Assembly: GCF_035917415.1 (NCBI RefSeq)
Contig: NZ_CP109073.1
Coordinates: 5,068,501-5,132,500, forward strand
From: Streptomyces sp. NBC_01803
Lineage (GTDB): Bacteria > Actinomycetota > Actinomycetes > Streptomycetales > Streptomycetaceae
DNA: 64,000 nucleotides
Direction: 5' to 3'
Translations under genes and position numbers: made by a program
The notes under the pieces: generated by a model
What the model was told of the DNA's origin: nothing
Seen by the model: only the letters and a program-made list of their open reading frames with translations
The model's database searches: none
In this document: piece by piece, positions 1-64,000 of the stretch
Layout: each line of letters opens with the position of its first letter
Position numbering within the stretch: position 1 is the stretch's first letter

Positions 1-357
1 GGGGAACATCACCTTGTGGTCCAGGCCGCGCGGGCGCAGCACGAGGTCGCGGAAGGATTCGAGGAACGCGCGCTTGGCCGTGGTCGACATGTCCAGGCCG
101 TGCGTGATGCCGTCGCGCTCCAGGTAGTCGAGCAGGGCCCGTTTCAGGACCGGGTTGTTGTGGCCGTAGTTGAGCGAGCCGGCGCCCGCGAAGAAGTCGA
201 GGAAGGGGCGGCCGTCCTCGTCGTAGAGGTAACTGCCGCGCGCGCGGTCGAAGACGACCGGCCAGCCGCGGCAGTAGCTGCGCACCTCCGACTCCAGGGT
301 CGTGAAGACGCTCGGCTCGGTCTGGAACACGCTGGGCTCGGTCTGGGCGATGGTCAC
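1..357 (-). CDS. ectB: EctB, diaminobutyrate--2-oxoglutarate transaminase (5' part only)
   Basis: This is the N-terminal 119 codons of a class III PLP aminotransferase that makes L-2,4-diaminobutyrate from aspartate semialdehyde in ectoine synthesis; the rest lies outside the window. The reading includes '[14 protein letters not shown]', '[18 protein letters not shown]' and '[18 protein letters not shown]', all typical of EctB. The GTG start at 357 follows a GGAG at 7-8 bases. It lies 91 bases downstream of ectA on the same strand, the usual ectABCD order, so ectC and ectD should follow outside the window. Oddity: residues 5-18 contain a tandem heptad, QTEPSVF twice, encoded by near-identical 21-base units. 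Confidence 0.93.
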
Positions 358-448
358 GGCGTTCTCCTGGATCAGGGTCTTTCGGTGCGGGGTGGCGGGG
401 CGAACGGGGCAGGGGTGACCGGAGCGGGGGCGTTGGGGCGCCGAGGCG

Positions 449-991
449 TCAGGGCGCCGACGCGGGCGCGGGAGCCAACGGTCCGATCCGGTACAGCACT
501 TCCGGCTGGTGCCCGCGCTCCGGGAAGGCGGCGGCCTCGAACAGCACCTCGCGGGTCAGGGGCGCGCGGTGCCGTTCGGCGAAGGAGGCGAAGAGGCGGT
601 CGGACGCGGCGTTGTCCGGCGTGACGGTGGTCTCGACGGCGCGCACGCCCAGCTCGCCGGTCGCCCGGCGCGTCAGCGCGTCCAGCATCGCGGCGGCCAG
701 GCCGTGCCCGCGCCGCCCGTGGTCGACCGCGACCTGCCAGATCAGCAGCGTGCGCGGGACGCGGGGCCGGGTGTATCCGGTGATGAAGCCGACCGGGACG
801 CCGTCCGCGTCCCTGGCCACGAGGGAGGTGTGCGCGTAGTCGCGGCACCACAGCAGATAGCTGTACGACGAGTTGAGGTCCAGGACCCGCGAGTCCCGGG
901 CGATGCGCCAGATGGCGGCCCCGTCGCCGGGACGGGGGCTGTCGAGCGTGAGTCCTTCGGGAATTTCCAGCAAATCGTGGGCGGCGGTCAT
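449..991 (-). CDS. ectA: EctA, L-2,4-diaminobutyrate N-gamma-acetyltransferase
   Basis: A 180-residue GNAT acetyltransferase catalysing the second step of ectoine biosynthesis, acetyl-CoA-dependent N-acetylation of 2,4-diaminobutyrate. The N-terminus carries the EctA hallmarks '[30 protein letters not shown]'-like (residues about 23-52), followed by the GNAT acetyl-CoA loop around '[14 protein letters not shown]'. Length is normal for the family. It heads the ect operon, with ectB next on the same strand, so the osmotically regulated promoter should lie in the gap above position 991. Cytoplasmic; function assigned from strong family resemblance plus the ectB neighbour. Confidence 0.94.
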
Positions 992-1570
992 GTCGATTCA
1001 ACCTACCCACCGAGCATTCGAATCGCACCGTCCTCAGGGGTTAACAGAACAGGGGTCGGTGTGTTACCGCGCGGGTGCGGGGTTCCGGCGCCGCGTACGG
1101 CGAAACGCCCCACTCTGGCCGTTAGTTACCGGACAAAGCGGGCGCCGATGTGGAGTGCGTCACACCGACGTAACTCCGTTGTGATCTCCGTGGATTCCGT
1201 GAAATCCCCGTTTGGCCGCCGGGAAAGCGGGCAGAAGCCCGCCCGCGCAGTGTGTCCCGGCACGCTGGGGAAACCCGCGCCGAATTGCGCGTGGAAACGA
1301 GGGGAACGAGCGGAACGCGGGGGCGACGAGAGTGCGGGAAAGGCTGCGGCCGGGCGCCCCGGGGGAGTTCGGACTATTTCCCCTCCGGCGGGGTCGGGCA
1401 CGCTCCGGTCGGTGCCCAGCGCACCGCGTGGTCGCCCGGCTCGCGTCCCGGCGGCAGCCGAGCCGGGAGCGCCCGAGTGGGACCTCTTCGCGTGACGAAA
1501 CGGTGGCGAAGGTGAAGAAACGTTTTGCTCGGGGACCGCGGCGGTGACCCCGACGGGCGGGCATGTGACG
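992..1570. other. Intergenic region between ectA and the amidohydrolase
   Basis: About 580 bases between divergent genes. It must hold the ect promoter (leftward) and the amidohydrolase promoter (rightward). The open frames crossing it on both strands have no recognisable protein and no good ribosome site. I see no clear hairpin or known operator here. Base composition is somewhat lower in GC than in the flanking genes around 1020-1220. Confidence 0.6.
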
Positions 1571-2662
1571 ATGGGGCGCGTGTCTGTACTGCACATCAAG
1601 GGACGAGTCCTCGTCGGCCCCGGGGACGACGTGCGGGACGAACTGTGGGTGATCGGCGGGCGGATCAGCCACGAACGGCCCGCAGCGGCCCGGGACGTCA
1701 CCACGCTCGACGGCTGGGTGCTGCCCGGCCTCGTCGACGCGCACTGCCACGTGGGCCTGGACGCGCACGGCGCGGTGGACGAGGCCACCACCGAGAAGCA
1801 GGCGCTGGCCGACCGGGACGCGGGCACGCTGCTCATCCGTGACGCGGGCTCGCCGGCCGACACCCGGTGGATCGACGACCGTGCGGATCTGCCGCCCGTC
1901 ATCAGGGCCGGGCGACACATCGCCAGGACCCGGCGTTACATCCGCAACTTCGCACACGAGATCGAGCCGGCGGACCTGGCCGCCACCGTGCGCCGCGAGG
2001 CGCGGCGCGGCGACGGCTGGGTCAAGATCGTCGGGGACTGGATAGACCGCGAGCACGGCGACCTCACGCCCTGCTGGCCCGCCGACACCGCCCGCGCGGC
2101 CATCGCCGCCGCCCACGAGGAGGGCGCCCGCGTCACCGCGCACTGCTTCGCCGAGGACTCGCTGCGCGACCTGGTCGAGGCCGGGATCGACTGCGTCGAG
2201 CACGCCACCGGGCTGACCGAGGACACCATCCCGCTCTTCGCCGAGCACGGCGTCGCCATCGTGCCCACCCTGGTCAACATCGCCACCTTCCCCCGGCTCG
2301 CGGCGGGCGGCGAGGCCAGGTTCCCCCGCTGGGCGGACCACATGCGGCGGCTGCACGAGCGCCGGTACGACACCGTGCGGGCCGCCCACGACGCCGGGAT
2401 CGCCATCTTCACCGGCACCGACGCGGGCGGTTCGCTCCCGCACGGGCTGATCGCCCAGGAGGTCGCCGAGCTGGTCGCCGCGGGCATCCCGGTCGAGGAC
2501 GCGCTCGGCGCCGCGACCTGGCGCGCGCGTGCCTGGCTGGGCCGGCCGGGACTCGCCGAGGGCTCCCCCGCGGATCTCGTCGTGTACGCGGCCGACCCGA
2601 GACAGGACGTGCGCATTCTGGCGGAGCCGAGTCATGTGGTGCTCAGGGGACGCATGTTCTGA
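1571..2662 (+). CDS. Metal-dependent amidohydrolase family protein
   Basis: A 363-residue amidohydrolase-superfamily enzyme (imidazolonepropionase/prolidase-like branch); the substrate cannot be told from sequence. The N-terminal beta domain is followed by the metal motif HxH in 'LVDAHCHVG' (about residues 58-60), a 'TAHCF' histidine motif near the middle and the catalytic aspartate in 'GTDAGGS' near residue 285, so the metal ligands look intact. It ends with the usual C-terminal 'GSPADLVVYAADPR' strand. The start is uncertain: GTG at 1544, ATG at 1571 or GTG at 1580. I chose 1571 because the conserved beta strand begins just after it. It stands alone, divergent from ectA. Confidence 0.8.
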   Translation: MGRVSVLHIKGRVLVGPGDDVRDELWVIGGRISHERPAAARDVTTLDGWVLPGLVDAHCHVGLDAHGAVDEATTEKQALADRDAGTLLIRDAGSPADTRWIDDRADLPPVIRAGRHIARTRRYIRNFAHEIEPADLAATVRREARRGDGWVKIVGDWIDREHGDLTPCWPADTARAAIAAAHEEGARVTAHCFAEDSLRDLVEAGIDCVEHATGLTEDTIPLFAEHGVAIVPTLVNIATFPRLAAGGEARFPRWADHMRRLHERRYDTVRAAHDAGIAIFTGTDAGGSLPHGLIAQEVAELVAAGIPVEDALGAATWRARAWLGRPGLAEGSPADLVVYAADPRQDVRILAEPSHVVLRGRMF

Positions 2663-2845
2663 TAAGCGGCGCGATTGCCCCCTGTCAACCATGTGATTAA
2701 AACTCACCTGATTGTGTGAAGTTACAGGAGACTACTGACGTTTGAGCGTTTAAACGTCGATGATGGCCGCGTCCCTGTTACCGGTGCCTGGATTCCCCTG
2801 TCCGGTCGCCCCGGTGACGTCATGCCATATCAAGGGGTTCCACAC

Positions 2846-3877
2846 GTGTACAACTCTGCCTACCGCCGACTCGGTTCACGCCGGTCGGCGGTGTTGGTCG
2901 CCACCACCGCCGCGCTGCTGGGGTCCGTCTCCCCGGCTCTCGCGGACGACGGTGACCAGGATGAACGGGGCACGGCGAGCGCCGCGGTGCTACGCACCGG
3001 TCTGGATGTCTCGCTGTTGAGCGGCACCGCTCAGGTGCCGCTCAACGTAACGCTCAACGAGGTGACCGCTCCGGAGAGCGAAAGTGAAACCGTGCTCAGC
3101 GCCAGCCTGGACGGTGTCCAGGACGGCGAGTCCTTCGAGGTGCTGCGGGCCGATGTGGCCGCCGCCAGCGCCGAGTCGGACGAGGCGGGCTCCCGCGCCG
3201 AGGTCACGCTGGCCGAAGCGAAGGTCCACGTTCCCGGACTTCCGCTGACGTCGGTGATCGAGCTCGAAGCGGTGACCGCCAGTGCGATCTGCGCCACGGG
3301 GGAGGCGCCTGTCGCTGAGGCCGACTTCGGGGCCGAGGCCCTGGTGCTCGGCCAGCACGTCGACCTGACCGTCGAGGGCACCACCGAGGTCACCGTGCCC
3401 GGTGTGGGCCAGGTGACCCTGGCGCTGTCCAAGACGGAGACCACCGACACCACCGCCGCGGCCACCGCCCTGGACCTCATGGTGTCGATCAACCCGGCCA
3501 ACCTGAACGTCGCGACGGTCGACGGTCACATCACCCTCGCCGAGGCCGAGTGCACCACCGCGGCCGGCACGGGTGGTTCGGCCTCCGGTGGCTCGGCCAC
3601 CGAGGGCTCGGCCACCGAGGGTTCGGACGCCGGTACCGCCACCGAGGGCACTGACGGTGACGACGCCGGCTCCGCCAGCGAGGGCACCGACGGGGACGAC
3701 ACGCAGTCCGTCTCCGGTGGCAGCAGCGCCGATGGCGACGGTACCGACCTCGCCGAGACCGGCAGCGACTCCAACATGCCGCTGCTCGCGGGTGGCGCCG
3801 TGGCGCTGCTCGGCGCGGGCGCCGGGGCCCTGTTCCTGGCCCGTCGCCGTGCCGCTCGCACCACTGCCGCCGGCTGA
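2846..3877 (+). CDS. Secreted LAETG-anchored surface protein (sortase substrate)
   Basis: A 343-residue exported protein. It has a Sec signal peptide ('RRSAVLVATTAALLGSVSPALA', cleavage near residue 34) and a beta-rich acidic middle of unknown function. A Gly/Ser/Thr/Glu/Asp-rich stalk follows (roughly 3560-3740, repeating SATEG and EGTDGDD). The cell-wall sorting signal at the C-terminus is LAETG, then a hydrophobic segment, then an RRR-rich tail. LAxTG is the motif preferred by streptomycete class E sortases (family knowledge). GTG at 2846 is preferred because AAGGGG lies 8 bases upstream; an ATG at 2822 is also in frame. A perfect hairpin follows the gene. The ligand or role of the exposed domain is unknown. 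Confidence 0.85.
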   Translation: MYNSAYRRLGSRRSAVLVATTAALLGSVSPALADDGDQDERGTASAAVLRTGLDVSLLSGTAQVPLNVTLNEVTAPESESETVLSASLDGVQDGESFEVLRADVAAASAESDEAGSRAEVTLAEAKVHVPGLPLTSVIELEAVTASAICATGEAPVAEADFGAEALVLGQHVDLTVEGTTEVTVPGVGQVTLALSKTETTDTTAAATALDLMVSINPANLNVATVDGHITLAEAECTTAAGTGGSASGGSATEGSATEGSDAGTATEGTDGDDAGSASEGTDGDDTQSVSGGSSADGDGTDLAETGSDSNMPLLAGGAVALLGAGAGALFLARRRAARTTAAG

Positions 3878-3923
3878 CAGCTGACGGACAGCTGACGGCC
3901 GCACCGCGGTAACGCACGCTGAG

Positions 3924-3950
3924 GGGGGACCCGGCACCATCGGGTCCCCC
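3924..3950. terminator. Bidirectional hairpin terminator
   Basis: GGGGGACCCG, 7-base loop, CGGGTCCCCC: a perfect 10-bp stem followed by a T-rich stretch. It separates the plus-strand LAETG gene from the convergent end of the cob operon and can serve both. Confidence 0.8.
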
Positions 3951-3996
3951 CTGACTGCTTTCCCGTCCGTTCTCCGTCGGTTCCCGTGGGGTCCCG

Positions 3997-5124
3997 TCAG
4001 CGGGTGCCCGCCCGGGCCAGCGCCGCGATGAGGGCGTCGGTCGTCGCCCGGTCGCGGACCGCCAGGCGCAGCCAGCCGGGGCTCAGCCCCGGGAACGTGT
4101 CACCGCGCCGCACGGCGTAGCCCAACTCGCGCAGCCGCAGCCGCAACGCCGCCCCGTCGGGGTGGTGCGCCAGGACGAACGGCCCGGCGGAGTACGCGGT
4201 GGCCATACGTACGGAGGCGAACGCGCCGAGCCGGGCCAGGAGATGGGCACGGTCCGCGGCCGTCTCGCGGGCGGCTTCCGCCGCTTCGGCCAGCGCCCGC
4301 TCCGACGAACACGCCTCCGCCGCCGCCAGCGCGGGCGCCGACACCGGCCACAGCGGCTGGCCGTGGGCCAGTGCCTCGATCAACTCCGGGGCGGCCAGCA
4401 CGTATCCGATCCGCAGGCCCGCCAGCCCCCACGTCTTGGTCAGGCTGCGCAGCACGACCAGGCCCGGCAGCGACCCGACGGCCGGTACCAGCGACTCCCG
4501 TTCGCCCGGCACCGCGTCCATGAACGCCTCGTCCACCACCAGCACCCGCCCCGGCCGGGCCAGTTCGGCGATGTCCGGGGCGGGGTGCAGCACGGAGGTG
4601 GGGTTGGTCGGGTTGCCCACCACGACGAGCCCGGCGTCCTCCGGCACGGCGTCCGGAGCCAGCCGGAAGCCGTCCGCCGCGCGCAGGATCACCCGCCCGA
4701 CCTCGTGCCCGGCCGCCCGCAGCGCCGCCTCCGGCTCGGTGAACTGCGGGTGCACCACGACCCGTCGGCCGTTGACCGGCAGCGCCCTGGCGAGCAGGAC
4801 GAACGCCTCGGCGGCGCCGGCCGTCAGCAGCACGCACTCCTGTGGCAGGCCGTGCCGCCGGGCCACCGCGCGGCGGGCCGCCCGGCCGTCCGGGTACGCG
4901 GCGAGGTCGTCGAGCGAGGCGGCGATCCGGTCCCGCAGCCAGGGCGGGGGAGTCCCGGCGCGCACGTTGACCGCGAGGTCCACCAGCTTCGCCCCACCGG
5001 TGTCGCGCAGTTCGGCGTCTCCGTGGTGCCCGAGGTCGGTGGGTCCGGCCGGTTCGGCCGGTTCGGTGGGATCGGTGGGTTCGGCCGGTCCGGTGGGATC
5101 GGTGGGTTCAGTGGGCGTGGGCAT
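3997..5124 (-). CDS. cobC: CobC-like PLP-dependent aminotransferase-fold enzyme (Rv2231c family)
   Basis: A class I/II aminotransferase-fold enzyme, related to L-threonine-O-3-phosphate decarboxylase, expected to supply the aminopropanol arm of cobalamin. Visible motifs are 'NPTNPTS', the 'VVDEAFMD' aspartate and the PLP lysine in 'RSLTKTWGLAGLRIGY'. It is the last gene of the cob operon. The N-terminal 35-40 residues are a low-complexity run of TEP/TDP/AEP repeats before the folded part begins at 'LVDLAVNVRAG'. ATG at 5124 overlaps the preceding cbiX by 17 bases; an ATG at 5160 in the same frame would overlap by 53. The repeats are probably a disordered tail. Confidence 0.85.
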   Translation of the reverse strand: MPTPTEPTDPTGPAEPTDPTEPAEPAGPTDLGHHGDAELRDTGGAKLVDLAVNVRAGTPPPWLRDRIAASLDDLAAYPDGRAARRAVARRHGLPQECVLLTAGAAEAFVLLARALPVNGRRVVVHPQFTEPEAALRAAGHEVGRVILRAADGFRLAPDAVPEDAGLVVVGNPTNPTSVLHPAPDIAELARPGRVLVVDEAFMDAVPGERESLVPAVGSLPGLVVLRSLTKTWGLAGLRIGYVLAAPELIEALAHGQPLWPVSAPALAAAEACSSERALAEAAEAARETAADRAHLLARLGAFASVRMATAYSAGPFVLAHHPDGAALRLRLRELGYAVRRGDTFPGLSPGWLRLAVRDRATTDALIAALARAGTR

Positions 5125-6046
5125 GACCGTGCTCGTGGTGGTGTCCGTGACCGTGCCCATGGCCGTGGTGGCCGTCGTCGTCGGGGTGGTGGTGCGGCTG
5201 CTGGGGCATGCCGACCTTGTCGGCGAAGCCCGGCAGCGCGACGCGGTAGACGCAGGCGTCGCAGTTCATCCGGATGTCGCCCTCGATGGCCTCCCGGTAT
5301 CTGGCGACCACCAGACCCGCCAACTCCTCCGTGGGGCCTATGACATCGGCACACCGGACGTCCGTCTCCGGCCGGTCCGCCGCCCACGCCCGTGCCTGCT
5401 CCCGCACCCGCTCCGGCAGCACGCCGGTGAAGAGGAAGTACGGCAGCACCACGACGCGGCGGGCGCCCAGCGCCCGGCAGCGTTCCAGCCCGGCGGCGAC
5501 GTCGGGAGCGGCCAGCGAGACGAACGCGGTCTCCACGCCCGCGTAGCCGCGCCCCTCCCACAGCAGCCGGGCCGCCTTGAACACCTCCGCGTTGGCGTCC
5601 GGATCGGTCGAGCCGCGCCCGACCAGCAGCACGGTGGTCCCCGCCCGGCCGCCGTCCCCGCCCAGAGCCTCGTCCACCCGCCGCTCCAGCACGTCCAGCA
5701 GGGACGGGTGCGGGCCCAGCGGGCGGCCGTAGGCGAACGACACGCCCGGCTGCCGCAGCTTCTCGCGGGTCAGCGCGGCCGGGATGTCGCCCTTGGCGTG
5801 CCCGGCCGCCACCAGCATCAGCGGGACGGCCGCGAAACGCCGCACGCCCCGCTCCACCAGTCCGGCCACGGCCTCGGTGAGCGGCGGCGGCGACAGCTCG
5901 ATGAACCCGCCCGCGACCGGCACCCGCGGGAGGTGCCGCACGGCGAGGTCCTGGACGAACGAGCGGAACGCCTGCGCCCCTTCGTCGTCCCGGGTGCCGT
6001 GGCCCACGACGAGCAGGGCGGGCGCGGACGGATCTGACGGATTCAC
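5108..6046 (-). CDS. cbiX: Sirohydrochlorin chelatase CbiX with histidine-rich tail
   Basis: A two-domain, 312-residue class II chelatase inserting cobalt (or iron) into sirohydrochlorin. The N-terminal 'LLVVGHGTRDDEGAQAF' carries the catalytic-type histidine, and a second chelatase domain begins near 'TVLLVGRGSTDPDANAEV'. The C-terminus has a 'CDACVYR' motif and then a tail with about 15 histidines in roughly 28 residues, alternating with glycine, as in metal-storing CbiX proteins. GTG at 6046 forms a GTGA overlap with the stop of cobH, so translation is coupled. The histidine tail is encoded in the segment overlapping the possible longer start of cobC. Confidence 0.92.
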   Translation of the reverse strand: MNPSDPSAPALLVVGHGTRDDEGAQAFRSFVQDLAVRHLPRVPVAGGFIELSPPPLTEAVAGLVERGVRRFAAVPLMLVAAGHAKGDIPAALTREKLRQPGVSFAYGRPLGPHPSLLDVLERRVDEALGGDGGRAGTTVLLVGRGSTDPDANAEVFKAARLLWEGRGYAGVETAFVSLAAPDVAAGLERCRALGARRVVVLPYFLFTGVLPERVREQARAWAADRPETDVRCADVIGPTEELAGLVVARYREAIEGDIRMNCDACVYRVALPGFADKVGMPQQPHHHPDDDGHHGHGHGHGHHHEHGHAHAH

Positions 6047-6663
6047 TGGGACTCCTCGTGACGAGCGGGTGCGGGTGCGGGTGAGAGCGCGGGCGCGGGG
6101 GAGTAGAGCAGGGCGTTGAGGGCGGCGGCGGCCACGGCCGAGCCGCCCTTCTCGGAGACGTTGCTGACCGCCGGCAGACCGCTGTCGCGCAGCGCCTGCT
6201 TGCTCTCGGCCGCCCCGACGAAGCCGACCGGCAGCCCGATCACCAGGGCCGGCGCGGCGTCGAGAGCGATCAGCTCGAAGAGCGCGGTGGGCGCGCAGCC
6301 GATCACCCACACCGCGCCGGGGCCGACCTCGGCGAGTGCGAGCCGCACGGCGTGTGCCGAACGGGTGAGCCCCGGCGTGGCCTTGGCCTGCGCGAGCCGG
6401 CAGACGGTGGCCCGCCGGGTGATCCCGGCCGCGACCATCTCCACATCCGTGACGACCGGCGCGGCCCCCTCGTGCAGCGCGTGGTGTGCCGCGCGCAGGG
6501 CGGCCTCGTCGGTGACGAGGTCGGTCAGGTAGTCGGGGTCCGCGCTGGCGTGGATCACCCGCTCCACCACCGCGCGGGTCAGCGGCGGCAGCCCGGAGGT
6601 GTCCACGCGCGAGCGCAGGATGCGGTACGACTCCTCCTCGATGGGATGAACGACACGGGTCAC
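6043..6663 (-). CDS. cobH: Precorrin-8X methylmutase
   Basis: A 206-residue CobH/CbiC methylmutase that moves the C11 methyl group to C12, giving hydrogenobyrinate or cobyrinate. Motifs include 'HPIEEESYRILRSRVD' at the N-terminus, 'VVTDVEMVAAGITRR' and the glycine-rich 'GLPVGFVGAAESKQAL'. Length is normal. The GTG start at 6663 overlaps the ferredoxin stop as GTGA, and its own stop overlaps the cbiX GTG, so it is embedded in the coupled operon. Confidence 0.94.
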   Translation of the reverse strand: MTRVVHPIEEESYRILRSRVDTSGLPPLTRAVVERVIHASADPDYLTDLVTDEAALRAAHHALHEGAAPVVTDVEMVAAGITRRATVCRLAQAKATPGLTRSAHAVRLALAEVGPGAVWVIGCAPTALFELIALDAAPALVIGLPVGFVGAAESKQALRDSGLPAVSNVSEKGGSAVAAAALNALLYSPAPALSPAPAPARHEESQ

Positions 6664-6920
6664 GGTGCCTCCTGCTCGGCCTGCTCGGCCTGCTCGGTCT
6701 TCTCGGCTTTCCCGGCCTGCTCGGCTTTCCCGCCCTGCTCGGCGACGATGTCGATGGCGTCCACGGGGCATATCTCGACGCACTCGACGCACCCCGTGCA
6801 CAGGTCGGCCCGGATCAGCAGCGTGCCGCCGTACGGGCGGATGGCGTGGGCCGGGCAGGTGAGCAGGCACGCGCCGCAGCCCGCGCAGCGGTCGGTGACC
6901 CGCACGGGCGCGGTGTTCAC
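6660..6920 (-). CDS. 2[4Fe-4S] ferredoxin embedded in the cob operon
   Basis: An 86-residue bacterial-type ferredoxin with two CxxCxxCxxxCP cluster motifs ('CAGCGACLLTCP' and 'CTGCVECVEICP'), so eight cysteines for two [4Fe-4S] clusters. The last 25-30 residues are a low-complexity EQAGKAEQ-type repeat not needed for the fold. GTG at 6920 and the stop both overlap their neighbours by four bases. By position it probably donates electrons to a reductive corrin step; that role is inference. The next gene upstream ends with the CobJ domain. Confidence 0.88.
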   Translation of the reverse strand: MNTAPVRVTDRCAGCGACLLTCPAHAIRPYGGTLLIRADLCTGCVECVEICPVDAIDIVAEQGGKAEQAGKAEKTEQAEQAEQEAP

Positions 6921-8605
6921 GCCTGCCACCGGTAGCCCCTCGGGGTCACCATGCGCCCGGCGACCGTCCGCGTCGCGGAGTTGCCGACGAGCACCACCGT
7001 CATCATGTCCACCGTCCCCGGGTCGAGTTCGGCGAGCGTGGTCAGTGCCCAGGACTCGTCGGGGCGCGAGGCGTTGCGGACCACCCCGACCGGTGTGTCC
7101 GGCGCCCGGTGCGCGGCCAGCAGCTCCAGCGCCTTGGGGAGCTGCCAATCGCGGCCCCGACTACGCGGGTTGTAGAACGTCACGACCAAGTCCGCCGATG
7201 CCGCCGCCCGCACCCGGCGTTCGATCACCTCCCATGGCGTGTGCAGGTCCGAGAGGCTGATCGAGACGTGGTCGTGCCCCAGCGGCGCGCCCAGCACCGC
7301 CGCCGCGGCCAGTGCGGCCGTCACGCCCGGCACCCCGACCACGTCGATGTCGTCCGACGCCCCGGCCAGCGCGGGCGATGCCATCGCGTACACGCCCGCG
7401 TCCCCGCTGCCGACCAGCGCGACCGCGTGCCCGGCCCGCGCCTCGGCGACCGCGGTGCGGGCCCGTTCCTCCTCGGCGCCGAGGCCGGATGCGAGCACCC
7501 GCGCGCCGGGGCGCACCAGGTCGCGGACGCGGTCCAGGTACTGGTCGAGGCCGACCACCACGCCCGCCCGTCGCAGCTCGTCGGCCGCGCGCGGCGTCAA
7601 CAGGTCCCGGGCGCCCGGCCCGAGGCCGACCACGGCCAGCCGTCCGCGCGGACGCCGCCGGGCGACGGCGCAGGTGGCCATCGCCGACTTCCGCTTCTCG
7701 ACGATCAGTCGGCCACCCGGCCCGGCGGCGAGCAGCGCGGCGGCCTCCGCGACCGACGCCGTGCCGACGGCGGCGAGCGGCGCGGCGGACGGGTTCGGCA
7801 CGGACACCGCGGCCAACTCCTCGGCCGGGAACACGCGCAGGCCGACGCCGAGCCGTTCCGCCGCCTCGTTCAGCCCGGCCTCGTCGGCCTTGGCCGTCAC
7901 GGTCGTCAACGCGGCCACGCTGCGCACCGACAGACCCGCCGCCGTCAGCGTCTCCTCGACCAGCGCCAGGACTTCGTCCGCCGCCACGCCCCGGCTCGCG
8001 CCCACGCCCACCACGAGGGAGGGCGGACGCAGCACGGCGGTGGTCCCATCCTCCTGGGGAACGAGCCGGTCGGTGATCGCGAGAGTCCACGAACCGCCGC
8101 TGTTCGGGCGGACGTTGGGCGGCAGCGCGGGCAACGGCCAGACGGCGTCGGCCGCCAGCGTCACCGGCTCGCCGTCGAGCATCGCCCGCGAGACGGCCGC
8201 GACGGCGCCCTCGACCGGCCGGCCCAGGGTGTCCAGCCCCGGCGCCCCGGCCGCGTCCGTCGCCGTGGTGACGACCGGCAGACAGTCGGGCAGGGCCTCC
8301 GCGACCGCGCGGGCCAGCTCGTTGGCGCCGCCCGCGTGGCCGCCCAGCAGGGCGACCGCGTGGCGGCCCGCCTCGTCCACGCAGACCACGCCCGGGTCGG
8401 CCGACTTGTCGGCGAGCAGCGGCGCGATGAGCCGCACGGTGGCACCGGTGGCGAGGAAGCAGACGAGCTGCTCGCACTCGCCGAACGCGCGCCGCACCGC
8501 GTCCCCGACCGGCCCCTCGTAGACGCGGGTGCGGTCCGGCCACACCGTTGCCAGCCGGTCGCGGGCGGCGGCACCGGCCGCGGTGGCGGAGATCAGGCCG
8601 ATCAC
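6917..8605 (-). CDS. cobJ: CbiG-CobJ fusion: cobalt-precorrin-5A hydrolase / precorrin-3B C17-methyltransferase
   Basis: A 562-residue fusion. The N-terminal ~310 residues are CbiG-like: 'IGLISATAAG', 'VCFLATGATVRLIAPLLADKSADPGVV', 'HAVALLGGHAGGANELA', then the CbiG C-terminal domain near 'VVGVGASRGVAADEV'. From about residue 325 a tetrapyrrole methyltransferase of the CobJ/CbiH type follows, with 'LAVVGLGPGARDLLTPRA', 'VALVGSGDAGVYAMA', 'GVPGVTAALAAAA' and the C-terminal 'TFYNPRSRGRDW'. It carries two consecutive ring-contraction activities in one chain, a known actinomycete arrangement. GTG at 8605 overlaps the cobL stop as GTGA. Confidence 0.92.
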   Translation of the reverse strand: MIGLISATAAGAAARDRLATVWPDRTRVYEGPVGDAVRRAFGECEQLVCFLATGATVRLIAPLLADKSADPGVVCVDEAGRHAVALLGGHAGGANELARAVAEALPDCLPVVTTATDAAGAPGLDTLGRPVEGAVAAVSRAMLDGEPVTLAADAVWPLPALPPNVRPNSGGSWTLAITDRLVPQEDGTTAVLRPPSLVVGVGASRGVAADEVLALVEETLTAAGLSVRSVAALTTVTAKADEAGLNEAAERLGVGLRVFPAEELAAVSVPNPSAAPLAAVGTASVAEAAALLAAGPGGRLIVEKRKSAMATCAVARRRPRGRLAVVGLGPGARDLLTPRAADELRRAGVVVGLDQYLDRVRDLVRPGARVLASGLGAEEERARTAVAEARAGHAVALVGSGDAGVYAMASPALAGASDDIDVVGVPGVTAALAAAAVLGAPLGHDHVSISLSDLHTPWEVIERRVRAAASADLVVTFYNPRSRGRDWQLPKALELLAAHRAPDTPVGVVRNASRPDESWALTTLAELDPGTVDMMTVVLVGNSATRTVAGRMVTPRGYRWQA

Positions 8606-10170
8606 GAGTGTGCTCCTTCTTCTTGCGTGCCGGGGCGCGAACCCCACAGAACGAAAACGGGGTTGACTGAGGCCAGCCGCGTCACGTCACCCGGCAGCGG
8701 AGCCAGCCGGGCGGATTGGAGCAGCACCCCGTCCGGGACCAGGCCCCCGGCCGCCAGCGCCTCGCGCGCCGACGCCACGCGGTCCAGGGCGGCCAGCGTG
8801 ACCACGATCACGCGGCGTGCGCGGCGTGCGCAGGCGGCCACGATCGCGGGCAGCTCCGCGCCCCCGCCGCCGACGAACACGGCGTCGGGGTCGGGAAGTT
8901 CCTCCAGCGCGGCGGGCGCCTCGCCGTGTACGGCCTGGATGTCGACGCCGTGCGCGGCGGCGTTGGCCAGGCAACGCGCGGCGCCGTCCCCGGTCCGCTC
9001 CACGGCGATCGCCGCCGCGCCGAGCCGGGCGCATTCCACGGCGACCGAACCGGAGCCTGCGCCGACGTCCCACACCAGGTCCCCGAGCCGGGGCCCGAGC
9101 CGGGCCAGCGCGAGCGCCCGCACCTCGTACTTGGTGACCATGGAGTCCCGGTGCTCGAACGCGGCCTCGGGCAGCGCCCATCCGGCCGGTCCGGGCGGCG
9201 GCCCGCCGATGGTCCGCTGCGCGGGCGCGAGCATCCGAGCCTCGTCCAGGCACAGCACGACGTGCCCGCCGTCCGGCCAGTCCCGCGCGGCGGCCCCGGC
9301 GGGAGTCACCCGCACGACGCGCTCGCCGCCGTGGGGATCGCCCAGGGCGGTGGCCACGACGAGCGCGCGCGGCACCCCGGCCGCGTCCAACGCGGCCCCC
9401 AGCTCGGCCGGCCCGGCCCCCGGCCCGGTCAGCACGGCCACCTTGGGCCGCGCCCGGCAGACGTTGACGGCGATCCTGGGGTCCCGCCCGTGCGCGCTGA
9501 CGACGACGGCGTCATCCCACGGCAACCCGACCCGCGCGAACGCGACGGCCACGGCGGGCACGGAAGGCCGCACATCGAGCACCCCCACCCCGAACCGCTC
9601 GGCGAGCGCCCGCACGATGCCGAAGAACCCCGGATCCCCGGACGCCAACACGACAACCCGCCGACGGGCGGCGGCGGTGCCCGGCGCCGTGTCCGAAGTG
9701 CTTGTGCCGCCAGGCCGGTGGGCGGTGGCATGCGTCGGCGTCATCCCGCCGTTGGCGGTGCGGTTGGTCGCGGGGGTCGGTGTGGTGTCCGGTCCTGTGT
9801 CGGTGTGGCCGTCGGCTGTTGAGACTTGACCGTTGTTCGGTCGGTGGGTGGGGGGTATGGCGTCTGTGCCGTGCGGCCCCTTGGGGGCATGTGCCGACGC
9901 TGTCGCGCTGTCCGGCTGGCCGTCGGTGGCCGGGGGCTCCGTTCCGCGCGGTCCGCTGGTGGCATCTGCCCGGGGCGCCGCAGAAGTTCGGCGCAGACCC
10001 AGGTGGGTTTCGATCGCCGCCAAGGCCGGGGCCAGTGGGCCGAGTTCGATGCGTTCCGCGTTCGGTGGCAGCTCGGCCGCCGCCAGGTGGCGGCGGGCGC
10101 CGACCACCAGGGTCGCGTCGTGGACGACCGCGCCGGGGCCGACCGTTCCCACGCCGAGGACCGTGATCAC
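8602..10170 (-). CDS. cobL: CobL: precorrin-6Y C5,15-methyltransferase with a large low-complexity insert
   Basis: A 522-residue bifunctional enzyme. The N-terminal CbiE-type SAM methyltransferase methylates C5; the C-terminal CbiT-type domain ('DLVWDVGAGSGSVAVECARLG') methylates C15 and decarboxylates. The CbiE domain starts 'VITVLGVGTVG' but is interrupted after residue 61 ('THLGLRR') by about 107 residues rich in Thr, Pro, Ala, Gly, Asp and His (nt 9667-9987). It then resumes at 'RRRVVVLASGDPGFFGI'. Family members have only a short loop there, so total length is about 100 residues above normal. Reading frame and catalytic motifs remain intact. GTG at 10170 overlaps the cbiD stop. Confidence 0.9.
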   Translation of the reverse strand: MITVLGVGTVGPGAVVHDATLVVGARRHLAAAELPPNAERIELGPLAPALAAIETHLGLRRTSAAPRADATSGPRGTEPPATDGQPDSATASAHAPKGPHGTDAIPPTHRPNNGQVSTADGHTDTGPDTTPTPATNRTANGGMTPTHATAHRPGGTSTSDTAPGTAAARRRVVVLASGDPGFFGIVRALAERFGVGVLDVRPSVPAVAVAFARVGLPWDDAVVVSAHGRDPRIAVNVCRARPKVAVLTGPGAGPAELGAALDAAGVPRALVVATALGDPHGGERVVRVTPAGAAARDWPDGGHVVLCLDEARMLAPAQRTIGGPPPGPAGWALPEAAFEHRDSMVTKYEVRALALARLGPRLGDLVWDVGAGSGSVAVECARLGAAAIAVERTGDGAARCLANAAAHGVDIQAVHGEAPAALEELPDPDAVFVGGGGAELPAIVAACARRARRVIVVTLAALDRVASAREALAAGGLVPDGVLLQSARLAPLPGDVTRLASVNPVFVLWGSRPGTQEEGAHS

Positions 10171-11339
10171 CGTGCCTCCCGCAGCAGTCCGCCCGGTGGG
10201 GCGGCGGCCACCAGCGTTTCGCCGGTGAAGTCCACCATCGCGGCCTCCGTCGCCACCCGACCGTCCGTGAAGCGTTCCAGCACGCGCGCCACCCGCCCGC
10301 ACAGTTCCTCGCCCGCCGTCGCCAACAAACCAGCCGACTCCCAGAGTTCGTAAGCGTGCCGGGCCGTGTTCGCCGCCGCCACCGCGTCGGTCAGCGACGC
10401 CGGGCCGCCCACCGCCTCGGTGACCTCGGCCAGCACGCCGGTGTCCACCTTCGACCGCGTGTAGTGCGTCATCAGCACACCGGACGCCAGCTTCGTCAGC
10501 TTCCCGACCATCCCGACGAACACCACCCGGGGCAGCCCGCCCTCCACCGCCCGCCGCAGCGCCGCGCCCGTGAAGTCGCCGACCTCCACGAACGCCACGT
10601 CCGGCAGCCACGGCAGCGACCGCATCGCGCCCCGCTCGGTCCGGCCGCCCGTGCACAACACCATGGCGGGCACGCCCTGCGCCGCCGCGACCGCCACCGC
10701 CTGTTCCACGCTCGCCCGCCACGACGCCGTGGAGAACGGCCGCACGATGCCCGTCGTCCCGAGGATCGAGATCCCGCCGATGATGCCGAGCCGCGCGTTC
10801 GTCGTCTTCCGCGCCCGCATCTCGCCGTCCGGGACGCTGATCGTCACATCGACGCCGCGCGCCCCGACGTTGATCACCTCCCGCACCGCCTGGTCGATCA
10901 TCCGGCGGGGCACCGCGTTGATCGCCGGGCCGCCCACCTCAAGGCCCAGTCCCGGCCGGGTCACCACGCCGACGCCGACCCCGCCGTGCAGCGCCAGCCC
11001 TGGCCCTTCCCGCCAACTCACCGTCGCCGTCAGCGAGGACCCGTGCGTCACGTCCGGGTCGTCGCCCGCGTCCTTCACGACGACCGCCTCGGCGCGCCCC
11101 GGCCGCAGCAGTTCGGCGCGCTCCACGGCGAACGTCACCCGCTGCCCCGACGGCAGCGCCACCTCCACCCACCGCTGCGGCTCGCCCGTCGCGAGGTGCA
11201 GCGCGGCGGCCCGCGCCGCCGCCGACGCGCAGGTGCCCGTCGTCCAGCCGGTGCGCAGCGCGCGCTGCCGGGTCTTCGCCGTCCTCGGCAGATCCGGTTC
11301 GCGCAGCTCGGGGCCCTCGGGCGGGGTGGGCTCACTCAT
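10167..11339 (-). CDS. cbiD: CbiD, cobalt-precorrin-5B C1-methyltransferase
   Basis: A 390-residue CbiD methylating C1 during ring contraction. The signature 'LRTGWTTGTCASAAARAAAL' lies near residues 28-47, followed by 'VVKDAGDDPDVTHG', 'NAVPRRMI' and 'ILGTTGIVRPFSTASW'. ATG at 11339 overlaps the end of cobM by 8 bases, and its stop overlaps the cobL GTG. Presence of CbiD and CbiG together with CobN-type chelatase genes marks a mixed pathway, as in other streptomycetes. Confidence 0.93.
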   Translation of the reverse strand: MSEPTPPEGPELREPDLPRTAKTRQRALRTGWTTGTCASAAARAAALHLATGEPQRWVEVALPSGQRVTFAVERAELLRPGRAEAVVVKDAGDDPDVTHGSSLTATVSWREGPGLALHGGVGVGVVTRPGLGLEVGGPAINAVPRRMIDQAVREVINVGARGVDVTISVPDGEMRARKTTNARLGIIGGISILGTTGIVRPFSTASWRASVEQAVAVAAAQGVPAMVLCTGGRTERGAMRSLPWLPDVAFVEVGDFTGAALRRAVEGGLPRVVFVGMVGKLTKLASGVLMTHYTRSKVDTGVLAEVTEAVGGPASLTDAVAAANTARHAYELWESAGLLATAGEELCGRVARVLERFTDGRVATEAAMVDFTGETLVAAAPPGGLLREAR

Positions 11340-12438
11340 CGGGCGTCGCCCTCGCCGCCCGCAGTGCGCCCCGGGCCACGCGCTCGGCCCGGCGGTACCC
11401 GTGGAAGTGGCCCGGGTGGTAAAGGTGCGAACGGGTGCCGGAGGCGGCCAGCGCCGGACCGACCAGGAACAGCGTGTGCTTCCACAGCCGGTGCTCCTTG
11501 ACCGTCTCCTCCAGCGTCTCCACCGTGCAGTCCAGCAGCAGTTCGTCGGGCCACGTCGCCCGGTACGCGACGATCACCGGGGTGTCCGGCGCGTATCCGC
11601 CCGCCAGCAGCTCCCGCGCCAACTGCCCGGAGCGCGCCGCCGACAGGAACAGCGCCATCGTCGTGCCGTGCCGCGCGAACTCCCGGACCTCCTCCCCGGC
11701 CGGCATCGGGGTCTTCCCGCCGCCGAGCCGCGTCAGGATCACCGACTGCGCCACCTCGGGGATGGTCAACTCCCGCCGCGCCAGAGCCGCGACGGCCGAG
11801 AACGCCGACACGCCCGGCACGACCTCCACCTCGACGCCCAGCGCCTCGCAGCGGTCGATCTGCTCCTGGGTGCCGCCCCACAGGGCCGGATCCCCGGAGT
11901 GCACGCGGGCGATCCGCGCGACCTCGCCACGCGCGGCCCGCTCGTAGACGGCGATCACGTCCTCCAGCGACATGGCCGCCGAGTCCATGATCTCCGCGCC
12001 GGGGCGGGCATGTTCGATCACCTCGGGATGGACCAGGCTCGCCGCCCAGATCACGACATCCGCCTCCGCGATGGCGCGGGCACCCCGGAACGTCAACAGA
12101 TCCGCCGCCCCCGGCCCGGCCCCCACGAACGTCACCCTGCCGTTCACGGCTCCCTCCGCAACACTCACGGCATCCTCTTGGTGAGCTTCTCCGCTCGCGT
12201 GGCTGGGTGTGGGCATCGTTGTGGGGTGCGGTTGGGTGGCCGTGCGGTTGTCGCTCACGGCATCCTCTTGGTGAGCTTCTCCGCTCGCGTGGCTGGGTGT
12301 GGGCATCGTTGTGGGGTGCGGTTGGGTGGCCGCGCGGTCGTCGCTCACGGTGTCCTCTTGGTGAGCTTCTCCGCTCGCGTGGCTGGGTGTGGGCATCGTT
12401 GTGGGGTGCGGTTGGGTGGCCGCGCGGTCGTCGCTCAC
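11332..12438 (-). CDS. cobM: CobM, precorrin-4 C11-methyltransferase, with repeated N-terminal region
   Basis: A tetrapyrrole (SAM-dependent) methyltransferase adding the C11 methyl group. The catalytic domain starts at 'GRVTFVGAGPGAADLLTFRGARAI' and contains 'HSGDPALWGG' and 'EVVPGVSAFSAVAALARRE'. The start is ambiguous. GTG at 12438 overlaps the cobI stop (GTGA) and gives 368 residues, the first ~90 being three 30-residue repeats (ATQPHPTTMPTPSHASGEAH in each). GTG at 12348, 12258 or 12168 are equivalent in-frame starts, each after an AGAGGA Shine-Dalgarno-like sequence for the last two; GTG 12147 gives the bare domain. Start 12168 gives 278 residues, close to normal CobM size. Confidence 0.88.
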   Translation of the reverse strand: MSDDRAATQPHPTTMPTPSHASGEAHQEDTVSDDRAATQPHPTTMPTPSHASGEAHQEDAVSDNRTATQPHPTTMPTPSHASGEAHQEDAVSVAEGAVNGRVTFVGAGPGAADLLTFRGARAIAEADVVIWAASLVHPEVIEHARPGAEIMDSAAMSLEDVIAVYERAARGEVARIARVHSGDPALWGGTQEQIDRCEALGVEVEVVPGVSAFSAVAALARRELTIPEVAQSVILTRLGGGKTPMPAGEEVREFARHGTTMALFLSAARSGQLARELLAGGYAPDTPVIVAYRATWPDELLLDCTVETLEETVKEHRLWKHTLFLVGPALAASGTRSHLYHPGHFHGYRRAERVARGALRAARATPDE

Positions 12439-12440
12439 AG
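12171..12440. repeat. Three tandem 90-bp direct repeats at the cobI/cobM junction
   Basis: Units 12171-12260, 12261-12350 and 12351-12440 differ at only a few positions: 12243 and 12249 in the first, and the first two bases and the last-but-one base of the third. Ninety bases is 30 codons, so the cobM frame stays open. On the minus strand each unit carries a GTG preceded by AGAGGAT or AGAGGAC, so the repeat also multiplies a potential translation start. Confidence 0.97.
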
Positions 12441-13175
12441 TTTCTCTCCCCGTCCGCTCCGGCGCGCCGGAGCGATCAGCGTGGACAGGTAGGGAAGTTC
12501 GCCGCTCTCCGGCAGCTCCCCGGCCGGGCGGATCGACTCCTCCGGCAGGCCCAGCGACGAGCCCCACACGGCGCCCTCGGCCCGGCCCGTCTCGCGCAGC
12601 GCGGCGACCACCTCGCCCGCCAGCCGGCCGAACTTGTACGCCACGACCGTGCCGGGCCCGCGCAGCGCCTCCCGCAGCACCTCGGCCCCGGCCGTGACCG
12701 GGACCAGCGTCAACGGCTCGGTGCCCTCGGTCAGTACGGCACCGCCGCGCGCCGCCAGGTCCTGCATGGCAGTGATGCCCGGCACCGTCTCCACCCGCAG
12801 CCCCGGCACCGACTCGCCCACCGTCTGGGCGAGATACGTGAACGTCGAGTACACGTTCGGATCACCGATCGTCGCGAACGCCACCGACCCGTGCCCGCGC
12901 AGCAGTTCGGCCACACGCTCGCCCGCCGCGTCCCACGCGGCCTCCCGCCGCGCCCGGTCGCTGCGCTCGTTCAGTGCGAAGACGACCCGCACCACCCGCT
13001 CGGGCGGGACGTAGTGCAGCACCGTCGCCTCGGCCCGCCCCCGTTCGCCCGTGTCCAGCACGGGAACGACGACGACGGCCGCGCCGCGCAGCGCGTTCAC
13101 GCCCTTCACGGTGACCAGTTCGGGGTCGCCCGGTCCTACGCCGACTCCCGTCAGGAGGCGCTGTGCGGTGCTCAT
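12435..13175 (-). CDS. cobI: CobI, precorrin-2 C20-methyltransferase
   Basis: A 246-residue SAM-dependent methyltransferase making precorrin-3A. The N-terminal 'LTGVGVGPGDPELVTVKGVNAL' is the family signature; 'VAFATIGDPNVYSTFTYLAQTV' and 'ETVPGITAMQDLAAR' form the cofactor pocket. Normal length. ATG at 13175 overlaps the cobB stop (ATGA), and its stop overlaps the first cobM GTG. Confidence 0.94.
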   Translation of the reverse strand: MSTAQRLLTGVGVGPGDPELVTVKGVNALRGAAVVVVPVLDTGERGRAEATVLHYVPPERVVRVVFALNERSDRARREAAWDAAGERVAELLRGHGSVAFATIGDPNVYSTFTYLAQTVGESVPGLRVETVPGITAMQDLAARGGAVLTEGTEPLTLVPVTAGAEVLREALRGPGTVVAYKFGRLAGEVVAALRETGRAEGAVWGSSLGLPEESIRPAGELPESGELPYLSTLIAPARRSGRGEKL

Positions 13176-14560
13176 CCGATACTTCCTGTCTTGACGTCGC
13201 GAGCGGCGGCGGCGTGCGCCACCAGCCGCCCGGCCGCCGATGGCACGGCGGCCCAGTGCACATGCAGGTACGAGGCGTGCACGCCGTCCCGCACGAAACC
13301 CTCGACGCGGCGCTCCGGCCGCGTCACGCCCCACGCGGGCCGCTCGCCCGCGCCCGGTTCGAGCACGGTCCGGTGGAATTCATGTCCCCGCACCCGCGTT
13401 CCGGCCGCCGCCAGCGCGCTGTCGTGGACGGCCACCGCCGCCCGGTACCCAAGCGTCAGGCGCTCCGACATCCGGGCCGTGGCGTCCAGCACCCCGCACA
13501 TCGGCATCCCGTCCAACGACCGTGCCAGGTACAGCAGTCCGGCACACTCGGCCGCCACCGGCGCCCCGTCCGCCGCCAGTCCGGCCACGGCCGCGCGCAA
13601 CGGCTCGTTCGCGGACAGCTCCGCCGCGTACACCTCGGGGAACCCGCCGCCGATGACCAGCCCCGCCGTGCCCGCCGGCAGCGTCTCGTCACGCAGCGGG
13701 TCGAACACGGCGACCTCGGCGCCCGCCGCGCGCAGCGCCTCGGTGTGCTCGGCGTAGGAGAACGTGAACGCCGCCCCGCCCGCCACGGCGATCACCGGCC
13801 GCCGCGCGCGCTTCTGTCCGGGCCCGGGCGGCGTCCACGCGGCACCCGCCGGCAGGGGCAACGGCGGCGCGTCGCGCGCCAGGGCCAGCACCGCGTCCAG
13901 GTCCACGCCCTCGCGGACCTGCCCGGCCAGCGCCCCGACGGCGGTCACCGCATCCGCCTCCCGCTCGGCCACCGGTACAAGTCCCAGGTGACGGGAGGGA
14001 GTCCGGACCTGCTGGGCGCGGCGCAGCGCGCCCAGCACCGGCACCCCGGACTGGTCCAGCGCCTCGCGCAGCAGCTCCTCGTGCCGCTCGGACCCGACCT
14101 TGTTGAGGATCACGCCCGCCAGCCGCACCTCCGGGTCCCAGGACGCGAAGCCGTGCACCAGCGCGGCCACCGAACGGGACTGCGACGAGGCGTCCACCAC
14201 CAGCACGACCGGCGCCCGCAAGAGCTTTGCCACCTGCGCCGTCGATCCCAGCTCGCCCTCGCCGGCCGCGCCGTCGAACAGGCCCATCACGCCCTCGATC
14301 ACGGCGAGTTCGGCCCCGGCCGCGCCGTTCGCGAACAGCGGCGCGATCAGCTCGGGGCCGCACAGGAAGGCGTCCAGGTTCCGGCCGGGGCGGCCGGTGG
14401 CCAGGGCGTGGTAGCCCGGATCGATGTAGTCGGGGCCGACCTTGTGGCCGGACACCGCCATCCCGCGCGCGGCGAACGCGGCCATCAGGCCGGTGGCGAC
14501 GGTGGTCTTGCCGCTGCCCGAGGCGGGCGCGGCGATCACCAGCCGGGGGACGGTCATCAT
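13172..14560 (-). CDS. cobB: CobB, cobyrinate a,c-diamide synthase
   Basis: A 462-residue glutamine-dependent amidotransferase amidating the a and c side chains. It has the N-terminal dethiobiotin-synthetase-like P-loop 'IAAPASGSGKTTVATGL' and 'KVGPDYIDPGYH'. The C-terminal class I glutaminase domain has the nucleophile in 'PVAAECAGLLYL' and a terminal histidine region 'HASYLHVHWAA'. ATG at 14560 or the adjacent 14557 are both possible starts. It ends in an ATGA overlap with cobI. Confidence 0.94.
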   Translation of the reverse strand: MMTVPRLVIAAPASGSGKTTVATGLMAAFAARGMAVSGHKVGPDYIDPGYHALATGRPGRNLDAFLCGPELIAPLFANGAAGAELAVIEGVMGLFDGAAGEGELGSTAQVAKLLRAPVVLVVDASSQSRSVAALVHGFASWDPEVRLAGVILNKVGSERHEELLREALDQSGVPVLGALRRAQQVRTPSRHLGLVPVAEREADAVTAVGALAGQVREGVDLDAVLALARDAPPLPLPAGAAWTPPGPGQKRARRPVIAVAGGAAFTFSYAEHTEALRAAGAEVAVFDPLRDETLPAGTAGLVIGGGFPEVYAAELSANEPLRAAVAGLAADGAPVAAECAGLLYLARSLDGMPMCGVLDATARMSERLTLGYRAAVAVHDSALAAAGTRVRGHEFHRTVLEPGAGERPAWGVTRPERRVEGFVRDGVHASYLHVHWAAVPSAAGRLVAHAAAARDVKTGSIG

Positions 14561-14564
14561 GAGC

Positions 14565-15161
14565 TCACCATTCGATGCCTCGCTGACCCTTCTGCCCGGC
14601 GTCCATCGGGTGCTTGACCTTGCCCATCTCGGTGACCAGATCCGCCGCGTCGAGCAGCGCGGCGGGGGCGTTGCGCCCGGTGATCACCACGTGCTGCGTG
14701 CCCGGCCGGCCCCGTAGCACGGAGACCACCTCGTCGGTGTCCACCCAGCCCCAGTGCATCGGATACGCGAACTCGTCCAGCACGTACAGCCGGTACGTCT
14801 CCGCCGCCAGGTCCCGCTTCACCTGCTCCCAGCCCTCGCGGGCGGCGTCCTCGCTGGAGGCGATGTCGCGCTGTACCCACGACCAGCCCTCGCCCATCTT
14901 GTGCCACGCCACGCTGCCGCCCTCGCCGCTCGCGCCGAGCACGCGCAGCGCCCGCTCTTCCCCGACGCGCCACTTGGCCGACTTGACGAACTGGAACACG
15001 CCGATCGGCCAGCCTTGATTCCAGGCGCGCAGCGCGAGCCCGAACGCGGCCGTCGACTTGCCCTTGCCGGTGCCGGTGTGCACGACGACCAGCGGACGGT
15101 TGCGGCGCTGCCGCGTGGTGAGTCCGTCGTCCGGCACGACGGACGGCTGTCCCTGGGGCAT
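14565..15161 (-). CDS. cobO: Cob(I)yrinate a,c-diamide adenosyltransferase
   Basis: A 198-residue CobA/CobO-type corrinoid adenosyltransferase attaching the upper 5'-deoxyadenosyl ligand using ATP. The P-loop is 'VHTGTGKGKSTAAFGLALRA' near residue 30; 'FVKSAKWRVGEERAL', 'LYVLDEFAYPMHWGWVD' and 'VVITGRNAPAALLDAADLVTEM' are characteristic. Its ATG shares one base with the stop of the chelatase gene (TGATG), and cobB follows 4 bases after its stop. Confidence 0.95.
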   Translation of the reverse strand: MPQGQPSVVPDDGLTTRQRRNRPLVVVHTGTGKGKSTAAFGLALRAWNQGWPIGVFQFVKSAKWRVGEERALRVLGASGEGGSVAWHKMGEGWSWVQRDIASSEDAAREGWEQVKRDLAAETYRLYVLDEFAYPMHWGWVDTDEVVSVLRGRPGTQHVVITGRNAPAALLDAADLVTEMGKVKHPMDAGQKGQRGIEW

Positions 15162-17158
15162 CAGGCGGCCCTCCTCACGTTGTTGACCAGCGCGGCCACC
15201 GTGTCCGCGCGCAACTCGTCGAGCGTGACGGCCGGTCCGCCGAGTTCGCGGGCGAGCGCGCCGGCGAGGCCGAGCCGCACCGGGCCGGACTCGCAGTCGA
15301 CCACTACCGACGCGGTGCCCTCGGCCGCCAGCAGGCGCGCCGCGCGGCGGGCCCGTTCCACCGGCTCGGGCCCGCCCGTGGCCCGGCCGTCCGTGACGGC
15401 GACGAGCAGCGGGCGGCGCGCCGGATCGCGCAGCCGCTCCACGCGCAGCACCTCGCGCGCCCGCAGCAGCCCTTCGGCCAGCGGCGTACGGCCGCCGGTC
15501 GGCAGCAGTTCCAGGCGCGCGGCGGCGGCGTCCACCGAGGACGTGGGCGGCAGCACCAGGTCGGCCGCCGAGCGGCGGAACGTCACCAGCCCCACCTTGT
15601 CGCGTCGCTGGTAGGCGTCGAGCAGCAGTGACAGCACGGCGCCCTTGACGGCGCTCATCCGCTGCCGCGCGGCCATCGAGCCGGAGGCGTCCACGACGAA
15701 CAGCACGAGATTCGACTCACGGCCCTCGCGTACGGCCTCCCGCAGATCGTCGCGCCGGATCACCAACCCCGGCCCGGACCGCCCGCGCGCCCGCTGGTGC
15801 GGCGCGGCGGCGCGCAGCGTCGCGGCCACGTGCAGCTTGCCGAGGGCGTCCTGGGGACGCCGGTCGCCGGTGGTGCGGCCCTGCGCGGTCCGCGCCCGGG
15901 AGCGTCGCCCGGCCGCGCCCTCGCCGACCCCGGGCACGGTCAACGCCCGCGCGGTGAACGGCTTCCCGGCGGGCGCGGGCGTCCGCTCCCCGCCGCCGCC
16001 CGTGCCGTCGGTGTCGGCGTCGGAGTGCTCCTGGCCCGGCGACGGTCCGTCCGCGTCCTGACCGCCGTCCCTGTCCCCGTCCCCGCCGCCGTCGCCGTCG
16101 TCGTCCGGGGGAGTGGGCTCGGGATCGTCGTCCCCGCCGCCGCCCTCGCCCCGCTCCCGCTCCAGCGTCTCGTCGAGCTTCTGCTGGTCCAGCCCCGGCG
16201 CGTCGAACGGCGAACGGCGCCTGCGGTGCGGGAGCGCGAGCAGCGCGGCCTGCCGGACGTCCTCGGCCAGCACGTCGGTCCGTCCCGCCCAAGCGGCGAG
16301 CGCGGTCGCCGTGCGGGCCATCACGATGTCCGCGCGCATGCCGTCCACCTCGAACGCCGCGCAGGTGGCCGCGATCTGCCGCAGCGCCGCGTCGCCCAGC
16401 CGCACGCTCGGCAGCAACGCCCGTGCGGCGGCGATTCGTTGCCGCAGCGCCTCCTCCTCGTCCGCCCACCGGGCGGCGAACCCGGCCGGATCGTCGTCGT
16501 GGGCGAGCCGCCGGCGCACGACCTCCACCCGCTCGTCGGTCTCGCGCGACGCGGCGACCTCGACGGTCAGCCCGAACCGGTCGAGCAACTGCGGGCGCAG
16601 CTCGCCCTCTTCCGGGTTCATGGTGCCGACCAGCAGGAAGCGGGAGGCGTACCGGACCGAGACGCCCTCGCGTTCGACGTAGGCGGTGCCCATCGCGGCG
16701 GCGTCGAGCAGCGAGTCCACGAGGAAGTCGCTGAGCAGGTTCACCTCGTCCACGTAGAGCACCCCCCGGTGCGCGTGCGCCAGCAGCCCCGGCTCGAACG
16801 CCTTCACCCCCTCCGCCAGGGCCCGTTCGATGTCGAGCGCGCCGACGAGCCGGTCCTCGCTCGCCCCGACCGGCAGCTCGACCAGCCGGGCCGGCCGCGT
16901 GGTGCCGTCCCCGACGGGGTGCGGGCCGTCCGGGCACGCGGGATCGGGCGCGGCCGGATCGCAGGAGAACCGGCACCACGACACCACCTCCACCTCCGGC
17001 AGCAGGGCCGAAAGCGCCCGTACCGCAGTGCTCTTGGCGGTCCCCTTCTCACCCCGGACGAGCACCCCGCCGACGGCGGGGGAGACCGCGTTGAGCAGCA
17101 GGGCGAGTCGCAGGTCGTCCATCCCGACGATCGCGGTGAACGGATAGGGGCTGGTCAT
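15161..17158 (-). CDS. Cobaltochelatase ChlI/ChlD-type AAA-VWA subunit
   Basis: A 665-residue fusion of a ChlI-like AAA+ ATPase (N-terminal ~330 residues) and a ChlD-like von Willebrand A domain (C-terminal). Walker A is '[16 protein letters not shown]', Walker B '[15 protein letters not shown]'. The central linker is strongly acidic Asp/Glu/Gly/Pro. The MIDAS motif is '[15 protein letters not shown]' near residue 487. Together with CobN it forms the ATP-dependent cobaltochelatase inserting Co(II) into hydrogenobyrinate diamide, replacing the CobS/CobT pair. Its stop and start overlap both neighbours. Confidence 0.93.
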
Positions 17159-20100
17159 GAGTCACCCTCCAGGTCGCCTTCGAGATCGAGGTAGGTCTGC
17201 CGGAGCCGGTCCAGCGTCTCCTGGTCCGGCTCGGCCCACAGGCCCCGGTCCGCGGCCTCCAGCAGGCGTTCCGTGACGCCGCGCAGCGCCCACGGGTTGG
17301 ACTTCCGCATGAACGCCTGGTTCTCGGGGTCGAAGACGTACTCCGCCGCCAACTTCTCGTACATCCAGTCGTCCACGACGCCCGCCGTCGCGTCGTAGCC
17401 GAACAAGTAGTCGACGGTCGCGGCCATTTCGAAGGCGCCCTTGTAGCCGTGCCGCCGCATCGCCGCCATCCAGCGGGGGTTGACCACGCGAGCCCGGAAC
17501 ACCCGGTGGGTCTCCTCGCTCAGCGTCCGCGTCTTGACCTGGTCCGGCACCGCGCTGTCGCCGATGTACGCCTCAGGGGACTCCCCGGTCAGATGGCGGA
17601 CCATGGCGACCATCCCGCCGTGGTACTGGAAGTAGTCGTCGGCGTCCGCGATGTCGTGCTCGCGCGTGTCGACGTTCTTCGCCGCCACCTGGATCCGCCG
17701 GAACGCCGTCTCCATGTCGCCGCGCGCCGGGCGGCCGTCCAGGCCCCGGCCGTAGGCGTAGCCGCCCCAGACCGCGTACACCTCGGCCAGGTCCGCGTCG
17801 TCCCGCCAGTTCCGCGCGTCGATCAGCGGCAGCAGGCCCGCGCCGTACGCGCCCGGCTTGGAGCCGAAGATCCGCGACGTGGCCCGCCGCCGGTCGCCGT
17901 GCCGGGCGGTGTCCTCATCCGCGTGCGCCCGCACGAAGTTCTGGTCCGCGGGCTCGTCCAGCTCCGCGACGGCCCGCACCGCGTCGTCGATCAGCGCCAC
18001 CACGTGCGGGAAGGCGTCCCGGAAGAACCCCGAGATCCGGACCGTGACATCGATCCTGGGCCGCCCCAACTCCGCCGGCCGCACCACCTCGAAGCCCGTC
18101 ACCCGCCGCGAGGCGTCGTCCCACACCGGCCGGCAGCCCAGCAGCGCCAGGATCTCCGCGATGTCGTCGCCCTGCGTGCGCATGCACGAGGTGCCCCACA
18201 CCGTCAGTCCCACGGACGCCGGATACGTGCCGTGGTCGGCCAGGTGCCGCGCCAGCAGCGAGTCGGCCAGCGCGCTGCCGACGTCCCACGACAGCCGCGA
18301 CGGGATCGCCTTCGGATCGACCGAGTAGAAGTTCCGGCCGGTCGGCAGCACGTTGACCAGGCCACGAGTGGGCGAGCCGGACGGCCCGGCCGGCACGTAG
18401 CCGCCCTCCAGCGCGTGCAGCACATGGGTGATCTCGTCGGTGGTCCGGGCCAGGCGCGGAATCACCTCGTCGGCGGCGAACTCCAGCACCCGCGCGGCCT
18501 CCGGCACCTCGGCGCCGACCACTTCGGCCACCGCCGGTTCGGCCGCCTCCCGGGCCCAGCCGCGCGCCTCCATCGTCTCCACGAGCCGCCGTGCGAGCCC
18601 CTCCAGCAGGTCGACGGCGTCGGAGGCCGTGCGGCCATCGCCGAGCGCCGCCGGGACCGCCAGCCGTGCGCCCGGCTCGGCCAGCAACTCAGCCTCGACC
18701 AGCTCGTAATGCGCGGCCAGCGCCGCCCGCAGCCCGGGGAGCGCCCCGGCCACGCCACCCCATATCTGGGCCGAACGCAGCACCGCCAGCGCCAGGTTGA
18801 CCCGCGCCTCGCCCTCCGGGCCCATGCCCAGGATGTGCAGGCCGTCGCGGATCTGGACATCCTTGATCTCGCAGAGCCAGCCGTCGAGATGGAGCACGAA
18901 CTCGTCGAAGTCGTCCTCGTCCGGCTGGTCTTCGACATGCAGGTCCCGGTGCAGCTCCGCCGCCCGTACCAGCGTCCAGATCTGGCCGCGCACGGCGGGC
19001 ACCTTGGCCGGGTCGAGATCGCTCACCAGGGCGTACTCGTCGAGCAGTTGCTCCAGCTTCGCCAGGTCGCCGTAGGAGTCGGCGCGCGCCATCGGCGGCA
19101 CCAGGTGGTCCACCACCGTGGCGTGACCGCGCCGCTTGGCCTGCGTGCCCTCGCCGGGGTCGTTGACGATGAACGGGTACACCAGCGGCAGTTCACCGAG
19201 CACGGCGTCGGGCGCGCAGCCCCGCGAGAGGCCGAGCCCCTTGCCCGGCAGCCACTCCATGGTGCCGTGCTTGCCCAGGTGCACCACCGCGTCGGCGCCG
19301 AAGGTGTGGTCGAGCCAGCGGTAGGCGGCCAGGTAGTGGTGGGAGGGCGGCAGATCGGGGTCGTGGTAGATCGCGATCGGGTTCTCGCCGAAGCCGCGCG
19401 GCGGCTGGATCATCAGCACGACATCGCCGAACCGCAGGGACGCCAGCACGATGTCGTCGCCGTCCACGTACAGCGAACCCGGTGGCTCGCCCCAGTGCTC
19501 CCGCATCGCCTCCCGCAGCCCGGGGTCGAGCCGTTCGAACCACGTGACGTAGTCGGCGAGCGGCACCCGGGCCGGGGCGGCGGCCAGTTGCTCCTCGGTG
19601 AGCCACTCGACGTCGTGGCCGCCGGCCGCGATGAGCCGGTGGATCAGCTCGTCACCGTGGTCCGGGTGGTCCCCGACCGCGTAACCGGCCTCCGCCAGCG
19701 CGGCCAGCAGCCGGATGGCTGAGGCGGGGGTGTCCAGACCGACGGCGTTGCCGACACGGGCGTGTTTCGTCGGGTAGGCGGTGAAGACGAGGCCGAGGCG
19801 CTTCCCGGCGTTCGGCTTGTGCCGCAGCGCCGCGTACCGGACGGCGATCCCGGCCACCCGCCCGGCCCGTTCGGGGTCCGCGACGTACACGGGCACGCCG
19901 TCGGGTCCTTCCTCCTTGAAGGAGAACGGCACGGTGATCAGCCGTCCGTCGAACTCCGGGATGGCGACCTGCATCGCCGCGTCCATCGGGGACAGCGCCG
20001 CGTCCGACTCGTCCCAGGCGGCGCGCGAGCCGGTCAGGCACAGGCCCTGGAGCACGGGCACGTCGAGCTCGGCCAGCGCGCCGATGTCCCATGTCTCGTC

Positions 20101-20772
20101 GTCGCCACCGCTCTTGCCGCCCGCCGCCAGCACGGCCGCGATCAGCGCGTCCGCGCGGCCGAGCAGCTCGTACAGCGCGGGGTCGGCGCCGCGCAGCGAA
20201 CCGCAGTACACGGGCAGGGCGTTGGCACCGCGCTCCTCCAGCGCGTCGCACAGAGTGTCCACGAACGCGGTGTTGCCCGCCAGTTCGTGCGCCCGGTAGA
20301 AGAGGACGCCCACGGTCGGCCGGTCCGGCTTGTGCGCGCGGGCCCCATGCGTGCCGAACGCGGGCATCGGCCGGGGCGGCGCGAAGCCGTGGCCGGTGAG
20401 CAGCAGGGTGTCGGACAGGAAACGCGCCAGCTCCGCGAGGTTGTCCGAGCCGCCCGCGACCAGGTAGGCCAACGCCTCGGCGACCACCCCGGCGGGCGCG
20501 GTGGAGGCGGCCATCAGCTCGGCGTCCGGCGTCGACTCACCACCGAGCAGCACGGCCGGGAGCCCGGAGCGCGTGACGGCGGCCACCCCGTCCTCCCAGG
20601 CGCGCAGGCCGCCCAGCAGCCGCACCACGACGAGATCGGCGCCCGCGAGCAGCGCGGGTAGCTCCGAAGCGGTGTCCACCCGGGCCGGGTTGGCGATCCG
20701 GTAGGAGGCGCCCGAGGCGCGGGCGGCCAGCAGGTCGGTGTCGGCGGTGGACAGCAGCAGCACGGTCGTCAT
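17155..20772 (-). CDS. cobN: CobN, cobaltochelatase large subunit
   Basis: A 1205-residue CobN/BchH-family porphyrin-binding subunit, normal for the family. Recognisable blocks are '[21 protein letters not shown]', '[24 protein letters not shown]', '[22 protein letters not shown]', '[28 protein letters not shown]' and '[21 protein letters not shown]'. ATG at 20772 forms ATGA with the cobQ stop. A longer frame upstream of this codon lies inside cobQ and is not needed. Confidence 0.96.
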
Positions 20773-22511
20773 GGCGCTCCCGGCGGGATGAAGGGGAGGC
20801 CGTCGGGGACGCCCTCCTCGATGAGCCGCATCAGGGCGGCGGTGTCGGCGTGTTCCTCGATGAGATCGCCCAGCCGGTCGAGTTGCTCCTCGCGCAGCGC
20901 GCCGAAGCCCGTGTCCGGGGCCGGGACGAAGGCCCGGCCGGTGTCCGCCGCGATCCGGGTCAGGAACGCCCGGCGGAATCCGTCGCTTTCGAGCGAGCCG
21001 TGCCAGTGGGTGCCCCACACGGCCCCGACGCGGCAGCCGTCGAGGAACGGCTCGCCGCCCCGGACATCCGCGACGCCGTGGTGGATCTCGTAGCCCTCGA
21101 CGGGGTGGCCGAGCGCGTGACCGGTGGGCCTGGCCAGGGTCTTGCCGGTGGCGAACCGCACGTGGACGGGCAGCAGGCCGAGTCCGTCGACGCGGCCCTC
21201 CCGGGACTCGACGTCGTCCTCGATGGATTCGCCGAGGAGTTGGAAGCCGCCGCAGATGCCCAGCACCGGCCGCCGCTCGGCGGCGCGCCGCGACAGGGCG
21301 TCGGCCAGGCCGCGTTCACGCAGCCAGGCCAGCGCCCGCACGGTGCCCCGGGTGCCGGGGATCACCACCAGGTCGGCGTCGGCCAGCTCCTCGGGCCGGT
21401 CGGTGAAGCGGACGGCGACCCCTGGTTCGGCGGCCAGTGCGTCCACGTCCGTGAAGTTGGACATCAGCGGGATGGCGACGACGGTGACCCGCAGCACGTC
21501 CCGGCCGTGCGGCGGGGCGGCGCTCGCCTCGCGGACGGTGCCGCGCAGGGACATCCGCAGGCCGTCCTCCTCGTCGATGCCCAGGCCGTGCCGGTGCGGG
21601 AGGACCCCGAGCACAGGCCGCCCGGTCAGCCCGCGCAGCATGTCCAGGCCCGGGGTCAACAGGCTCTGATCGCCACGGAACTTGTTGACGACATAGCCCG
21701 CGACCAGCGCTTGGTCCGCGGCGGCCAGCAGGGCGGTGGTGCCGAAGAAGGAGGCGAAGACGCCGCCCCGGTCGATGTCCCCGACGATGACGACGGGCAG
21801 CCCGGCGGCGCGGGCCAGGCCCATGTTGACGATGTCGCCGCGCCGCAGGTTGATCTCGGCGGGACTGCCCGCGCCCTCGCAGATCACGGCGTCGTACTCG
21901 GCGCGCAGCCGGTCCAGGCAGTCGGTGACGGTCGGCAGCAGCCGGGTCTGGCGCTCGGTGTGGTAGCCGCGTGCCGTGACCTCCCCGACGGGCCGCCCCA
22001 GCAGGACGACCTGACTCCCGCGATCGCTGCCGGGCTTGAGCAGCACGGGATTCATCAGCGCGCTCGGCTCGACCCGGGCGGCGGCGGCCTGCATGGCCTG
22101 CGCCCGTCCGATCTCGGCGCCGTCGCGGGTGACGAAGGAGTTGAGCGACATGTTCTGCGCCTTGAACGGCGCCACCCGCACTCCCTTCCGCGCGAGCCAC
22201 CGGCAGATCCCGGCGGTGACGACACTCTTCCCCGCGTCGGACGTGGTCCCGGCGACGAGCAACGCCCCCCCGCGCCGTACCGGACCGCGCCGCACTGGAC
22301 CGTGCCGCGGGGACGGCAGGGCGGGAGGGAGCGGGGCTTCGCCCGGGCCGGCGTCCGCCGGTCGGTTGACCGCGCCGCGTGGTGCGGGTTCGTGCGGGTC
22401 CGGGGCCGCGCCGGCGGCGTCGCCGCCCGGGTCGGGCGTCGGAGTGGGCTTCTCGGTCCCGTCCCGCTGGGGCGCGAGTGAGGGGTGCGGGAGCTCGTAC
22501 GGGTCGTTCAC
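20769..22511 (-). CDS. cobQ: CobQ, cobyric acid synthase with disordered N-terminal extension
   Basis: A 580-residue glutamine-dependent amidotransferase amidating the b, d, e and g side chains. The synthetase domain begins only at about residue 83 ('[24 protein letters not shown]'), with '[10 protein letters not shown]', '[13 protein letters not shown]' and the glutaminase nucleophile '[12 protein letters not shown]'. CobQ proteins normally start at that P-loop. Here about 80 residues rich in Pro, Ala, Gly and Asp precede it. GTG at 22511 overlaps the cobD stop as GTGA and supports the extended start. A downstream start would have no obvious ribosome site. Confidence 0.94.
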
Positions 22512-23443
22512 CTTCGGGCCTCCCGTGCGTAGCTCGCCGCGCAGCAGGCGGCCAGGGTCAGGGTGCCGATGCGGCGTGAGAGGCGGATCGCGCGGTCGAT
22601 GTCGGCGAAATCCACTGGGCGACCAGCGGCGTTGAGCACCGGACGGTGCTCCACCCGTCCGCCGTAGGAGAGCGTGCCGCCGAGGCGGACGCCCAGCGCG
22701 CCCGCGAACGCGGCTTCCACCGGGCCCGCGTTGGGGCTCGGGTGGCGGTGCGCGTCGGCCCGCCACACGCGGGCGGCGGCGCGCGGCCGGGGGCCGGCCA
22801 CGGTGGCCAGGACGGCGGTGAGCCGGGCGCCCGGCCAGCCCGCCAGGTCGTCCAGCCGGGCCGAGGCCCAGCCGAACCGGCGGTAGCGCGGCGAGAGATG
22901 GCCGACCATCGCGTCCAGCGTGTTGACCGCGCGGAACGCGGCGAGCCCCGGCACTCCGGCGATCGCGCCCCAGACGAGCGCGCCGACGACCGCGTCCGAG
23001 GTGTTCTCCGCGACCGACTCCACGACGGCCCGCGCCAGCGCCGGTTCGTCCAGCGACAACGGGTCGCGCCCGCAGAGCCGGGGCAGCAACTCCCGTGCCC
23101 GCGCGACGTCTCCGGCCGCCAGCGCGTCCCCGAGGCCGCGCGCCTCCCGCGCCAGGCTCGTGCCGCCGAGAACGGCCCAGGCGGCCATGGCCGTTACCGC
23201 GCCGCGCCCCGCGTGTCCCCGCGTGAGCCCGGCGAGTGCCGCCGCCCCCGCGGCCGTTCCGCCGACGCACAGCGCGGTGTGCAGCACACCGGCGGCCCGG
23301 TGGTCGCGCCACAGACGGCGTTCGAGGGCGGCGGCGGCACGGCCGAAGGCGGCCACCGGATGACCCCGGCGCGGGTCGCCGGTGAGGAGATCGCCGAGGT
23401 AGCCGAGGGCCAGGCCGTACGCCGTCGCGTGCGATGCGCGCAT
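22508..23443 (-). CDS. cobD: Adenosylcobinamide-phosphate synthase (CobD/CbiB)
   Basis: A 311-residue integral membrane enzyme joining the aminopropanol side chain to adenosylcobyric acid. Motifs include '[22 protein letters not shown]', '[25 protein letters not shown]' and '[23 protein letters not shown]'. Several hydrophobic segments fit a polytopic protein. It is the first large gene of the operon under the cobalamin riboswitch. There is no Shine-Dalgarno sequence before ATG 23443. A short ORF ends 4 bases upstream, suggesting translation by reinitiation. Confidence 0.93.
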
Positions 23444-23447
23444 GACG

Positions 23448-23522
23448 TCAGCCGGCCGTTGTGGTACCTCGTGCGGATGCGGCGCGGTGCGGATGTGGCG
23501 GGGGCAGGAAGGAGCCAGTCAT
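23448..23522 (-). CDS. Short upstream ORF (24 codons) between the riboswitch and cobD
   Basis: ATG at 23522 follows GTGAGGACA about ten bases upstream. The peptide (M-T-G-S-F-L then Pro/His-rich, ending in Thr-Thr-Ala-Gly) stops with TGA 4 bases before the cobD ATG. No similarity recognised. A CAGGG/CCCTG hairpin (23540-23555) lies just upstream of the ribosome site. I infer that riboswitch control of this initiation site would govern cobD by coupling. Whether the peptide itself matters is unknown. Confidence 0.42.
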   Translation of the reverse strand: MTGSFLPPPHPHRAASARGTTTAG

Positions 23523-23567
23523 GGCGGTATGTCCTCACTCAGGGTCCGCGCCCTGGTTCGACGTGAC

Positions 23568-23714
23568 CGGCGGTGAGAGTCTCCTGGCTCCCGGATCGGC
23601 GCTTCCCCCGGCCTTCCAGCCCCTGACGGGACCGTGACGTTCGGTGGGGGAGCACTCCCCGGTGACAGTGGCGGGACCGCGCCGGATTCGCACCGGCTTC
23701 CTCTCCTGCCGCCG
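23568..23714 (-). promoter_or_regulatory. Cobalamin riboswitch (AdoCbl-type aptamer)
   Basis: Read on the minus strand, it shows the conserved core GGAAGCCGGTGCGAATCCGG (about 23702-23683), then GGTCCCGCCACTGT, and the B12 box AGCCAGGAGAC at 23589-23579. Closing stem P1 is CGGCGG (23714-23709) with CCGCCG (23573-23568). It lies 125 bases upstream of cobD in the correct orientation. By family knowledge AdoCbl binding would switch off expression of the operon, here most likely at translation initiation. Confidence 0.93.
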
Positions 23715-23730
23715 TTTGGCATCGTTGAGT

Positions 23731-23786
23731 CCACCATGGGCCGGAAGCGGCGTCAACTCCCTGTTGAAGCCGCTCCCGGCCCGTGG
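23731..23786 (-). terminator. Strong hairpin terminator after the pit operon
   Basis: GGGCCGGAAGCGGC (23738-23751) pairs with GCCGCTCCCGGCCC (23769-23782) with one G-U-type mismatch. Inner pairing is TCAAC/GTTGA and outer pairing CCAC/GTGG. It separates the pit transcript from the riboswitch leader on the same strand. Confidence 0.7.
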
Positions 23787-23787
23787 A

Positions 23788-23979
23788 CTACGTCGCGACG
23801 ATCCAGATGCCGTAGCCCACGGCCGCCGCGCACGCCGTGAAACACAGGTAACCGGCCGAGCGCACCGCCGACTTGGCGGACCCGGTGCGGATGCCCACCG
23901 AGAACAGGCCGACCACGGCCAGCGTCAGCAGCACCGAGACGACAATCACTTGGCCGAGAACGGCCCAGTCGATGTTCAC
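23788..23979 (-). CDS. Small membrane protein coupled to the phosphate transporter
   Basis: A 63-residue protein with two predicted membrane segments ('VLGQVIVVSVLLTLAVVGLFSVGI' and 'AGYLCFTACAAAVGYGIWIV'). GTG at 23979 overlaps the pitA stop (GTGA), so it is cotranslated. Similar small proteins accompany Pit transporters in streptomycetes. A structural or regulatory partner role is inference from position. Confidence 0.75.
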   Translation of the reverse strand: MNIDWAVLGQVIVVSVLLTLAVVGLFSVGIRTGSAKSAVRSAGYLCFTACAAAVGYGIWIVAT

Positions 23980-25244
23980 AGCGACACCTCGGGAGCGGGA
24001 GTGGCGGCGGGAGCCGCGGTAGCGGCGGGCGCGGCGATGACGACGCGCACCGGACCGGGCACGGCCCCGACCGCGTCCCGCTCCTGGGCCGTGCCCGGGT
24101 CCATCCCCGTGCCCGGGTCCATCTCCCTGCCCGCGTCCACCTCCGTGTCCAGGACGTTGGAGTGGTCGACCGGCCGGCGGCGGGCCAGCGCCCAGCTCGC
24201 GACCCCGGCCGTGACGAGCAGCACCGCCACCGCGCCCACACCCCAGTCGCCCCGGTCCGCCAGCAGCGCCCCGGCGGCGCCGATCAGCCCGGCCGCCGGG
24301 AGGGTCAGGCCCCACGCCAGGACCATCCGCGAAGCGGTGGACCAGTGGACCACGCCGCCCTTGCGGCCCAGGCCGCAGCCCATCACCGCGCCCGAGCAGA
24401 CCTGCGTGGTGGACAGCGCGAACCCCATGTGCGAGGAGGCGAGGATCGTGGTGGCCGCGCTGGTCTGGGCGGCGAAGCCCTGCGGCGGCCGGATGTCGGT
24501 GAGGCCCTTGCCCATGGTGCGGATGATGCGCCAGCCACCGAGGTAGGTGCCGAGCGCGATGGCGGCCCCGGCGGAGCCGATCACCCACAGCGGCGGGTCC
24601 GAGCCGGGGTCCAGCGTGCCGCCGGCGATCAGTGCCAGCGTCATGACGCCCATCGTCTTCTGCGCGTCGTTCGTGCCGTGCGCGAGGGAGACGAGCGCGG
24701 CGGAGGCGATCTGTCCCGTCCGGTATCCCTTGGCCGCGGTCTTCTCGTCGGCGCCGCGCGTGACGCGGTAGGTCAGCCGGGTGGCCAGCAGCGCCGCGAG
24801 CCCGGCGACCAGCGGGGCGGCCACGGCCGGTACCAGGACCTTGGTGACGACGGCGTCCCCGTTGACCGCGCCCGAGCCGACCGAGGCGAGCGTCGCGCCG
24901 ATCAGGCCGCCGAAGAGGGCGTGCGACGAACTGGAGGGGAGGCCGGCCAGCCAGGTGAGCAGGTTCCATACGATGGCCCCGGCCAGCCCGGCGAAGATCA
25001 CTTCGGGCTGGACGCCCGCCTCTTCGTCGATGATGCCGCCGGAGATCGTCCGCGCGACCTCGACCGAGAGGAAGGCGCCGAGGAGGTTCAGCGCCGCCGA
25101 CATGGCCACGGCGGCCTTGGGCCGCATGGCACCGGTCGAGATCGTGGTGGCCATGGCGTTGGCCGTGTCGTGGAAGCCGTTGGTGAAATCGAACGCCAAA
25201 GCCGTGATGAGCACGATCGTGATCAACAGCGTTATGTGTTCCAT
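23976..25244 (-). CDS. pitA: Low-affinity inorganic phosphate transporter, Pit family
   Basis: A 422-residue polytopic permease importing metal-phosphate with protons. The duplicated Pit signatures are present: 'ALAFDFTNGFHDTANAMATTI' near the N-terminus and 'SLAHGTNDAQKTMGVMTLAL' in the second half. 'GLPSSSSHALFGGLIGA' also fits. The last ~70 residues are a hydrophilic, Pro/Ala/Asp-rich tail unlike typical Pit C-termini. ATG at 25244. By position beside the cob genes it matches the pitH2-type gene of Streptomyces. A PHO-box-like site lies 55-76 bases upstream. Confidence 0.92.
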   Translation of the reverse strand: MEHITLLITIVLITALAFDFTNGFHDTANAMATTISTGAMRPKAAVAMSAALNLLGAFLSVEVARTISGGIIDEEAGVQPEVIFAGLAGAIVWNLLTWLAGLPSSSSHALFGGLIGATLASVGSGAVNGDAVVTKVLVPAVAAPLVAGLAALLATRLTYRVTRGADEKTAAKGYRTGQIASAALVSLAHGTNDAQKTMGVMTLALIAGGTLDPGSDPPLWVIGSAGAAIALGTYLGGWRIIRTMGKGLTDIRPPQGFAAQTSAATTILASSHMGFALSTTQVCSGAVMGCGLGRKGGVVHWSTASRMVLAWGLTLPAAGLIGAAGALLADRGDWGVGAVAVLLVTAGVASWALARRRPVDHSNVLDTEVDAGREMDPGTGMDPGTAQERDAVGAVPGPVRVVIAAPAATAAPAATPAPEVSL

Positions 25245-25298
25245 GTACCCGGACAATCGCTCGGCGGGCGGGGGGACAAACGCCGTTAACGTAAGGTG

Positions 25299-25320
25299 AA
25301 TAGGTGAACGAAAGATGAAC
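25299..25320 (-). promoter_or_regulatory. PHO box (PhoP-binding direct repeats) upstream of the Pit transporter
   Basis: Minus-strand GTTCATCTTTC followed directly by GTTCACCTATT: two 11-base direct repeat units close to the streptomycete PHO box consensus (GTTCACC-type). A weaker third unit CACCTTACGTT follows to 25288. The site overlaps the first codons of the divergent aldolase gene. PhoP control of pit genes under phosphate limitation is known in Streptomyces; binding here is inferred. Confidence 0.68.
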
Positions 25321-25995
25321 TGGCGGCATCGGATCGTCCTGCGCCGAAACGTTCCGTCCACGTGGCGCGAGGCGTGGCGCGAGCTGATCGACCGGGCACG
25401 CCGGACGGTGACGGACGGCCTCGTCGTCGGCACCTCGGGAAACCTGTCGGTCCGCGTGGACGACACCGTCCTGGTCACCCCCACCGGCGTCCCCTACGAA
25501 CGCCTCGGCCCGGCCGACCTCCTCGCCGTGGACCTGACCGGCCGCCCCCGCGCCGGCTCCCTCGCCCCGACCAGCGAGCTGCCGATGCATCTGGCGATCT
25601 ACGGCGCCACGGACGCCACCGCCGTCGTCCACACCCACGCGGTGCACGCGACGGCCGTCTCCACCCTCGTGGACGAGCTGCCCGCCATCCACTACATGAC
25701 CGCCGCCCTCGGCGGCCCGGTCCGCGTCGCGCCGTACGCCACCTACGGCAGCGAGGAGCTGGCCACCCACATGCTCGCCGCCCTGCGCGACCGCACCGGC
25801 TGCCTGCTGCGCAACCACGGCACGATCGTTCACGGCCGCAGCCTGCGCCAGGCGTACGACAACACGGCCCAGCTGGAGTGGATGTGCCGTCTGTGGCTCA
25901 CCGCCACCGCCGTCCCGGGCCGCACCCCGACCCTGCTGCCGCCGGAAGAGCTGACGAAGGTCGCCACCAAGCTCCGCACCTACGGCCAGCGTTAG
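25315..25995 (+). CDS. Class II aldolase/adducin family protein
   Basis: A 226-residue protein of the fuculose-phosphate aldolase / methylthioribulose dehydratase fold. Features are 'GTSGNLSVRVDDTVLVTPTGVPYERLGP', 'PTSELPMHLAIYGATDATAVVHTHAVHATAVS' (zinc-binding HTH residues) and 'CLLRNHGTIVHGRSLRQAY' (third zinc histidine). So the metal site looks complete, but the substrate is not predictable. ATG at 25315 is the only convincing start, with AGGTG 8 bases upstream. It is transcribed divergently from the phosphate transporter and shares its PHO-box region. Confidence 0.86.
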   Translation: MNWRHRIVLRRNVPSTWREAWRELIDRARRTVTDGLVVGTSGNLSVRVDDTVLVTPTGVPYERLGPADLLAVDLTGRPRAGSLAPTSELPMHLAIYGATDATAVVHTHAVHATAVSTLVDELPAIHYMTAALGGPVRVAPYATYGSEELATHMLAALRDRTGCLLRNHGTIVHGRSLRQAYDNTAQLEWMCRLWLTATAVPGRTPTLLPPEELTKVATKLRTYGQR

Positions 25996-26187
25996 CGTCC
26001 CGAGCCGGAGATTCCCCGCCGGTCCGGGACGGGGGCGCGTCGGCGCCGCCCGTCGCGCGGCGAACCAACCGGAGAACCTCCGACCCCGAGCACCGGCCGG
26101 GTCTCTCGTCCGGATCTTCGCGGGGCCACGACGCTCCCCGGGGCGCGCCGCCGCGCCGCCGCGCCGCGCCCGTACGGCCACGGACGA

Positions 26188-26221
26188 GCCGTGGCCCGAT
26201 CCCCGCAGATCGGGCCACGGC
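26188..26221. terminator. Hairpin terminator between the aldolase and alpha/beta hydrolase genes
   Basis: GCCGTGGCCCGATC, six-base loop CCCGCA, GATCGGGCCACGGC: a perfect 14-bp stem. The rest of the 290-base gap between the two genes shows no gene. Confidence 0.65.
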
Positions 26222-26287
26222 AGGCCCCGGCCGCCGCTCGCGGCCCGCTTCTCGCCGCCCGAATGGCGGTACTGGGCCATCGCGCCC

Positions 26288-27445
26288 ATGCTGGAAGGCA
26301 TGCGTCGGCACACGACGGCGGCCATGGCCGCCACCACCCTGCTGGGAGCCGGAGCGGCCGTCGCCACGGTCGCCGCCGGACGTTGGGCCGTGGGAGCCGC
26401 ACTGGGGTCCTCGCGGCGACCCCGGCCCGCCGGGTTCGGCGGGGAACGGCTCGCCGTGCACGCCACCGGCCCCGGCCGCGTCACCCTCACCCGGTCCGTC
26501 GGGTCCCGGCGCCCGGGCACCTATGGCCTCACCGCCCGTGGTCGCCACGCGGTCGTCGGGCCCGTCCTCGACGACGTGTTCGGCGGCCCCGACACCGTCG
26601 TGCGGAAGCTGGAGCGCGTCGTCGGCGGTGATCTCGCCCCCGGCACCACCGTCGAGCTCACCCCCCAGATCCACACCGGCGATCCGCGCACCGCCCTCGG
26701 CATCCCGTTCACCGACGTGTCCGTCCCCGGCGAGAGCGGCCCGCTGCCCGCCTGGTTCGTGCCCGGCCCTCGCACCACCTGGGTCATCGCCCTGCACGGT
26801 CTCGGCGCCACCCGCGAACACCCCCTGAACCTCCTGCCGTTCCTGCGCGAGCAGCGTTTCCCGGTCCTCATCCCCGTCTACCGGGGCGACCCCGGCGCCC
26901 CCCGCTCCCGTGACCGCGTCAACCGCCTCGGCGCCGACGAGTGGCGCGACGCCGAGGCCGCCGTGCGGTACGCCGTCCGCTACGGCGCCGAGCGCGTCGT
27001 CCTCTACGGCTGGTCCGCCGGCGGCGCCATGGCCCTGCGCGCCGCCGTCCGGTCGCCGCTCCACGCCCAGGTCGCCGGCCTCGTCCTCGACTCGCCCGTC
27101 CTGGAGCCCGCCGCCACCTTCCGCTCCCTGGCCGCCGACCACGGCGTGCCCGCCCGGCTGCTGCCGTTCGCGCTCGGCGCGGCCAACGGCGGCTTCGGCC
27201 TCGACACGGACGAACGCCCTCCCGGCCACCCCACCGGCCACGGCGGCGCGCCGCTCCCCGTCATGATCTTCCACGGCCCCGACGACAGCGTCGCGCCCTG
27301 GCGCGCATCCCGGGAACTGGCCGCCGAGCACCCCGAGAGCGTCACGCTCCACACCGTCCCGAACGCCGGGCACGCCGCCATGTGGAACGCCGATCCGGCC
27401 GCCTACGAGGAGCGCCTGCGCCGCTTCCTCACGCCGCTCATGTGA
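26288..27445 (+). CDS. Alpha/beta hydrolase with N-terminal membrane anchor
   Basis: A 385-residue protein. Residues 9-35 ('HTTAAMAATTLLGAGAAVATVAAGRWAVGAAL') form a hydrophobic signal anchor. A beta-rich region of about 110 residues follows, then an alpha/beta hydrolase fold starting at 'TTWVIALHGLGATREHPLN'. The catalytic triad is visible: nucleophile serine in 'VLYGWSAGGAMAL', aspartate in 'MIFHGPDDSVAPW' and histidine in 'NAGHAAMWN'. The substrate is unknown (esterase, peptidase or thioesterase possible). ATG at 26288 chosen; ATG 26300 is an alternative. Confidence 0.83.
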   Translation: MLEGMRRHTTAAMAATTLLGAGAAVATVAAGRWAVGAALGSSRRPRPAGFGGERLAVHATGPGRVTLTRSVGSRRPGTYGLTARGRHAVVGPVLDDVFGGPDTVVRKLERVVGGDLAPGTTVELTPQIHTGDPRTALGIPFTDVSVPGESGPLPAWFVPGPRTTWVIALHGLGATREHPLNLLPFLREQRFPVLIPVYRGDPGAPRSRDRVNRLGADEWRDAEAAVRYAVRYGAERVVLYGWSAGGAMALRAAVRSPLHAQVAGLVLDSPVLEPAATFRSLAADHGVPARLLPFALGAANGGFGLDTDERPPGHPTGHGGAPLPVMIFHGPDDSVAPWRASRELAAEHPESVTLHTVPNAGHAAMWNADPAAYEERLRRFLTPLM

Positions 27446-27498
27446 GCCGCCGAAGCCGAGGTTTGGGCTTTCACTGCCCCAGCGGTGAAACTGCTCAG

Positions 27499-29010
27499 GT
27501 GACGTTCCGAACTCCGCGTGAGCCCCGGTTGCGACTTGTCCCACAAACGCCTCAACAGCGCGCCGCCGCGCACCGGGGTACGCCCCACGGTAGACGTACT
27601 CCCGCCCCGCCGCCGCGCGGCGTGGCCCCGCAGGACCAGCTCGCCCGCCAGGCCCGCGCGCTCCTGGCCGACGCCGTCCGCCTCGCCCACTGGGCGCAGC
27701 GCACCGGCCGCTCGCCGGAGGCCGCCGCCGAGGAGGCCGCGGCGGACCTGGGACTGACCCGGCACGCGGTGCGTGACCACTGGGGACGCGCCCGCCTCGC
27801 CGGGCTGATCGAGCAGGCGCCGGACGCCCCGGACAGCGGCGGCGTCCGCGCCGGCTGGCGACTGCGCGCCTGGCACCGCGACGACACGGCGGCCCTGCGC
27901 GGCTGGGTCGCGCTCTTCGACGCCTGGTCCCTGGCCCGGCCCGCGCCGCCGGACGCCGACCCGGGCACGGTGGCCGATGTCGTGGCCGCCGTGCCGCAGC
28001 TCCTGTCCGTCATGCGGCTCTCCGACGGCCCGGTGACGGCGGCCGGCTTGATCGACCTGCTGCTCCAGCGCATCACCGAGCTCCGCGCCGACCGCGACCC
28101 GGCCACCACCACCGAGGCCCCGGCCACCGAGGACCAAGCCACCACCGAGGCCCCGGCCACCGAGGACCAAGCCACCGACAGCGCCCAGGACAACGCCCCC
28201 CGGACGTCCGACCCCCGGGGCATAACGCCCCCGGCCGGCGCGGCCCGCCCCCAGGAGACCCCCGAGCTCGTCCGCCTCCTCGGCTGGGCCCTGGACGCCC
28301 TGGCCTCGGTCGGCGCCCTCACCCTCCACGCGCGCGGACGGCAGCCCGTCCGGGCCCGCCTCACCGAGCTGGGGAGCTGGGCCATGTGGACGAAGCTGGA
28401 GCACATCTGCATCGCCGCCCAGAGCCCGGCCGGCAACATCGAGCAGTCCGCCGTGGGCATGCTGCGCGGCTGCACGCACCTCACGCCGGGCCCGGCCCGT
28501 GCCGAGTACCGCGCCTGGCTCGCCGCCCGCCCCACCGGCCCGGCCGTCACCGAGCTGCTCGACGCCGCCCGTGGCGAGGACGCGCTGATCCGGGGCCTCG
28601 CCTTCGAGGCCCTGCGCGTGGTGGGCGCGCCCGCCCTGCCCGCCATAAGGGACGCCGCCGTCGAGCCCGTGCTGCGCCCCTACGCGCTGCTGTGGCTGGC
28701 CGACCACGAGGCGGGCGACCCGCGCGACGCAGCCGACGACCCGCTCGGCGTGCTCACCCGCACCGAGGCCACCTGGCTCTGGGTCGACACCGCCTCCGCC
28801 GCCCATGAACACGGCGCCGAACGCCTGCTGCTCGACCATCTCGACGCCGCCCCGCAGCCCTCGGTCACCGAGCTGATTGACGAGATCCGCGTCTGCGGCC
28901 ACCCGCGCACCGTCCAGGTGCTGCTGGCCCTGGCCGCCGCCCACCCCGACCCGGCCCTCGCCAAACGGGTCCGCCGGGCCGCGTTCCAGGTGCATAACGG
29001 GGGAGCCTGA
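27499..29010 (+). CDS. Conserved hypothetical protein with helical repeat-like C-terminus
   Basis: About 503 residues from the GTG at 27499, with no recognised enzyme motif. An N-terminal basic, Pro-rich segment is followed by a helix-turn-helix-like stretch ('AAEEAAADLGLTRHAVRDHWGRARLAGLIEQ'). Next comes a low-complexity Thr/Glu/Ala linker with a perfect 2x33-base duplication, then an alpha-helical C-terminal half resembling HEAT-type repeats ('LIRGLAFEALRVVGAPALPAIRDAA'). The start is uncertain because no good ribosome site is visible. The HTH suggests a regulator, but this is weak inference. Confidence 0.65.
   Translation: MTFRTPREPRLRLVPQTPQQRAAAHRGTPHGRRTPAPPPRGVAPQDQLARQARALLADAVRLAHWAQRTGRSPEAAAEEAAADLGLTRHAVRDHWGRARLAGLIEQAPDAPDSGGVRAGWRLRAWHRDDTAALRGWVALFDAWSLARPAPPDADPGTVADVVAAVPQLLSVMRLSDGPVTAAGLIDLLLQRITELRADRDPATTTEAPATEDQATTEAPATEDQATDSAQDNAPRTSDPRGITPPAGAARPQETPELVRLLGWALDALASVGALTLHARGRQPVRARLTELGSWAMWTKLEHICIAAQSPAGNIEQSAVGMLRGCTHLTPGPARAEYRAWLAARPTGPAVTELLDAARGEDALIRGLAFEALRVVGAPALPAIRDAAVEPVLRPYALLWLADHEAGDPRDAADDPLGVLTRTEATWLWVDTASAAHEHGAERLLLDHLDAAPQPSVTELIDEIRVCGHPRTVQVLLALAAAHPDPALAKRVRRAAFQVHNGGA
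28108..28173 (+). repeat. Perfect 33-bp tandem duplication in the hypothetical gene
   Basis: Positions 28108-28140 and 28141-28173 are identical and encode TTEAPATEDQA twice, in frame, within the disordered linker. It looks like a recent slippage or duplication that keeps the frame. Confidence 0.95.
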
Positions 29011-29051
29011 TGCGGCGCGCCACCGCCCCGTGCCCGCCGGCGTCGCCGCGC

Positions 29052-29084
29052 GCGGAAAACGGTGCGGAAAACGGCGCGGAAAAC
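29052..29084 (+). repeat. Three 12-bp-spaced GCGGAAAAC repeats upstream of the ABC-F gene
   Basis: GCGGAAAAC occurs at 29052-29060, 29064-29072 and 29076-29084, an exact 12-base period. It lies just upstream of a TAGAAT -10-like element (29102-29107) and the short ORF at 29115. It could be a regulator-binding array or the 5' part of an attenuator; neither can be shown from sequence. Confidence 0.75.
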
Positions 29085-29114
29085 ACATTGCGCCGCGCCG
29101 TTAGAATGAATCGT

Positions 29115-29144
29115 ATGGACACGGACACACCGCTCCTCGCGTAG
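29115..29144 (+). CDS. Possible 9-codon leader peptide upstream of the ABC-F gene
   Basis: ATG at 29115 encodes MDTDTPLLA and stops at TAG 29142, only 8 bases after a TAGAAT -10-like element, so the mRNA would be leaderless or nearly so. ABC-F resistance genes in actinomycetes and firmicutes are often controlled by ribosome stalling on leader peptides (established knowledge). The assignment here rests on position only. Confidence 0.35.
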   Translation: MDTDTPLLA

Positions 29145-29207
29145 CGGACGTAGCCGCACCGCCCGCCGGCCCGTACGTCCCGCCCCACCCGCCTCTGGAG
29201 TCCGTCC

Positions 29208-30806
29208 ATGATCACCGCCACCGGCATCGAGTTGCGCGCCGGAGCCCGCGTCCTCATCGAATCCGCTTCCTTCCGCATCGCCACCGGCGACCGCATCGGT
29301 CTCGTCGGCCGCAACGGCGCCGGGAAGACCACCCTGACCAAGTGCCTGGCCGGTGAAGGCGTCCCGGCCGCCGGGACCATCACCCGGGGCGGCGAGGTCG
29401 GCTATCTGCCGCAGGACCCGCGCACCGGCGACCTCGATATCCTCGCCCGCGACCGCATCCTCGCCGCGCGCGGCCTGGACAGCGTGCTGCGCGGCATGCG
29501 CCAGAACGAGCAGCTGATGGCCAGCGGCGAGGGCTCGGTCCGCGACCGCGCGATGAAGAAGTACGAGCGCCTGGAGACCGAGTTCCTCACCCGGGGCGGC
29601 TACGCGGCCGAGGCCGAGGCCGCCACCATCGCCGCCAGCCTGGGACTGCCCGACCGCGTCCTCGGCCAGCAGTTGCACACCCTCTCCGGCGGCCAGCGGC
29701 GCCGTGTCGAGCTGGCCCGCATCCTCTTCTCGGACGCCGACACGCTCCTGCTCGACGAGCCGACGAACCACCTGGACGCCGACTCCATCGTCTGGCTGCG
29801 GGACTTCCTGCGGACGTACCGCGGCGGTCTCGTCGTGATCTCCCACGACATCGCCCTGATCGAGACCGTGGTCAACAAGGTGTTCTACCTCGACGCCAAC
29901 CGGTCCCGGATCGACGTCTACAACATGGGCTGGAAGCAGTACCAGGTCCAGCGCGAGGCTGACGAGAAGCGGCGCAGGCGCGAGCGCGCGAACGCCGAGA
30001 AGAAGGCCGCCGCCCTCAACACCCAGGCCGACAAGATGCGCGCCAAGGCCACCAAGGCCGTCGCCGCGCAGAACATGGCGCGTCGTGCCGAGCGGCTGCT
30101 CTCCGGCCTGGAGGCCCAGCGCCAGTCCGACAAGGTCGCCAAGCTGCGCTTCCCCGACCCCGCGCCGTGCGGCAAGACCCCGCTGACCGCCGAGGGCCTG
30201 TCCAAGTCCTATGGCTCGCTGGAGATCTTCGCCGACGTCTCGCTCGCCATCGACAAGGGTTCCCGCGTCGTCATCCTCGGCCTCAACGGCGCCGGCAAGA
30301 CGACGCTGCTGCGGCTGCTCGCCGGCGCCGAGAAGCCCGACACCGGCCAGGTCACGCCGGGCCACGGCCTCAAGCTGGGGTACTACGCGCAGGAGCACGA
30401 GACGCTCGACCCGGACCGCACCGTGCTGGAGAACATGCGTTCGTCCGCCCCCGACCTGGACATGGTGGACGTGCGCAAGACGCTCGGCTCGTTCCTCTTC
30501 TCCGGCGACGATGTCGACAAGCCGGCCGGAGTGCTCTCCGGCGGCGAGAAGACCCGCCTGGCGCTGGCCACCCTCGTGGTCTCCTCGGCCAACGTGCTGC
30601 TGCTGGACGAGCCGACGAACAACCTGGACCCCGCCAGCCGCGAGGAGATCCTCGGCGCGCTGCGCGGCTTCACGGGCGCGGTCGTCCTCGTCACGCACGA
30701 CGAGGGCGCGGTGGACGCGCTCCAGCCCGAGCGGATCATCCTCTTGCCGGACGGCGTGGAGGACCTGTGGAGCGCCGACTACGCGGACCTGGTCGCCCTC
30801 GCCTGA
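29208..30806 (+). CDS. ABC-F family ATP-binding protein (ribosome-associated type)
   Basis: A 532-residue soluble protein with two ABC ATPase domains and no membrane segments. Walker A motifs are 'GLVGRNGAGKTTLTKCL' and 'VILGLNGAGKTTLLRLL'. Signature motifs are 'LSGGQRRRVELARIL' and 'LSGGEKTRLALATL'. Walker B motifs are 'LLLDEPTNHLD' and 'LLLDEPTNNLD'. Between the domains is the charged P-site tRNA interaction motif linker ('EKRRRRERANAEKKAAALN...'). It acts on translating ribosomes, either as a housekeeping factor or as an antibiotic protection protein; the sequence does not decide which. ATG at 29208 follows a GGAG. Confidence 0.92.
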   Translation: MITATGIELRAGARVLIESASFRIATGDRIGLVGRNGAGKTTLTKCLAGEGVPAAGTITRGGEVGYLPQDPRTGDLDILARDRILAARGLDSVLRGMRQNEQLMASGEGSVRDRAMKKYERLETEFLTRGGYAAEAEAATIAASLGLPDRVLGQQLHTLSGGQRRRVELARILFSDADTLLLDEPTNHLDADSIVWLRDFLRTYRGGLVVISHDIALIETVVNKVFYLDANRSRIDVYNMGWKQYQVQREADEKRRRRERANAEKKAAALNTQADKMRAKATKAVAAQNMARRAERLLSGLEAQRQSDKVAKLRFPDPAPCGKTPLTAEGLSKSYGSLEIFADVSLAIDKGSRVVILGLNGAGKTTLLRLLAGAEKPDTGQVTPGHGLKLGYYAQEHETLDPDRTVLENMRSSAPDLDMVDVRKTLGSFLFSGDDVDKPAGVLSGGEKTRLALATLVVSSANVLLLDEPTNNLDPASREEILGALRGFTGAVVLVTHDEGAVDALQPERIILLPDGVEDLWSADYADLVALA

Positions 30807-31107
30807 GCCCGACCGGGGCAGTCGTTTGTGATCATGCCCGGTGGATCATTCGGCCGACGCTTGATCATTCATCTGAGTGAGAGCTGTCGTATCCCGGCGT
30901 GTCGCGGCGGCGGTGCGGGGAACGGGCTGTCGACCGCTTCTGAGCTGCGCTTTTCGCATCCCGGGCGGGGGGCTCTGGGTCCGTTTGTCCCGGCCTGCCC
31001 GCCCGGCTGCGGTCCGCTTGTCGTACGGACGTAGACGAATGGGTGGCCAGGAAGATGGATAGGGGTGATCATGAGAGTCCAGAGCGCACTTCCACGAGGA
31101 GGCACGG
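30807..31107. other. Intergenic region after the ABC-F gene
   Basis: About 300 bases without a gene. It contains four GATCAT/TGATCAT words (near 30829, 30844, 30862 and 31066), one of them in 'TTGATCATTCATCTGAGTGAGAG'-like sequence. No strong hairpin terminator is apparent. A GAGGAGG ribosome site for the next gene ends the region. Confidence 0.5.
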
Positions 31108-31332
31108 GTGGCCGAGACTCTGAAGAAGGGCAGCCGGGTGACCGGCCCCGCGCGCGAGCAGCTCGCCGCGGACCTGAAGCGTAAGTACGAATCGGGCGCG
31201 AGTATCCGGGCGCTCGCCGAGGAAACCGGCCGGTCGTACGGCTTCGTGCACCGCATGCTCAGCGAGGCCGATGTGACCCTGCGCGGCCGGGGCGGCGCCA
31301 CACGCGGCAAGAAGCCGGCTCCGACCCCCTGA
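31108..31332 (+). CDS. Small helix-turn-helix domain protein
   Basis: A 74-residue basic protein made largely of one HTH: 'REQLAADLKRKYESGASIRALAEETGRSYGFVHRMLSEADVTLRGRGG', followed by a short Lys/Pro tail. The helix 'SIRALAEETGRSYGFVHRML' resembles resolvase- or transposase-type HTH elements. It is conserved as a stand-alone small DNA-binding protein in streptomycetes. GTG at 31108 has GAGGAGG 7 bases upstream. It probably binds DNA; targets unknown. Confidence 0.8.
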   Translation: MAETLKKGSRVTGPAREQLAADLKRKYESGASIRALAEETGRSYGFVHRMLSEADVTLRGRGGATRGKKPAPTP

Positions 31333-31350
31333 CACGGCACGCACGCCGAG

Positions 31351-31388
31351 GGGTTACTCTGCGGACGTAAATTACCGCCGAGTAACCC
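31351..31388. promoter_or_regulatory. Inverted-repeat operator upstream of the enoyl-CoA hydratase gene
   Basis: GGGTTACTC (31351-31359) and GAGTAACCC (31380-31388) form a perfect 9-bp inverted repeat 20 bases apart. The right half overlaps TTACCGCCGAGTAA (31372-31385), a form often seen as a TetR-family operator before fatty-acid degradation genes in Streptomyces. It ends 12 bases before the ATG. Function inferred. Confidence 0.5.
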
Positions 31389-31400
31389 ACGGAGGGCCCG

Positions 31401-32180
31401 ATGAGCCTGCTCGACAGGGACGGCGTGCGCGTCACCGTCCAGAAGGCCGTGGCGACCGTCACGCTCGCCAATCCCGACAAGCGCAACGCCCAGACCCCGG
31501 CGTTGTGGCGGGCCCTGGCCGAGACCGGTCGGCTGCTGCCCGGCGACGTCCGCGTCGTCGTGCTCCGCGCCGAGGGCGTCTCCTTCTCGGCCGGGCTGGA
31601 CCGCCGCGCGTTCACGCCGGAAGGCATCGACGGCGAGCTCAACTTCATCGAGCTGGCCCGCGCCAACGACGAGGACCTCGACGCCGCCATCGCCACGTAC
31701 CAGGAGGCGTTCACCTGGTGGCGCCGGAACGACCTGGTGACCGTCGCGGCGGTCCAGGGCCACGCGGTCGGCGCCGGCTTCCAGCTCGCCCTCGCCTGCG
31801 ACCTGCGGGTCTGCGCCGAGGACGCCCAGTTCGCGATGCGCGAGACCGCGCTCGGCCTGGTCCCCGACCTGACCGGTACCCAGCCCCTCGTCTCCCTGGT
31901 GGGCTACGCCCGCGCTCTGGAGATCTGCGCCACCGGCCGCTTCGTGCACGCGGCCGAGGCCGAACGTGTCGGCCTGGCCAACATCGTGGTCCCCACCGCC
32001 GAACTCGACGCCGCGACGGACGACTTGGTCGCTGCCCTCGTCGCCGCCCCCCGGAACGCCCTGATCGAGACGAAGGCCCTCCTCCGCGCCGCTCCCGACC
32101 GCACCTACGACGCCCAACGAGCGGCGGAACGAGCCGCCCAGGCCCGCCGCCTCCGCGACCTGGCCGGCTTCTCCGAATAG
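31401..32180 (+). CDS. Enoyl-CoA hydratase/isomerase family protein
   Basis: A 259-residue crotonase-fold enzyme. The oxyanion-hole segments are 'LRAEGVSFSAGLDRRAF' and 'VQGHAVGAGFQLALACDLRVCAED'. The usual catalytic glutamate region reads 'AMRETALGLVPDLTGTQPL', so a glutamate/aspartate pair is partly retained. The C-terminal helix 'ALIETKALLRAAPDRTYDAQRAAE' is typical. It probably acts in acyl-CoA beta-oxidation. Its promoter carries the inverted repeat just upstream. Confidence 0.87.
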   Translation: MSLLDRDGVRVTVQKAVATVTLANPDKRNAQTPALWRALAETGRLLPGDVRVVVLRAEGVSFSAGLDRRAFTPEGIDGELNFIELARANDEDLDAAIATYQEAFTWWRRNDLVTVAAVQGHAVGAGFQLALACDLRVCAEDAQFAMRETALGLVPDLTGTQPLVSLVGYARALEICATGRFVHAAEAERVGLANIVVPTAELDAATDDLVAALVAAPRNALIETKALLRAAPDRTYDAQRAAERAAQARRLRDLAGFSE

Positions 32181-32414
32181 CCCTTCCGTCCCCGGGCCGG
32201 TCCGAACGCTCCCTGACCACCCCCACCCCGCCGCGGATTCGCCCCGGTGGTGCTCCCGGCGCTGTCGCGGTCACTTCGCCTGGGCGGGGCTGGACCCGTT
32301 CAGGACGCGCGGCTCGGCCCGGTGGCCCTCCGTGGCCGTGCTCGCCTCCGGTTCCCACGGCGATCACCGCGCCCACGCCGCCGAACCGCCTGTCACCGCA
32401 GCTCGTACCGGTGT

Positions 32415-33134
32415 CTATTCCGGGGCGTGGATCTCCGCGATCAGGACCGATACCCGCGTCGGCTCCGGGGATGTCGCCCGCGCGATCGCCGCCGAGACGG
32501 CGCGGGCCACGTCCAGGGCTCGGTGGTCCGGGGCGATCGTGAGCTGGACGCGGATCACGTCGTCCGTCACCTCCACCGCCCGGGACGGGCCGCCGAGGGC
32601 GCCGGACAGCGACAGCACGCCGGGGACGGCGAGCACCGCCGCCGCCACCGACGCGCCCGGTTCCGAGTCGGGTGCGGTGCCGGGCGGAAGCGCCGGAGGC
32701 GCGGGCGGGTCGGCCGCCCCAGGCGTCGGGTCCGGCAGCAGCGCCGTCACCTCCACGTCGATGGCCGCGACGTCCAGCCCCAGCCGTTCCCCGGCCGCCG
32801 CCGTCAGCACCGCGCGCACCTCGTCGGCCGAGTCGGTCAGCGGCCGGTCCGCGCGCACGGCGACGCTCGCCTCGATCCGCAGCGGCCCTGGCGGCAGCCC
32901 GCTCGGCGGCGGCACGACGGCCCCCGCCGCGTCGGGGGCGGCGAACGCCTCACCCGCCGGCCCGATCCGCAGACCCTCCCCCCGCACCCCGGGAGCCGCC
33001 GCCACCGCCCGCGCCAGCACCGCCGCCGCCGCGCTCTCCGCCACCCACGCGCCGTCCCCCGGCGTCCCGAGCGGCAGCAGCCTGCCGAGGCTCAACTGCC
33101 GCCGCACCTCCCGCAACAGCGGGTCCGAACCCAT
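32415..33134 (-). CDS. Conserved hypothetical with Asp23-like segments, divergent from the asp23 cluster
   Basis: A 239-residue protein starting 'MGSDPLLREVRRQLSLGRLLPLG'. Two segments resemble the Asp23/Gls24 beta-alpha-beta pattern: 'LRIEASVAVRADRPLTDSADEVRAVL' and 'VIRVQLTIAPDHRALDVARAVSAAI'. They are separated by an Ala/Pro-rich stretch. It is transcribed divergently from the Asp23/AmaP cluster, so a shared role in envelope homeostasis is likely but inferred. ATG at 33134 is chosen; open frame continues upstream without a ribosome site. Confidence 0.72.
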   Translation of the reverse strand: MGSDPLLREVRRQLSLGRLLPLGTPGDGAWVAESAAAAVLARAVAAAPGVRGEGLRIGPAGEAFAAPDAAGAVVPPPSGLPPGPLRIEASVAVRADRPLTDSADEVRAVLTAAAGERLGLDVAAIDVEVTALLPDPTPGAADPPAPPALPPGTAPDSEPGASVAAAVLAVPGVLSLSGALGGPSRAVEVTDDVIRVQLTIAPDHRALDVARAVSAAIARATSPEPTRVSVLIAEIHAPE

Positions 33135-33340
33135 GTGTGCCCACCTTCGTCTACCCCGGCCGCACTCAACCGGCCGGAGTGGGGTACACAGCATCTCGTA
33201 CGCAGGGGCCGCCCGGACGCGGGTTCGTCGCACGCCGCCACCCGTTCGGGGCGCGTGACCGCGTGGCGCGTCCGTGCGCACGCTTAGGGTGGCATGGGGG
33301 CGGCGGGGCTGACCGCCGCCAGGAAAGGGGCGAAGGCGAA

Positions 33341-33817
33341 GTGACCGACACCAGTACGGAGGGGACCAGCACCACCACCATCGACGGTCCCGGTAAGCCG
33401 CAGGTGGCGCGTCGGGGCAGCGGGGATCCGGCCACCCGGGGCCGGACCACCATCGCGGACGGCGTGGTCGCCAAGATCGCCGGTATGGCGGCGCGCGACG
33501 TCGTCGGCGTGCACGCCATGGGCAGCGGGCTGGCCCGCACGTTCGGCGCGGTGCGCGACCGGGTGCCCGGCGCGAGCAAGTCCGCGACGCGCGGCGTCAA
33601 GGCCGAGGTAGGCGAGGTGCAGACGGCTCTCGATCTCGAAATCGTTGTGGAATACGGCGTTTCCATCGCCGATGTATCCCGTACCGTACGGGAGAACGTC
33701 ATCTCGGCCGTGGAGCGCATGACCGGTCTGGAAGTCGTCGAGGTCAACATCAATGTGGGCGACGTGAATCTGCCCGAAGGTGAAGAGGACGACGACGAGC
33801 GGCCCCCGCTGCAGTAG
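33341..33817 (+). CDS. Asp23/Gls24 family envelope stress response protein
   Basis: A 158-residue Asp23 family protein. Core motifs are 'TTIADGVVAKIAGMAARDVVGVHAMG', 'EVQTALDLEIVVEYGVSIADVSRTVRENVISAVERMTGLEVVEVNINVGDVNLPE'-type sequence and a terminal acidic tail. By family knowledge it is tethered beneath the membrane by AmaP, encoded four genes downstream. GTG at 33341 follows AGGAAAGGGG. It is the first gene of a tight five-gene set. Confidence 0.9.
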   Translation: MTDTSTEGTSTTTIDGPGKPQVARRGSGDPATRGRTTIADGVVAKIAGMAARDVVGVHAMGSGLARTFGAVRDRVPGASKSATRGVKAEVGEVQTALDLEIVVEYGVSIADVSRTVRENVISAVERMTGLEVVEVNINVGDVNLPEGEEDDDERPPLQ

Positions 33818-33844
33818 CGGCCGGCAGCGGAGCAGGAGCACATC

Positions 33845-34042
33845 ATGAGCATGGCTGTGGTCGGCATGATCGCCGGCATGGCGCTGGGTTTCGCCGGCTA
33901 TTTCGGCGGCTTCGGAGCTTTCCTGCTGGTGGCGTCGCTCGGCACCATCGGGTTCTTCGCCGGCCGTTTCGTCGACGGGGACCTGGAGCCGGGCGACTTC
34001 TTCCGGGTCCGGGACCGCGACGAACACGACCGGCGACGGTGA
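33845..34042 (+). CDS. Small membrane protein of the Asp23/AmaP cluster
   Basis: A 65-residue protein with two short hydrophobic segments ('MSMAVVGMIAGMALGFAGYFGGFGAFLLVASLGTIGFFAGRFVDG') and an acidic/basic tail. It resembles the DUF2273-like small membrane proteins found next to asp23 in other Gram-positives. The GTG of the next gene overlaps its stop. GGAGCAGGAGC precedes the ATG. Confidence 0.8.
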   Translation: MSMAVVGMIAGMALGFAGYFGGFGAFLLVASLGTIGFFAGRFVDGDLEPGDFFRVRDRDEHDRRR

Positions 34043-34443
34043 CCGACGTGGTCGAGCCGGTGGTGCCCGCGGCGGACCGCGGGGTGACGCGCATCGCCGA
34101 GCGCGTCGTGGCGAGGCTCGCGGTCCAGGCGGCCCGGGAGGCGCTGCGCGCCGAGGCCGGGGCACCACCGGTGCCGCACCGCCGTGGTGGCGGCCCCCAG
34201 GCCACCGCCGTGATCAGTCGCCCGCCCAGCGGTGACGGCACGGGCGGTCTGGCGAGCATCAGGGTCGCCGTCGAGCTCGGCTACCCTTCCGACATCGGAG
34301 CCCAATGCCGCTCCGTTCGCCGTCATATCGCCGAAAGAGTCCGGGAGTTGGCCGGGATGGAGACGTCCGACGTGCTCGTCGCCGTGGAGCGGCTGCACTC
34401 CGTCCACGCGGGCGGCGACACCGCCTCCGGGAGGGTGCGGTGA
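34039..34443 (+). CDS. Second Asp23-like protein
   Basis: A 134-residue protein, partly Asp23-like: 'GLASIRVAVELGYPSDIGAQCRSVRRHIAERVRELAGMETSDVLVAVERLHS' repeats the beta-alpha-beta core. The N-terminal third is a polar helix, 'GVTRIAERVVARLAVQAAREAL'. GTG at 34039 forms GTGA with the stop upstream, and its own stop overlaps the next GTG, so the cluster is translationally coupled. Confidence 0.75.
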   Translation: MTDVVEPVVPAADRGVTRIAERVVARLAVQAAREALRAEAGAPPVPHRRGGGPQATAVISRPPSGDGTGGLASIRVAVELGYPSDIGAQCRSVRRHIAERVRELAGMETSDVLVAVERLHSVHAGGDTASGRVR

Positions 34444-35153
34444 GCGAGCCCGGCGGCGAGCCCGGGGAGGGCACGGGCTCGCCCACCCTGGAGAAGCGCC
34501 AGGACGCGGACCCGGGCGCGGGTGCCGGGGGCGGGGGCGGGGACGCCGACGCGGGGGGCATGGCCCAGTCCACCTCCGCCGCGCGTTTCGAGCCGGACCG
34601 CGCGAACGACGGACCCGCCGGCCGTTTCTGGTCCGTGCGCCGGGTGCCCGCCACCCTCGTCGCCGTCGTGCTGCTCGGGGCGTCCGGCGTGCTGCTGTAC
34701 GACATCGCGAACGTGCGGGCCGAGCGCCGGGCCGCCGAGTGGCGCCGCTCCCTCGCCGACGAGCTCGCCACCCGCCAGTTCGACGACCCGTGGGTCGTCT
34801 CCGGCGCCGCCGCGGCCATGCTGATCGGGAGCTGGCTCATGGCGATCGCGGTCACGCCGGGGCTGCGCGCCCTGCTGCCGATGCGGCGGGACAGCGACGA
34901 GATGCGCGCCGGGATCGAACGGTCCGCCGCCGCCGTGGTGCTGCGCGACCGGGCGATGGAGGTCGCGGGTGTCCAGACGGTCCGCGTCACGGTCGGCCGC
35001 CGCCGGATCCGGGTCCTGACCGAGGCGCACTTCAGGGAGCTCGACGCCGTCCGGTCCGACCTCGACGCCGTGCTCGAACAGGGCATAAGGGAGCTCGGCC
35101 TGGCCAGGCAGCCCGCGCTGACCGTGCACGTCCGCCGCCCCCCGAAGCACTGA
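34440..35153 (+). CDS. Two-helix membrane protein of the Asp23/AmaP cluster (DUF6286-like)
   Basis: A 237-residue protein. The first ~60 residues are Gly/Glu/Pro-rich and probably disordered. Two membrane helices follow ('VPATLVAVVLLGASGVLLYDIANV' and 'PWVVSGAAAAMLIGSWLMAIAVTPGL'), with a cytoplasmic C-terminal domain containing 'VAGVQTVRVTVGRRRIRVLTEAHF', similar in pattern to AmaP. GTG at 34440 overlaps the preceding stop. Function unknown; probably part of the membrane scaffold for Asp23. Confidence 0.78.
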   Translation: MSEPGGEPGEGTGSPTLEKRQDADPGAGAGGGGGDADAGGMAQSTSAARFEPDRANDGPAGRFWSVRRVPATLVAVVLLGASGVLLYDIANVRAERRAAEWRRSLADELATRQFDDPWVVSGAAAAMLIGSWLMAIAVTPGLRALLPMRRDSDEMRAGIERSAAAVVLRDRAMEVAGVQTVRVTVGRRRIRVLTEAHFRELDAVRSDLDAVLEQGIRELGLARQPALTVHVRRPPKH

Positions 35154-35193
35154 GCGCGAAGAACGCGAAGAAGACGACCGAGGGAACGGAACC

Positions 35194-35790
35194 ATGCTGC
35201 GGATCGTGAACCGGGTCCTGATCGGCCTGACGGGCCTGCTCCTCTTCGGCACCGGCCTGGCCGCCGTCGTCGCCGCGGCCGACCTGCCCCACCGCCTGGG
35301 CGTCGGCATGCCGTCGGGCTGGTCCTGGCGCGCCCCCGAGGACGTGCTGCTGACCCACACCGACCGCACGCAGTGGCGCGGCGAGAGCTGGTGGTGGCCG
35401 GTGGTCATCGGCGGCCTCGCGCTGCTGGTGCTGCTCTCCCTCTGGTGGGCGCTGGCCCAGCTGCGCAGGCGCCGCCTCACCGAGATCCTGGTCGACAGCG
35501 GTGACGGCGTGGGTGCCCTGCTGCGCGGACGGGCCATGGAGGACGTGGTGGCCGCCGAGTCCGAGGCCCTGCCGGGCATCGACCGCGCCCGCGTCACCCT
35601 GATCGGCCGCCGCGGTCAGCCCCGCATAAGGATCGGCCTTCTGCTGGCTCCCCAGGCCAGCCCCGACGAGGTGGTCCACCGCCTGCGCACGGAAGCCGTC
35701 GACCACGCCCGCACCTCGGCCGGCCTTTCCGCTCTCCCCACGGAGGCCCGTCTCCGCCCGGCGAAGCACTCACCCGAGCGCGTGAGCTGA
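35194..35790 (+). CDS. amaP: AmaP, alkaline shock response membrane anchor protein
   Basis: A 198-residue protein with two membrane helices ('VLIGLTGLLLFGTGLAAVVAAADL' and 'WWWPVVIGGLALLVLLSLWWALAQL'). A C-terminal cytoplasmic domain follows ('GVGALLRGRAMEDVVAAESEALPGIDRARVTLIGRRGQPRIRIGLLL'). This is the AmaP layout, anchoring Asp23 at the membrane. It closes the five-gene cluster and is convergent with the SURF1 gene. Confidence 0.85.
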   Translation: MLRIVNRVLIGLTGLLLFGTGLAAVVAAADLPHRLGVGMPSGWSWRAPEDVLLTHTDRTQWRGESWWWPVVIGGLALLVLLSLWWALAQLRRRRLTEILVDSGDGVGALLRGRAMEDVVAAESEALPGIDRARVTLIGRRGQPRIRIGLLLAPQASPDEVVHRLRTEAVDHARTSAGLSALPTEARLRPAKHSPERVS

Positions 35791-35818
35791 GCCGCGCGAA
35801 GGCCGGACCGGGCGGACG

Positions 35819-36634
35819 TCAGACCGACGCCACCTCGACCGGCTCGGTGGGGGTGGACGCGGCTTTCTTGCCGCGGGCCGCCTTCAGGTCCTGGACTTCG
35901 CGGCGCAGCAGCAGGAACCAGCCCACCGGGACGCCACCCGCGAACATCCACCACTGGATCGCGTAGGCGAAGTGCGACCCGATGCCCGTGTGGTCCGGCT
36001 CGGGCAGCGGCTCCGGCTGCTCCTCCGCGTCCCTCGGGGCCGGGGACGTCTCGGTCAGCTCCAGGTACCCGCCGAGCATCGGCAGTCCCGCGGCCTCGCC
36101 CCGCTCCTGGCTGTTGATCATCATGATCATGCCGTCCGGCAGCCCGTCACGGTCCCTGATCCCCGTGGTGCCGGTGCTCTCGTCGGCCATCAGCCGCCCG
36201 GTGACCGTCACCTCGCCGGTCGGCGGCTCCGCCACGTCCGGCACCCGCGTGTAGTCGCTCCCGGCGGGCACGAAGCCGCGGTTCACCAGCACGCCCGTGC
36301 CGTCCGCCTCGACCAGCGGCGTGAGCACGTAGTACCCCACCGCGCCGTTCGAGCCCGTGCGGTTCCGGACGACCACCTGGTCGTCCGTGTCGTAGACGCC
36401 GGTCGCCGTCACCGGCCGGTACCGGTCGTCGGGGTCGGGCGCGCCGCCCGGCGCTGTCAGCTCGCTCATCGGCACCGGATCGGCGGCCAGGCTGTCGCCG
36501 ATCAGATCGTTCCGTTCCACCCGCTGCTCGTGGCGGTGGAGCTGCCAGAACCCGAGCCAGATGAGGCACGGGATCATGGCCAGGGCGACGAGGGTGAGGA
36601 GCACCCACTGCCGGGACAGCAGAAACCGGTACAC
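35819..36634 (-). CDS. SURF1 family protein (cytochrome oxidase biogenesis)
   Basis: A 271-residue SURF1 family protein. The N-terminal helix 'WVLLTLVALAMIPCLIWLGFWQLHRHEQR' and a C-terminal helix 'SHFAYAIQWWMFAGGVPVGWFLLLRREV' flank an extracytoplasmic domain with 'DRYRPVTATGVYDTDDQVVVRNR' and 'GVLVNRGFVPAG'. By family knowledge it assists heme a3 insertion into cytochrome c oxidase. The tail is Lys/Ala/Thr rich. ATG at 36634. Confidence 0.9.
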   Translation of the reverse strand: MYRFLLSRQWVLLTLVALAMIPCLIWLGFWQLHRHEQRVERNDLIGDSLAADPVPMSELTAPGGAPDPDDRYRPVTATGVYDTDDQVVVRNRTGSNGAVGYYVLTPLVEADGTGVLVNRGFVPAGSDYTRVPDVAEPPTGEVTVTGRLMADESTGTTGIRDRDGLPDGMIMMINSQERGEAAGLPMLGGYLELTETSPAPRDAEEQPEPLPEPDHTGIGSHFAYAIQWWMFAGGVPVGWFLLLRREVQDLKAARGKKAASTPTEPVEVASV

Positions 36635-36659
36635 GCCTCCCGACGGTACCGGAGCGGCC

Positions 36660-37694
36660 TCAGCGCCCGGTCCCCGGGGCGGCCGGGGCGACGTCCCGCA
36701 GGAGCTGCGTGAACGCCGCCTCGTCCAGGATCGGCGTGCCGTACGCCCGCGCCCGCGCGACCTTCGCGGTGGCGGCCTCCGGATCGTTGCTGACCAGCAG
36801 ACTGGTCAGCCGCGAGACGCTCGTCGCCACGTGCAGACCCGCATCGACGGCCTGGTCCTCCAGCAACTCGCGCTCGACCGACGTGTCACCCGAAAAGGCG
36901 ACGCGCATGCCCTGCGTCAGCCGTCCGCCCGGCTGGTACCGCCCGGGGTTGGGGTGCGGGCACGGCGGACGCCGCCGCGCCGGGCGCCAGCCGGGCCGCC
37001 ACGCGGTCCGGCCCGGCCCCGCGCCCTCCCCGGCGACCGGAGACTCCGTCCACTCGGTGATCGGGCGGCACACGAGCAGCGGCAGCCGCAGCTCCCGCGC
37101 CGCCGCCCGGTGCAGACTCGGCCGGAACGCCTCCGCCAGCACCCGCGCGTCGTCCAGCGCGTGGTGCGCGCGGCGCTGGGTGACCCCGAAGTGCGCGGCC
37201 AGCGTCTCCAGCTTGAAGTTCGGCAGCGGCAGCGCCAGCGCCTTCGACAGGGCGATGGTGCACAGCCGCTGCTCCACGGGCGCGGTCAGCGACGCCCGGG
37301 CGAACTCCCTCGCGATCATCGACCAGTCGAACACCGCGTTGTGCGCGACGAGCACCCGGCCCGCCAGCCGCTCCCCGAACTCCGCGGCGATCTCCGGGAA
37401 GAGCGGCGCGTCCGCCAGCATCGCGGCGGTCAGGCCGTGGATCCAGGTCGGCCCGGGATCGCGGCGCGGGTTCACCGTCGTGTACCAGTGGTCCTCGACC
37501 TCTCCGGTGGCCGTCAGCCGGTAGACCGCGGCGGACACGATCCGGTCCTCGCGGGCCAGCCCCGTCGTCTCGACGTCCACCACCGCGTATCCGCCCGGAT
37601 ACTCCGGGGGCCACGGCTCCGGGGGCCGGGGCGGCCGGTCGTCGGACTGCTGCGCTGGGACGTGGGCCACGGCCGCCTGATGGTCTTCGAGCAT
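36660..37694 (-). CDS. DEDDh 3'-5' exonuclease with C-terminal BRCT-like domain
   Basis: A 344-residue protein. The epsilon-type exonuclease domain has motif I 'YAVVDVETTG' (residues about 36-45), motif II 'VLVAHNAVFDWSMI' and motif III 'RRAHHALDDARVLAE', so all DEDDh residues are present. After an Arg/Pro-rich linker the C-terminal ~80 residues ('QGMRVAFSGDTSVERELLEDQAVDAGLHVATSVSRLTSLLVSND') resemble a BRCT fold. Probably acts in DNA repair or proofreading outside the main polymerase. ATG at 37694, divergent from moaA. Confidence 0.86.
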   Translation of the reverse strand: MLEDHQAAVAHVPAQQSDDRPPRPPEPWPPEYPGGYAVVDVETTGLAREDRIVSAAVYRLTATGEVEDHWYTTVNPRRDPGPTWIHGLTAAMLADAPLFPEIAAEFGERLAGRVLVAHNAVFDWSMIAREFARASLTAPVEQRLCTIALSKALALPLPNFKLETLAAHFGVTQRRAHHALDDARVLAEAFRPSLHRAAARELRLPLLVCRPITEWTESPVAGEGAGPGRTAWRPGWRPARRRPPCPHPNPGRYQPGGRLTQGMRVAFSGDTSVERELLEDQAVDAGLHVATSVSRLTSLLVSNDPEAATAKVARARAYGTPILDEAAFTQLLRDVAPAAPGTGR

Positions 37695-37841
37695 GGTCAC
37701 TGAGGATACGTCCCGGGACCGACAGCGGCCGTCCCACTGACCGGAGTTGAGCCACGGTCGGGTCTCATGCGGAGCCCTTGTCATCCCGCCCGTCGTCGAT
37801 CGACTCCCGGCCGGTGCCGCGCGTCGCGTACGCTGCCTGAC

Positions 37842-38831
37842 ATGCTGCTTGACACGTATGGGCGGACCGCCACCGACCTGCGGGTCTCGTTGACCGACAG
37901 GTGCAACCTCCGCTGCACGTACTGCATGCCGGAGGAGGGGCTGTCCTGGCTGGCCAAGCCCGACCTGCTCACCGACGACGAGATCGTCCGTCTGGTGCGG
38001 ATCGCCGTCACGCGGCTCGGCGTCACCGAGGTCAGGTTCACCGGCGGCGAGCCGCTGCTGCGCCCCGGGCTGGTCGGCATCGTCGAGCGCTGCGCCGCGC
38101 TGCGGCCCCGGCCCCGGCTGTCGCTGACCACCAACGGCATCGGGCTTGAGCGCACGGCCACCGCCCTGCGCGCGGCCGGCCTGGACCGGGTCAATGTGTC
38201 ACTGGACACCACCGACCCCGCCGTCTTCGAGCGCATCACCCGCCGCAGGCGCCACGGCGACGTGCTGCGCGGCCTGGCCGCCGCCAGGGCCGCCGGGCTC
38301 ACCCCGGTCAAGGTCAACGCGGTGCTGATGCCCGGGCTCAACGACGGGGAGGCCCCCGAGCTGCTGGCCTGGGCGATCGACCACGGCTACGAGTTGCGGT
38401 TCATCGAGCAGATGCCGCTGGACGCCCAGCACGGCTGGCAGCGCACGGAGATGATCACCGCCGGGGACATCCTGGAGTCGCTGCGCACCCGCTTCACCCT
38501 CACCCCCGAGGAGGACGAGGAGCGCGGCTCCGCCCCCGCCGAACGCTGGCTGGTCGACGGCGGCCCGCACCGCGTCGGCGTCATCGCCTCCGTCACCCGC
38601 CCGTTCTGCCGCACCTGCGACCGCACCCGGCTGACCGCCGACGGGCAGGTGCGCACGTGCCTGTTCGCCCGCGAGGAGTCCGACCTGCGCGGCGCCCTGC
38701 GCTCCGGCGCGGAGGACGCGGAGATCGCCCGGCGGTGGCAGGTCGCGATGTGGGGCAAGAAGGCGGGCTCGGGCCTGGACGACCCGTCGTTCGTCCAGCC
38801 GACCCGGCCCATGTCAGCGATCGGCGGCTGA
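37842..38831 (+). CDS. moaA: MoaA, GTP 3',8-cyclase (molybdenum cofactor)
   Basis: A 329-residue radical SAM enzyme making the first intermediate of molybdopterin from GTP. The radical SAM cluster motif CxxxCxxC is 'CNLRCTYC'. 'VRFTGGEPLLRPGL' is the SAM-binding region. The second cluster cysteines lie in 'CRTCDRTRLTADGQVRTCLF'. The essential C-terminal GG ('MSAIGG') is present. ATG at 37842. The last 18 bases overlap the convergent small gene on the other strand. Confidence 0.96.
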   Translation: MLLDTYGRTATDLRVSLTDRCNLRCTYCMPEEGLSWLAKPDLLTDDEIVRLVRIAVTRLGVTEVRFTGGEPLLRPGLVGIVERCAALRPRPRLSLTTNGIGLERTATALRAAGLDRVNVSLDTTDPAVFERITRRRRHGDVLRGLAAARAAGLTPVKVNAVLMPGLNDGEAPELLAWAIDHGYELRFIEQMPLDAQHGWQRTEMITAGDILESLRTRFTLTPEEDEERGSAPAERWLVDGGPHRVGVIASVTRPFCRTCDRTRLTADGQVRTCLFAREESDLRGALRSGAEDAEIARRWQVAMWGKKAGSGLDDPSFVQPTRPMSAIGG

Positions 38832-39077
38832 CCCGGCCTCGGTCTCTTCCCACTCCGCGAGCGGCACGACGTCCTTCAGGAAGCCCCGGACCCCGAGGAA
38901 CTGGGAAAGGTGCTCGCGGTGCCCCTCGCACGCCAGCCAGGTCTTGCGGCGCTCGGGCGTGTGCAGCTTCGGATTGTTCCAGGCCAGCACCCAGGCGGCG
39001 GTCTCGCGACAGCCCTTGGCCGAGCAGATCAGCGGGTCACGTGGGGATTCGTTCGTCACATCCGACACGGAATCCAT
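38814..39077 (-). CDS. Conserved small Cys/His protein, function unknown
   Basis: An 87-residue protein: 'CSAKGCRETAAWVLAWNNPKLHTPERRKTWLACEGHREHLSQFLGVRGFLK' contains C-x4-C and C-x2-H pairs that could bind zinc. It is strongly conserved in Streptomyces next to moaA. Homologues are sometimes labelled acetone carboxylase, which nothing in this sequence supports. It overlaps the end of moaA tail to tail by 18 bases. Confidence 0.82.
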   Translation of the reverse strand: MDSVSDVTNESPRDPLICSAKGCRETAAWVLAWNNPKLHTPERRKTWLACEGHREHLSQFLGVRGFLKDVVPLAEWEETEAGSAADR

Positions 39078-39100
39078 CCAACATCATCACGAGAAAAGGG

Positions 39101-39138
39101 CGACGCCGGGCAGCCACGGGGGGAGCCGCCCGGCGTCG
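39101..39138. terminator. Hairpin, perfect 11-bp stem
   Basis: CGACGCCGGGC (39101-39111) pairs with GCCCGGCGTCG (39128-39138) around a 16-base loop. It lies just upstream of the small Cys/His gene and downstream of the DUF3099 gene on the minus strand, so it probably terminates the DUF3099 transcript. The rest of 39139-39303 shows no gene. Confidence 0.6.
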
Positions 39139-39303
39139 GTCCGTCGCTCCGACGGGGGATACGGAGCGCTCTTGAAGTATGACATGCAATGCACCCACCG
39201 ATGCACCCGATGGTCCGAATTGAACTGAGCTTTTCTTGAGCTTGGCGCGCCCCTGACGGCCGGAGCGCGGCCCTCCGGTCGGAACTCCGAACTCCGCTTG
39301 TGA

Positions 39304-39642
39304 TCATCGGGTTTCACCCTCGGAGTCGCCCGGAGGCAGCGACCGCCCGGCGGTTCCGGGGAGGAAGGTGGACGGCAGGGAGGGCACGTTCTCGCGGCCC
39401 GCGTTGGCGATGACGACGGCGACATACGGCAGCACCGCGCCCAGCACCAGCGTCACGGCGGCGAGCGGCGTGCTCACGTGCCACAGCAGGACCGTGAGGA
39501 GCACCGCCACGGTGCGGATCAGCATCGAGATGATGTAACGGCGCTGCCGCCCGCGCACATCATCGTCCAGGCTCTGCCGGGCCTCGGTGATCCGGTACAC
39601 CGTCCCGTCGGCCGCCGCCTTGCGTCGCAGGCTCATTGCCAT
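39304..39642 (-). CDS. DUF3099 family membrane protein
   Basis: A 112-residue protein with 'YRITEARQSLDDDVRGRQRRYIISMLIRTVAVLLTVLLWH' and a second helix 'PLAAVTLVLGAVLPYVAVVIANAGRE', the DUF3099 pattern of actinomycete small membrane proteins. ATG at 39642 overlaps the end of the upstream gene by 10 bases, so they are cotranscribed. Function unknown. Confidence 0.85.
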   Translation of the reverse strand: MAMSLRRKAAADGTVYRITEARQSLDDDVRGRQRRYIISMLIRTVAVLLTVLLWHVSTPLAAVTLVLGAVLPYVAVVIANAGRENVPSLPSTFLPGTAGRSLPPGDSEGETR

Positions 39643-40019
39643 GCCACCACCGCCCTCCGTGTCCAGGCTAGCCCTCGCACCAGAGCCAGCTTGCGCCCGG
39701 CCTTCACATGGATCCCCTCCGGCGTCCTGTCCGTGGCGGCCAGGTGTTCGGCGACCACGTCGCCCAGCGGGCGCAGCGCGTCGGCCTCCGGCAGTACGGC
39801 CGAGGTCTGCTCCCCGCCGGTCTCCAGGACCAGGCGGAGCCCGTTCTGCTCGGCCAGCCGCCGGGCGGCCGAGGCGCTGGGAGTGAACGCCAGCACCTTG
39901 GTCAGCACTGTCGCGATGCCCTCGGCGCCGTGCTCGGCCAGGTCCACTTCGGGCAGCGTGGTGACGTCGGTGAAGCTCTTCCGCGAGGACTGCGCGCTGA
40001 ACCCGGCCCGTGCCGCCAT
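39633..40019 (-). CDS. Conserved hypothetical protein upstream of the DUF3099 gene
   Basis: About 128 residues from the ATG at 40019: 'RKSFTDVTTLPEVDLAEHGAEGIATVLTKVLAFTPSASAARRLAEQNGLRLVLETGG'. Not recognised. Helical, no membrane segments, no catalytic motif. The frame is open further upstream to 40292, but that part is Arg/Gly-rich and probably not coding. The overlap with the DUF3099 start supports its reality. The start is uncertain. Confidence 0.6.
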   Translation of the reverse strand: MAARAGFSAQSSRKSFTDVTTLPEVDLAEHGAEGIATVLTKVLAFTPSASAARRLAEQNGLRLVLETGGEQTSAVLPEADALRPLGDVVAEHLAATDRTPEGIHVKAGRKLALVRGLAWTRRAVVAWQ

Positions 40020-40279
40020 CGCCGCACCTGCACCCCGAGGGCGAGCAGCGCCGCGACCATGGTCAGCGTCGCCCCGAACGAGGCCCCGCCCCGAGCGCTC
40101 CCCTGTCCCCTGGACGCCGCCTGCATCAGCTTCGACCTGGCCGCGCACGAGCCGGTCGACCATCGCGCCACGATGCGGGCCGAGCGGGCCTTGGCGGACC
40201 CCAACGGGTCGTCTCACGGCCTCGCCGGGAGCGGGAAAACCGCGAGGGAACAGCGCCGGCGGCGCTACGCTGCTGTGTC

Positions 40280-41260
40280 GTGCCACAGACACGCCTCGAC
40301 ACCGCTCGGATCCGGGCGGCTCGCCGGGTAATCGACCCGATTTTTCTCGACACCCCGCTGTACCGCTGCGAGGCGCTGGACCCCGGCCTCGGGTGCGCGG
40401 TGAGCATCAAGCTCGAAACGGCGAACCCGGTCCGCAGCTTCAAGGCCCGCGGCACCGAGGTCGTCGCGAGCTCGCTCGCCGACGACGGCTCGCGAGCCGT
40501 GGTGTGCGCCAGCGCGGGCAACCTCGGCCAAGCCCTCGCCTGGTCCGGTCGCGGCCGGGGGCTCGACGTCACCGTTGTGGCATCCCGCTTCGCGCCCGCG
40601 GCCAAGCTTGATCGCATCCGCGCGTTGGACGCCAGGCTGGAGCTGGTGGACGGCGACTTCGACATGGCTCGCGAGCGGGCGGCGGCCGTCGCGCGGTACG
40701 ACCGCATCCGGCTGGTCGAAGACAGCCTGGACATCGAGACCTGCGAGGGCGCGGCGACCATCGGGCTGGAGCTGGTCGACACCGCGCCGTCGTTCGACGC
40801 CGTCCTGATCGCTCTCGGCGGCGGGGCGCTGGCCACCGGTGTGGGGCATGTGGTGAAGGCATGGGCGCCCGAAGTGGAGGTGATCTGCGTCCAGCCGCTG
40901 GGCGCGCCGGCGATGACACACTCGTGGCGCCAACGGCGCGTCGTCACCACCGACTCGACCGACACCATCGCCGACGGCGTCGCCGGCCGGCGCCCCATCC
41001 CGGCCGTCCTGGACGACCTCCTCCTGGTCGCTGACGACGCCGTCCTGGTCCAGGAGGCGTCGATCATCGCCGGTATGCGGATGCTCCTCGACCACGCCGG
41101 CCTCGTCGTCGAACCATCGGCCGCGCTCGGCATCGCGGCGATCCTCGAAGACCGTGACCGCTTCGCCGGCCGACACGTCGTCACCATCGTGTGCGGCGGC
41201 AACGTCGACGTGGACGCCTATCACCGCTGGGTCGGTGCGGCTCCCCACCACAGGTCTTGA
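40280..41260 (+). CDS. Fold type II PLP-dependent threonine/serine dehydratase-like enzyme
   Basis: A 326-residue enzyme of the tryptophan-synthase-beta/threonine dehydratase fold. The PLP lysine is in 'NPVRSFKARGTEVV' (near residue 53), the phosphate-binding loop is 'LIALGGGALATGVGHVV' and 'CASAGNLGQALAW' binds substrate. No ACT regulatory domain is present, so it is the short, catabolic-type form. Substrate could be L-threonine, L-serine or a hydroxyaspartate. GTG at 40280 chosen; no strong ribosome site. It stands alone between minus-strand genes. Confidence 0.85.
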   Translation: MPQTRLDTARIRAARRVIDPIFLDTPLYRCEALDPGLGCAVSIKLETANPVRSFKARGTEVVASSLADDGSRAVVCASAGNLGQALAWSGRGRGLDVTVVASRFAPAAKLDRIRALDARLELVDGDFDMARERAAAVARYDRIRLVEDSLDIETCEGAATIGLELVDTAPSFDAVLIALGGGALATGVGHVVKAWAPEVEVICVQPLGAPAMTHSWRQRRVVTTDSTDTIADGVAGRRPIPAVLDDLLLVADDAVLVQEASIIAGMRMLLDHAGLVVEPSAALGIAAILEDRDRFAGRHVVTIVCGGNVDVDAYHRWVGAAPHHRS

Positions 41261-41409
41261 CCATTGCTCCCGCGCTGTACGGCGGCGACCCGGGCCGCGT
41301 CCACCGGGGCATGCGTCGCCCATGGCCTTCCGTGATCAGCGTTCCTCGGTGGGTCCCGATCCACCGTACTGAGCCGTCCGCCCGGTGACCTCCGACTCGG
41401 CGGCTCCCC

Positions 41410-42174
41410 TCAGGTGGTCTCGGAACCGAGGCGCCGCTTGAGGTCGCGCACCTCTCCGAACTTCCGGATGAGCTTGCCGATCCAGACGACGGCGAGGATC
41501 CAGATGCACACCAATGACGCGATGACTCCGACCAGCGGCCATCCCGTGATGTGCCCGTCGGGATAGCGCGCAGCCGTCAGGAAGGCGCCGACGAGCCCGG
41601 CGGTCGGGGCCCATCTGACGATCGGCCCGGGTTCGTCGGCGGGTGCCGGCCGCACCCGCACATCCGCCAACGGCGACACCTCGCACGTGAGCGCGGGCTT
41701 GGGTCCGTCGACGAGGACATGGAGCAGGAGCCGTTTCCCTCTGCGGAGCAGGCTCGGCTGGATTTCCAGAGTCGTTCCGGCCTTGCGCACATCCGGCTTG
41801 CTGGCGCCCGCGGCGTCCACCGTCACCACCATGACCACACGTGCCCCTAAGCCGAGAACCAGTGGCTCACCCTTGCTGAAGTCATCGGCTCGGATGTCCT
41901 TCATCCCTCTCACGCGCAGGGAGATGAGCAACAGGCGTGGCTCCGCGACGGCCCTCGCCTTCCGCACCACTTCGGGAGCAAGGGTGCTCCCGCCCCCCAC
42001 CCCCTTCAAGGACACGCACGCGGGCAGCGCGTAGAAGAGCCCACGGTGCCTCCTCACTTGAATCAGGGTGATCGTGGAGATCAGCAAACCCGCGACCGGG
42101 ACCACGACTTGAAGGACACGCACCGCCGGCGTCAGAAGCTCCATGGACGGCAGCCAAGCAGCTGGGCTCGCCAC
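41410..42174 (-). CDS. Hypothetical membrane protein
   Basis: A 254-residue protein with an N-terminal helix ('VRVLQVVVPVAGLLISTITLIQV') and a C-terminal helix pair ('GWPLVGVIASLVCIWILAVVWIGKLI') bracketing a soluble middle region. Not recognised. ATG at 42174 or 42144 ('MELLTPAVRVL') could start it. Less frequent G/C third positions than its neighbours in the middle part suggest accessory DNA. Confidence 0.6.
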   Translation of the reverse strand: MASPAAWLPSMELLTPAVRVLQVVVPVAGLLISTITLIQVRRHRGLFYALPACVSLKGVGGGSTLAPEVVRKARAVAEPRLLLISLRVRGMKDIRADDFSKGEPLVLGLGARVVMVVTVDAAGASKPDVRKAGTTLEIQPSLLRRGKRLLLHVLVDGPKPALTCEVSPLADVRVRPAPADEPGPIVRWAPTAGLVGAFLTAARYPDGHITGWPLVGVIASLVCIWILAVVWIGKLIRKFGEVRDLKRRLGSETT

Positions 42175-42227
42175 GCCGGACAGGAATCAGGGAACCGATG
42201 CCCAACGGCAACCCCCGGTGTCGGAGC

Positions 42228-42269
42228 GCGCTCCTCCCGGTAGGTCGCGGCGGATGCCGGGAGGAGCGC
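42228..42269 (-). terminator. Hairpin terminator of the tldD-tldE operon
   Basis: GCGCTCCTCCCGG (42228-42240) and CCGGGAGGAGCGC (42257-42269): perfect 13-bp stem, 16-base loop, immediately downstream of the tldE stop on the minus strand. Confidence 0.72.
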
Positions 42270-42284
42270 ACAGCGGCGCGTGTC

Positions 42285-43682
42285 TCACACGCCCGGACTC
42301 ACCGAGCTCATGTTGAACTCGGGCACGCGCAGCGCCGGCATCGCCGTGCGGGAGAAGAAGTCGCCCCATTCGCGGGAGCGGCAGCGTTCCGTCCGGCCGG
42401 CCTCCGTCGCGCGGCCGAGGATGTCGACCGGGGACTCGTTGAAGCGGAAGTTGTTCACCACGCCCGTCACCTCACCGTTCTCCACCAGGTAGACGCCGTC
42501 CCGGGTCAGCCCGGTCACCAGCAGCGTCTTCGGGTCGACCTCCCGGATGTACCAGAGCGACGTGATCAGCAGCCCGCGTTCCGTCGCCGCGACCATCTCC
42601 GCCAGCGAGCCGGGGCCGCCGCCCTCCAGCACCAGGTTGTCGGCCAGCGGAGCGCCGGGCAGGCCGGTCAGTTCGGCCGTGTGGCGCGTCGTCGGGAGGC
42701 GGCGCAGCACGCCGTCCTCGATCCAGTCGGCGCGCGCCAGCGGTTGGCCGTTGTCGAACACCGAGGTCGCCGGCGCGAAGAAGTCGGCCGAGGAACGCGC
42801 CACCGTGAAGGGAGCCGTCTCCACGCCCGCCGCCGCCGGGTCGCTGTAGAGCGTCAGCGGCAGCGCCGTCAGGCGTTCGCCCACCCGGGTGCCGCCGCCC
42901 GGCTTGCTGAACACCGTGCGGCCCTCGTGCGCGTTGCGGGCGTCGGCCGTCCAGTGCTGGTAGATCAGCAGGTCGGCCACCGATGTCGGTGGCAGCAGCG
43001 TCTGGTAGCGGCCCGCCGGGAGATCGATCCGGCGCTCCGCCCACCGCAACCGCGTCGCCACATCGGCGTCCAACGCCGCCGGGTCCACGTCCCGGAAGTC
43101 GTCCGTCGGCACGGTCACATACGAAGAACGCGCCCGGTCCGGGGACTTGGCGTTCAGCTCGACGCTGCCCGCGGGCTGGTCGTACCGCAGGCGCAGGCCG
43201 CTCGACGTGCCCAGATACGTCGAGACGACCGCGTGGCTGGCGAAGCCGAACAGCTCGCGGCCCTCCGCCCGCGCCCGCGCGAACGTCTCGCCCAGCGCCG
43301 GGGCGAAGTCCATGAAGACGTCGGACGAGGTCTCGACCGGTGGGGCGGTGAAGTCCGGCGACGCGGGCACGCCCTCGATCAGCGGTCGGGCGTCCTCGGC
43401 GGACGGCGACTGCCGCGCCGCCTCCTCGGCGGCCCGCACCAGCGGCTCCAGCTCCTCCACCGTCACCGCCGTCCGGGACACCACACCGGACGAGGCGCCG
43501 ACCACGGCGATGACGGTGACCCGGCGCCCGCGCGTGACGCCGTTCGTGGTCAGGGCGTTGGCCGCCCAGCGCAGGTTGGCGGTGGAGTCCTCCTCCGCGA
43601 TCACCACCGTCGCGTCCGCCCGCGAGAGCTCCAGGGCCCGCTCGACGATCTCGTGTGGCGCGTTGCTTCTCCTGACGCTCAT
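42285..43682 (-). CDS. tldE: TldE/PmbA-like subunit of the TldD-TldE metalloprotease
   Basis: A 465-residue PmbA/TldE family protein without its own zinc motif, as expected. Characteristic stretches are 'ANLRWAANALTTNGVTRGRRVTVIAV', 'LIYQHWTADARNAHEGRTVFSKPGGGTRVGERL' and the C-terminal 'GLLITSLWYIREVDPKTLLVTGLTRDGVYLVENGEVTGVVNNFRFNESP'. ATG at 43682 overlaps the tldD stop (ATGA). It forms the heterodimeric protease with TldD, which processes unfolded peptides in E. coli; the substrate in actinomycetes is not known. Confidence 0.92.
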   Translation of the reverse strand: MSVRRSNAPHEIVERALELSRADATVVIAEEDSTANLRWAANALTTNGVTRGRRVTVIAVVGASSGVVSRTAVTVEELEPLVRAAEEAARQSPSAEDARPLIEGVPASPDFTAPPVETSSDVFMDFAPALGETFARARAEGRELFGFASHAVVSTYLGTSSGLRLRYDQPAGSVELNAKSPDRARSSYVTVPTDDFRDVDPAALDADVATRLRWAERRIDLPAGRYQTLLPPTSVADLLIYQHWTADARNAHEGRTVFSKPGGGTRVGERLTALPLTLYSDPAAAGVETAPFTVARSSADFFAPATSVFDNGQPLARADWIEDGVLRRLPTTRHTAELTGLPGAPLADNLVLEGGGPGSLAEMVAATERGLLITSLWYIREVDPKTLLVTGLTRDGVYLVENGEVTGVVNNFRFNESPVDILGRATEAGRTERCRSREWGDFFSRTAMPALRVPEFNMSSVSPGV

Positions 43683-45202
43683 CGGCCCGACTCCTGGGTG
43701 GTGTTGAGGATGTTGACGCCACGGAACAGCGCGCTCGGGCAGCCGTGCGAGACGGCCGCCACCTGGCCCGGCTGGGCCTTCCCGCACATGAACGACCCGC
43801 CCAGCACGTAGGTTTGCGGGCCGCCGACCGCCTCCATCGAGCCCCAGAAGTCGGTCGTCGTGGCCTGATACGCGACGTCCCTCAGCTGCCCGGCCAGCCG
43901 CCCCTTCTCGATCCGGAAGAAGCGTTGCCCGGTGAACTGGAAGTTGTACCGCTGCATGTCGATCGACCACGAACCGTCACCGACCACGTAAATGCCTCGG
44001 TCCACGCCCGCGATCAGCTCCTCCGTGTCCGGTCCGCCCGGCGCGGGCTGGAGCGAGACGTTGGCCATCCGCTGCAACGGCACATGTGCGGCCGAGTCCG
44101 CGAACGCGCAGCCGTTGGAGCGCTCGAAGCCCTGCCGCCGGGCGATCCGGCGGTCCATCTGGTAGCCGACGAGGGTGCCGTCCTTCACCAGGTCCCAGGA
44201 CTGGGTGCGGACCCCCTCGTCGTCCCAGCCGATGGTGGCCAGGCCGTGTTCGACGGTCCGGTCACCGGTCACGTTCATGATCTCGGAGCCGTACGTCAAC
44301 GTGCCGAGCTGGTCGAAGGTGGCGAACGACGTCCCGGCGAACGCCGCCTCGTAGCCCAGCGCCCGGTCCAGCTCGGTGGCGTGGCCGATCGACTCGTGGA
44401 TCGTGAGGAAGAGATTCGACGGGTCCACGACCAGGTCGTACGTGCCCGCCTCGACCGACGGCGCGGCCATCTTCGCGGCCAGCAGCTCGGGGATCGCGGC
44501 CAGCTCGGCGTCCCAGTCCCAGCCGGTGCCGGTCAGGTACTCCCAGCCGCGCCCGGCGGGCGGGGCGAGGGTGCGCAGCGAGTCGAACCGGCCGCTCTCC
44601 GTGTCCACGGCGGTCGCGGTCAGCTCGGGCAGGACGCGGACCCGCTGCTGGGTGGTGACGGTCCCGGCGGTGTCCGCGTAGAACTTGTTCTCCTGCACGG
44701 CCCACAGCCGGGCGTCGACGTGGCTGACGCCGTCGGCCGCCAGCAGCCGTTCGCTCCACTCGGTGAGCAGGCCGGTCTTGTCGCCGTCGGGGATGTCGAA
44801 GGGGTTGGTCCGGTAGGAGGAGATCCACGTCCGCTCGCCGTAGGCGGGCTCGGGGGCCAGCTCCACGCGCTCGTCGGAGCCGGCGGCGGCGATGATCTTC
44901 GCGGACAGCTTGGCCATCGCGACGGCCTGCGCGGCGACGCGGGCGGCGCCGTCCATGGTCATGTCGACGCCCGCCGCGAACCCCCAACTGCCGCCGTGCA
45001 CCACGCGCACCGCGTAGCCGGTGTCAGTGGTGTCCTCGGCACCGGCCGGGCGGGCGTCGCGCAGGACCCAGGTGGCGCTGCGGACCCGTTCGAGACGGAA
45101 GTCGGCGTGGTCCGCTCCCAACGCCCGCGCCCGGGCCAGGGCGGCGTCGGCCAACTGGCGCAGGGGGAGCGAGAGGAACGATTCATCGATGGTTCTGGGC
45201 AC
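43679..45202 (-). CDS. tldD: TldD metalloprotease subunit
   Basis: A 507-residue TldD family protease with the zinc motif HExxxH in 'LFLTIHESIGHATELDRALGYEAAFAGTSFA'. The N-terminal domain ('DHADFRLERVRSATWVLRDARPAGAEDTTDTGYAVRVVHGGSWGFAAG') and C-terminal 'TDFWGSMEAVGGPQTYVLGGSFMCGKAQPGQVAAVSHGCPSALFRGVNILNT' are typical. GTG at 45202 chosen (the protein begins 'PRTIDESFLSLPLRQL'). Coupled to tldE by ATGA. Confidence 0.93.
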   Translation of the reverse strand: MPRTIDESFLSLPLRQLADAALARARALGADHADFRLERVRSATWVLRDARPAGAEDTTDTGYAVRVVHGGSWGFAAGVDMTMDGAARVAAQAVAMAKLSAKIIAAAGSDERVELAPEPAYGERTWISSYRTNPFDIPDGDKTGLLTEWSERLLAADGVSHVDARLWAVQENKFYADTAGTVTTQQRVRVLPELTATAVDTESGRFDSLRTLAPPAGRGWEYLTGTGWDWDAELAAIPELLAAKMAAPSVEAGTYDLVVDPSNLFLTIHESIGHATELDRALGYEAAFAGTSFATFDQLGTLTYGSEIMNVTGDRTVEHGLATIGWDDEGVRTQSWDLVKDGTLVGYQMDRRIARRQGFERSNGCAFADSAAHVPLQRMANVSLQPAPGGPDTEELIAGVDRGIYVVGDGSWSIDMQRYNFQFTGQRFFRIEKGRLAGQLRDVAYQATTTDFWGSMEAVGGPQTYVLGGSFMCGKAQPGQVAAVSHGCPSALFRGVNILNTTQESGR

Positions 45203-45460
45203 GGTGTCTCCTGTCCGTAGCCATCAGGGTGGCGGGGGCGGTGGGCGTGCGCCCCCCGAATACGATCATGCCTTTCCGGACCCGGCCCTGCACAGGGCCG
45301 CCGGGCCCGCGCCGCGTCCGCTTTTTCGCGGTGCGCCGGACGATCTCCCGCTTCCGGCCCCCCGTTTGGCACGCTCGCCGTGCGACCACAGAGCGCACGA
45401 GCGCACCACGGACCACAGCACCGCGGCTGGGCGGACCCCGCATACCGTGGTGCGCCACAT

Positions 45461-45560
45461 GACCGAGCACGACCCGGGCGTCCCGCACCGGGCCGCCACG
45501 CCCGTGGAGTTGTTCTTCGTCCTCTGCTTCGTCGTCGCCGTTCGCCCAGGCGGCGGGGGA
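45461..45560 (+). pseudogene. LtrA-like (low temperature requirement A) N-terminal fragment
   Basis: ATG at 45461 begins 'MTEHDPGVPHRAATPVELFF', then 'VLCFVVAV'. This matches the LtrA family N-terminus, where 'RxATxLELFFDLxFVVAVAQ' precedes the first helices. After about 28 residues the frame becomes nonsensical. A +1 shift gives 'FAQAAGE', as if continuing the family motif, but nothing further is recognisable. So a short relic of a membrane-protein gene remains. It lies in the decayed region between tldD and the phosphorylase gene. Confidence 0.55.
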
Positions 45561-45690
45561 GCCGCGCCACGCCGACACCCGCACCATCTCCACGGCCACA
45601 CGACAGGACAACGGCCGTACCAGAGAGCATTACCGACCCGACCTCACCCCCGCGGCGAATCGAGCGGCAGAGTGCCACGAGACGCCGTCT

Positions 45691-45767
45691 CGGAATCAGT
45701 ATTTCACTGAGCGGAAATCTGACGGTCATGTGGGCGCCGCAGGATTTTGGAGTCAACAAAATGTTGA
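45691..45767. promoter_or_regulatory. Promoter/operator segment, copy 1, with TCAACAAAATGTTGA palindrome
   Basis: A 77-base segment similar along its length to 46438-46513. Both begin CGGAAT, share CAGT-TTT and GCGGAAATC, then GGCGC and CAGGAT, and end with TCAACAAAATGTTGA (45753-45767, a 6-bp inverted repeat around AAA). Copy 1 lies about 100 bases before the permease-like remnant. It probably was that gene's promoter with an operator for the same regulator. Confidence 0.6.
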
Positions 45768-45867
45768 GGGTTCGGCCCAACGGGGTCCGGCGACTCGACG
45801 GCACCACCTCTCGCCGCGCCTGTCCGGGGGCGGGCGGTGTCATGTGCGCTCCCACCCCGGCCGCATG

Positions 45868-46330
45868 ACCCCGAGGTGGCGGGAGCTGAAGGGCAGTCAC
45901 CAACTGCCCCTGCGTCATCGGCGGCCTGCGCCTGATACGCCGCACCCGCGTGAGGGCGCCTGACCGGAAGGCGACCGCGCTCACCCCGGCGGTCCATCGG
46001 CGCGGTGTCGAGTCGGAGAAGGCGCGGTACATCACCGACCCGCGGACCGGCGACAAGGGCACGTACCGCACGACATGGAGGACAACGCCACCGCCGCCGT
46101 CCTGGCGCGGCGCGGATATCCGGGCCGCTACCTCAGCCTGCGCACCGCCGGCAACTTCGACCAGCCGTACCCCGGCCAGGGCCGAAGGGCCACCTTCAGG
46201 CCGACTCGGGGGCGTACCTGCCGTGCGTGAACCGCGCCTACCTCGTGGGCTCCACCGCGGCGGACCACCTACTCGCACACTCGCCCGTCGACCTGCCCGC
46301 GCGTGTCGGCACGGTCACCCCTGCGGAAAC
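45868..46330 (+). pseudogene. Degenerate purine nucleoside permease (NUP family) gene
   Basis: Pieces of a NUP-like protein are readable in different frames. From 46017 'EKARYITDPRTGDKGTYRT'; from 46075 (shifted) 'MEDNATAAVLARRGYPGRYL' then 'SLRTAGNFDQPYPGQG'; and from about 46200 (shifted again) 'ADSGAYLPCVNRAYLVGSTA' then 'ADHLLAHSP'. In the family the 'LRTxSNFDxPxPG' and C-terminal 'xAYxVGSxVVHEL' motifs occur in the same order. At least two frameshifts and a missing N-terminal half show it is a relic. NUP proteins are exported and belong to the same clan as nucleoside phosphorylases, as does the next gene. Confidence 0.6.
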
Positions 46331-46437
46331 CGGCCGTCACCACCCGGCGGCCGACTCCTCCGCGCGCACGAGGGCGTCGGGGCCGACCCGCCTCCCGCGG
46401 GCTTGCGCCCGGGGTGACGCCGAGATCGGAGCTTGAA

Positions 46438-46516
46438 CGGAATACAAAACTCCAGTTTTACCAAGCGGAAATCGCAAGGTGATGGCGCTCGACCAGGATC
46501 AACAAAATGTTGATCC
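46438..46516. promoter_or_regulatory. Promoter/operator segment, copy 2, with two palindromes
   Basis: Upstream of the gene at 46641. It holds AAAACT-CC-AGTTTT (46446-46459, perfect 6-bp arms) and GGATCAACA-AAA-TGTTGATCC (46496-46516, perfect 9-bp arms, 3-base spacer). The second is an extended version of the palindrome at 45753. The first somewhat resembles the AT-rich arms of gamma-butyrolactone receptor sites, but that match is loose. Likely operator(s) for a dimeric repressor not encoded in the window. Confidence 0.65.
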
Positions 46517-46640
46517 GGCGGCGAGAACCCTGAGTCGATCCAGAGGATTCGCCCCTCCCATTCGTCGGGCACCGCGTCGGCCCAAGGCGGTCGGCCGGTG
46601 ATGGCGCCAGAGTTCGATACCTACTACCTGGGAGTATGAA

Positions 46641-47534
46641 ATGGCAGGAAACATGAATCGCCGCAACGTCCTGACGGGCATCGTCGGCGCGGGAGCCCTT
46701 GCCGGAGTCGCCACTACGGGCGGTTCTGGGGTGGCGGCGGCAAGCGAGGCGGGCGCGCAGGCGACGACGGCCAGTGGAGCGTTGCCTTCCGGCATCGACA
46801 TCGCGGTGGTGGGCGGCACTTTCGTGGGTGATGAGCTGCTGAACTCCGAGTTCGTGGAGGACGAGTACTTCACTGTCGACACGGAGTACGGCGAGTCCGG
46901 TCAGATCCGGCGCGGTGAAACGGGAGGCACGCCCTTCTACTACGTGCATGACCACGGCGGCGGGCGGTACCCCTCCACATGGTTGGCGCTCCGGGAGCTG
47001 GGTGTGCGCGCGGTGATCGGCGGTGGGACCGCGGGCTGGCTCAACCGAAGGATGGAGGTCTGTGACTTCATCATTCCGGACGATTTCATCGATTTCAACG
47101 TCGATCGGCCCCGCGGACTGCCCCACACGGGTCTGGCGCGTTATTCCCCCACCGCTACCACGCAGTGGACCGACGCGATCGTCATCGCGGAGGCCGAGAG
47201 GCGCCTGAGGCAGGATGGAAGCCTGCGAGACATCACCCTTCACGAGGGTGGCGTTGTGGCGCAGGCCGCAGGATGGCGCTTCGAAACCAAGGCCGAGATC
47301 AGGATGATGAAGATGGTCGGCTGCGACATGGTCACCTTGAGCGTCGGTACGGAAATGTCGTACGCCCGCATGCTGGGGATTGATTACTCCTGCATTATGG
47401 TCATCTCCAATCCGGCCGAGGGCCTGGGTGATTGGGAGGATTCCGGCGAGCGGGATGTTTACGCGACGGTGCATCCGGTGTCGCGTGACATCGTCATATC
47501 CTGCATCCCGCGCTTCGCGGAACAACTCGCCTGA
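46641..47534 (+). CDS. Tat-exported nucleoside phosphorylase-like protein (MTAP/PNP superfamily)
   Basis: A 297-residue protein. An N-terminal twin-arginine signal ('MAGNMNRRNVLTGIVGAGAL', cleavage near residue 38) precedes a phosphorylase fold: 'IDIAVVGGTFVGDELLN', 'ALRELGVRAVIGGGTAGWLNRRMEVCDFIIPDDFIDF', 'AAGWRFETKAEIRMMKMVGCDMVTLSVGTEMSYARMLGIDYSCIMVISNPAEG'. These align in order with methylthioadenosine phosphorylase. However, the family 'GGTG' and 'RHG' phosphate motifs read 'GGTF' and 'DHGGG', so catalysis may differ. GGGAG lies 8 bases before ATG 46641. Export is unusual for this superfamily apart from NUP-type proteins. The remnant upstream and the shared operator suggest a former two-gene nucleoside system. 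Confidence 0.75.
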   Translation: MAGNMNRRNVLTGIVGAGALAGVATTGGSGVAAASEAGAQATTASGALPSGIDIAVVGGTFVGDELLNSEFVEDEYFTVDTEYGESGQIRRGETGGTPFYYVHDHGGGRYPSTWLALRELGVRAVIGGGTAGWLNRRMEVCDFIIPDDFIDFNVDRPRGLPHTGLARYSPTATTQWTDAIVIAEAERRLRQDGSLRDITLHEGGVVAQAAGWRFETKAEIRMMKMVGCDMVTLSVGTEMSYARMLGIDYSCIMVISNPAEGLGDWEDSGERDVYATVHPVSRDIVISCIPRFAEQLA

Positions 47535-47874
47535 CGACGACTGCGCTCGGCGGGACGGTCAGCTCGGTGCGCCGCACCAGAACATCACGGTGAGTGCCTC
47601 CGCTGCGAGGTGACCGGCCGACCGCAGTACGTCGAAAAGGGTTTGAGAGCAGCCAGTCATCTCTTCCCGACCCGGTCATGCGTCGGGCTGGTTGGGGCAC
47701 CCTGACGGCGGCGAACGACGAAGCTCCTGGTAGACGGGTTCACGACCAAGATCACCTATGTCTGCCAGGAGCTTCGCGTGCTTGTCCAGCGGTCGGCGAT
47801 CGACAGTGATGGCGCGACCGGTCATGAGTTCGTCTTGGTCGGAAGCTACGGATGGGGCTTCTCGGTGTGGTCGG
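47535..47874. other. Intergenic region between the phosphorylase-like gene and rph
   Basis: About 340 bases between convergent genes. It contains the long inverted repeat at 47719-47776. A minus-strand frame (47676-47915) reads through it as '...HAKLLADIGDLGREPVYQEL' but has mixed codon use and no ribosome site. It could be the tail of a transposon or other mobile relic. No intact gene. Confidence 0.45.
47719..47776. repeat. 17-bp inverted repeat with 24-base spacer
   Basis: CGAAGCTCCTGGTAGAC (47719-47735) and GTCTGCCAGGAGCTTCG (47760-47776) are inverted with one mismatch. It may act as a terminator between the convergent genes, or be the end of a decayed insertion sequence. Confidence 0.7.
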
Positions 47875-50487
47875 TCACGGCAGGATCTCGATGTACCCGT
47901 CGGTTCCGTGCACACGGATCCGCTGCCCGTCCCGGATCAGCCGGGTGGCCTGCTCCACGCCCACGATGGCCGGCAAGCCGTACTCCCGGGCGATCACTGC
48001 GCCATGGGTCATCAGGCCGCCCACCTCTGTCACCAGGCCCGCGATTCCGACGAACAGCGGCGACCAGCTGGGGTCCGTGAAGGTCGTGACCAGGATGTCG
48101 CCCGCTTCGAGATCGGCCTCAGCCATGTCAAGGATGACGCGGGCCCTTCCCTCGATGGTCCCGGCGGAGACCGGTAGGCCGATCAGGGCGCCGGCCGGCA
48201 CGTCGTCGCGCCGGTACGCCCCGGTGACGGCCTCACCATCCGAGGTGAGCACCCGGGGCGGGGTGAGCGCGTGGTACGACCGGAACGCGTCCTTGCGCTG
48301 CTGGATGAGCTGGTCATCCACCTGGTTCGAGCGCACGACGGCGTGGAGTTCCTGGAACGTGAGGTAGAAGATGTCCTCCTTGTCAGGAAGCACGTTGGCC
48401 CGCATGAGGCGCTCGGCCTCCTCCAGCAGGGCCTGCCTGTAGACGAAGGAGCGGCTGACGATGTCGTACTTCGGGTATTCCCGATACCCGATGAAGGTTC
48501 GGACCCGGTCGATCATCCGCTTGGCCTCGTCGGCTTTCCGGTCCCCGTCCGGCAGGGTCCGCAAGCGTGACAGCACGTCCTGTTCCTTCTTCCGCGCCCT
48601 CTGCCGCCCTTGCTCGAAGCGCCGTTCGGCGGCGCCCGGCTCGAAGTTCCTGACGTGGTCGAGGATCACGGGCACGAGCGTGGTGGGGCGCTCGCGCCAA
48701 CGTGGCCTCGTGATGTCGATCTCGCCGACGCAGCGCATGCCGTACCGGTCGAGGTAGGCATCCATGGCGTCGCGCGCGTCGGTCCCGCCCGCGAGCTTCG
48801 CCAACTCGTCCAGGAAGCCCTCGTCCAGGAAGCCCACGTCCTCGACGCCCCGCAGGAACGCCACCACCTCCGGATGCGGGCGGATCACGTCCGCGACGTC
48901 GAGCAGCGCCAGTCCCATCTCCGACGTGATGTTGTCGGGGGCGGACAGCGTGAGCGTGTCAGCCGCGTTCTTCTCGCCCAGCCACTCCCGCAGCTTGTCG
49001 TTGAGCCACCACGTGGCCTCCATCCCCGCCATGATCGCCTGAAGGTTCAGCGGATCACTGAGGACTCGCTTGTGCTCCTCGAAGGCATCCAGCAGGAAGT
49101 CGAACAGCGCCGGTCCGGTCTTCGTCCGGATGTCGCGCTTCAGGGTGGCGATGGACGCCTGGCTGCGCTTGATCAGCTCGGTGACGATGGCCGGATCGGT
49201 CTCGATCGGGGCGGACGCACCGCTGGTCGGCGGTCCGCCGGGACCCGCGTCCGGGAGCGAGGGGACGAACTCGTCGCGGTCGAGGACGGTCTCCAGAGCG
49301 TCCCTGATCAGCGGATCGCCTCTCCCTATGACGTCCAGGAGGCCGGCGCGGCTCGCGGGCGAGGCCAGGCGCCGGGTGACGTCGACGAACAGCCTCCCAC
49401 CGGCCTCGTGCATCGGTGCCATGGCCGTCAGCTGCCACACGGAGAGCCCCAGGGGCTTCATGGGGTCGGTCATCATCTGCTGATGACCAACGGAGACGTA
49501 GACGTGATTCTCCTGGTCGCCGGTCTCGGGGATGGGGAACAGCGTCGTGATCGGCCGGCTCTGAACGATCTGGAAGCCCTCGTCGACCAGGCACCATTCG
49601 ATGTCCTGCGGGCGGCCGAAGTGCGCTTCGATCTGCCGCCCGAGCCGCACGAGCCGCACGACCTGCGCATCCGTCAGCGCCGGCTGCTCCTGCCGCTGCG
49701 AGTCGATCGCCACGTCCCGCGTACCGCCGGCCGGCAGGGCGTGAACGGCACGCTGTTTGGCGGCGATCGCCTTGGCGACGACTTCGCCGTGTCGCACCGT
49801 GAAGACGTCCGGGTTCACCAGGCCGGAGACCAGGGCCTCGCCGAGGCCGAAGCTGGCGTCCACAGTGGCGACCTTCCGGTTGCCCGTGACGGGGTCGGCC
49901 GTGAACAGGATGCCGGCCGCATGCGGGAAGACCATCTGCTGCACGACCACGGCCATGTGGACCGTACGGTGGTCGATGCCGTTCCGCTGGCGGTAGGTCA
50001 CGGCCCGCTCGGTGAACAGCGAGGCCCAGCACCGGCTGACGTGCTGGAGGATCGCCGTCGGCCCCACGACGTTCAGGTACGTGTCCTGCTGGCCGGCGAA
50101 GGAGGCCGTCGGCAGGTCCTCTGCCGTCGCGCTGGATCGGACGGCGCAGGCGGCTTGCTCGCCGAGCTGGGCGAGCGCGCGGGTGATCGCCGCCGCGAGA
50201 TCGCCCGGGATGGCGATCCCTTCGATGGTCCGACGAATCCGCGCGCTGAGCGTGCGGATCGCCTCCCGGTCGTCCGGGTTCAAGCGCGACAACTGATCGA
50301 GCCGATCGTCGATCGACGGCGCCTCCGCCATGATCCGCCGGAAGGCGTCCGTCGTCACGCAAAAGCCGCCCGGCACGTGGACGCCTTCGATCCGCGACAG
50401 CCCGCCCAGGTGCGCGCCCTTGCCGCCAACGACCGCGACCTGCGTCTCGTCAACCTCGTGAAGACCCCACACATACCGCTCCATCAT
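47875..50487 (-). CDS. rph: Rifampin phosphotransferase (PEP-synthase-like), Rph
   Basis: An 870-residue three-domain dikinase-like protein, the length of Rph enzymes, which inactivate rifamycins by ATP-dependent phosphorylation of the ansa chain. The ATP-grasp domain begins 'VAVVGGKGAHLGGLSRIEGVHVPGGFCVT' and includes 'AVRSSATAEDLPTASFAGQQDTYLNV'. The substrate domain follows from about residue 320. The C-terminal swivelling domain carries the phosphohistidine in 'GGLMTHGAVIAREYGLPAIVGV' (His near residue 828). ATG at 50487 has GGAGG 7 bases upstream and overlaps the stop of the 89-codon ORF before it. The upstream rifamycin-associated element supports Rph over a PEP synthase. Confidence 0.88.
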   Translation of the reverse strand: MMERYVWGLHEVDETQVAVVGGKGAHLGGLSRIEGVHVPGGFCVTTDAFRRIMAEAPSIDDRLDQLSRLNPDDREAIRTLSARIRRTIEGIAIPGDLAAAITRALAQLGEQAACAVRSSATAEDLPTASFAGQQDTYLNVVGPTAILQHVSRCWASLFTERAVTYRQRNGIDHRTVHMAVVVQQMVFPHAAGILFTADPVTGNRKVATVDASFGLGEALVSGLVNPDVFTVRHGEVVAKAIAAKQRAVHALPAGGTRDVAIDSQRQEQPALTDAQVVRLVRLGRQIEAHFGRPQDIEWCLVDEGFQIVQSRPITTLFPIPETGDQENHVYVSVGHQQMMTDPMKPLGLSVWQLTAMAPMHEAGGRLFVDVTRRLASPASRAGLLDVIGRGDPLIRDALETVLDRDEFVPSLPDAGPGGPPTSGASAPIETDPAIVTELIKRSQASIATLKRDIRTKTGPALFDFLLDAFEEHKRVLSDPLNLQAIMAGMEATWWLNDKLREWLGEKNAADTLTLSAPDNITSEMGLALLDVADVIRPHPEVVAFLRGVEDVGFLDEGFLDELAKLAGGTDARDAMDAYLDRYGMRCVGEIDITRPRWRERPTTLVPVILDHVRNFEPGAAERRFEQGRQRARKKEQDVLSRLRTLPDGDRKADEAKRMIDRVRTFIGYREYPKYDIVSRSFVYRQALLEEAERLMRANVLPDKEDIFYLTFQELHAVVRSNQVDDQLIQQRKDAFRSYHALTPPRVLTSDGEAVTGAYRRDDVPAGALIGLPVSAGTIEGRARVILDMAEADLEAGDILVTTFTDPSWSPLFVGIAGLVTEVGGLMTHGAVIAREYGLPAIVGVEQATRLIRDGQRIRVHGTDGYIEILP

Positions 50488-50753
50488 CGCGATACCTCCG
50501 AGGCAGCCGTGCTCCGTCGCACTGCGGTGGCCGATCGAATCACCGGCGCCTCCACATCTGTCGAACCTCTCGTCGAGCACGTGCTCATCCCTGGTTGCCT
50601 TCCCTCTGACAAGTCGGCCGGCCGCTCCGCCCAGTCGGTCGGCGCGCACCCCCGCACCTCCGCGCCGAGCACCCGCAACCACAACCGCACCGCCGGTCCC
50701 CCCACTGGTTCGACGTCACCGCGTCCCCCAAGCGTCGACAACGACACACGCAC
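50484..50753 (-). pseudogene. Relic of a GT1 glycosyltransferase (rgt-like) forming the rph leader ORF
   Basis: An 89-codon ORF starting with GTG (GGGGG 7 bases upstream), beginning '(M)RVSLSTLGGRGDVEPVGG', then 'AVRLWLRVLGAEVRGCAPTD' and 'WAERPADL'. This matches the first ~45 residues of GT1 antibiotic glycosyltransferases (family pattern MRVLLxTxGSRGDxxPLVALAxRLRxLGAEVRxCAPPDxAE). After residue ~46 the similarity ends. The ORF stops in an ATGA overlap with rph. Rifamycin glycosyltransferase genes are another class of RAE-linked genes, so this is probably an rgt remnant left by a deletion. It may now serve as a coupled leader. Confidence 0.68.
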
Positions 50754-50810
50754 GCCGTGCCCCCAATTCCGCAGGCAGTGGCATCGGCCGACGATTCTGC
50801 GCCGCGACCC

Positions 50811-50829
50811 GGGTCTTGCGGCAAGCCCC
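50811..50829. promoter_or_regulatory. Rifamycin-associated element (RAE)
   Basis: GGGTCTTGCGGCAAGCCCC is a 19-base near-palindrome matching, at all but about two positions, the conserved RAE found upstream of rifamycin-inactivating genes in actinomycetes (GGGGCTTGCGGCAAGGCCC as I recall it). It lies 57 bases before the glycosyltransferase relic and 323 bases before rph. A TATAG element sits just upstream on the minus strand. It predicts rifamycin-inducible expression. Confidence 0.85.
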
Positions 50830-50852
50830 CCAGGGCGCTATACGTTGAGAGT

Positions 50853-50876
50853 GGCAAGGAGAGAGCTCTCCTTGCC
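50853..50876. promoter_or_regulatory. 11-bp inverted repeat adjoining the RAE
   Basis: GGCAAGGAGAG-AG-CTCTCCTTGCC, a perfect 11-bp inverted repeat with a 2-base spacer, 23 bases upstream of the RAE with respect to rph. It could be an operator or a terminator isolating the rph promoter. Confidence 0.6.
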
Positions 50877-51025
50877 TTTGCCATGTGCCGTCCCCTGCTT
50901 GGGTCACAACCGGCGGAATCCATTGATCATGGACCCTGTGCGGCGCCAGGGGTATCCCCTGGCCGGTCCTCACCACCGGGCTGATCCTCACGGCGGGCCG
51001 TCGCCGTGGACGTCGTCGCCGGTGA

Positions 51026-51910
<885 letters not shown>

Positions 51911-51912
51911 AC

Positions 51913-52692
51913 ATGAGTGGACTGCTGGCCGGAAAACGCATCCTCGTCACCGGGGTGCTCCTGGAATCCTCGATCGCCTTCCACACCGCCAGGCTGGCGC
52001 AGGAGGAGGGAGCCGAGATCCTCCTGACCGGCTTCGGCCGGGTGAGCCTGGTGGAGCGGATCGCCAAGCGGCTGCCGAAGCCGGTGCCCGTCATCGAGTT
52101 GGACGTGCAGAACCAGGAGCACCTGGACACCCTCGCCGCCCGCGTCTCCGAGCACTTCGGCGAGGGCATCGGCCTGGACGGCGTGGTGCACTCCGTCGCG
52201 TTCGCGCCGCAGGACGCCCTCGGGGGGAACTTCCTGAACACCGGCTGGGATTCGGTCGCCACGGCGGTCGAGGTCTCGGCGTACTCGCTGAAGTCGCTGA
52301 CCATGTCCCTGCTTCCGCTGCTGGAGCGGCGCGGCGGCTCGGTCGTCGGCATGGACTTCGACGCGCAGGTGGCGTGGCCCAAATACGACTGGATGGGCGT
52401 GGCCAAGGCCGCCCTGGAGGCCACCTCGCGCTACCTCGCACGGGACCTCGGCCACAAGAACATCCGGGTCAACCTCATCTCGGCCGGCCCCATCAAGTCG
52501 ATGGCCGCCAAGTCGATCCCCGGCTTCGAGGAGCTGGCGGACGTGTGGGACACCCGCGCGCCCATCGGCTGGGACCTCGCCGACCCGGACCCGGCGGCGC
52601 GCGGCGTGGTGGCGCTGCTGTCCGACTGGTTCCCCAAGACGACGGGCGAGATCGTCCACGTCGACGGCGGCGTCCACATGATGGGTGCCTGA
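51913..52692 (+). CDS. fabI: FabI (InhA-type) enoyl-ACP reductase
   Basis: A 259-residue NADH-dependent enoyl-ACP reductase, the final step of each fatty acid elongation cycle. 'ILVTGVLLESSIAFHTARLAQEEGAEILLTGFGR' is the InhA-type nucleotide region. 'VVHSVAFAPQDALGGNFL' contains the InhA S94 region. The catalytic Tyr/Lys lie in 'KYDWMGVAKAALEATSRYLARDLG'. 'NLISAGPIKSMAAKSIPGF' is typical. The order fabG-fabI and the sequence pattern match actinomycete InhA. Confidence 0.95.
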   Translation: MSGLLAGKRILVTGVLLESSIAFHTARLAQEEGAEILLTGFGRVSLVERIAKRLPKPVPVIELDVQNQEHLDTLAARVSEHFGEGIGLDGVVHSVAFAPQDALGGNFLNTGWDSVATAVEVSAYSLKSLTMSLLPLLERRGGSVVGMDFDAQVAWPKYDWMGVAKAALEATSRYLARDLGHKNIRVNLISAGPIKSMAAKSIPGFEELADVWDTRAPIGWDLADPDPAARGVVALLSDWFPKTTGEIVHVDGGVHMMGA

Positions 52693-52779
52693 CCCGGCGA
52701 AGCCCGCGCCGCCCCGGCGAAGCCCGCCCCGCCCCGCCGGAGCCGCCGCACGCGGAAGCCCGCCCCGCGCGTCCCGTCC

Positions 52780-53466
52780 TCAGACGGTGACGTGCGGGGC
52801 GGGCGCGCGACAGAGCAGGGCGTACGAGCCCGCCTCCGCCCCCGCGGTGTCCACGTCCGAGGCACGGATCGCCGCCACCAGCCGGCCGTGGTCCACGTGG
52901 TCGCCCGGCCGCAGCTCGTCGCCGACGTCCTGCCGCACGGCCTCGCTCACGACCGTGCCCAGGTCCGCGTAGAGGGCGGTCAGCACCTCGTTGTGCGACG
53001 CCCTGACGACCGCCATGTGGAACGCGGTGTCCGCCGCCACGAAGCGCTCCACGTCGCCCGTCGCCCACGCCGCGTCCCGCCGCCCGAGCAGCGTCTCCAG
53101 CTGCCGCAGCTCGCCCGGCGTGCGCCGCAGCGCGGCCAGTCGCGCCGCCGCGGCCTCCAGGGTGCTGCGCACCTCGGCGACATCGCGTGGCCGGGCCTCC
53201 GCGAAACGGCGGTGCATCACCCCGGCCAGCTCGCTGGTGGCGATCACATAGGTCCCCGAGCCCTGCCGGATGTCCAGCAGCCCGTTGTGCGCCAGCGCGC
53301 GGATCGCCTCCCGCACCGTATTCCGGGCGACCCCCAGCTGCTCGACCAGCTCCGGCTCGGTGGGGATGCGCGAGCCGACCGGCCACGTGCCGGAAGTGAT
53401 CTCGTGGCGCAGCTGACCGATCACCTGGTCGGCCAGGGCGGAACGGCGGGGCGCGGTCAGTGACAT
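52780..53466 (-). CDS. GntR family (FadR/FCD subfamily) transcriptional regulator
   Basis: A 228-residue regulator. The N-terminal winged HTH is 'QVIGQLRHEITSGTWPVGSRIPTEPELVEQLGVARNTVREAIRALAHNGLLDIRQGSGTYV'. The C-terminal all-helical FCD domain has the usual metal-binding positions in 'DTAFHMAVVRASHNEVL' and 'DHGRLVAAIRASD'. ATG at 53466 with GGGAGAG upstream. It is divergent from a wrecked MFS transporter gene, which it probably once regulated. Confidence 0.88.
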   Translation of the reverse strand: MSLTAPRRSALADQVIGQLRHEITSGTWPVGSRIPTEPELVEQLGVARNTVREAIRALAHNGLLDIRQGSGTYVIATSELAGVMHRRFAEARPRDVAEVRSTLEAAAARLAALRRTPGELRQLETLLGRRDAAWATGDVERFVAADTAFHMAVVRASHNEVLTALYADLGTVVSEAVRQDVGDELRPGDHVDHGRLVAAIRASDVDTAGAEAGSYALLCRAPAPHVTV

Positions 53467-53519
53467 AACTCTCCCGGGATCTCCACATCCCTCCGGAGAG
53501 GGTTTCATCCCATGATTCT

Positions 53520-54198
53520 ATGATGATGTCCGCGGTGTCGACGAAGGACGACCGTACTCTCCAGCAGACTGCCCGCTCGACGGCCCCCCGGCACAGCGCG
53601 GCGGGGTGGCTTGTCGTGGCTGGGCTGATCCAGGCGGCGTTCAACCTCGGCATGAACGGGGCCGTGGCCGGTCTGCTGACCTCGGTGCCCGCGCTGCTTC
53701 GCCTCTTGGATATCGCCGCGCCCCGGCTGGCCGTGCGCTTCGGCCCGGTCGCCATCGTGGTCGCCGGGCTGACGGCCGTCAGCGCGGGCCGCGCGCCGCG
53801 CACGCTGGCCGGCTCCACGCCCCTCTTGCTCGCCACCACCGTGCTGGCGCGGGCATAGCCGTCGGGAACGTGTGATGCCGGTGCTCGTCCAGCGGTACTT
53901 CCCCGACGACCGGGCCGGTCCGGTCACCGGCCGGTACGCCACGGCGTTCGCGCTGGGTACCGCGTCCGCCGCCGCGCTCACCATCCCGGTCACCCGCGCG
54001 GCGGGCGACCGGCTGTCCGCCTTCGCGCAGAGCGTCGGGTACCTCCTCCGCGTCCCGGGCCCGCTGCTCGTCGGTACGCTCGACGAGACCACCGGCGGTT
54101 GGCACGCGCCGCTCGCGCTGATGGTCGCGCAGATGGTCGCGCAGATCGCGGTCGGCCTGCGCGCCGGGCGGAACCGGTGCATCGAGGACGGCCGGTGA
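53520..54198 (+). pseudogene. Broken MFS transporter gene (CynX/NimT-like)
   Basis: Three frames are needed to read it. From 53520 'AGLIQAAFNLGMNGAVAGLL', then 'TSVPALLRLLDIAAPRLAVRFG' to a stop at 53858; a shifted bridge 'AGIAVGNV'; and from 53872 'MPVLVQRYFPDDRAGPVTG', then 'RYATAFALGTASAAALTIPV' and 'GGWHAPLALMVAQMVAQIAVG'. The order matches CynX/NimT-type major facilitator proteins, which are about 400 residues. Only about 220 codons remain, so the middle helices are deleted as well as frameshifted. Its regulator beside it is intact. Confidence 0.75.
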
Positions 54199-54215
54199 GT
54201 GGGAGAATTCCCCCC

Positions 54216-54332
54216 ATGCCAGTCCTTGAGCCCAACCCGACCGGCGGTCAGCGCAAGCTGCTCCTCGTCCTGGGCGCCATGCTCGCCATCACCGTCCTCA
54301 TCGCGATCGTCGCCAGCGTCGCCGCTCCCTGA
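54216..54332 (+). CDS. Small single-helix membrane protein (SGM_5486-like)
   Basis: A 38-residue protein, 'MPVLEPNPTGGQRKLLLVLG' then 'AMLAITVLIAIVASVAAP', with one membrane helix. It resembles the tiny streptomycete protein family annotated as SGM_5486 transporter-associated. GGGAG lies about 9 bases before the ATG. It sits right after the broken MFS gene, consistent with a former transporter partner. Confidence 0.75.
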   Translation: MPVLEPNPTGGQRKLLLVLGAMLAITVLIAIVASVAAP

Positions 54333-54496
54333 CCCGTCGGGGGCGGCGGCCCGGCGCGGACAGGGGTGGGGCTAACCCCACCGTCCCCTAGGGGGTCAGG
54401 TTCAGGGCCGACTGGGTGGGTCACCGGATGGGCGGCGGCGCCCCGTGTCCGTAGGTTCATCAGTGATGGTCCGAAGCCACGGATGGAGACGATCAC

Positions 54497-54682
54497 ATGA
54501 CCGCCCGCGCCCCCCGATCCGACACGGAGATCCAGGTCCGCTGGTGGGTCCTCGCCCTCCCCGCACTCGCCTTCGCCGCCCTGCTGGCCCTCCAGGTCGC
54601 CGGCGCCGAGGCGCGTGCCGCCGGCGACCGGCAGCCCGTGACCGAGCTGGTCGACCACGTCTGGCAGAGCTGGCTCTCCTGA
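54497..54682 (+). CDS. Small hypothetical membrane protein
   Basis: A 61-residue protein with a hydrophilic start, one membrane helix ('WWVLALPALAFAALLALQVAGAEA') and a short acidic tail ending 'VWQSWLS'. GGAG lies about 10 bases upstream of the ATG. Not recognised beyond that. Confidence 0.6.
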   Translation: MTARAPRSDTEIQVRWWVLALPALAFAALLALQVAGAEARAAGDRQPVTELVDHVWQSWLS

Positions 54683-54755
54683 TCCCCGCCGGAGCCCCGG
54701 CGAGATGCCCCAACCCCCCGCGCCCCATGGCACCTTTCGTGCGAAGCTGGGGCAC

Positions 54756-55274
54756 ATGAGCGTCGAAGCCCCTCGCAGGATCGTTCTCCTCCGACACGCC
54801 AAGGCCGAGTGGCCCGAGGTGTCCGACCACGACCGGCCGCTCGCCGAGCGGGGCCGGAAGGACGCCCCCGTGGCCGGACGCTGGCTGGCCGGGGCCGGCC
54901 TCAGTCCGGAGCTGACTCTCTGTTCCACCGCGGTCCGCGCTCGCGAGACCTGGAAGCTGTGCGCCCCCGAACTGCCGAGGCGGCCCAGGACCGTCTACGA
55001 CGAGCGGCTCTACGAGGCGTCCGTGGGCGAGCTGATCGCCGTGATCAACGACGTCGAGGACGAGGTGCGGGACGTGATGATGGTCGGGCACAACCCGGCG
55101 ATCCATGGCCTGGCCGACGCCCTCGCGGGCCGGGCCGAGGGGGACGCCCTGGCCCGGATGACCCGCGGCGGCTTCCCCACCTCGGCCGTCGCGGTGCTGA
55201 CCCTGACCGGCGGTTGGAAGTCCGTGGAGCACGGCGTCGCCGACCTCTCCGCGTTCTGGGCGCCGCACGCCTGA
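54756..55274 (+). CDS. SixA-like histidine phosphatase
   Basis: A 172-residue branch-2 histidine phosphatase. The catalytic RHG-type motif is 'RIVLLRHAKAEWPEVSDHDRPLAERG' (His near residue 14), with 'TLCSTAVRARETW' and the second histidine 'VMMVGHNPAIHGLADALAG'. SixA in E. coli dephosphorylates phosphohistidine; here the partner is unknown. ATG at 54756 preferred; an in-frame ATG at 54705 would add 17 residues. Confidence 0.9.
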   Translation: MSVEAPRRIVLLRHAKAEWPEVSDHDRPLAERGRKDAPVAGRWLAGAGLSPELTLCSTAVRARETWKLCAPELPRRPRTVYDERLYEASVGELIAVINDVEDEVRDVMMVGHNPAIHGLADALAGRAEGDALARMTRGGFPTSAVAVLTLTGGWKSVEHGVADLSAFWAPHA

Positions 55275-55301
55275 GGTCGCACGCCCGAGGCCGCGCGGGG
55301 C

Positions 55302-56522
55302 TCAACCCTGCGCGTCCGCGGCCTCGACTTCCTCGCGGGTGATTCCCAGCAGATAGAGCACGGTGTCCAGGAACGGAACGGTCACCGCGGTGTGCGCCGC
55401 CTCCCGCACCACGGGCTTGGCGTTGAACGCGACGCCGAACCCAGCCGCGTTTAGCATGTCCATGTCGTTGGCGCCGTCGCCGATCGCCACCGTCCGCGAC
55501 AGCGGCACCCCGGCCTCGGCGGCGAACCGCCGCAGCAGCCGCGCCTTGCCCGGCCGGTCCACGATCTCCCCGGTGACCCGGCCGGTCAGCTTGCCGTCGA
55601 CGATCTCCAGCGTGTTGGCGGCGGCGAAGTCCAGGCCCAGGTGGTCCCGCAGCGCGTCGGTGACCTGGGTGAAGCCGCCGGAGACGACGCCGACCTGACA
55701 GCCGAGCCGTTTCAGCGTCCGGATCAGGGTCCGCGCCCCGGGCGTCAGCCGGACCTCGGCGCGGACCTTGTCCACCACCGACCTGTCCAGCCCGGCCAGC
55801 AGCGCCACGCGGGCGTGCAGCGACTGCTCGAAGTCCAGCTCGCCCCGCATCGCGGCGGCGGTGACCGCCGCGACCTCGGCCTCGCAGCCCGCGTGCGCCG
55901 CGAAGAGCTCGATCACCTCGTCCTGGATGAGCGTGGAGTCCACGTCCATCACCACCAGCCGCGGCGCCCGCCGCTGGAGCCCCGAGGCCACCACCGCCAC
56001 GTCGACCGCCCGCGCCGCGGCCTCGGCGGCCAACTCGGTGCGCAGCCGCTCGGTGGCCACCCCGGACACGTCGAACTCCACGGCCGTCACGGGGTACTTC
56101 GCCAGTCGGTAGATCCGGTCGATGTTGCCGCCCGCGGTCGTTATCCGCGCCGCGATCGCCGCCGCGATCTCGGCGGTCAGCGGGTGGCCCAGGACGGTGA
56201 CGTGGGAGCGGCCGGAGCCGCGCGCGGGGTTGTCACCGGTGCCGGAGATGATCTCGGCCTGGAGCCGCGCGGATTCCGCCCAGGTGTGCACGGTGGCCCG
56301 CAGTTCGCCCTCGGAGCCGGCGCCGGAGCGCTCGGCGGGCGCGGTCACCAGCGCGCACAAGGTGATCCTGCCGCGGGTGACGACCTGCTCGATGTCGATG
56401 ACGTCCACCGAGAAGGCGGCCAGGGTCTCGAAGAGTCCGGCGGTGAGGCCGGGCCGGTCCTTGCCGAAGATCTTCACCAGCAGAGTGGGGAGGTCCTCTT
56501 CGGCCGCGTGCGTTGAGATCAT
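55302..56522 (-). CDS. serB: SerB, phosphoserine phosphatase with N-terminal ACT domains
   Basis: A 406-residue enzyme for the last step of serine biosynthesis. The N-terminal ~180 residues contain two ACT-like domains ('TLLVKIFGKDRPGLTAGLFETLAAFSVDVIDIEQVV' and 'HVTVLGHPLTAEIAAAIAARITTAGGNIDRIYRLAKYP'). The HAD phosphatase follows with motif I 'VVMDVDSTLIQDEVIELFA', motif II 'VGVVSGGFTQV' and motif III/IV 'AIGDGANDMDMLNAAG'. The double-ACT form is the actinomycete type. ATG at 56522. Confidence 0.95.
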   Translation of the reverse strand: MISTHAAEEDLPTLLVKIFGKDRPGLTAGLFETLAAFSVDVIDIEQVVTRGRITLCALVTAPAERSGAGSEGELRATVHTWAESARLQAEIISGTGDNPARGSGRSHVTVLGHPLTAEIAAAIAARITTAGGNIDRIYRLAKYPVTAVEFDVSGVATERLRTELAAEAAARAVDVAVVASGLQRRAPRLVVMDVDSTLIQDEVIELFAAHAGCEAEVAAVTAAAMRGELDFEQSLHARVALLAGLDRSVVDKVRAEVRLTPGARTLIRTLKRLGCQVGVVSGGFTQVTDALRDHLGLDFAAANTLEIVDGKLTGRVTGEIVDRPGKARLLRRFAAEAGVPLSRTVAIGDGANDMDMLNAAGFGVAFNAKPVVREAAHTAVTVPFLDTVLYLLGITREEVEAADAQG

Positions 56523-56738
56523 GGTGCTTTTCACGGTAGCCGGTGCGGGCCGCCGGGCCGTGGCATGTCCGGCCCGTGGACACGGCGAGGAGATGAACGT
56601 CACCGACTCGCTGAGGCCGTGCACCAGCTTCATGACTTTCGGGGGGCGGGTTCCCGTCCAGGCCCCGGGCCTGGAATAGTTCCACCACGATGCAACCATC
56701 CCAGACCTCTCACGGGGGTCTCTCGGGGGACAATCTTT

Positions 56739-59192
56739 GTGGGGCATGGAGTGCCGGAACTCGTACTCGAATTGAACGGACAAACCTGGACATTGGACCC
56801 GACCCGGGCGTATCAACTGGGCAGGGATCCACAGGGTGACTTCGTGCTGCAGGACGCCCGCGTCTCCTGGCGCCACGCCACGGTGCGCTGGAGCGGCCAG
56901 AGCTGGGTCGTGGAGGACCACGGCAGCACCAACGGAACGTATGTGCAAGGGCAGCGCGTCCAGCAGGCGGCGGTCGGACCGGGCGCGGTGGTCCATCTCG
57001 GCAACGCCACGGACGGTCCCCGGCTGGGCTTCTCCGGGACCCCTTCCATAGCTCAGCACCAGGCGCCGGCCGCGGCGATGGCCGGGCAGCCCCCGGCGAT
57101 GCCGCCGCAGCAGCAACCCGGGTTCCCGCCGCAGCAGCCGCAGCAGCCGCAGCACGCCTGGGACGGCGCCGGCGGCATCGGCGGCGCGACCAGCCTGTAC
57201 CAGCTCGCCGTCGGACAGGTGACCCGGATCGGCCGCGCGCTGGAGAACGAGCTGGTCGTCTCCGACCTCCAGGTCTCGCGCTTCCACGCCGAGTTCCACG
57301 CGCACCCCGACGGCCGCTTCGAGATCCACGACCTCGGCAGCCACAACGGCACCTATGTCAACGGCCAGCAGCTGGAGAAGAACGGCCGCCGGTACCTCGG
57401 CCACAGCGACACCCTCGGCATCGGCCACTCCACCTTCCGGCTCGTCGGCAACCAGCTCCAGGAGTTCGTCGACACCGGTGAGGTCTCCTTCTCGGCCCGC
57501 CACCTCACGGTCCAGGTCAACAACGGCCAGACGACCATCCTCAACGACGTCTCCTTCGGCGTTCCGGAGAAGTCGCTGATCGGCGTCATCGGCCCCTCCG
57601 GCTCCGGCAAGTCGACGCTGCTGCGCGCCCTGACCGGCTACCGCCCGGCCACCTACGGCGAGGTTCTGTACGACCACCGGAACCTCTACACGCACTTCGC
57701 CGAGCTGCGCCACCGCATCGGCCTGGTGCCGCAGGACGACATCCTGCACACCGCGCTGCCGATCCGGCAGGCGCTGCGGCTGGCCGCCCAGCTCCGCTTC
57801 CCCGGCGATGTCGCCGAGTCCGAGCGCAACGCCCGCGTCGAGGAGGTGCTCGCCGAGCTCAAGCTCAGCCCGCACGCGGCCAAGCGCATCTCGTCGCTCT
57901 CCGGCGGCCAGCGCAAGCGCGTGTCGGTGGCGCTGGAGCTGCTGACCAAGCCGTCGCTGATCTTCCTGGACGAGCCGACCTCGGGCCTCGACCCGGGCAT
58001 GGACCGCGACGTGATGCAGCTCCTGCGCGGCCTGGCCGACGACGGCCGCACCGTGCTCGTCGTCACCCACTCCGTGGCCGAGCTGGCGCTGTGCGACCGG
58101 GTCCTGGTCATGGCGCCCGGCGGTGGCGTGTCGTACTTCGGCCCGCCGGACGAGGCGCTGGGCTTCTTCGGCTACGACAACTGGGCCGATGTCTTCTCCG
58201 CCTTCGAGAACTACCGCGACTTCGACTGGATGGGCCGCTGGCGCGGCTCGCAGCACTATCAGATGTACGCCGCGGACCTGGACGCCGTGCAGCCCCAGGC
58301 CGCGCCGCAGCATTTCCAGCCGATGGGCGTCATCCACCAGAAGGCCCAGACCTGGGGCTCGCAGGTGTGGACGCTGATGCGGCGCTACGCGGCGGTGATC
58401 GTGGCCGACAAGGGCTTCCTCGGCCTCACCTTGGCGCTGCCGATCGTCCTGGGCCTGGTCAGCACGTTCATCCCCGCCGATCACGGCCTGGGCCCCGGCG
58501 AGGCGGAGAACGGCTTCCGCAACGGCGACGCCAGCATCATCCTGCTGATCCTCGTCGTGGGCATGTGCTTCGCCGGCTCCGCCAACGCGGTCCGCGAGCT
58601 GATCAAGGAACGGACGATCTACGAACGGGAACGCGCCGTCGGTCTGTCACGCTCCGCGTACCTGATGTCCAAGGTCTTCGTGCTGGGCATCGTCACCGTG
58701 CTCCAGGCGCTCATCCTGGGGCTCATCGGCTTCATGCCCCGGGAGATGCCGCCGGAGGGCGTGATCTTCTCGCCCATGGCGGAGATGATCTTCGTCCTGA
58801 TGGTGCTGGGCTGCACCTCCATGATGATCGGCCTGGTGATCTCGGCCCTGGTCCGCACCTCCGAGATGACCATGCCGCTGCTCGTGATGATCTCGGTGGT
58901 CCAACTCGTCTTCACCGGTGCCCTCTTCAAGGTCCATGGCAGCCTCGGCGTGGAGCAGATCGCCTGGCTGATGCCCTCGCGCTGGGCGCTGGCCGGCACC
59001 GGCTCCACCGCGTACCTCAACGAGCTGACCAAGTCGCCGAACCCGGAGGAGTACGACCCGGACCCGATCTGGAAGCACGAGGCCGGGTACTGGCTGCTGG
59101 ACGTGTCGATGCTGATCGTCATCGGCGTCATCTGCGGCTACCTGGTCATGAAGTTCCTCCGCCGGCACGAGCCGGAGGTCATGCGGAACTAG
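56739..59192 (+). CDS. FHA domain-containing ABC transporter (ATPase-permease fusion)
   Basis: An 817-residue fusion. FHA domain 1 at about residues 5-100 ('QLGRDPQGDFVLQDARVSWRHATVRW... GSTNGTYV'). A Gln/Pro-rich linker separates it from FHA domain 2 ('RIGRALENELVVSDLQVSRFHAEFHAH... SHNGTYVNG'). Then comes an ABC ATPase with Walker A 'GVIGPSGSGKSTLLRAL', signature 'LSGGQRKRVSVALELL' and Walker B 'LIFLDEPTSGLDPGMD', and an ABC-2 type membrane domain with about six helices. FHA domains bind phosphothreonine, so Ser/Thr kinases probably control it. Related Rv1747-type proteins export cell-envelope material. GTG 56739 has GGGGGA upstream; GTG 56751 is possible. Confidence 0.93.
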   Translation: MGHGVPELVLELNGQTWTLDPTRAYQLGRDPQGDFVLQDARVSWRHATVRWSGQSWVVEDHGSTNGTYVQGQRVQQAAVGPGAVVHLGNATDGPRLGFSGTPSIAQHQAPAAAMAGQPPAMPPQQQPGFPPQQPQQPQHAWDGAGGIGGATSLYQLAVGQVTRIGRALENELVVSDLQVSRFHAEFHAHPDGRFEIHDLGSHNGTYVNGQQLEKNGRRYLGHSDTLGIGHSTFRLVGNQLQEFVDTGEVSFSARHLTVQVNNGQTTILNDVSFGVPEKSLIGVIGPSGSGKSTLLRALTGYRPATYGEVLYDHRNLYTHFAELRHRIGLVPQDDILHTALPIRQALRLAAQLRFPGDVAESERNARVEEVLAELKLSPHAAKRISSLSGGQRKRVSVALELLTKPSLIFLDEPTSGLDPGMDRDVMQLLRGLADDGRTVLVVTHSVAELALCDRVLVMAPGGGVSYFGPPDEALGFFGYDNWADVFSAFENYRDFDWMGRWRGSQHYQMYAADLDAVQPQAAPQHFQPMGVIHQKAQTWGSQVWTLMRRYAAVIVADKGFLGLTLALPIVLGLVSTFIPADHGLGPGEAENGFRNGDASIILLILVVGMCFAGSANAVRELIKERTIYERERAVGLSRSAYLMSKVFVLGIVTVLQALILGLIGFMPREMPPEGVIFSPMAEMIFVLMVLGCTSMMIGLVISALVRTSEMTMPLLVMISVVQLVFTGALFKVHGSLGVEQIAWLMPSRWALAGTGSTAYLNELTKSPNPEEYDPDPIWKHEAGYWLLDVSMLIVIGVICGYLVMKFLRRHEPEVMRN

Positions 59193-59214
59193 CCGCCGCA
59201 CGCGGCACGCGGAC

Positions 59215-59258
59215 GTGACGGTGGCGGGCACCCCGACCGGGGTGCCCGCCACCGTCAC
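59215..59258 (+). terminator. Perfect 20-bp hairpin terminator
   Basis: GTGACGGTGGCGGGCACCCC (59215-59234), tetraloop GACC, then the exact complement (59239-59258). It follows the FHA-ABC gene by 22 bases. Confidence 0.85.
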
Positions 59259-59327
59259 TTAGCCGGCGCTCGGGGCGCTCGGGGCGCTTCAAGCGCCGGG
59301 ATCGCCCAGGGCGCGCGGGGGGCCGCA

Positions 59328-59741
59328 TCAGTACCACTGGTTGGCCTGCCAGAACGCCCAGGCGTCACAAGGGCTGCCGTAGCGGTCGTTCATGTAGTCC
59401 AGACCCCATCCGATCTAGGTCTCGGGGTTCGTCTTCCAGTCGGAGCCGGCCGACGCCATCTTCGACGCGGGCAGGGCCTGGACCAGGCCGTAGGCGCCGC
59501 TGGAGGCGTTGGACACCGTGTAGTCCCAGTCGCTCTCGTGATCGACGATGTTCGAGAAGCACTCGAACTGGGCGTCGTCACCGATCATCTCTCGGGCGAT
59601 GTCCTGCGCGCGGTCCGCGGCGCTCGCGGCGCCGGAGACGCCGGTGACACCGAGCACCGCGGCGGACGCGGTGACGATGCCGGCGGTCGCGACCCGGCGG
59701 ACGCGGGACTGGGTCGGGCGCGGCGCGGTACGAAGGGACAT
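59328..59741 (-). pseudogene. Secreted transglycosylase-like protein broken by one TAG codon
   Basis: From ATG 59741: signal peptide ('RVRRVATAGIVTASAAVLGVTGVSGAASA'), then a lytic-transglycosylase-like domain ('QFECFSNIVDHESDWDYTVSNASSGAYGLVQALPASKMASAGSDWKTNPET'). Next is TAG at 59417-59415, then in the same frame 'IGWGLDYMNDRYGSPCDAWAFWQANQWY' to TGA at 59328. Family members have CAG (Gln) at the TAG position ('NPxTQIxWGLDYMNDRYGSPC'), so a single C-to-T change truncates the protein by 29 residues. The catalytic Glu ('HESDW') is kept. It may be inactive, or a sequencing error. Confidence 0.85.
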
Positions 59742-60127
59742 GACGTCTTGACCTTTACTTTCGGGCCGCGTCGGGAACGGCCTCGCTCGGGGGCGACGCC
59801 CATTCTTGGCGACCCGGAAAAAGCGGGGCAAACGCCCCTCTTGCTACCCGTCCTCGGAGACCCCGCGGCCACCCGGGACCGTCCCGGGACCCGCCCGGAA
59901 CCGGCCCCGCACGGCCCCCGCCGCACCCCCGGCCTCCTACCGGCCTTCGTGGCGGGACTTCCGGCCTGTGCCCCGCCTCACAGCCGGCCCTCCGCCGCGC
60001 CACGGCACGCACCCGGCCCACCACGCACGGTGCCCGGCTCTCCGCCCCCGGACCTAGGCCCCGCGCCGCACCCGCCCCGGGCGTCCGCCCGATCCGGCGC
60101 GGCACCCCGGCGCGTTACCGTTCCCCC
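59742..60127. other. Intergenic region upstream of the transglycosylase and the sensor kinase
   Basis: About 385 very GC-rich bases between divergent genes. I looked for the c-di-AMP (ydaO-type) riboswitch that often precedes streptomycete wall-hydrolase genes and did not see its conserved core. No gene, hairpin or recognisable operator stands out. Confidence 0.5.
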
Positions 60128-61276
60128 ATGGGCCCCAGGACCGGGCTGGCCGCCGTGAGCGCCGCCCTGCTCGCCATGAACCGCACCCTTCAGGTGCGCG
60201 ACGTGCTGCAGACGATCGTCGGCTCGGCCCGTGAGCTGCTCGACGCCCGCTACGCGGCCCTCGGCATCCCCGACGGCAACGGGGGCTTCGCCCAGTTCCT
60301 CGTGGACGGCATCAGCGAGCGGCAGTGGAAGGCCATCGGCCCGCTGCCGCGTCAGCACGGCATCCTCGCCGCGATGCTCCACGGCGCCACCCCCGTCCGC
60401 CTCGCCGACGTCCGCCAGGACCCCCGCTTCGAGGGCTGGCCCGCCGCGCACCCCGAGATGTCCGACTTCCTGGGCATGCCCATCGCGGACGGCGAAGAGG
60501 TCCTCGGCGCCCTCTTCCTGGCGAACAAACGCTGCCCGCCCGGCCGCCGCCGCCCCGACGGCTGCGCCTTCAGCGCCGACGACGAGCAGCTGCTGCGCCT
60601 CCTCGCCGAGCACGCCGCCATCGCCCTCACCAACGCCAGGCTCTACGAGCGCAGCCGCGAGCTGACCATCGCCGACGAGCGCGCCCGTCTCGCCCACGAG
60701 CTGCACGACGCCGTCGCCCAGAAGCTCTTCTCCCTGCGCCTGACCGCCCAGGCCGCCGCCGCCCTGGTGGACCGGGACCCCGAGCGCGCCCGCAGCGAGC
60801 TGCGCGAGGTCACCACTCTCGCCGCCGAGGCCGCCGACGAGCTGCGCGCCGCCGTCATCGAGCTGCGCCCCGCCGCCCTGGACGAGGACGGCCTGACCGC
60901 CACCCTGCGCGCCCAGATCCAAGTCCTCGACCGTGCCCACCCGGCCCGCGTCACCTTCGACTGTCAGGACACCCGGGCGCTGCCCCCGCGCCAGGAGGCG
61001 GCACTGCTCCGAGTCGCCCAGGAGGCGCTGCACAACGCCCTGCGGCACGCCGCCGCGGCCCGCGTCGAGGTCGCCCTCTTCCGCCGGGGCCCGGCCACGG
61101 TCCTGCGCGTGGCCGACGACGGCACCGGCTTCGACCCGGTGGCGGTCCGCACCGCGGGCCGCCACCTGGGCCTGGTCTCGATGCGCGACCGCGCGAGCGG
61201 GGTGGGCGGCGGCCTGACCGTGGAATCGACGCCCGGCAAGGGCACCGTGATCGAGATGGAGGTGCCCGGTGGCTGA
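60128..61276 (+). CDS. GAF-domain sensor histidine kinase (NarL-type partner)
   Basis: A 382-residue soluble kinase without membrane segments. A GAF domain spans about residues 17-175 ('LDARYAALGIPDGNGGFAQFLVDGI... FLGMPIADGEEVLGALFLANKR'). The HisKA_3 dimerisation region has the phosphoacceptor in 'ARLAHELHDAVAQKLFSLRL' (His near residue 196). The HATPase domain includes 'EALHNALRHAAAARV', 'RVADDGTGFDP' and 'GLVSMRDRASGVGGGLTVESTPGKGTVIEM'. It overlaps the response regulator gene by 8 bases. The signal is unknown; the absence of membrane segments suggests an intracellular cue. Confidence 0.92.
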   Translation: MGPRTGLAAVSAALLAMNRTLQVRDVLQTIVGSARELLDARYAALGIPDGNGGFAQFLVDGISERQWKAIGPLPRQHGILAAMLHGATPVRLADVRQDPRFEGWPAAHPEMSDFLGMPIADGEEVLGALFLANKRCPPGRRRPDGCAFSADDEQLLRLLAEHAAIALTNARLYERSRELTIADERARLAHELHDAVAQKLFSLRLTAQAAAALVDRDPERARSELREVTTLAAEAADELRAAVIELRPAALDEDGLTATLRAQIQVLDRAHPARVTFDCQDTRALPPRQEAALLRVAQEALHNALRHAAAARVEVALFRRGPATVLRVADDGTGFDPVAVRTAGRHLGLVSMRDRASGVGGGLTVESTPGKGTVIEMEVPGG

Positions 61277-61910
61277 TGCCATCCGCGTACTGCTGGTCGA
61301 CGACCACCAGGTGGTCCGGCGCGGCCTGCGCACGTTCCTCGAAGTGCAGGGAGACATCGAGGTCCTCGGCGAGGCCGCCGACGGCGCGGCGGGCGTCGCC
61401 CTCGCCGAGGAGCTGCGCCCCGACGTGATCCTCATGGATCTGAAGATGCCGGGCAGCGACGGCATGGACGCCCTGTGCCGGCTCAAGGAGCTGGGCATCC
61501 CGGCCCGCGTGCTGATCGTGACCAGCTTCACCGAGCAGCGCACCGTCGTGCCCGCGCTGCGCGCCGGCGCGGCCGGCTATGTCCACAAGGACATCGACCC
61601 CGACGCGCTGGCCGGCGCCATCCGCGCCGTCCACGCCGGGCACGTGCTGCTCCAGCCCGAGGTGGCCGGGGCCCTGCTGGCCCAGGACTCCTCCGGCGGC
61701 GGTGGCGGCCGGGCGGGCTCGCTGACCGAGCGGGAGCGCGAAGTGCTCGCCCAGATCACCCGCGGGCGCTCCAACCGCGAGATCGCCCGCGCCCTGGTGC
61801 TCTCCGAGAAGACCGTGAAGACCCATGTCTCGAACATCCTCATGAAGCTGGACCTGTCCGACCGGACTCAGGCCGCGCTGTGGGCCGTCCGGCACGGGGT
61901 CTCCGACTGA
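61269..61910 (+). CDS. NarL/FixJ family response regulator
   Basis: A 213-residue regulator. The receiver domain has acidic pocket 'VLLVDDHQVVRRGL', phosphoacceptor Asp in 'PDVILMDLKMPGSDG' and 'VLIVTSFTEQ' / 'GYVHKDIDPDAL'. The LuxR-type HTH is 'LTEREREVLAQITRGRSNREIARALVLSEKTVKTHVSNILMKLDLSDRTQAALWAV'. GTG at 61269 overlaps the kinase gene. The chaplin genes follow on the same strand, so control of them is possible but unproven. Confidence 0.94.
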   Translation: MADAIRVLLVDDHQVVRRGLRTFLEVQGDIEVLGEAADGAAGVALAEELRPDVILMDLKMPGSDGMDALCRLKELGIPARVLIVTSFTEQRTVVPALRAGAAGYVHKDIDPDALAGAIRAVHAGHVLLQPEVAGALLAQDSSGGGGGRAGSLTEREREVLAQITRGRSNREIARALVLSEKTVKTHVSNILMKLDLSDRTQAALWAVRHGVSD

Positions 61911-61976
61911 CCCCACTACCTCAGGAGAGCGCCCGGACCAAGCTGAGCGTCGCACCTCAGGCCAACATTCATACGG

Positions 61977-61995
61977 TCGGGTGTATGTCACCCGA
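61977..61995. promoter_or_regulatory. Inverted repeat upstream of the first chaplin gene
   Basis: TCGGGTG-TATGT-CACCCGA, perfect 7-bp arms with 5-base spacer, 85 bases before the chaplin GTG. It could be an operator or a 5' leader hairpin. Confidence 0.45.
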
Positions 61996-62079
61996 ATAGC
62001 GCAACTCCGGTGGGCCACGTCCGTTTTCCAGGGCAGCCGCGACGGACGGTCGCGGTCAACGCGCTAGGAAGGTCCAGAA

Positions 62080-62313
62080 GTGAAGAACCTCAAGAAGGCT
62101 GCCGCTGTCACCCTCATGGTCGGCGGGCTCGCCGCCGCCGGTGCCGGTGTGGCCTCGGCCGACGCCGCCGGCGCGGCCATCGGCTCCCCGGGCATCGTCT
62201 CCGGCAACAACGTGCAGGTGCCGGTGGACGTCCCCGTCAACGTGAGCGGCAACTCGATCAACGTGGTCGGTCTGCTCAACCCGGCGTTCGGCAACACCGC
62301 CGTCAACCACTGA
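62080..62313 (+). CDS. Short chaplin, cysteine-free (ChpE-like)
   Basis: A 77-residue secreted protein: signal peptide 'KKAAAVTLMVGGLAAAGAGVASA' then one chaplin domain ('GAAIGSPGIVSGNNVQVPVDVPVNVSGNSINVVGLLNPAFGNTAVNH'). Chaplins are amyloid-forming surface proteins that let aerial hyphae break the water surface. The two cysteines normal in short chaplins are replaced (Ser and Ala), as in ChpE. GTG at 62080 follows AGGAAGG. A hairpin separates it from the second chaplin. Confidence 0.93.
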   Translation: MKNLKKAAAVTLMVGGLAAAGAGVASADAAGAAIGSPGIVSGNNVQVPVDVPVNVSGNSINVVGLLNPAFGNTAVNH

Positions 62314-62337
62314 CGAGGGCGACGCCGCGGGACCGTT

Positions 62338-62386
62338 GGGCCGATCGTGCGTAACGGGCAGCCCGCCCGTGCCGTGCGATCGGCCC
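62338..62386 (+). terminator. Hairpin between the two chaplin genes
   Basis: GGGCCGATCG (62338-62347) pairs with CGATCGGCCC (62377-62386), a perfect 10-bp stem enclosing further GC-rich pairing. It lies 24 bases after the first chaplin stop. Confidence 0.6.
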
Positions 62387-62454
62387 GTGCGTTGTGCAGC
62401 GCGCGGCTCCGTCATCGGAGCCGCGGCAGGACAACGTCCAGGAGGATCCCACCT

Positions 62455-62697
62455 ATGAACACTGCCCAAAAGGCTGCCCTCGTGCTGGCCGCCGCCGGCG
62501 CCGTCGTCGGCGCCACCACCGGGACGGCCACCGCCTCGGGGGCCGACGCCCAGGCGGCGGCCGCGACGTCGCGAGGCGTCCTCTCCGGCAACAACGTGCA
62601 GGTGCCCATCGGCGTCCCGCTCAACGTCGTGGGGAACCCGATCAACGTGGTCGGTCTGCTCAACCCGGCGTTCGGCAACTCCGGAGTCAACGCCTGA
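62455..62697 (+). CDS. Second short chaplin, cysteine-free
   Basis: An 80-residue secreted protein: signal peptide 'KAALVLAAAGAVVGATTGTATASG', then a chaplin domain ('RGVLSGNNVQVPIGVPLNVVGNPINVVGLLNPAFGNSGVNA'). Cysteine positions read Val and Gly. The 'NPINVVGLLNPAFGN' end is nearly identical to the first chaplin, including at DNA level, suggesting tandem duplication. ATG at 62455 has AGGAGG 6-7 bases upstream. Confidence 0.92.
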   Translation: MNTAQKAALVLAAAGAVVGATTGTATASGADAQAAAATSRGVLSGNNVQVPIGVPLNVVGNPINVVGLLNPAFGNSGVNA

Positions 62698-62707
62698 GGC
62701 ATCCCGC

Positions 62708-62735
62708 GAGGCCCCCGGACGTCCCCGGGGGCCTC
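62708..62735 (+). terminator. Hairpin terminator after the second chaplin
   Basis: GAGGCCCCCGG, six-base loop, CCGGGGGCCTC: a perfect 11-bp stem starting 11 bases after the stop. It may also serve the convergent gene. Confidence 0.75.
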
Positions 62736-62748
62736 GGCATGCCGCGGC

Positions 62749-63558
62749 TCAGCCGTCCTGCCGCTCCAGCTCCTCCGCGTAGGCGTTGTACGCCGCCACC
62801 CGCGCTCGCCGCGCCGCCCGCTCCACCGTCCGCAGCAGCCGGTCCCGTTCGGCCAGCTGGCCCGCGCTCACCACCCCGCCGTGCCCCATGTCGTCGGCGC
62901 CCGCCTCCTCGGCGATCCCCACCAGGGCCCCCACCCGCTGCGCCAGCTCCAACACCCGCACCGCCCGCGGCGGATATCCCGGCGCCAGCACCTGCCGCCC
63001 CCGCTCCATCCGCGCCCGGTACGCCTCCAGCCGCGTCCGCGCCATCGGCCCCGCGCCCGCCACGTCCAGCCGCGTCAGCTCCTCGGTCGCGTCCCGCAGC
63101 ACCTCGGCGAGCTCACGCTCGGCCTCGCCCAGCGACGGAACGTCCGCCGGCGGCCCCTGCCGCACCGGCAGACACCGCCACAGCACCTCCGTGATCACAT
63201 CCCCGGCCGGTCCCGCCTCGCTCACCTCGGGCACCAGCCCGACCGCCCCTCCGGGTCCCGCCGCCAGCACCGCTTCCCCGGCCGCCAGCGCCGCCACGTT
63301 GAACTCCGGCGGCCCGCTCAGCCCCAGCGGATGGCCGGGCGCCGGCAGCGCGATCCGCAGCCCCACCACCCCCGACGACCGCAGCCGCCCCAGCGCCAGC
63401 GTCAGGCCCACCTGACCCGGCTCTCCCGGCAGACCGACCACCCGGTGCACGGTGTCGTCGGCCACCACTCGCGTCGCCGCGTCGTCCGGTGAGACGAGCC
63501 CGGCGAACAGCGCATTGCCCCAGGCGGCCAGCCGCCCCGCACGAGGTTCATCCAGCAT
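62749..63558 (-). CDS. Conserved actinomycete hypothetical protein
   Basis: A 269-residue protein, conserved downstream of chaplin genes in Streptomyces as far as I recognise. The first half is beta-rich ('GNALFAGLVSPDDAATRVVADDTVHRVVGLPGEPGQVGLTLALGRL'). The second half is alpha-helical and Arg/Glu-rich ('RARMERGRQVLAPGYPPRAVRVLELAQRVGALVGIAEEAG... AARRARVAAYNAYAEELERQDG'). No catalytic motif or membrane segment. ATG at 63558. Confidence 0.78.
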   Translation of the reverse strand: MLDEPRAGRLAAWGNALFAGLVSPDDAATRVVADDTVHRVVGLPGEPGQVGLTLALGRLRSSGVVGLRIALPAPGHPLGLSGPPEFNVAALAAGEAVLAAGPGGAVGLVPEVSEAGPAGDVITEVLWRCLPVRQGPPADVPSLGEAERELAEVLRDATEELTRLDVAGAGPMARTRLEAYRARMERGRQVLAPGYPPRAVRVLELAQRVGALVGIAEEAGADDMGHGGVVSAGQLAERDRLLRTVERAARRARVAAYNAYAEELERQDG

Positions 63559-63684
63559 GCCCCCTACCTTAGGGAAGTGCGCCCAACGAGCCTCCTGACG
63601 ACCGATGAGGGCGGGCGGTGGCGTAAGTTTTGCCATGGGGCTCACTGGCACCGAACGGCGACCGCAAGGGGAGAGACCGCGCGC

Positions 63685-64000
<316 letters not shown>

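Follow-up and report, generated by a model that had tools for sequence, protein, structure and literature searches.

The rph gene of the window (i.e., the whole stretch of 64,000 nucleotides from Streptomyces sp. NBC_01803 that was analysed) is preceded by a short leader ORF whose beginning comes from a glycosyltransferase gene, rgt. It is probable that this leader is a frame-locked rgt remnant feeding rph by termination-reinitiation, that the deletions surviving at such loci are mainly those that keep the frame, and that helR is served likewise. What evolution keeps of the leader seems to be the reading frame, by which ribosomes would be led to the rph start. The features are the following:

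47875..50487, minus strand: rph, rifamycin phosphotransferase, 870 aa (NF041857 and 5hv1)
50484..50487, minus strand: ATGA, leader stop overlapping the rph start (sequence; pattern kept across loci)
50495..50499, minus strand: GGAGG, the rph Shine-Dalgarno, lying within the leader (read from the sequence)
50484..50753, minus strand: leader ORF, GTG start, 89 aa (ORF call, model and structure matches, locus comparison)
50484..50633, minus strand: second part of the leader, holding the rph Shine-Dalgarno (DNA comparison)
50634..50753, minus strand: portion of the leader that comes from rgt, roughly codons 1-40 (Rgt model, DNA homology)
50794..50799, minus strand: CAGAAT, putative -10 of promoter P2 (hexamer position across loci)
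50811..50829, minus strand: RAE, 19-bp palindrome (consensus scan)
50837..50842, minus strand: TATAGC, candidate -10 of upstream promoter P1 (read from the sequence)
50853..50876, minus strand: inverted repeat GGCAAGGAGAG-CT-CTCTCCTTGCC, whose centre lies some 36 nt ahead of the RAE

The original prediction had placed an RAE at 50811-50829, a GTG-started ORF of 89 aa (50753-50484) 57 nt downstream, a glycosyltransferase-like beginning of that ORF and an ATGA overlap with rph, and all of these are present. Residues 1-40 of the leader match the NCBIfam Rgt model NF000354 (E 7e-6), and residues 1-54 match GtfB (1iir, E 9e-8). The match covers model positions 1-38 of 411 and scores 25 bits vs. a cut-off of 800 bits; the leader is a remnant, not an Rgt. 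It must be added that 86 genomes have an rgt-like match at E 1e-100, and that not one of these matches reaches the cut-off. A Pfam scan of the leader ORF gave no match at E 1, and PF03033 is present in 2 of 46 database relatives.

The homology concerns the upstream region as well as the N-terminus. The window DNA is 71-77% identical to intact RAE-rgt loci of other genomes (L011-L015, L018, L021) along the RAE, the 5'UTR and a stretch of some 110-140 nt in the leader ORF. When the relative L055 is compared with 23 rgt loci, the DNA homology ends at leader nt 107-132, and at nt 114 in 19 of them. For the second part of the leader, comparison with 23 rgt loci yielded nothing convincing (three weak matches only, E 0.4). 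DNA like it occurs in 49 of 246 genomes, and the 30 such regions that were fetched (L113-L142) all adjoin rph.

The reading of the locus as an internally deleted rgt, with the RAE promoter and the rgt start now ahead of rph, thus stands; the view that the event was particular to this locus does not. In Streptomyces at large and in further genera of actinomycetes the same leader, full-length or shortened, precedes rph, and a second rgt-remnant leader precedes helR in the same genome. In relatives, where an ORF of non-glycosyltransferase origin had been envisaged as the counter-case, the ORF is likewise glycosyltransferase-derived. No RAE-rgt-rph operon was found in 94 rph-bearing genomes (searched for complete-looking rgt at E 1e-100 only), so that the rph-side breakpoint could not be mapped and the deletion ahead of rph is deduced from the homology of the starts, which is itself observed. 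An rgt at E 1e-100 is present in 19 of these 94 genomes, never within 20 kb upstream of rph on the same strand.

The Rph product matches NF041857 with 1652 bits (curated cut-off 999), and PDB 5hv1 is matched over its whole length by residues 2-869. The rph gene has a Shine-Dalgarno of its own, a feature counted against coupling of leader and rph. The leader TGA overlaps the rph ATG (50487-50485) in the sequence ATGATG. Since the 5hv1 alignment begins at the second Met, rph may start there, the overlap then being the 1-nt TGATG. Where the leader ends on the rph start (see below), a Shine-Dalgarno-like word lies ahead of rph in 63 of 73 loci. ATGA/TGATG coupled pairs, as described in the passages of PMC6728339 at hand, have the same 4-nt stop/start overlap and a Shine-Dalgarno inside the upstream ORF, and both traits are found in the leader-rph pair. 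The leader-rph pair, where coupling is deduced, differs in that the upstream ORF is a neutral remnant of which the frame is kept and the sequence and length are not.

The comparison set consists of 161 RAE-rph loci, which belong to Streptomyces and, going by the record titles, to 14 genera besides. In 103 of them the start codon of the former rgt can be recognised, with widely varying leader lengths. The leader stops at the rph start in 73 loci (i.e., within -8 to +8 nt; 68 of the 73 are exactly xTGA), is fused in frame in 19, stops early in 10 and overlaps rph out of frame in 1, a doubtful case. The distance from the rgt start to rph, taken modulo 3, puts 75 loci in the coupled frame, 20 in the fused frame and 8 in the other one, and at least 5 of these 8 (L073, L187, L194, L111, L038), although kept in the count, have a start that is doubtful by eye. 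Counted as distinct distances, the values are 42, 14 and 8 (binomial p 1.3e-7). They become 41, 12 and 7 (p 3e-8) without the four loci in which the rph start given by the script is doubtful (L093, L215, L035 and L038, the last being the sole overlap locus), and 28, 8 and 4 when loci are selected on rph only (94 genomes). A chance ORF was rejected on this frame test. In the leaders of L155 and L167, stretches in another frame were judged by eye to be present, yet both end at the rph start.

The loci that have lost the start codon constitute a small built-in control for frame constraint. Their frames are distributed 4/5/5 (14 loci; Fisher p 0.002 vs. start-kept loci), in a set where one GTA change is common to 3 of the 14, an alternative start is within reach in several, and the alignment of some start sites is shaky. 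In 9 further loci rph begins at the old rgt start, and 35 form a mixed remainder without reliable start assignment. The control on the 5'UTR gives distinct RAE-to-start lengths of 3/2/4 over the three phases (48/11/12 by locus), and is weak because 40 of 71 loci have the one length of 57. The loci are related to one another. On the Rph tree with 51 named loci, a rough Fitch count gives 33 changes that set out from the coupled frame, 20 of which remain in it (p 0.001); of all 41 changes, 22 are multiples of three. This bias is weaker than in the count of distinct distances, and parsimony of leader length is crude since deletions are irreversible.

The frame is kept without the peptide. For 15 loci, dN/dS of the two halves of the leader is 0.91 and 1.04, vs. 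0.31 for rph; the leader peptide evolves neutrally.

The alternative that survives best is that natural selection only avoids harmful states. The old rgt start would still be used, as a good initiation region. Ribosomes crossing the rph start out of frame would prevent initiation there, and selection would clear these arrangements; a stop at the rph start would bring no benefit in itself. Deletions were simulated with matched lengths, each distinct length being represented by one locus (n=54). Overlap out of frame is far below expectation (1 seen vs. 8.3 expected, p 0.002) and early stops are not significantly rarer (6 vs. 9.3, p 0.28), as avoidance would have it, and stops at the rph start are in excess (34 vs. 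19.9, p 1e-4). The counts with n=60, which include six lengths that were not simulated and that the n=54 run leaves out, are 36 vs. 21.5 at the start, 10 vs. 10.5 early and 1 vs. 9.4 for overlap. Loci with a lost start or an early stop exist, and folding reveals no sign of a hidden rph start, two further points for avoidance. Against it, non-overlapping outcomes still stop at the start in 36 of 59 cases of the n=60 counts (expected fraction 0.43, p 0.003). Moreover, the rph start reads xTGA in all 73 loci where the leader stops there, and in only 1 of the 9 where rph begins at the old rgt start. Avoidance alone is judged unlikely. Early stops that are not significantly rarer, together with the 49 of 161 loci without a recognisable canonical start, indicate that coupling is not obligatory.

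That the leader is untranslated debris, its frame pattern having arisen by chance from few ancestors, is very improbable. The neutral peptide fits this, and an RAE-rph distance as low as 52 nt implies that the leader is dispensable; but 42 different start-to-rph distances lie in one frame, the frame pattern is gone where the start codon is lost, and a separate series exists ahead of helR.

A regulatory leader peptide or attenuator sensing rifamycin or the state of translation is hardly credible, even though the leader follows a promoter of inducible type, lies ahead of a resistance gene and has the stop/start overlap, given that neither peptide nor length is conserved (leader lengths between 8 and 95 codons are seen) and that the target of rifamycin is RNA polymerase, not the ribosome. 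Predicted accessibility of the rph start (n=58) is 0.38 with the leader, 0.39 without it and 0.38 when shuffled. This accessibility, unchanged by the leader, and a dN/dS of about 1 led to rejection of an attenuator peptide; a leader mRNA structure hiding the rph start was likewise discarded, as folding shows no difference.

The favoured reading, i.e., termination-reinitiation on a frame-locked remnant, would proceed as follows. The ancestral rgt would have stood directly behind the RAE as leading gene. Of it, the promoter, the 5'UTR, the start codon and some 40 codons would have been kept and the remainder deleted. When the RAE promoter fires, ribosomes would load at the old rgt start, translate the leader into a peptide without conserved sequence, stop on ATGA and re-initiate at rph, presumably aided by the GGAGG of the leader. 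Further deletions would recur, the survivors mainly ending the frame at the rph start or fusing rph in frame, and in a final stage the rgt start codon would be taken over by rph. The helR gene would follow the same path, starting from RAE-rgt-helR operons.

The helR series comprises RAE-rgt-helR operons, remnants, leaders and fusions. The rgt gene adjoins helR in at least 38 genomes (input: 110 listed rgt places, 61 picked helR places and, for the 19 genomes with both rgt and rph, their rph places). The 80 helR regions were picked by eye, those with an adjoining rgt match being left out, so that the frequencies of the helR classes are not those of a blind sample. Two helR loci (L262, L263) are labelled "fused" by the script, yet have 1.5-kb RAE-to-helR stretches, and rgt adjoins helR there. 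A Streptomyces RAE-rgt-helR operon (L255) has a homologous RAE, 5'UTR and first codons, and helR as its second gene. Its rgt is complete, whereas the window genome has only remnants, ahead of both helR and rph, and no intact rgt at E 1e-100.

From both series we lean towards a broader view of RAE operons as a start-codon relay. The first gene would be repeatedly eroded until the frame of the leader alone is selected, and the next gene would inherit the promoter, the flow of ribosomes and then the start codon, in parallel for the unrelated rph and helR. If true, this is a graded fossil series from downstream gene to first gene of an operon, and shows how resistance genes can come to own an inducible promoter step by step. 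Translational coupling is usually deduced from overlaps of two working genes, where constraints on protein and frame are inseparable; in a leader without protein constraint, frame constraint becomes visible alone, in dozens of natural deletions. For annotation, some N-termini of rph and helR products and some "hypothetical proteins" at RAE loci would be rgt leftovers.

The founding papers on RAE and HelR are Spanogiannopoulos 2014 and Surette 2022. A literature search, with these outside its scope, gave no title or abstract with an rgt-derived leader among the matches listed, and none is described in the titles and abstracts found on coupling and remnant leaders. Neither is one mentioned in the RAE passages at hand of PMC12802891, PMC10719064 and PMC8655204.

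The RAE scan (up to 3 mismatches to an RAE consensus, both strands) gave 2 matches in the window, i.e., one site on both strands, vs. 0.10 expected in shuffles. The 5.85-Mb genome has two RAE sites (looser pattern, up to 1 mismatch). Rifamycin resistance genes controlled by the RAE are rgt, rph, rox, helR and arr. An RAE with up to 2 mismatches lies within the fetched stretch of 161 of 164 unique rph loci (G161 is among the other three), and an nAnAAT hexamer begins exactly 11 nt past it in 161/161, vs. 10/636 control windows. In the part of PMC10719064 at hand, rgt, rox and helD/helR are named together with the RAE, and mycobacterial helD has promoters P1 and P2, the RAE overlapping the -35 of the downstream P2. 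By analogy, TTGCCG inside the RAE (50811..50829) could be the -35 of P2, and TATAGC may be the -10 of P1. The 19-bp palindrome upstream is common to RAE-controlled genes and the rph locus, and its position over a -35, described for mycobacterial helD (same source), would be so too; at the rph locus, in contrast, a remnant takes the place of the first gene behind the RAE, and the second ORF is the one that confers resistance. The inverted repeat near the RAE reaches a best arm score of at least 9 in 128 of the 161 rph loci (mean 9.7, vs. 4.8 in mononucleotide shuffles). Finally, one locus that also speaks for the favoured reading (L096) has the order RAE-rox-rph, with the RAE 1.7 kb upstream of rph and rox ending in GTGA on the rph start.

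The rph gene (rifamycin phosphotransferase) of the window lies behind a RAE, i.e., the 19-bp palindrome found upstream of rifamycin resistance genes, and behind a short ORF, the leader. The original prediction had described a RAE followed by a GTG-started ORF overlapping the rph start, and the sequence layout agrees with it:

50876-50853, minus strand: inverted repeat GGCAAGGAGA-N(2-8)-TCTCCTTGCC, centred ~36 nt upstream of the RAE
50842-50837, minus strand: TATAGC, candidate -10 of P1
50829-50811, minus strand: RAE
50799-50794, minus strand: CAGAAT, a -10-like hexamer
50753-50484, minus strand: leader ORF of 89 aa, with its GTG start 57 nt past the RAE
50487-47875, minus strand: rph, its start overlapping the leader end
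51191-52692, divergent neighbours: the fatty-acid enzymes FabG (3-oxoacyl-ACP reductase; TIGR01830 over cut-off) and FabI (enoyl-ACP reductase; NF005908 over cut-off)

The observation of the leader and the assignment of its N-terminus to a glycosyltransferase are both right, because (i) residues 1-40 match the NCBIfam model of Rgt, the rifamycin glycosyltransferase (E 7e-6, 25 bits; model cut-off 800 bits); (ii) residues 1-54 match GtfB; (iii) the window DNA is 71-77% identical to intact RAE-rgt loci of other genomes across the RAE, the 5'UTR and ~110-140 nt of the ORF; (iv) with the related locus L055 as query, the rgt homology ends at leader nt 107-132, and at nt 114 in 19 of the 23 rgt loci, some of which are one place fetched twice. 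Judged by eye, the homology stops near codon 38 in the leaders of rph and of helR (the second RAE-linked gene) alike, and a GC-rich direct repeat near this codon might be the cause of the common end. The protein database contains 46 relatives of the window ORF; the 12 with names are all «hypothetical protein», and 2 carry PF03033.

The leader is not a single case: it is present, full-length or shortened, in many RAE-rph loci. A scan with the window's Rph gave 80 named loci, 79 of them with a RAE at most 2.6 kb upstream of rph. Full-length leaders (~260 nt) are found e.g. in Actinacidiphila (L033), Nonomuraea (L060), Acrocarpospora (L063) and Micromonospora (L066, L077), and shortened versions in many loci. 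DNA resembling the second half of the leader is present in 49 of the 246 genomes of the genus and adjoins rph in 30/30 fetched cases. All 94 upstream regions were fetched from the 94/246 genomes that contain rph, i.e., a sample chosen by rph alone. The combined set has 174 loci (164 unique); a RAE (up to 2 mismatches) lies in the stretch in 161, of which the named ones are, by record title, from Streptomyces and 14 other genera. It is absent from the examined stretch of L072 (Frankia nepalensis) and L244 (genome G249). One RAE-rph locus (L044), with a leader of 8 codons, is on plasmid SNP1 of Streptomyces nigrescens HEK616. No description of a rgt-derived leader at RAE loci was found among the papers listed, as judged by titles and abstracts.

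A nAnAAT hexamer stands exactly 11 nt after the RAE in 161/161 rph loci vs. 10/636 control windows. This constant spacing supports a role of the RAE within a promoter, in agreement with what PMC10719064 describes for mycobacterial helD, where the RAE and the -35 of a second promoter overlap. The inverted repeat upstream of the RAE has an arm score of 9 or more in 128 of the 161 loci. Its loop varies in length; by eye, L006 and L009 have matched changes in both arms, and the repeat is incomplete at the helR RAE of the window's own genome.

The old rgt start codon is recognisable in 103 of the 161 loci. By its distance to the rph start, this codon is in the coupled frame (the one that ends on the stop/start overlap xTGA) in 75 loci, in frame with rph (fused) in 20 and in the remaining frame in 8. 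Expressed as distinct distances these values are 42, 14 and 8 (p 1.3e-7), or 41, 12 and 7 (p 3e-8) after removal of four loci in which the rph start is uncertain; the rph-chosen set alone gives 39, 9 and 4 loci, with 28, 8 and 4 distinct distances. The leader stops between -8 and +8 nt from the rph start in 73 of the 103 loci, is fused in 19, stops early in 10 and overlaps out of frame in 1. For the 92 rph-chosen loci with a RAE, 37 leaders stop at the rph start, 8 are fused and 7 stop early; rph begins exactly at the old rgt start in 9, and 31 have no recognisable canonical start. Leaders stopping at the rph start range from 8 to 95 codons (42 different lengths). The start-kept leaders of 250-300 nt differ by multiples of three, with one exception, an early stop. 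In L155 and L167 stretches are, by eye, read in another frame and the end is still at the rph start. In L035, L086, L110 and L112 (Streptosporangium, Planotetraspora, Sphaerisporangium) the rph reading frame is open back to a rgt-type start, and their Rph may begin with rgt-derived codons.

Deletions were simulated in 15 full-length leaders, with lengths matched to the observed ones and each distinct length represented by a single locus (n = 54). The expected numbers are 19.9 at the start, 16.6 fused, 9.3 early and 8.3 overlapping, vs. 34, 13, 6 and 1 observed. Stops at the start are thus in excess (p 1e-4) and overlaps depleted (p 0.002), with no significant difference for fused and early stops. 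It is rather unlikely that selection merely removes out-of-frame ribosome traffic across the rph start; among non-overlapping outcomes only, stops at the start are still in excess (p 0.003, counts of the n = 60 version of the simulation). The 14 loci that have lost the start are distributed as 4 coupled, 5 fused and 5 other (Fisher p 0.002 vs. start-kept loci). This control is small; one change is common to three of these loci, and in many of them an alternative start codon is available in a useful frame. The leader start GTG is GTA in L164, L168 and L169 (genomes G166, G181 and G071); tandem repeats are of the GTCTCGG type in L164 and L169 and of the GCAGTT type in L040. The distinct RAE-to-start lengths are 3, 2 and 4 by phase, a length of 57 being common to most loci. 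A rough Fitch reconstruction (51 named loci) agrees more weakly: of 33 changes that set out from the coupled frame, 20 remain in it (p 0.001).

The leader peptide is neutral: dN/dS in 15 loci is 0.91 for its first half and 1.04 for its second half, vs. 0.31 for rph codons 4-43. Predicted folding does not suggest that the rph start is hidden by the leader: its accessibility is 0.38 when the leader is present, 0.39 without it and 0.38 after shuffling (n = 58).

The parent operon missing for rph is supplied by the helR series. The second RAE of the window's genome (G000:C1:3379930) is followed by the first rgt codons, with a TGA one base ahead of the helR ATG; over its first 430 residues this helR scores 771 bits against the NCBIfam HelR model (cut-off 750). 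No intact rgt was found in this genome at E 1e-100; the best match has 97 bits and an internal stop, and the helR leader stretch is detected at E 6e-10. Of the 246 genomes, 156 contain a helR homologue, and in at least 38 of these a same-strand rgt precedes it by less than 350 nt. In a sample that was not blind, 100 of 110 helR loci have a RAE in the stretch. RAE and helR are less than 450 nt apart in 91 of these. In 23 of the 91, a rgt-derived leader stops no more than 8 nt from the helR start; in 29, helR is fused in frame or begins at the rgt start; the leader stops early in 5, overlaps by 13 nt in 1 and lacks a start in 33. Complete as well as broken rgt are present among the 9 loci with a longer distance.

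The finding is thus real and wider than first claimed: the leader is a remnant gene with a freely drifting sequence and a kept frame. Ribosomes would translate it and re-initiate at rph. The overlap is of the same type as in gene pairs of Haloferax and E. coli, for which PMC6728339 gives strict coupling in 13/14 tested cases. The frame would be kept because it guides ribosomes to the resistance gene that follows, or at the minimum because it prevents their out-of-frame passage over the start of that gene; the leader would then be a new form of translational coupling at a kind of locus already known. That rph is habitually the second ORF is supported by L096 (Streptomycetaceae bacterium MP113-05, 2247-6592), where the RAE is followed by a rifampin monooxygenase gene (rox; NF033145, 873 bits, cut-off 800) and then by rph; the stop of rox and the start of rph share the sequence GTGA, which is preceded by GGAGG.
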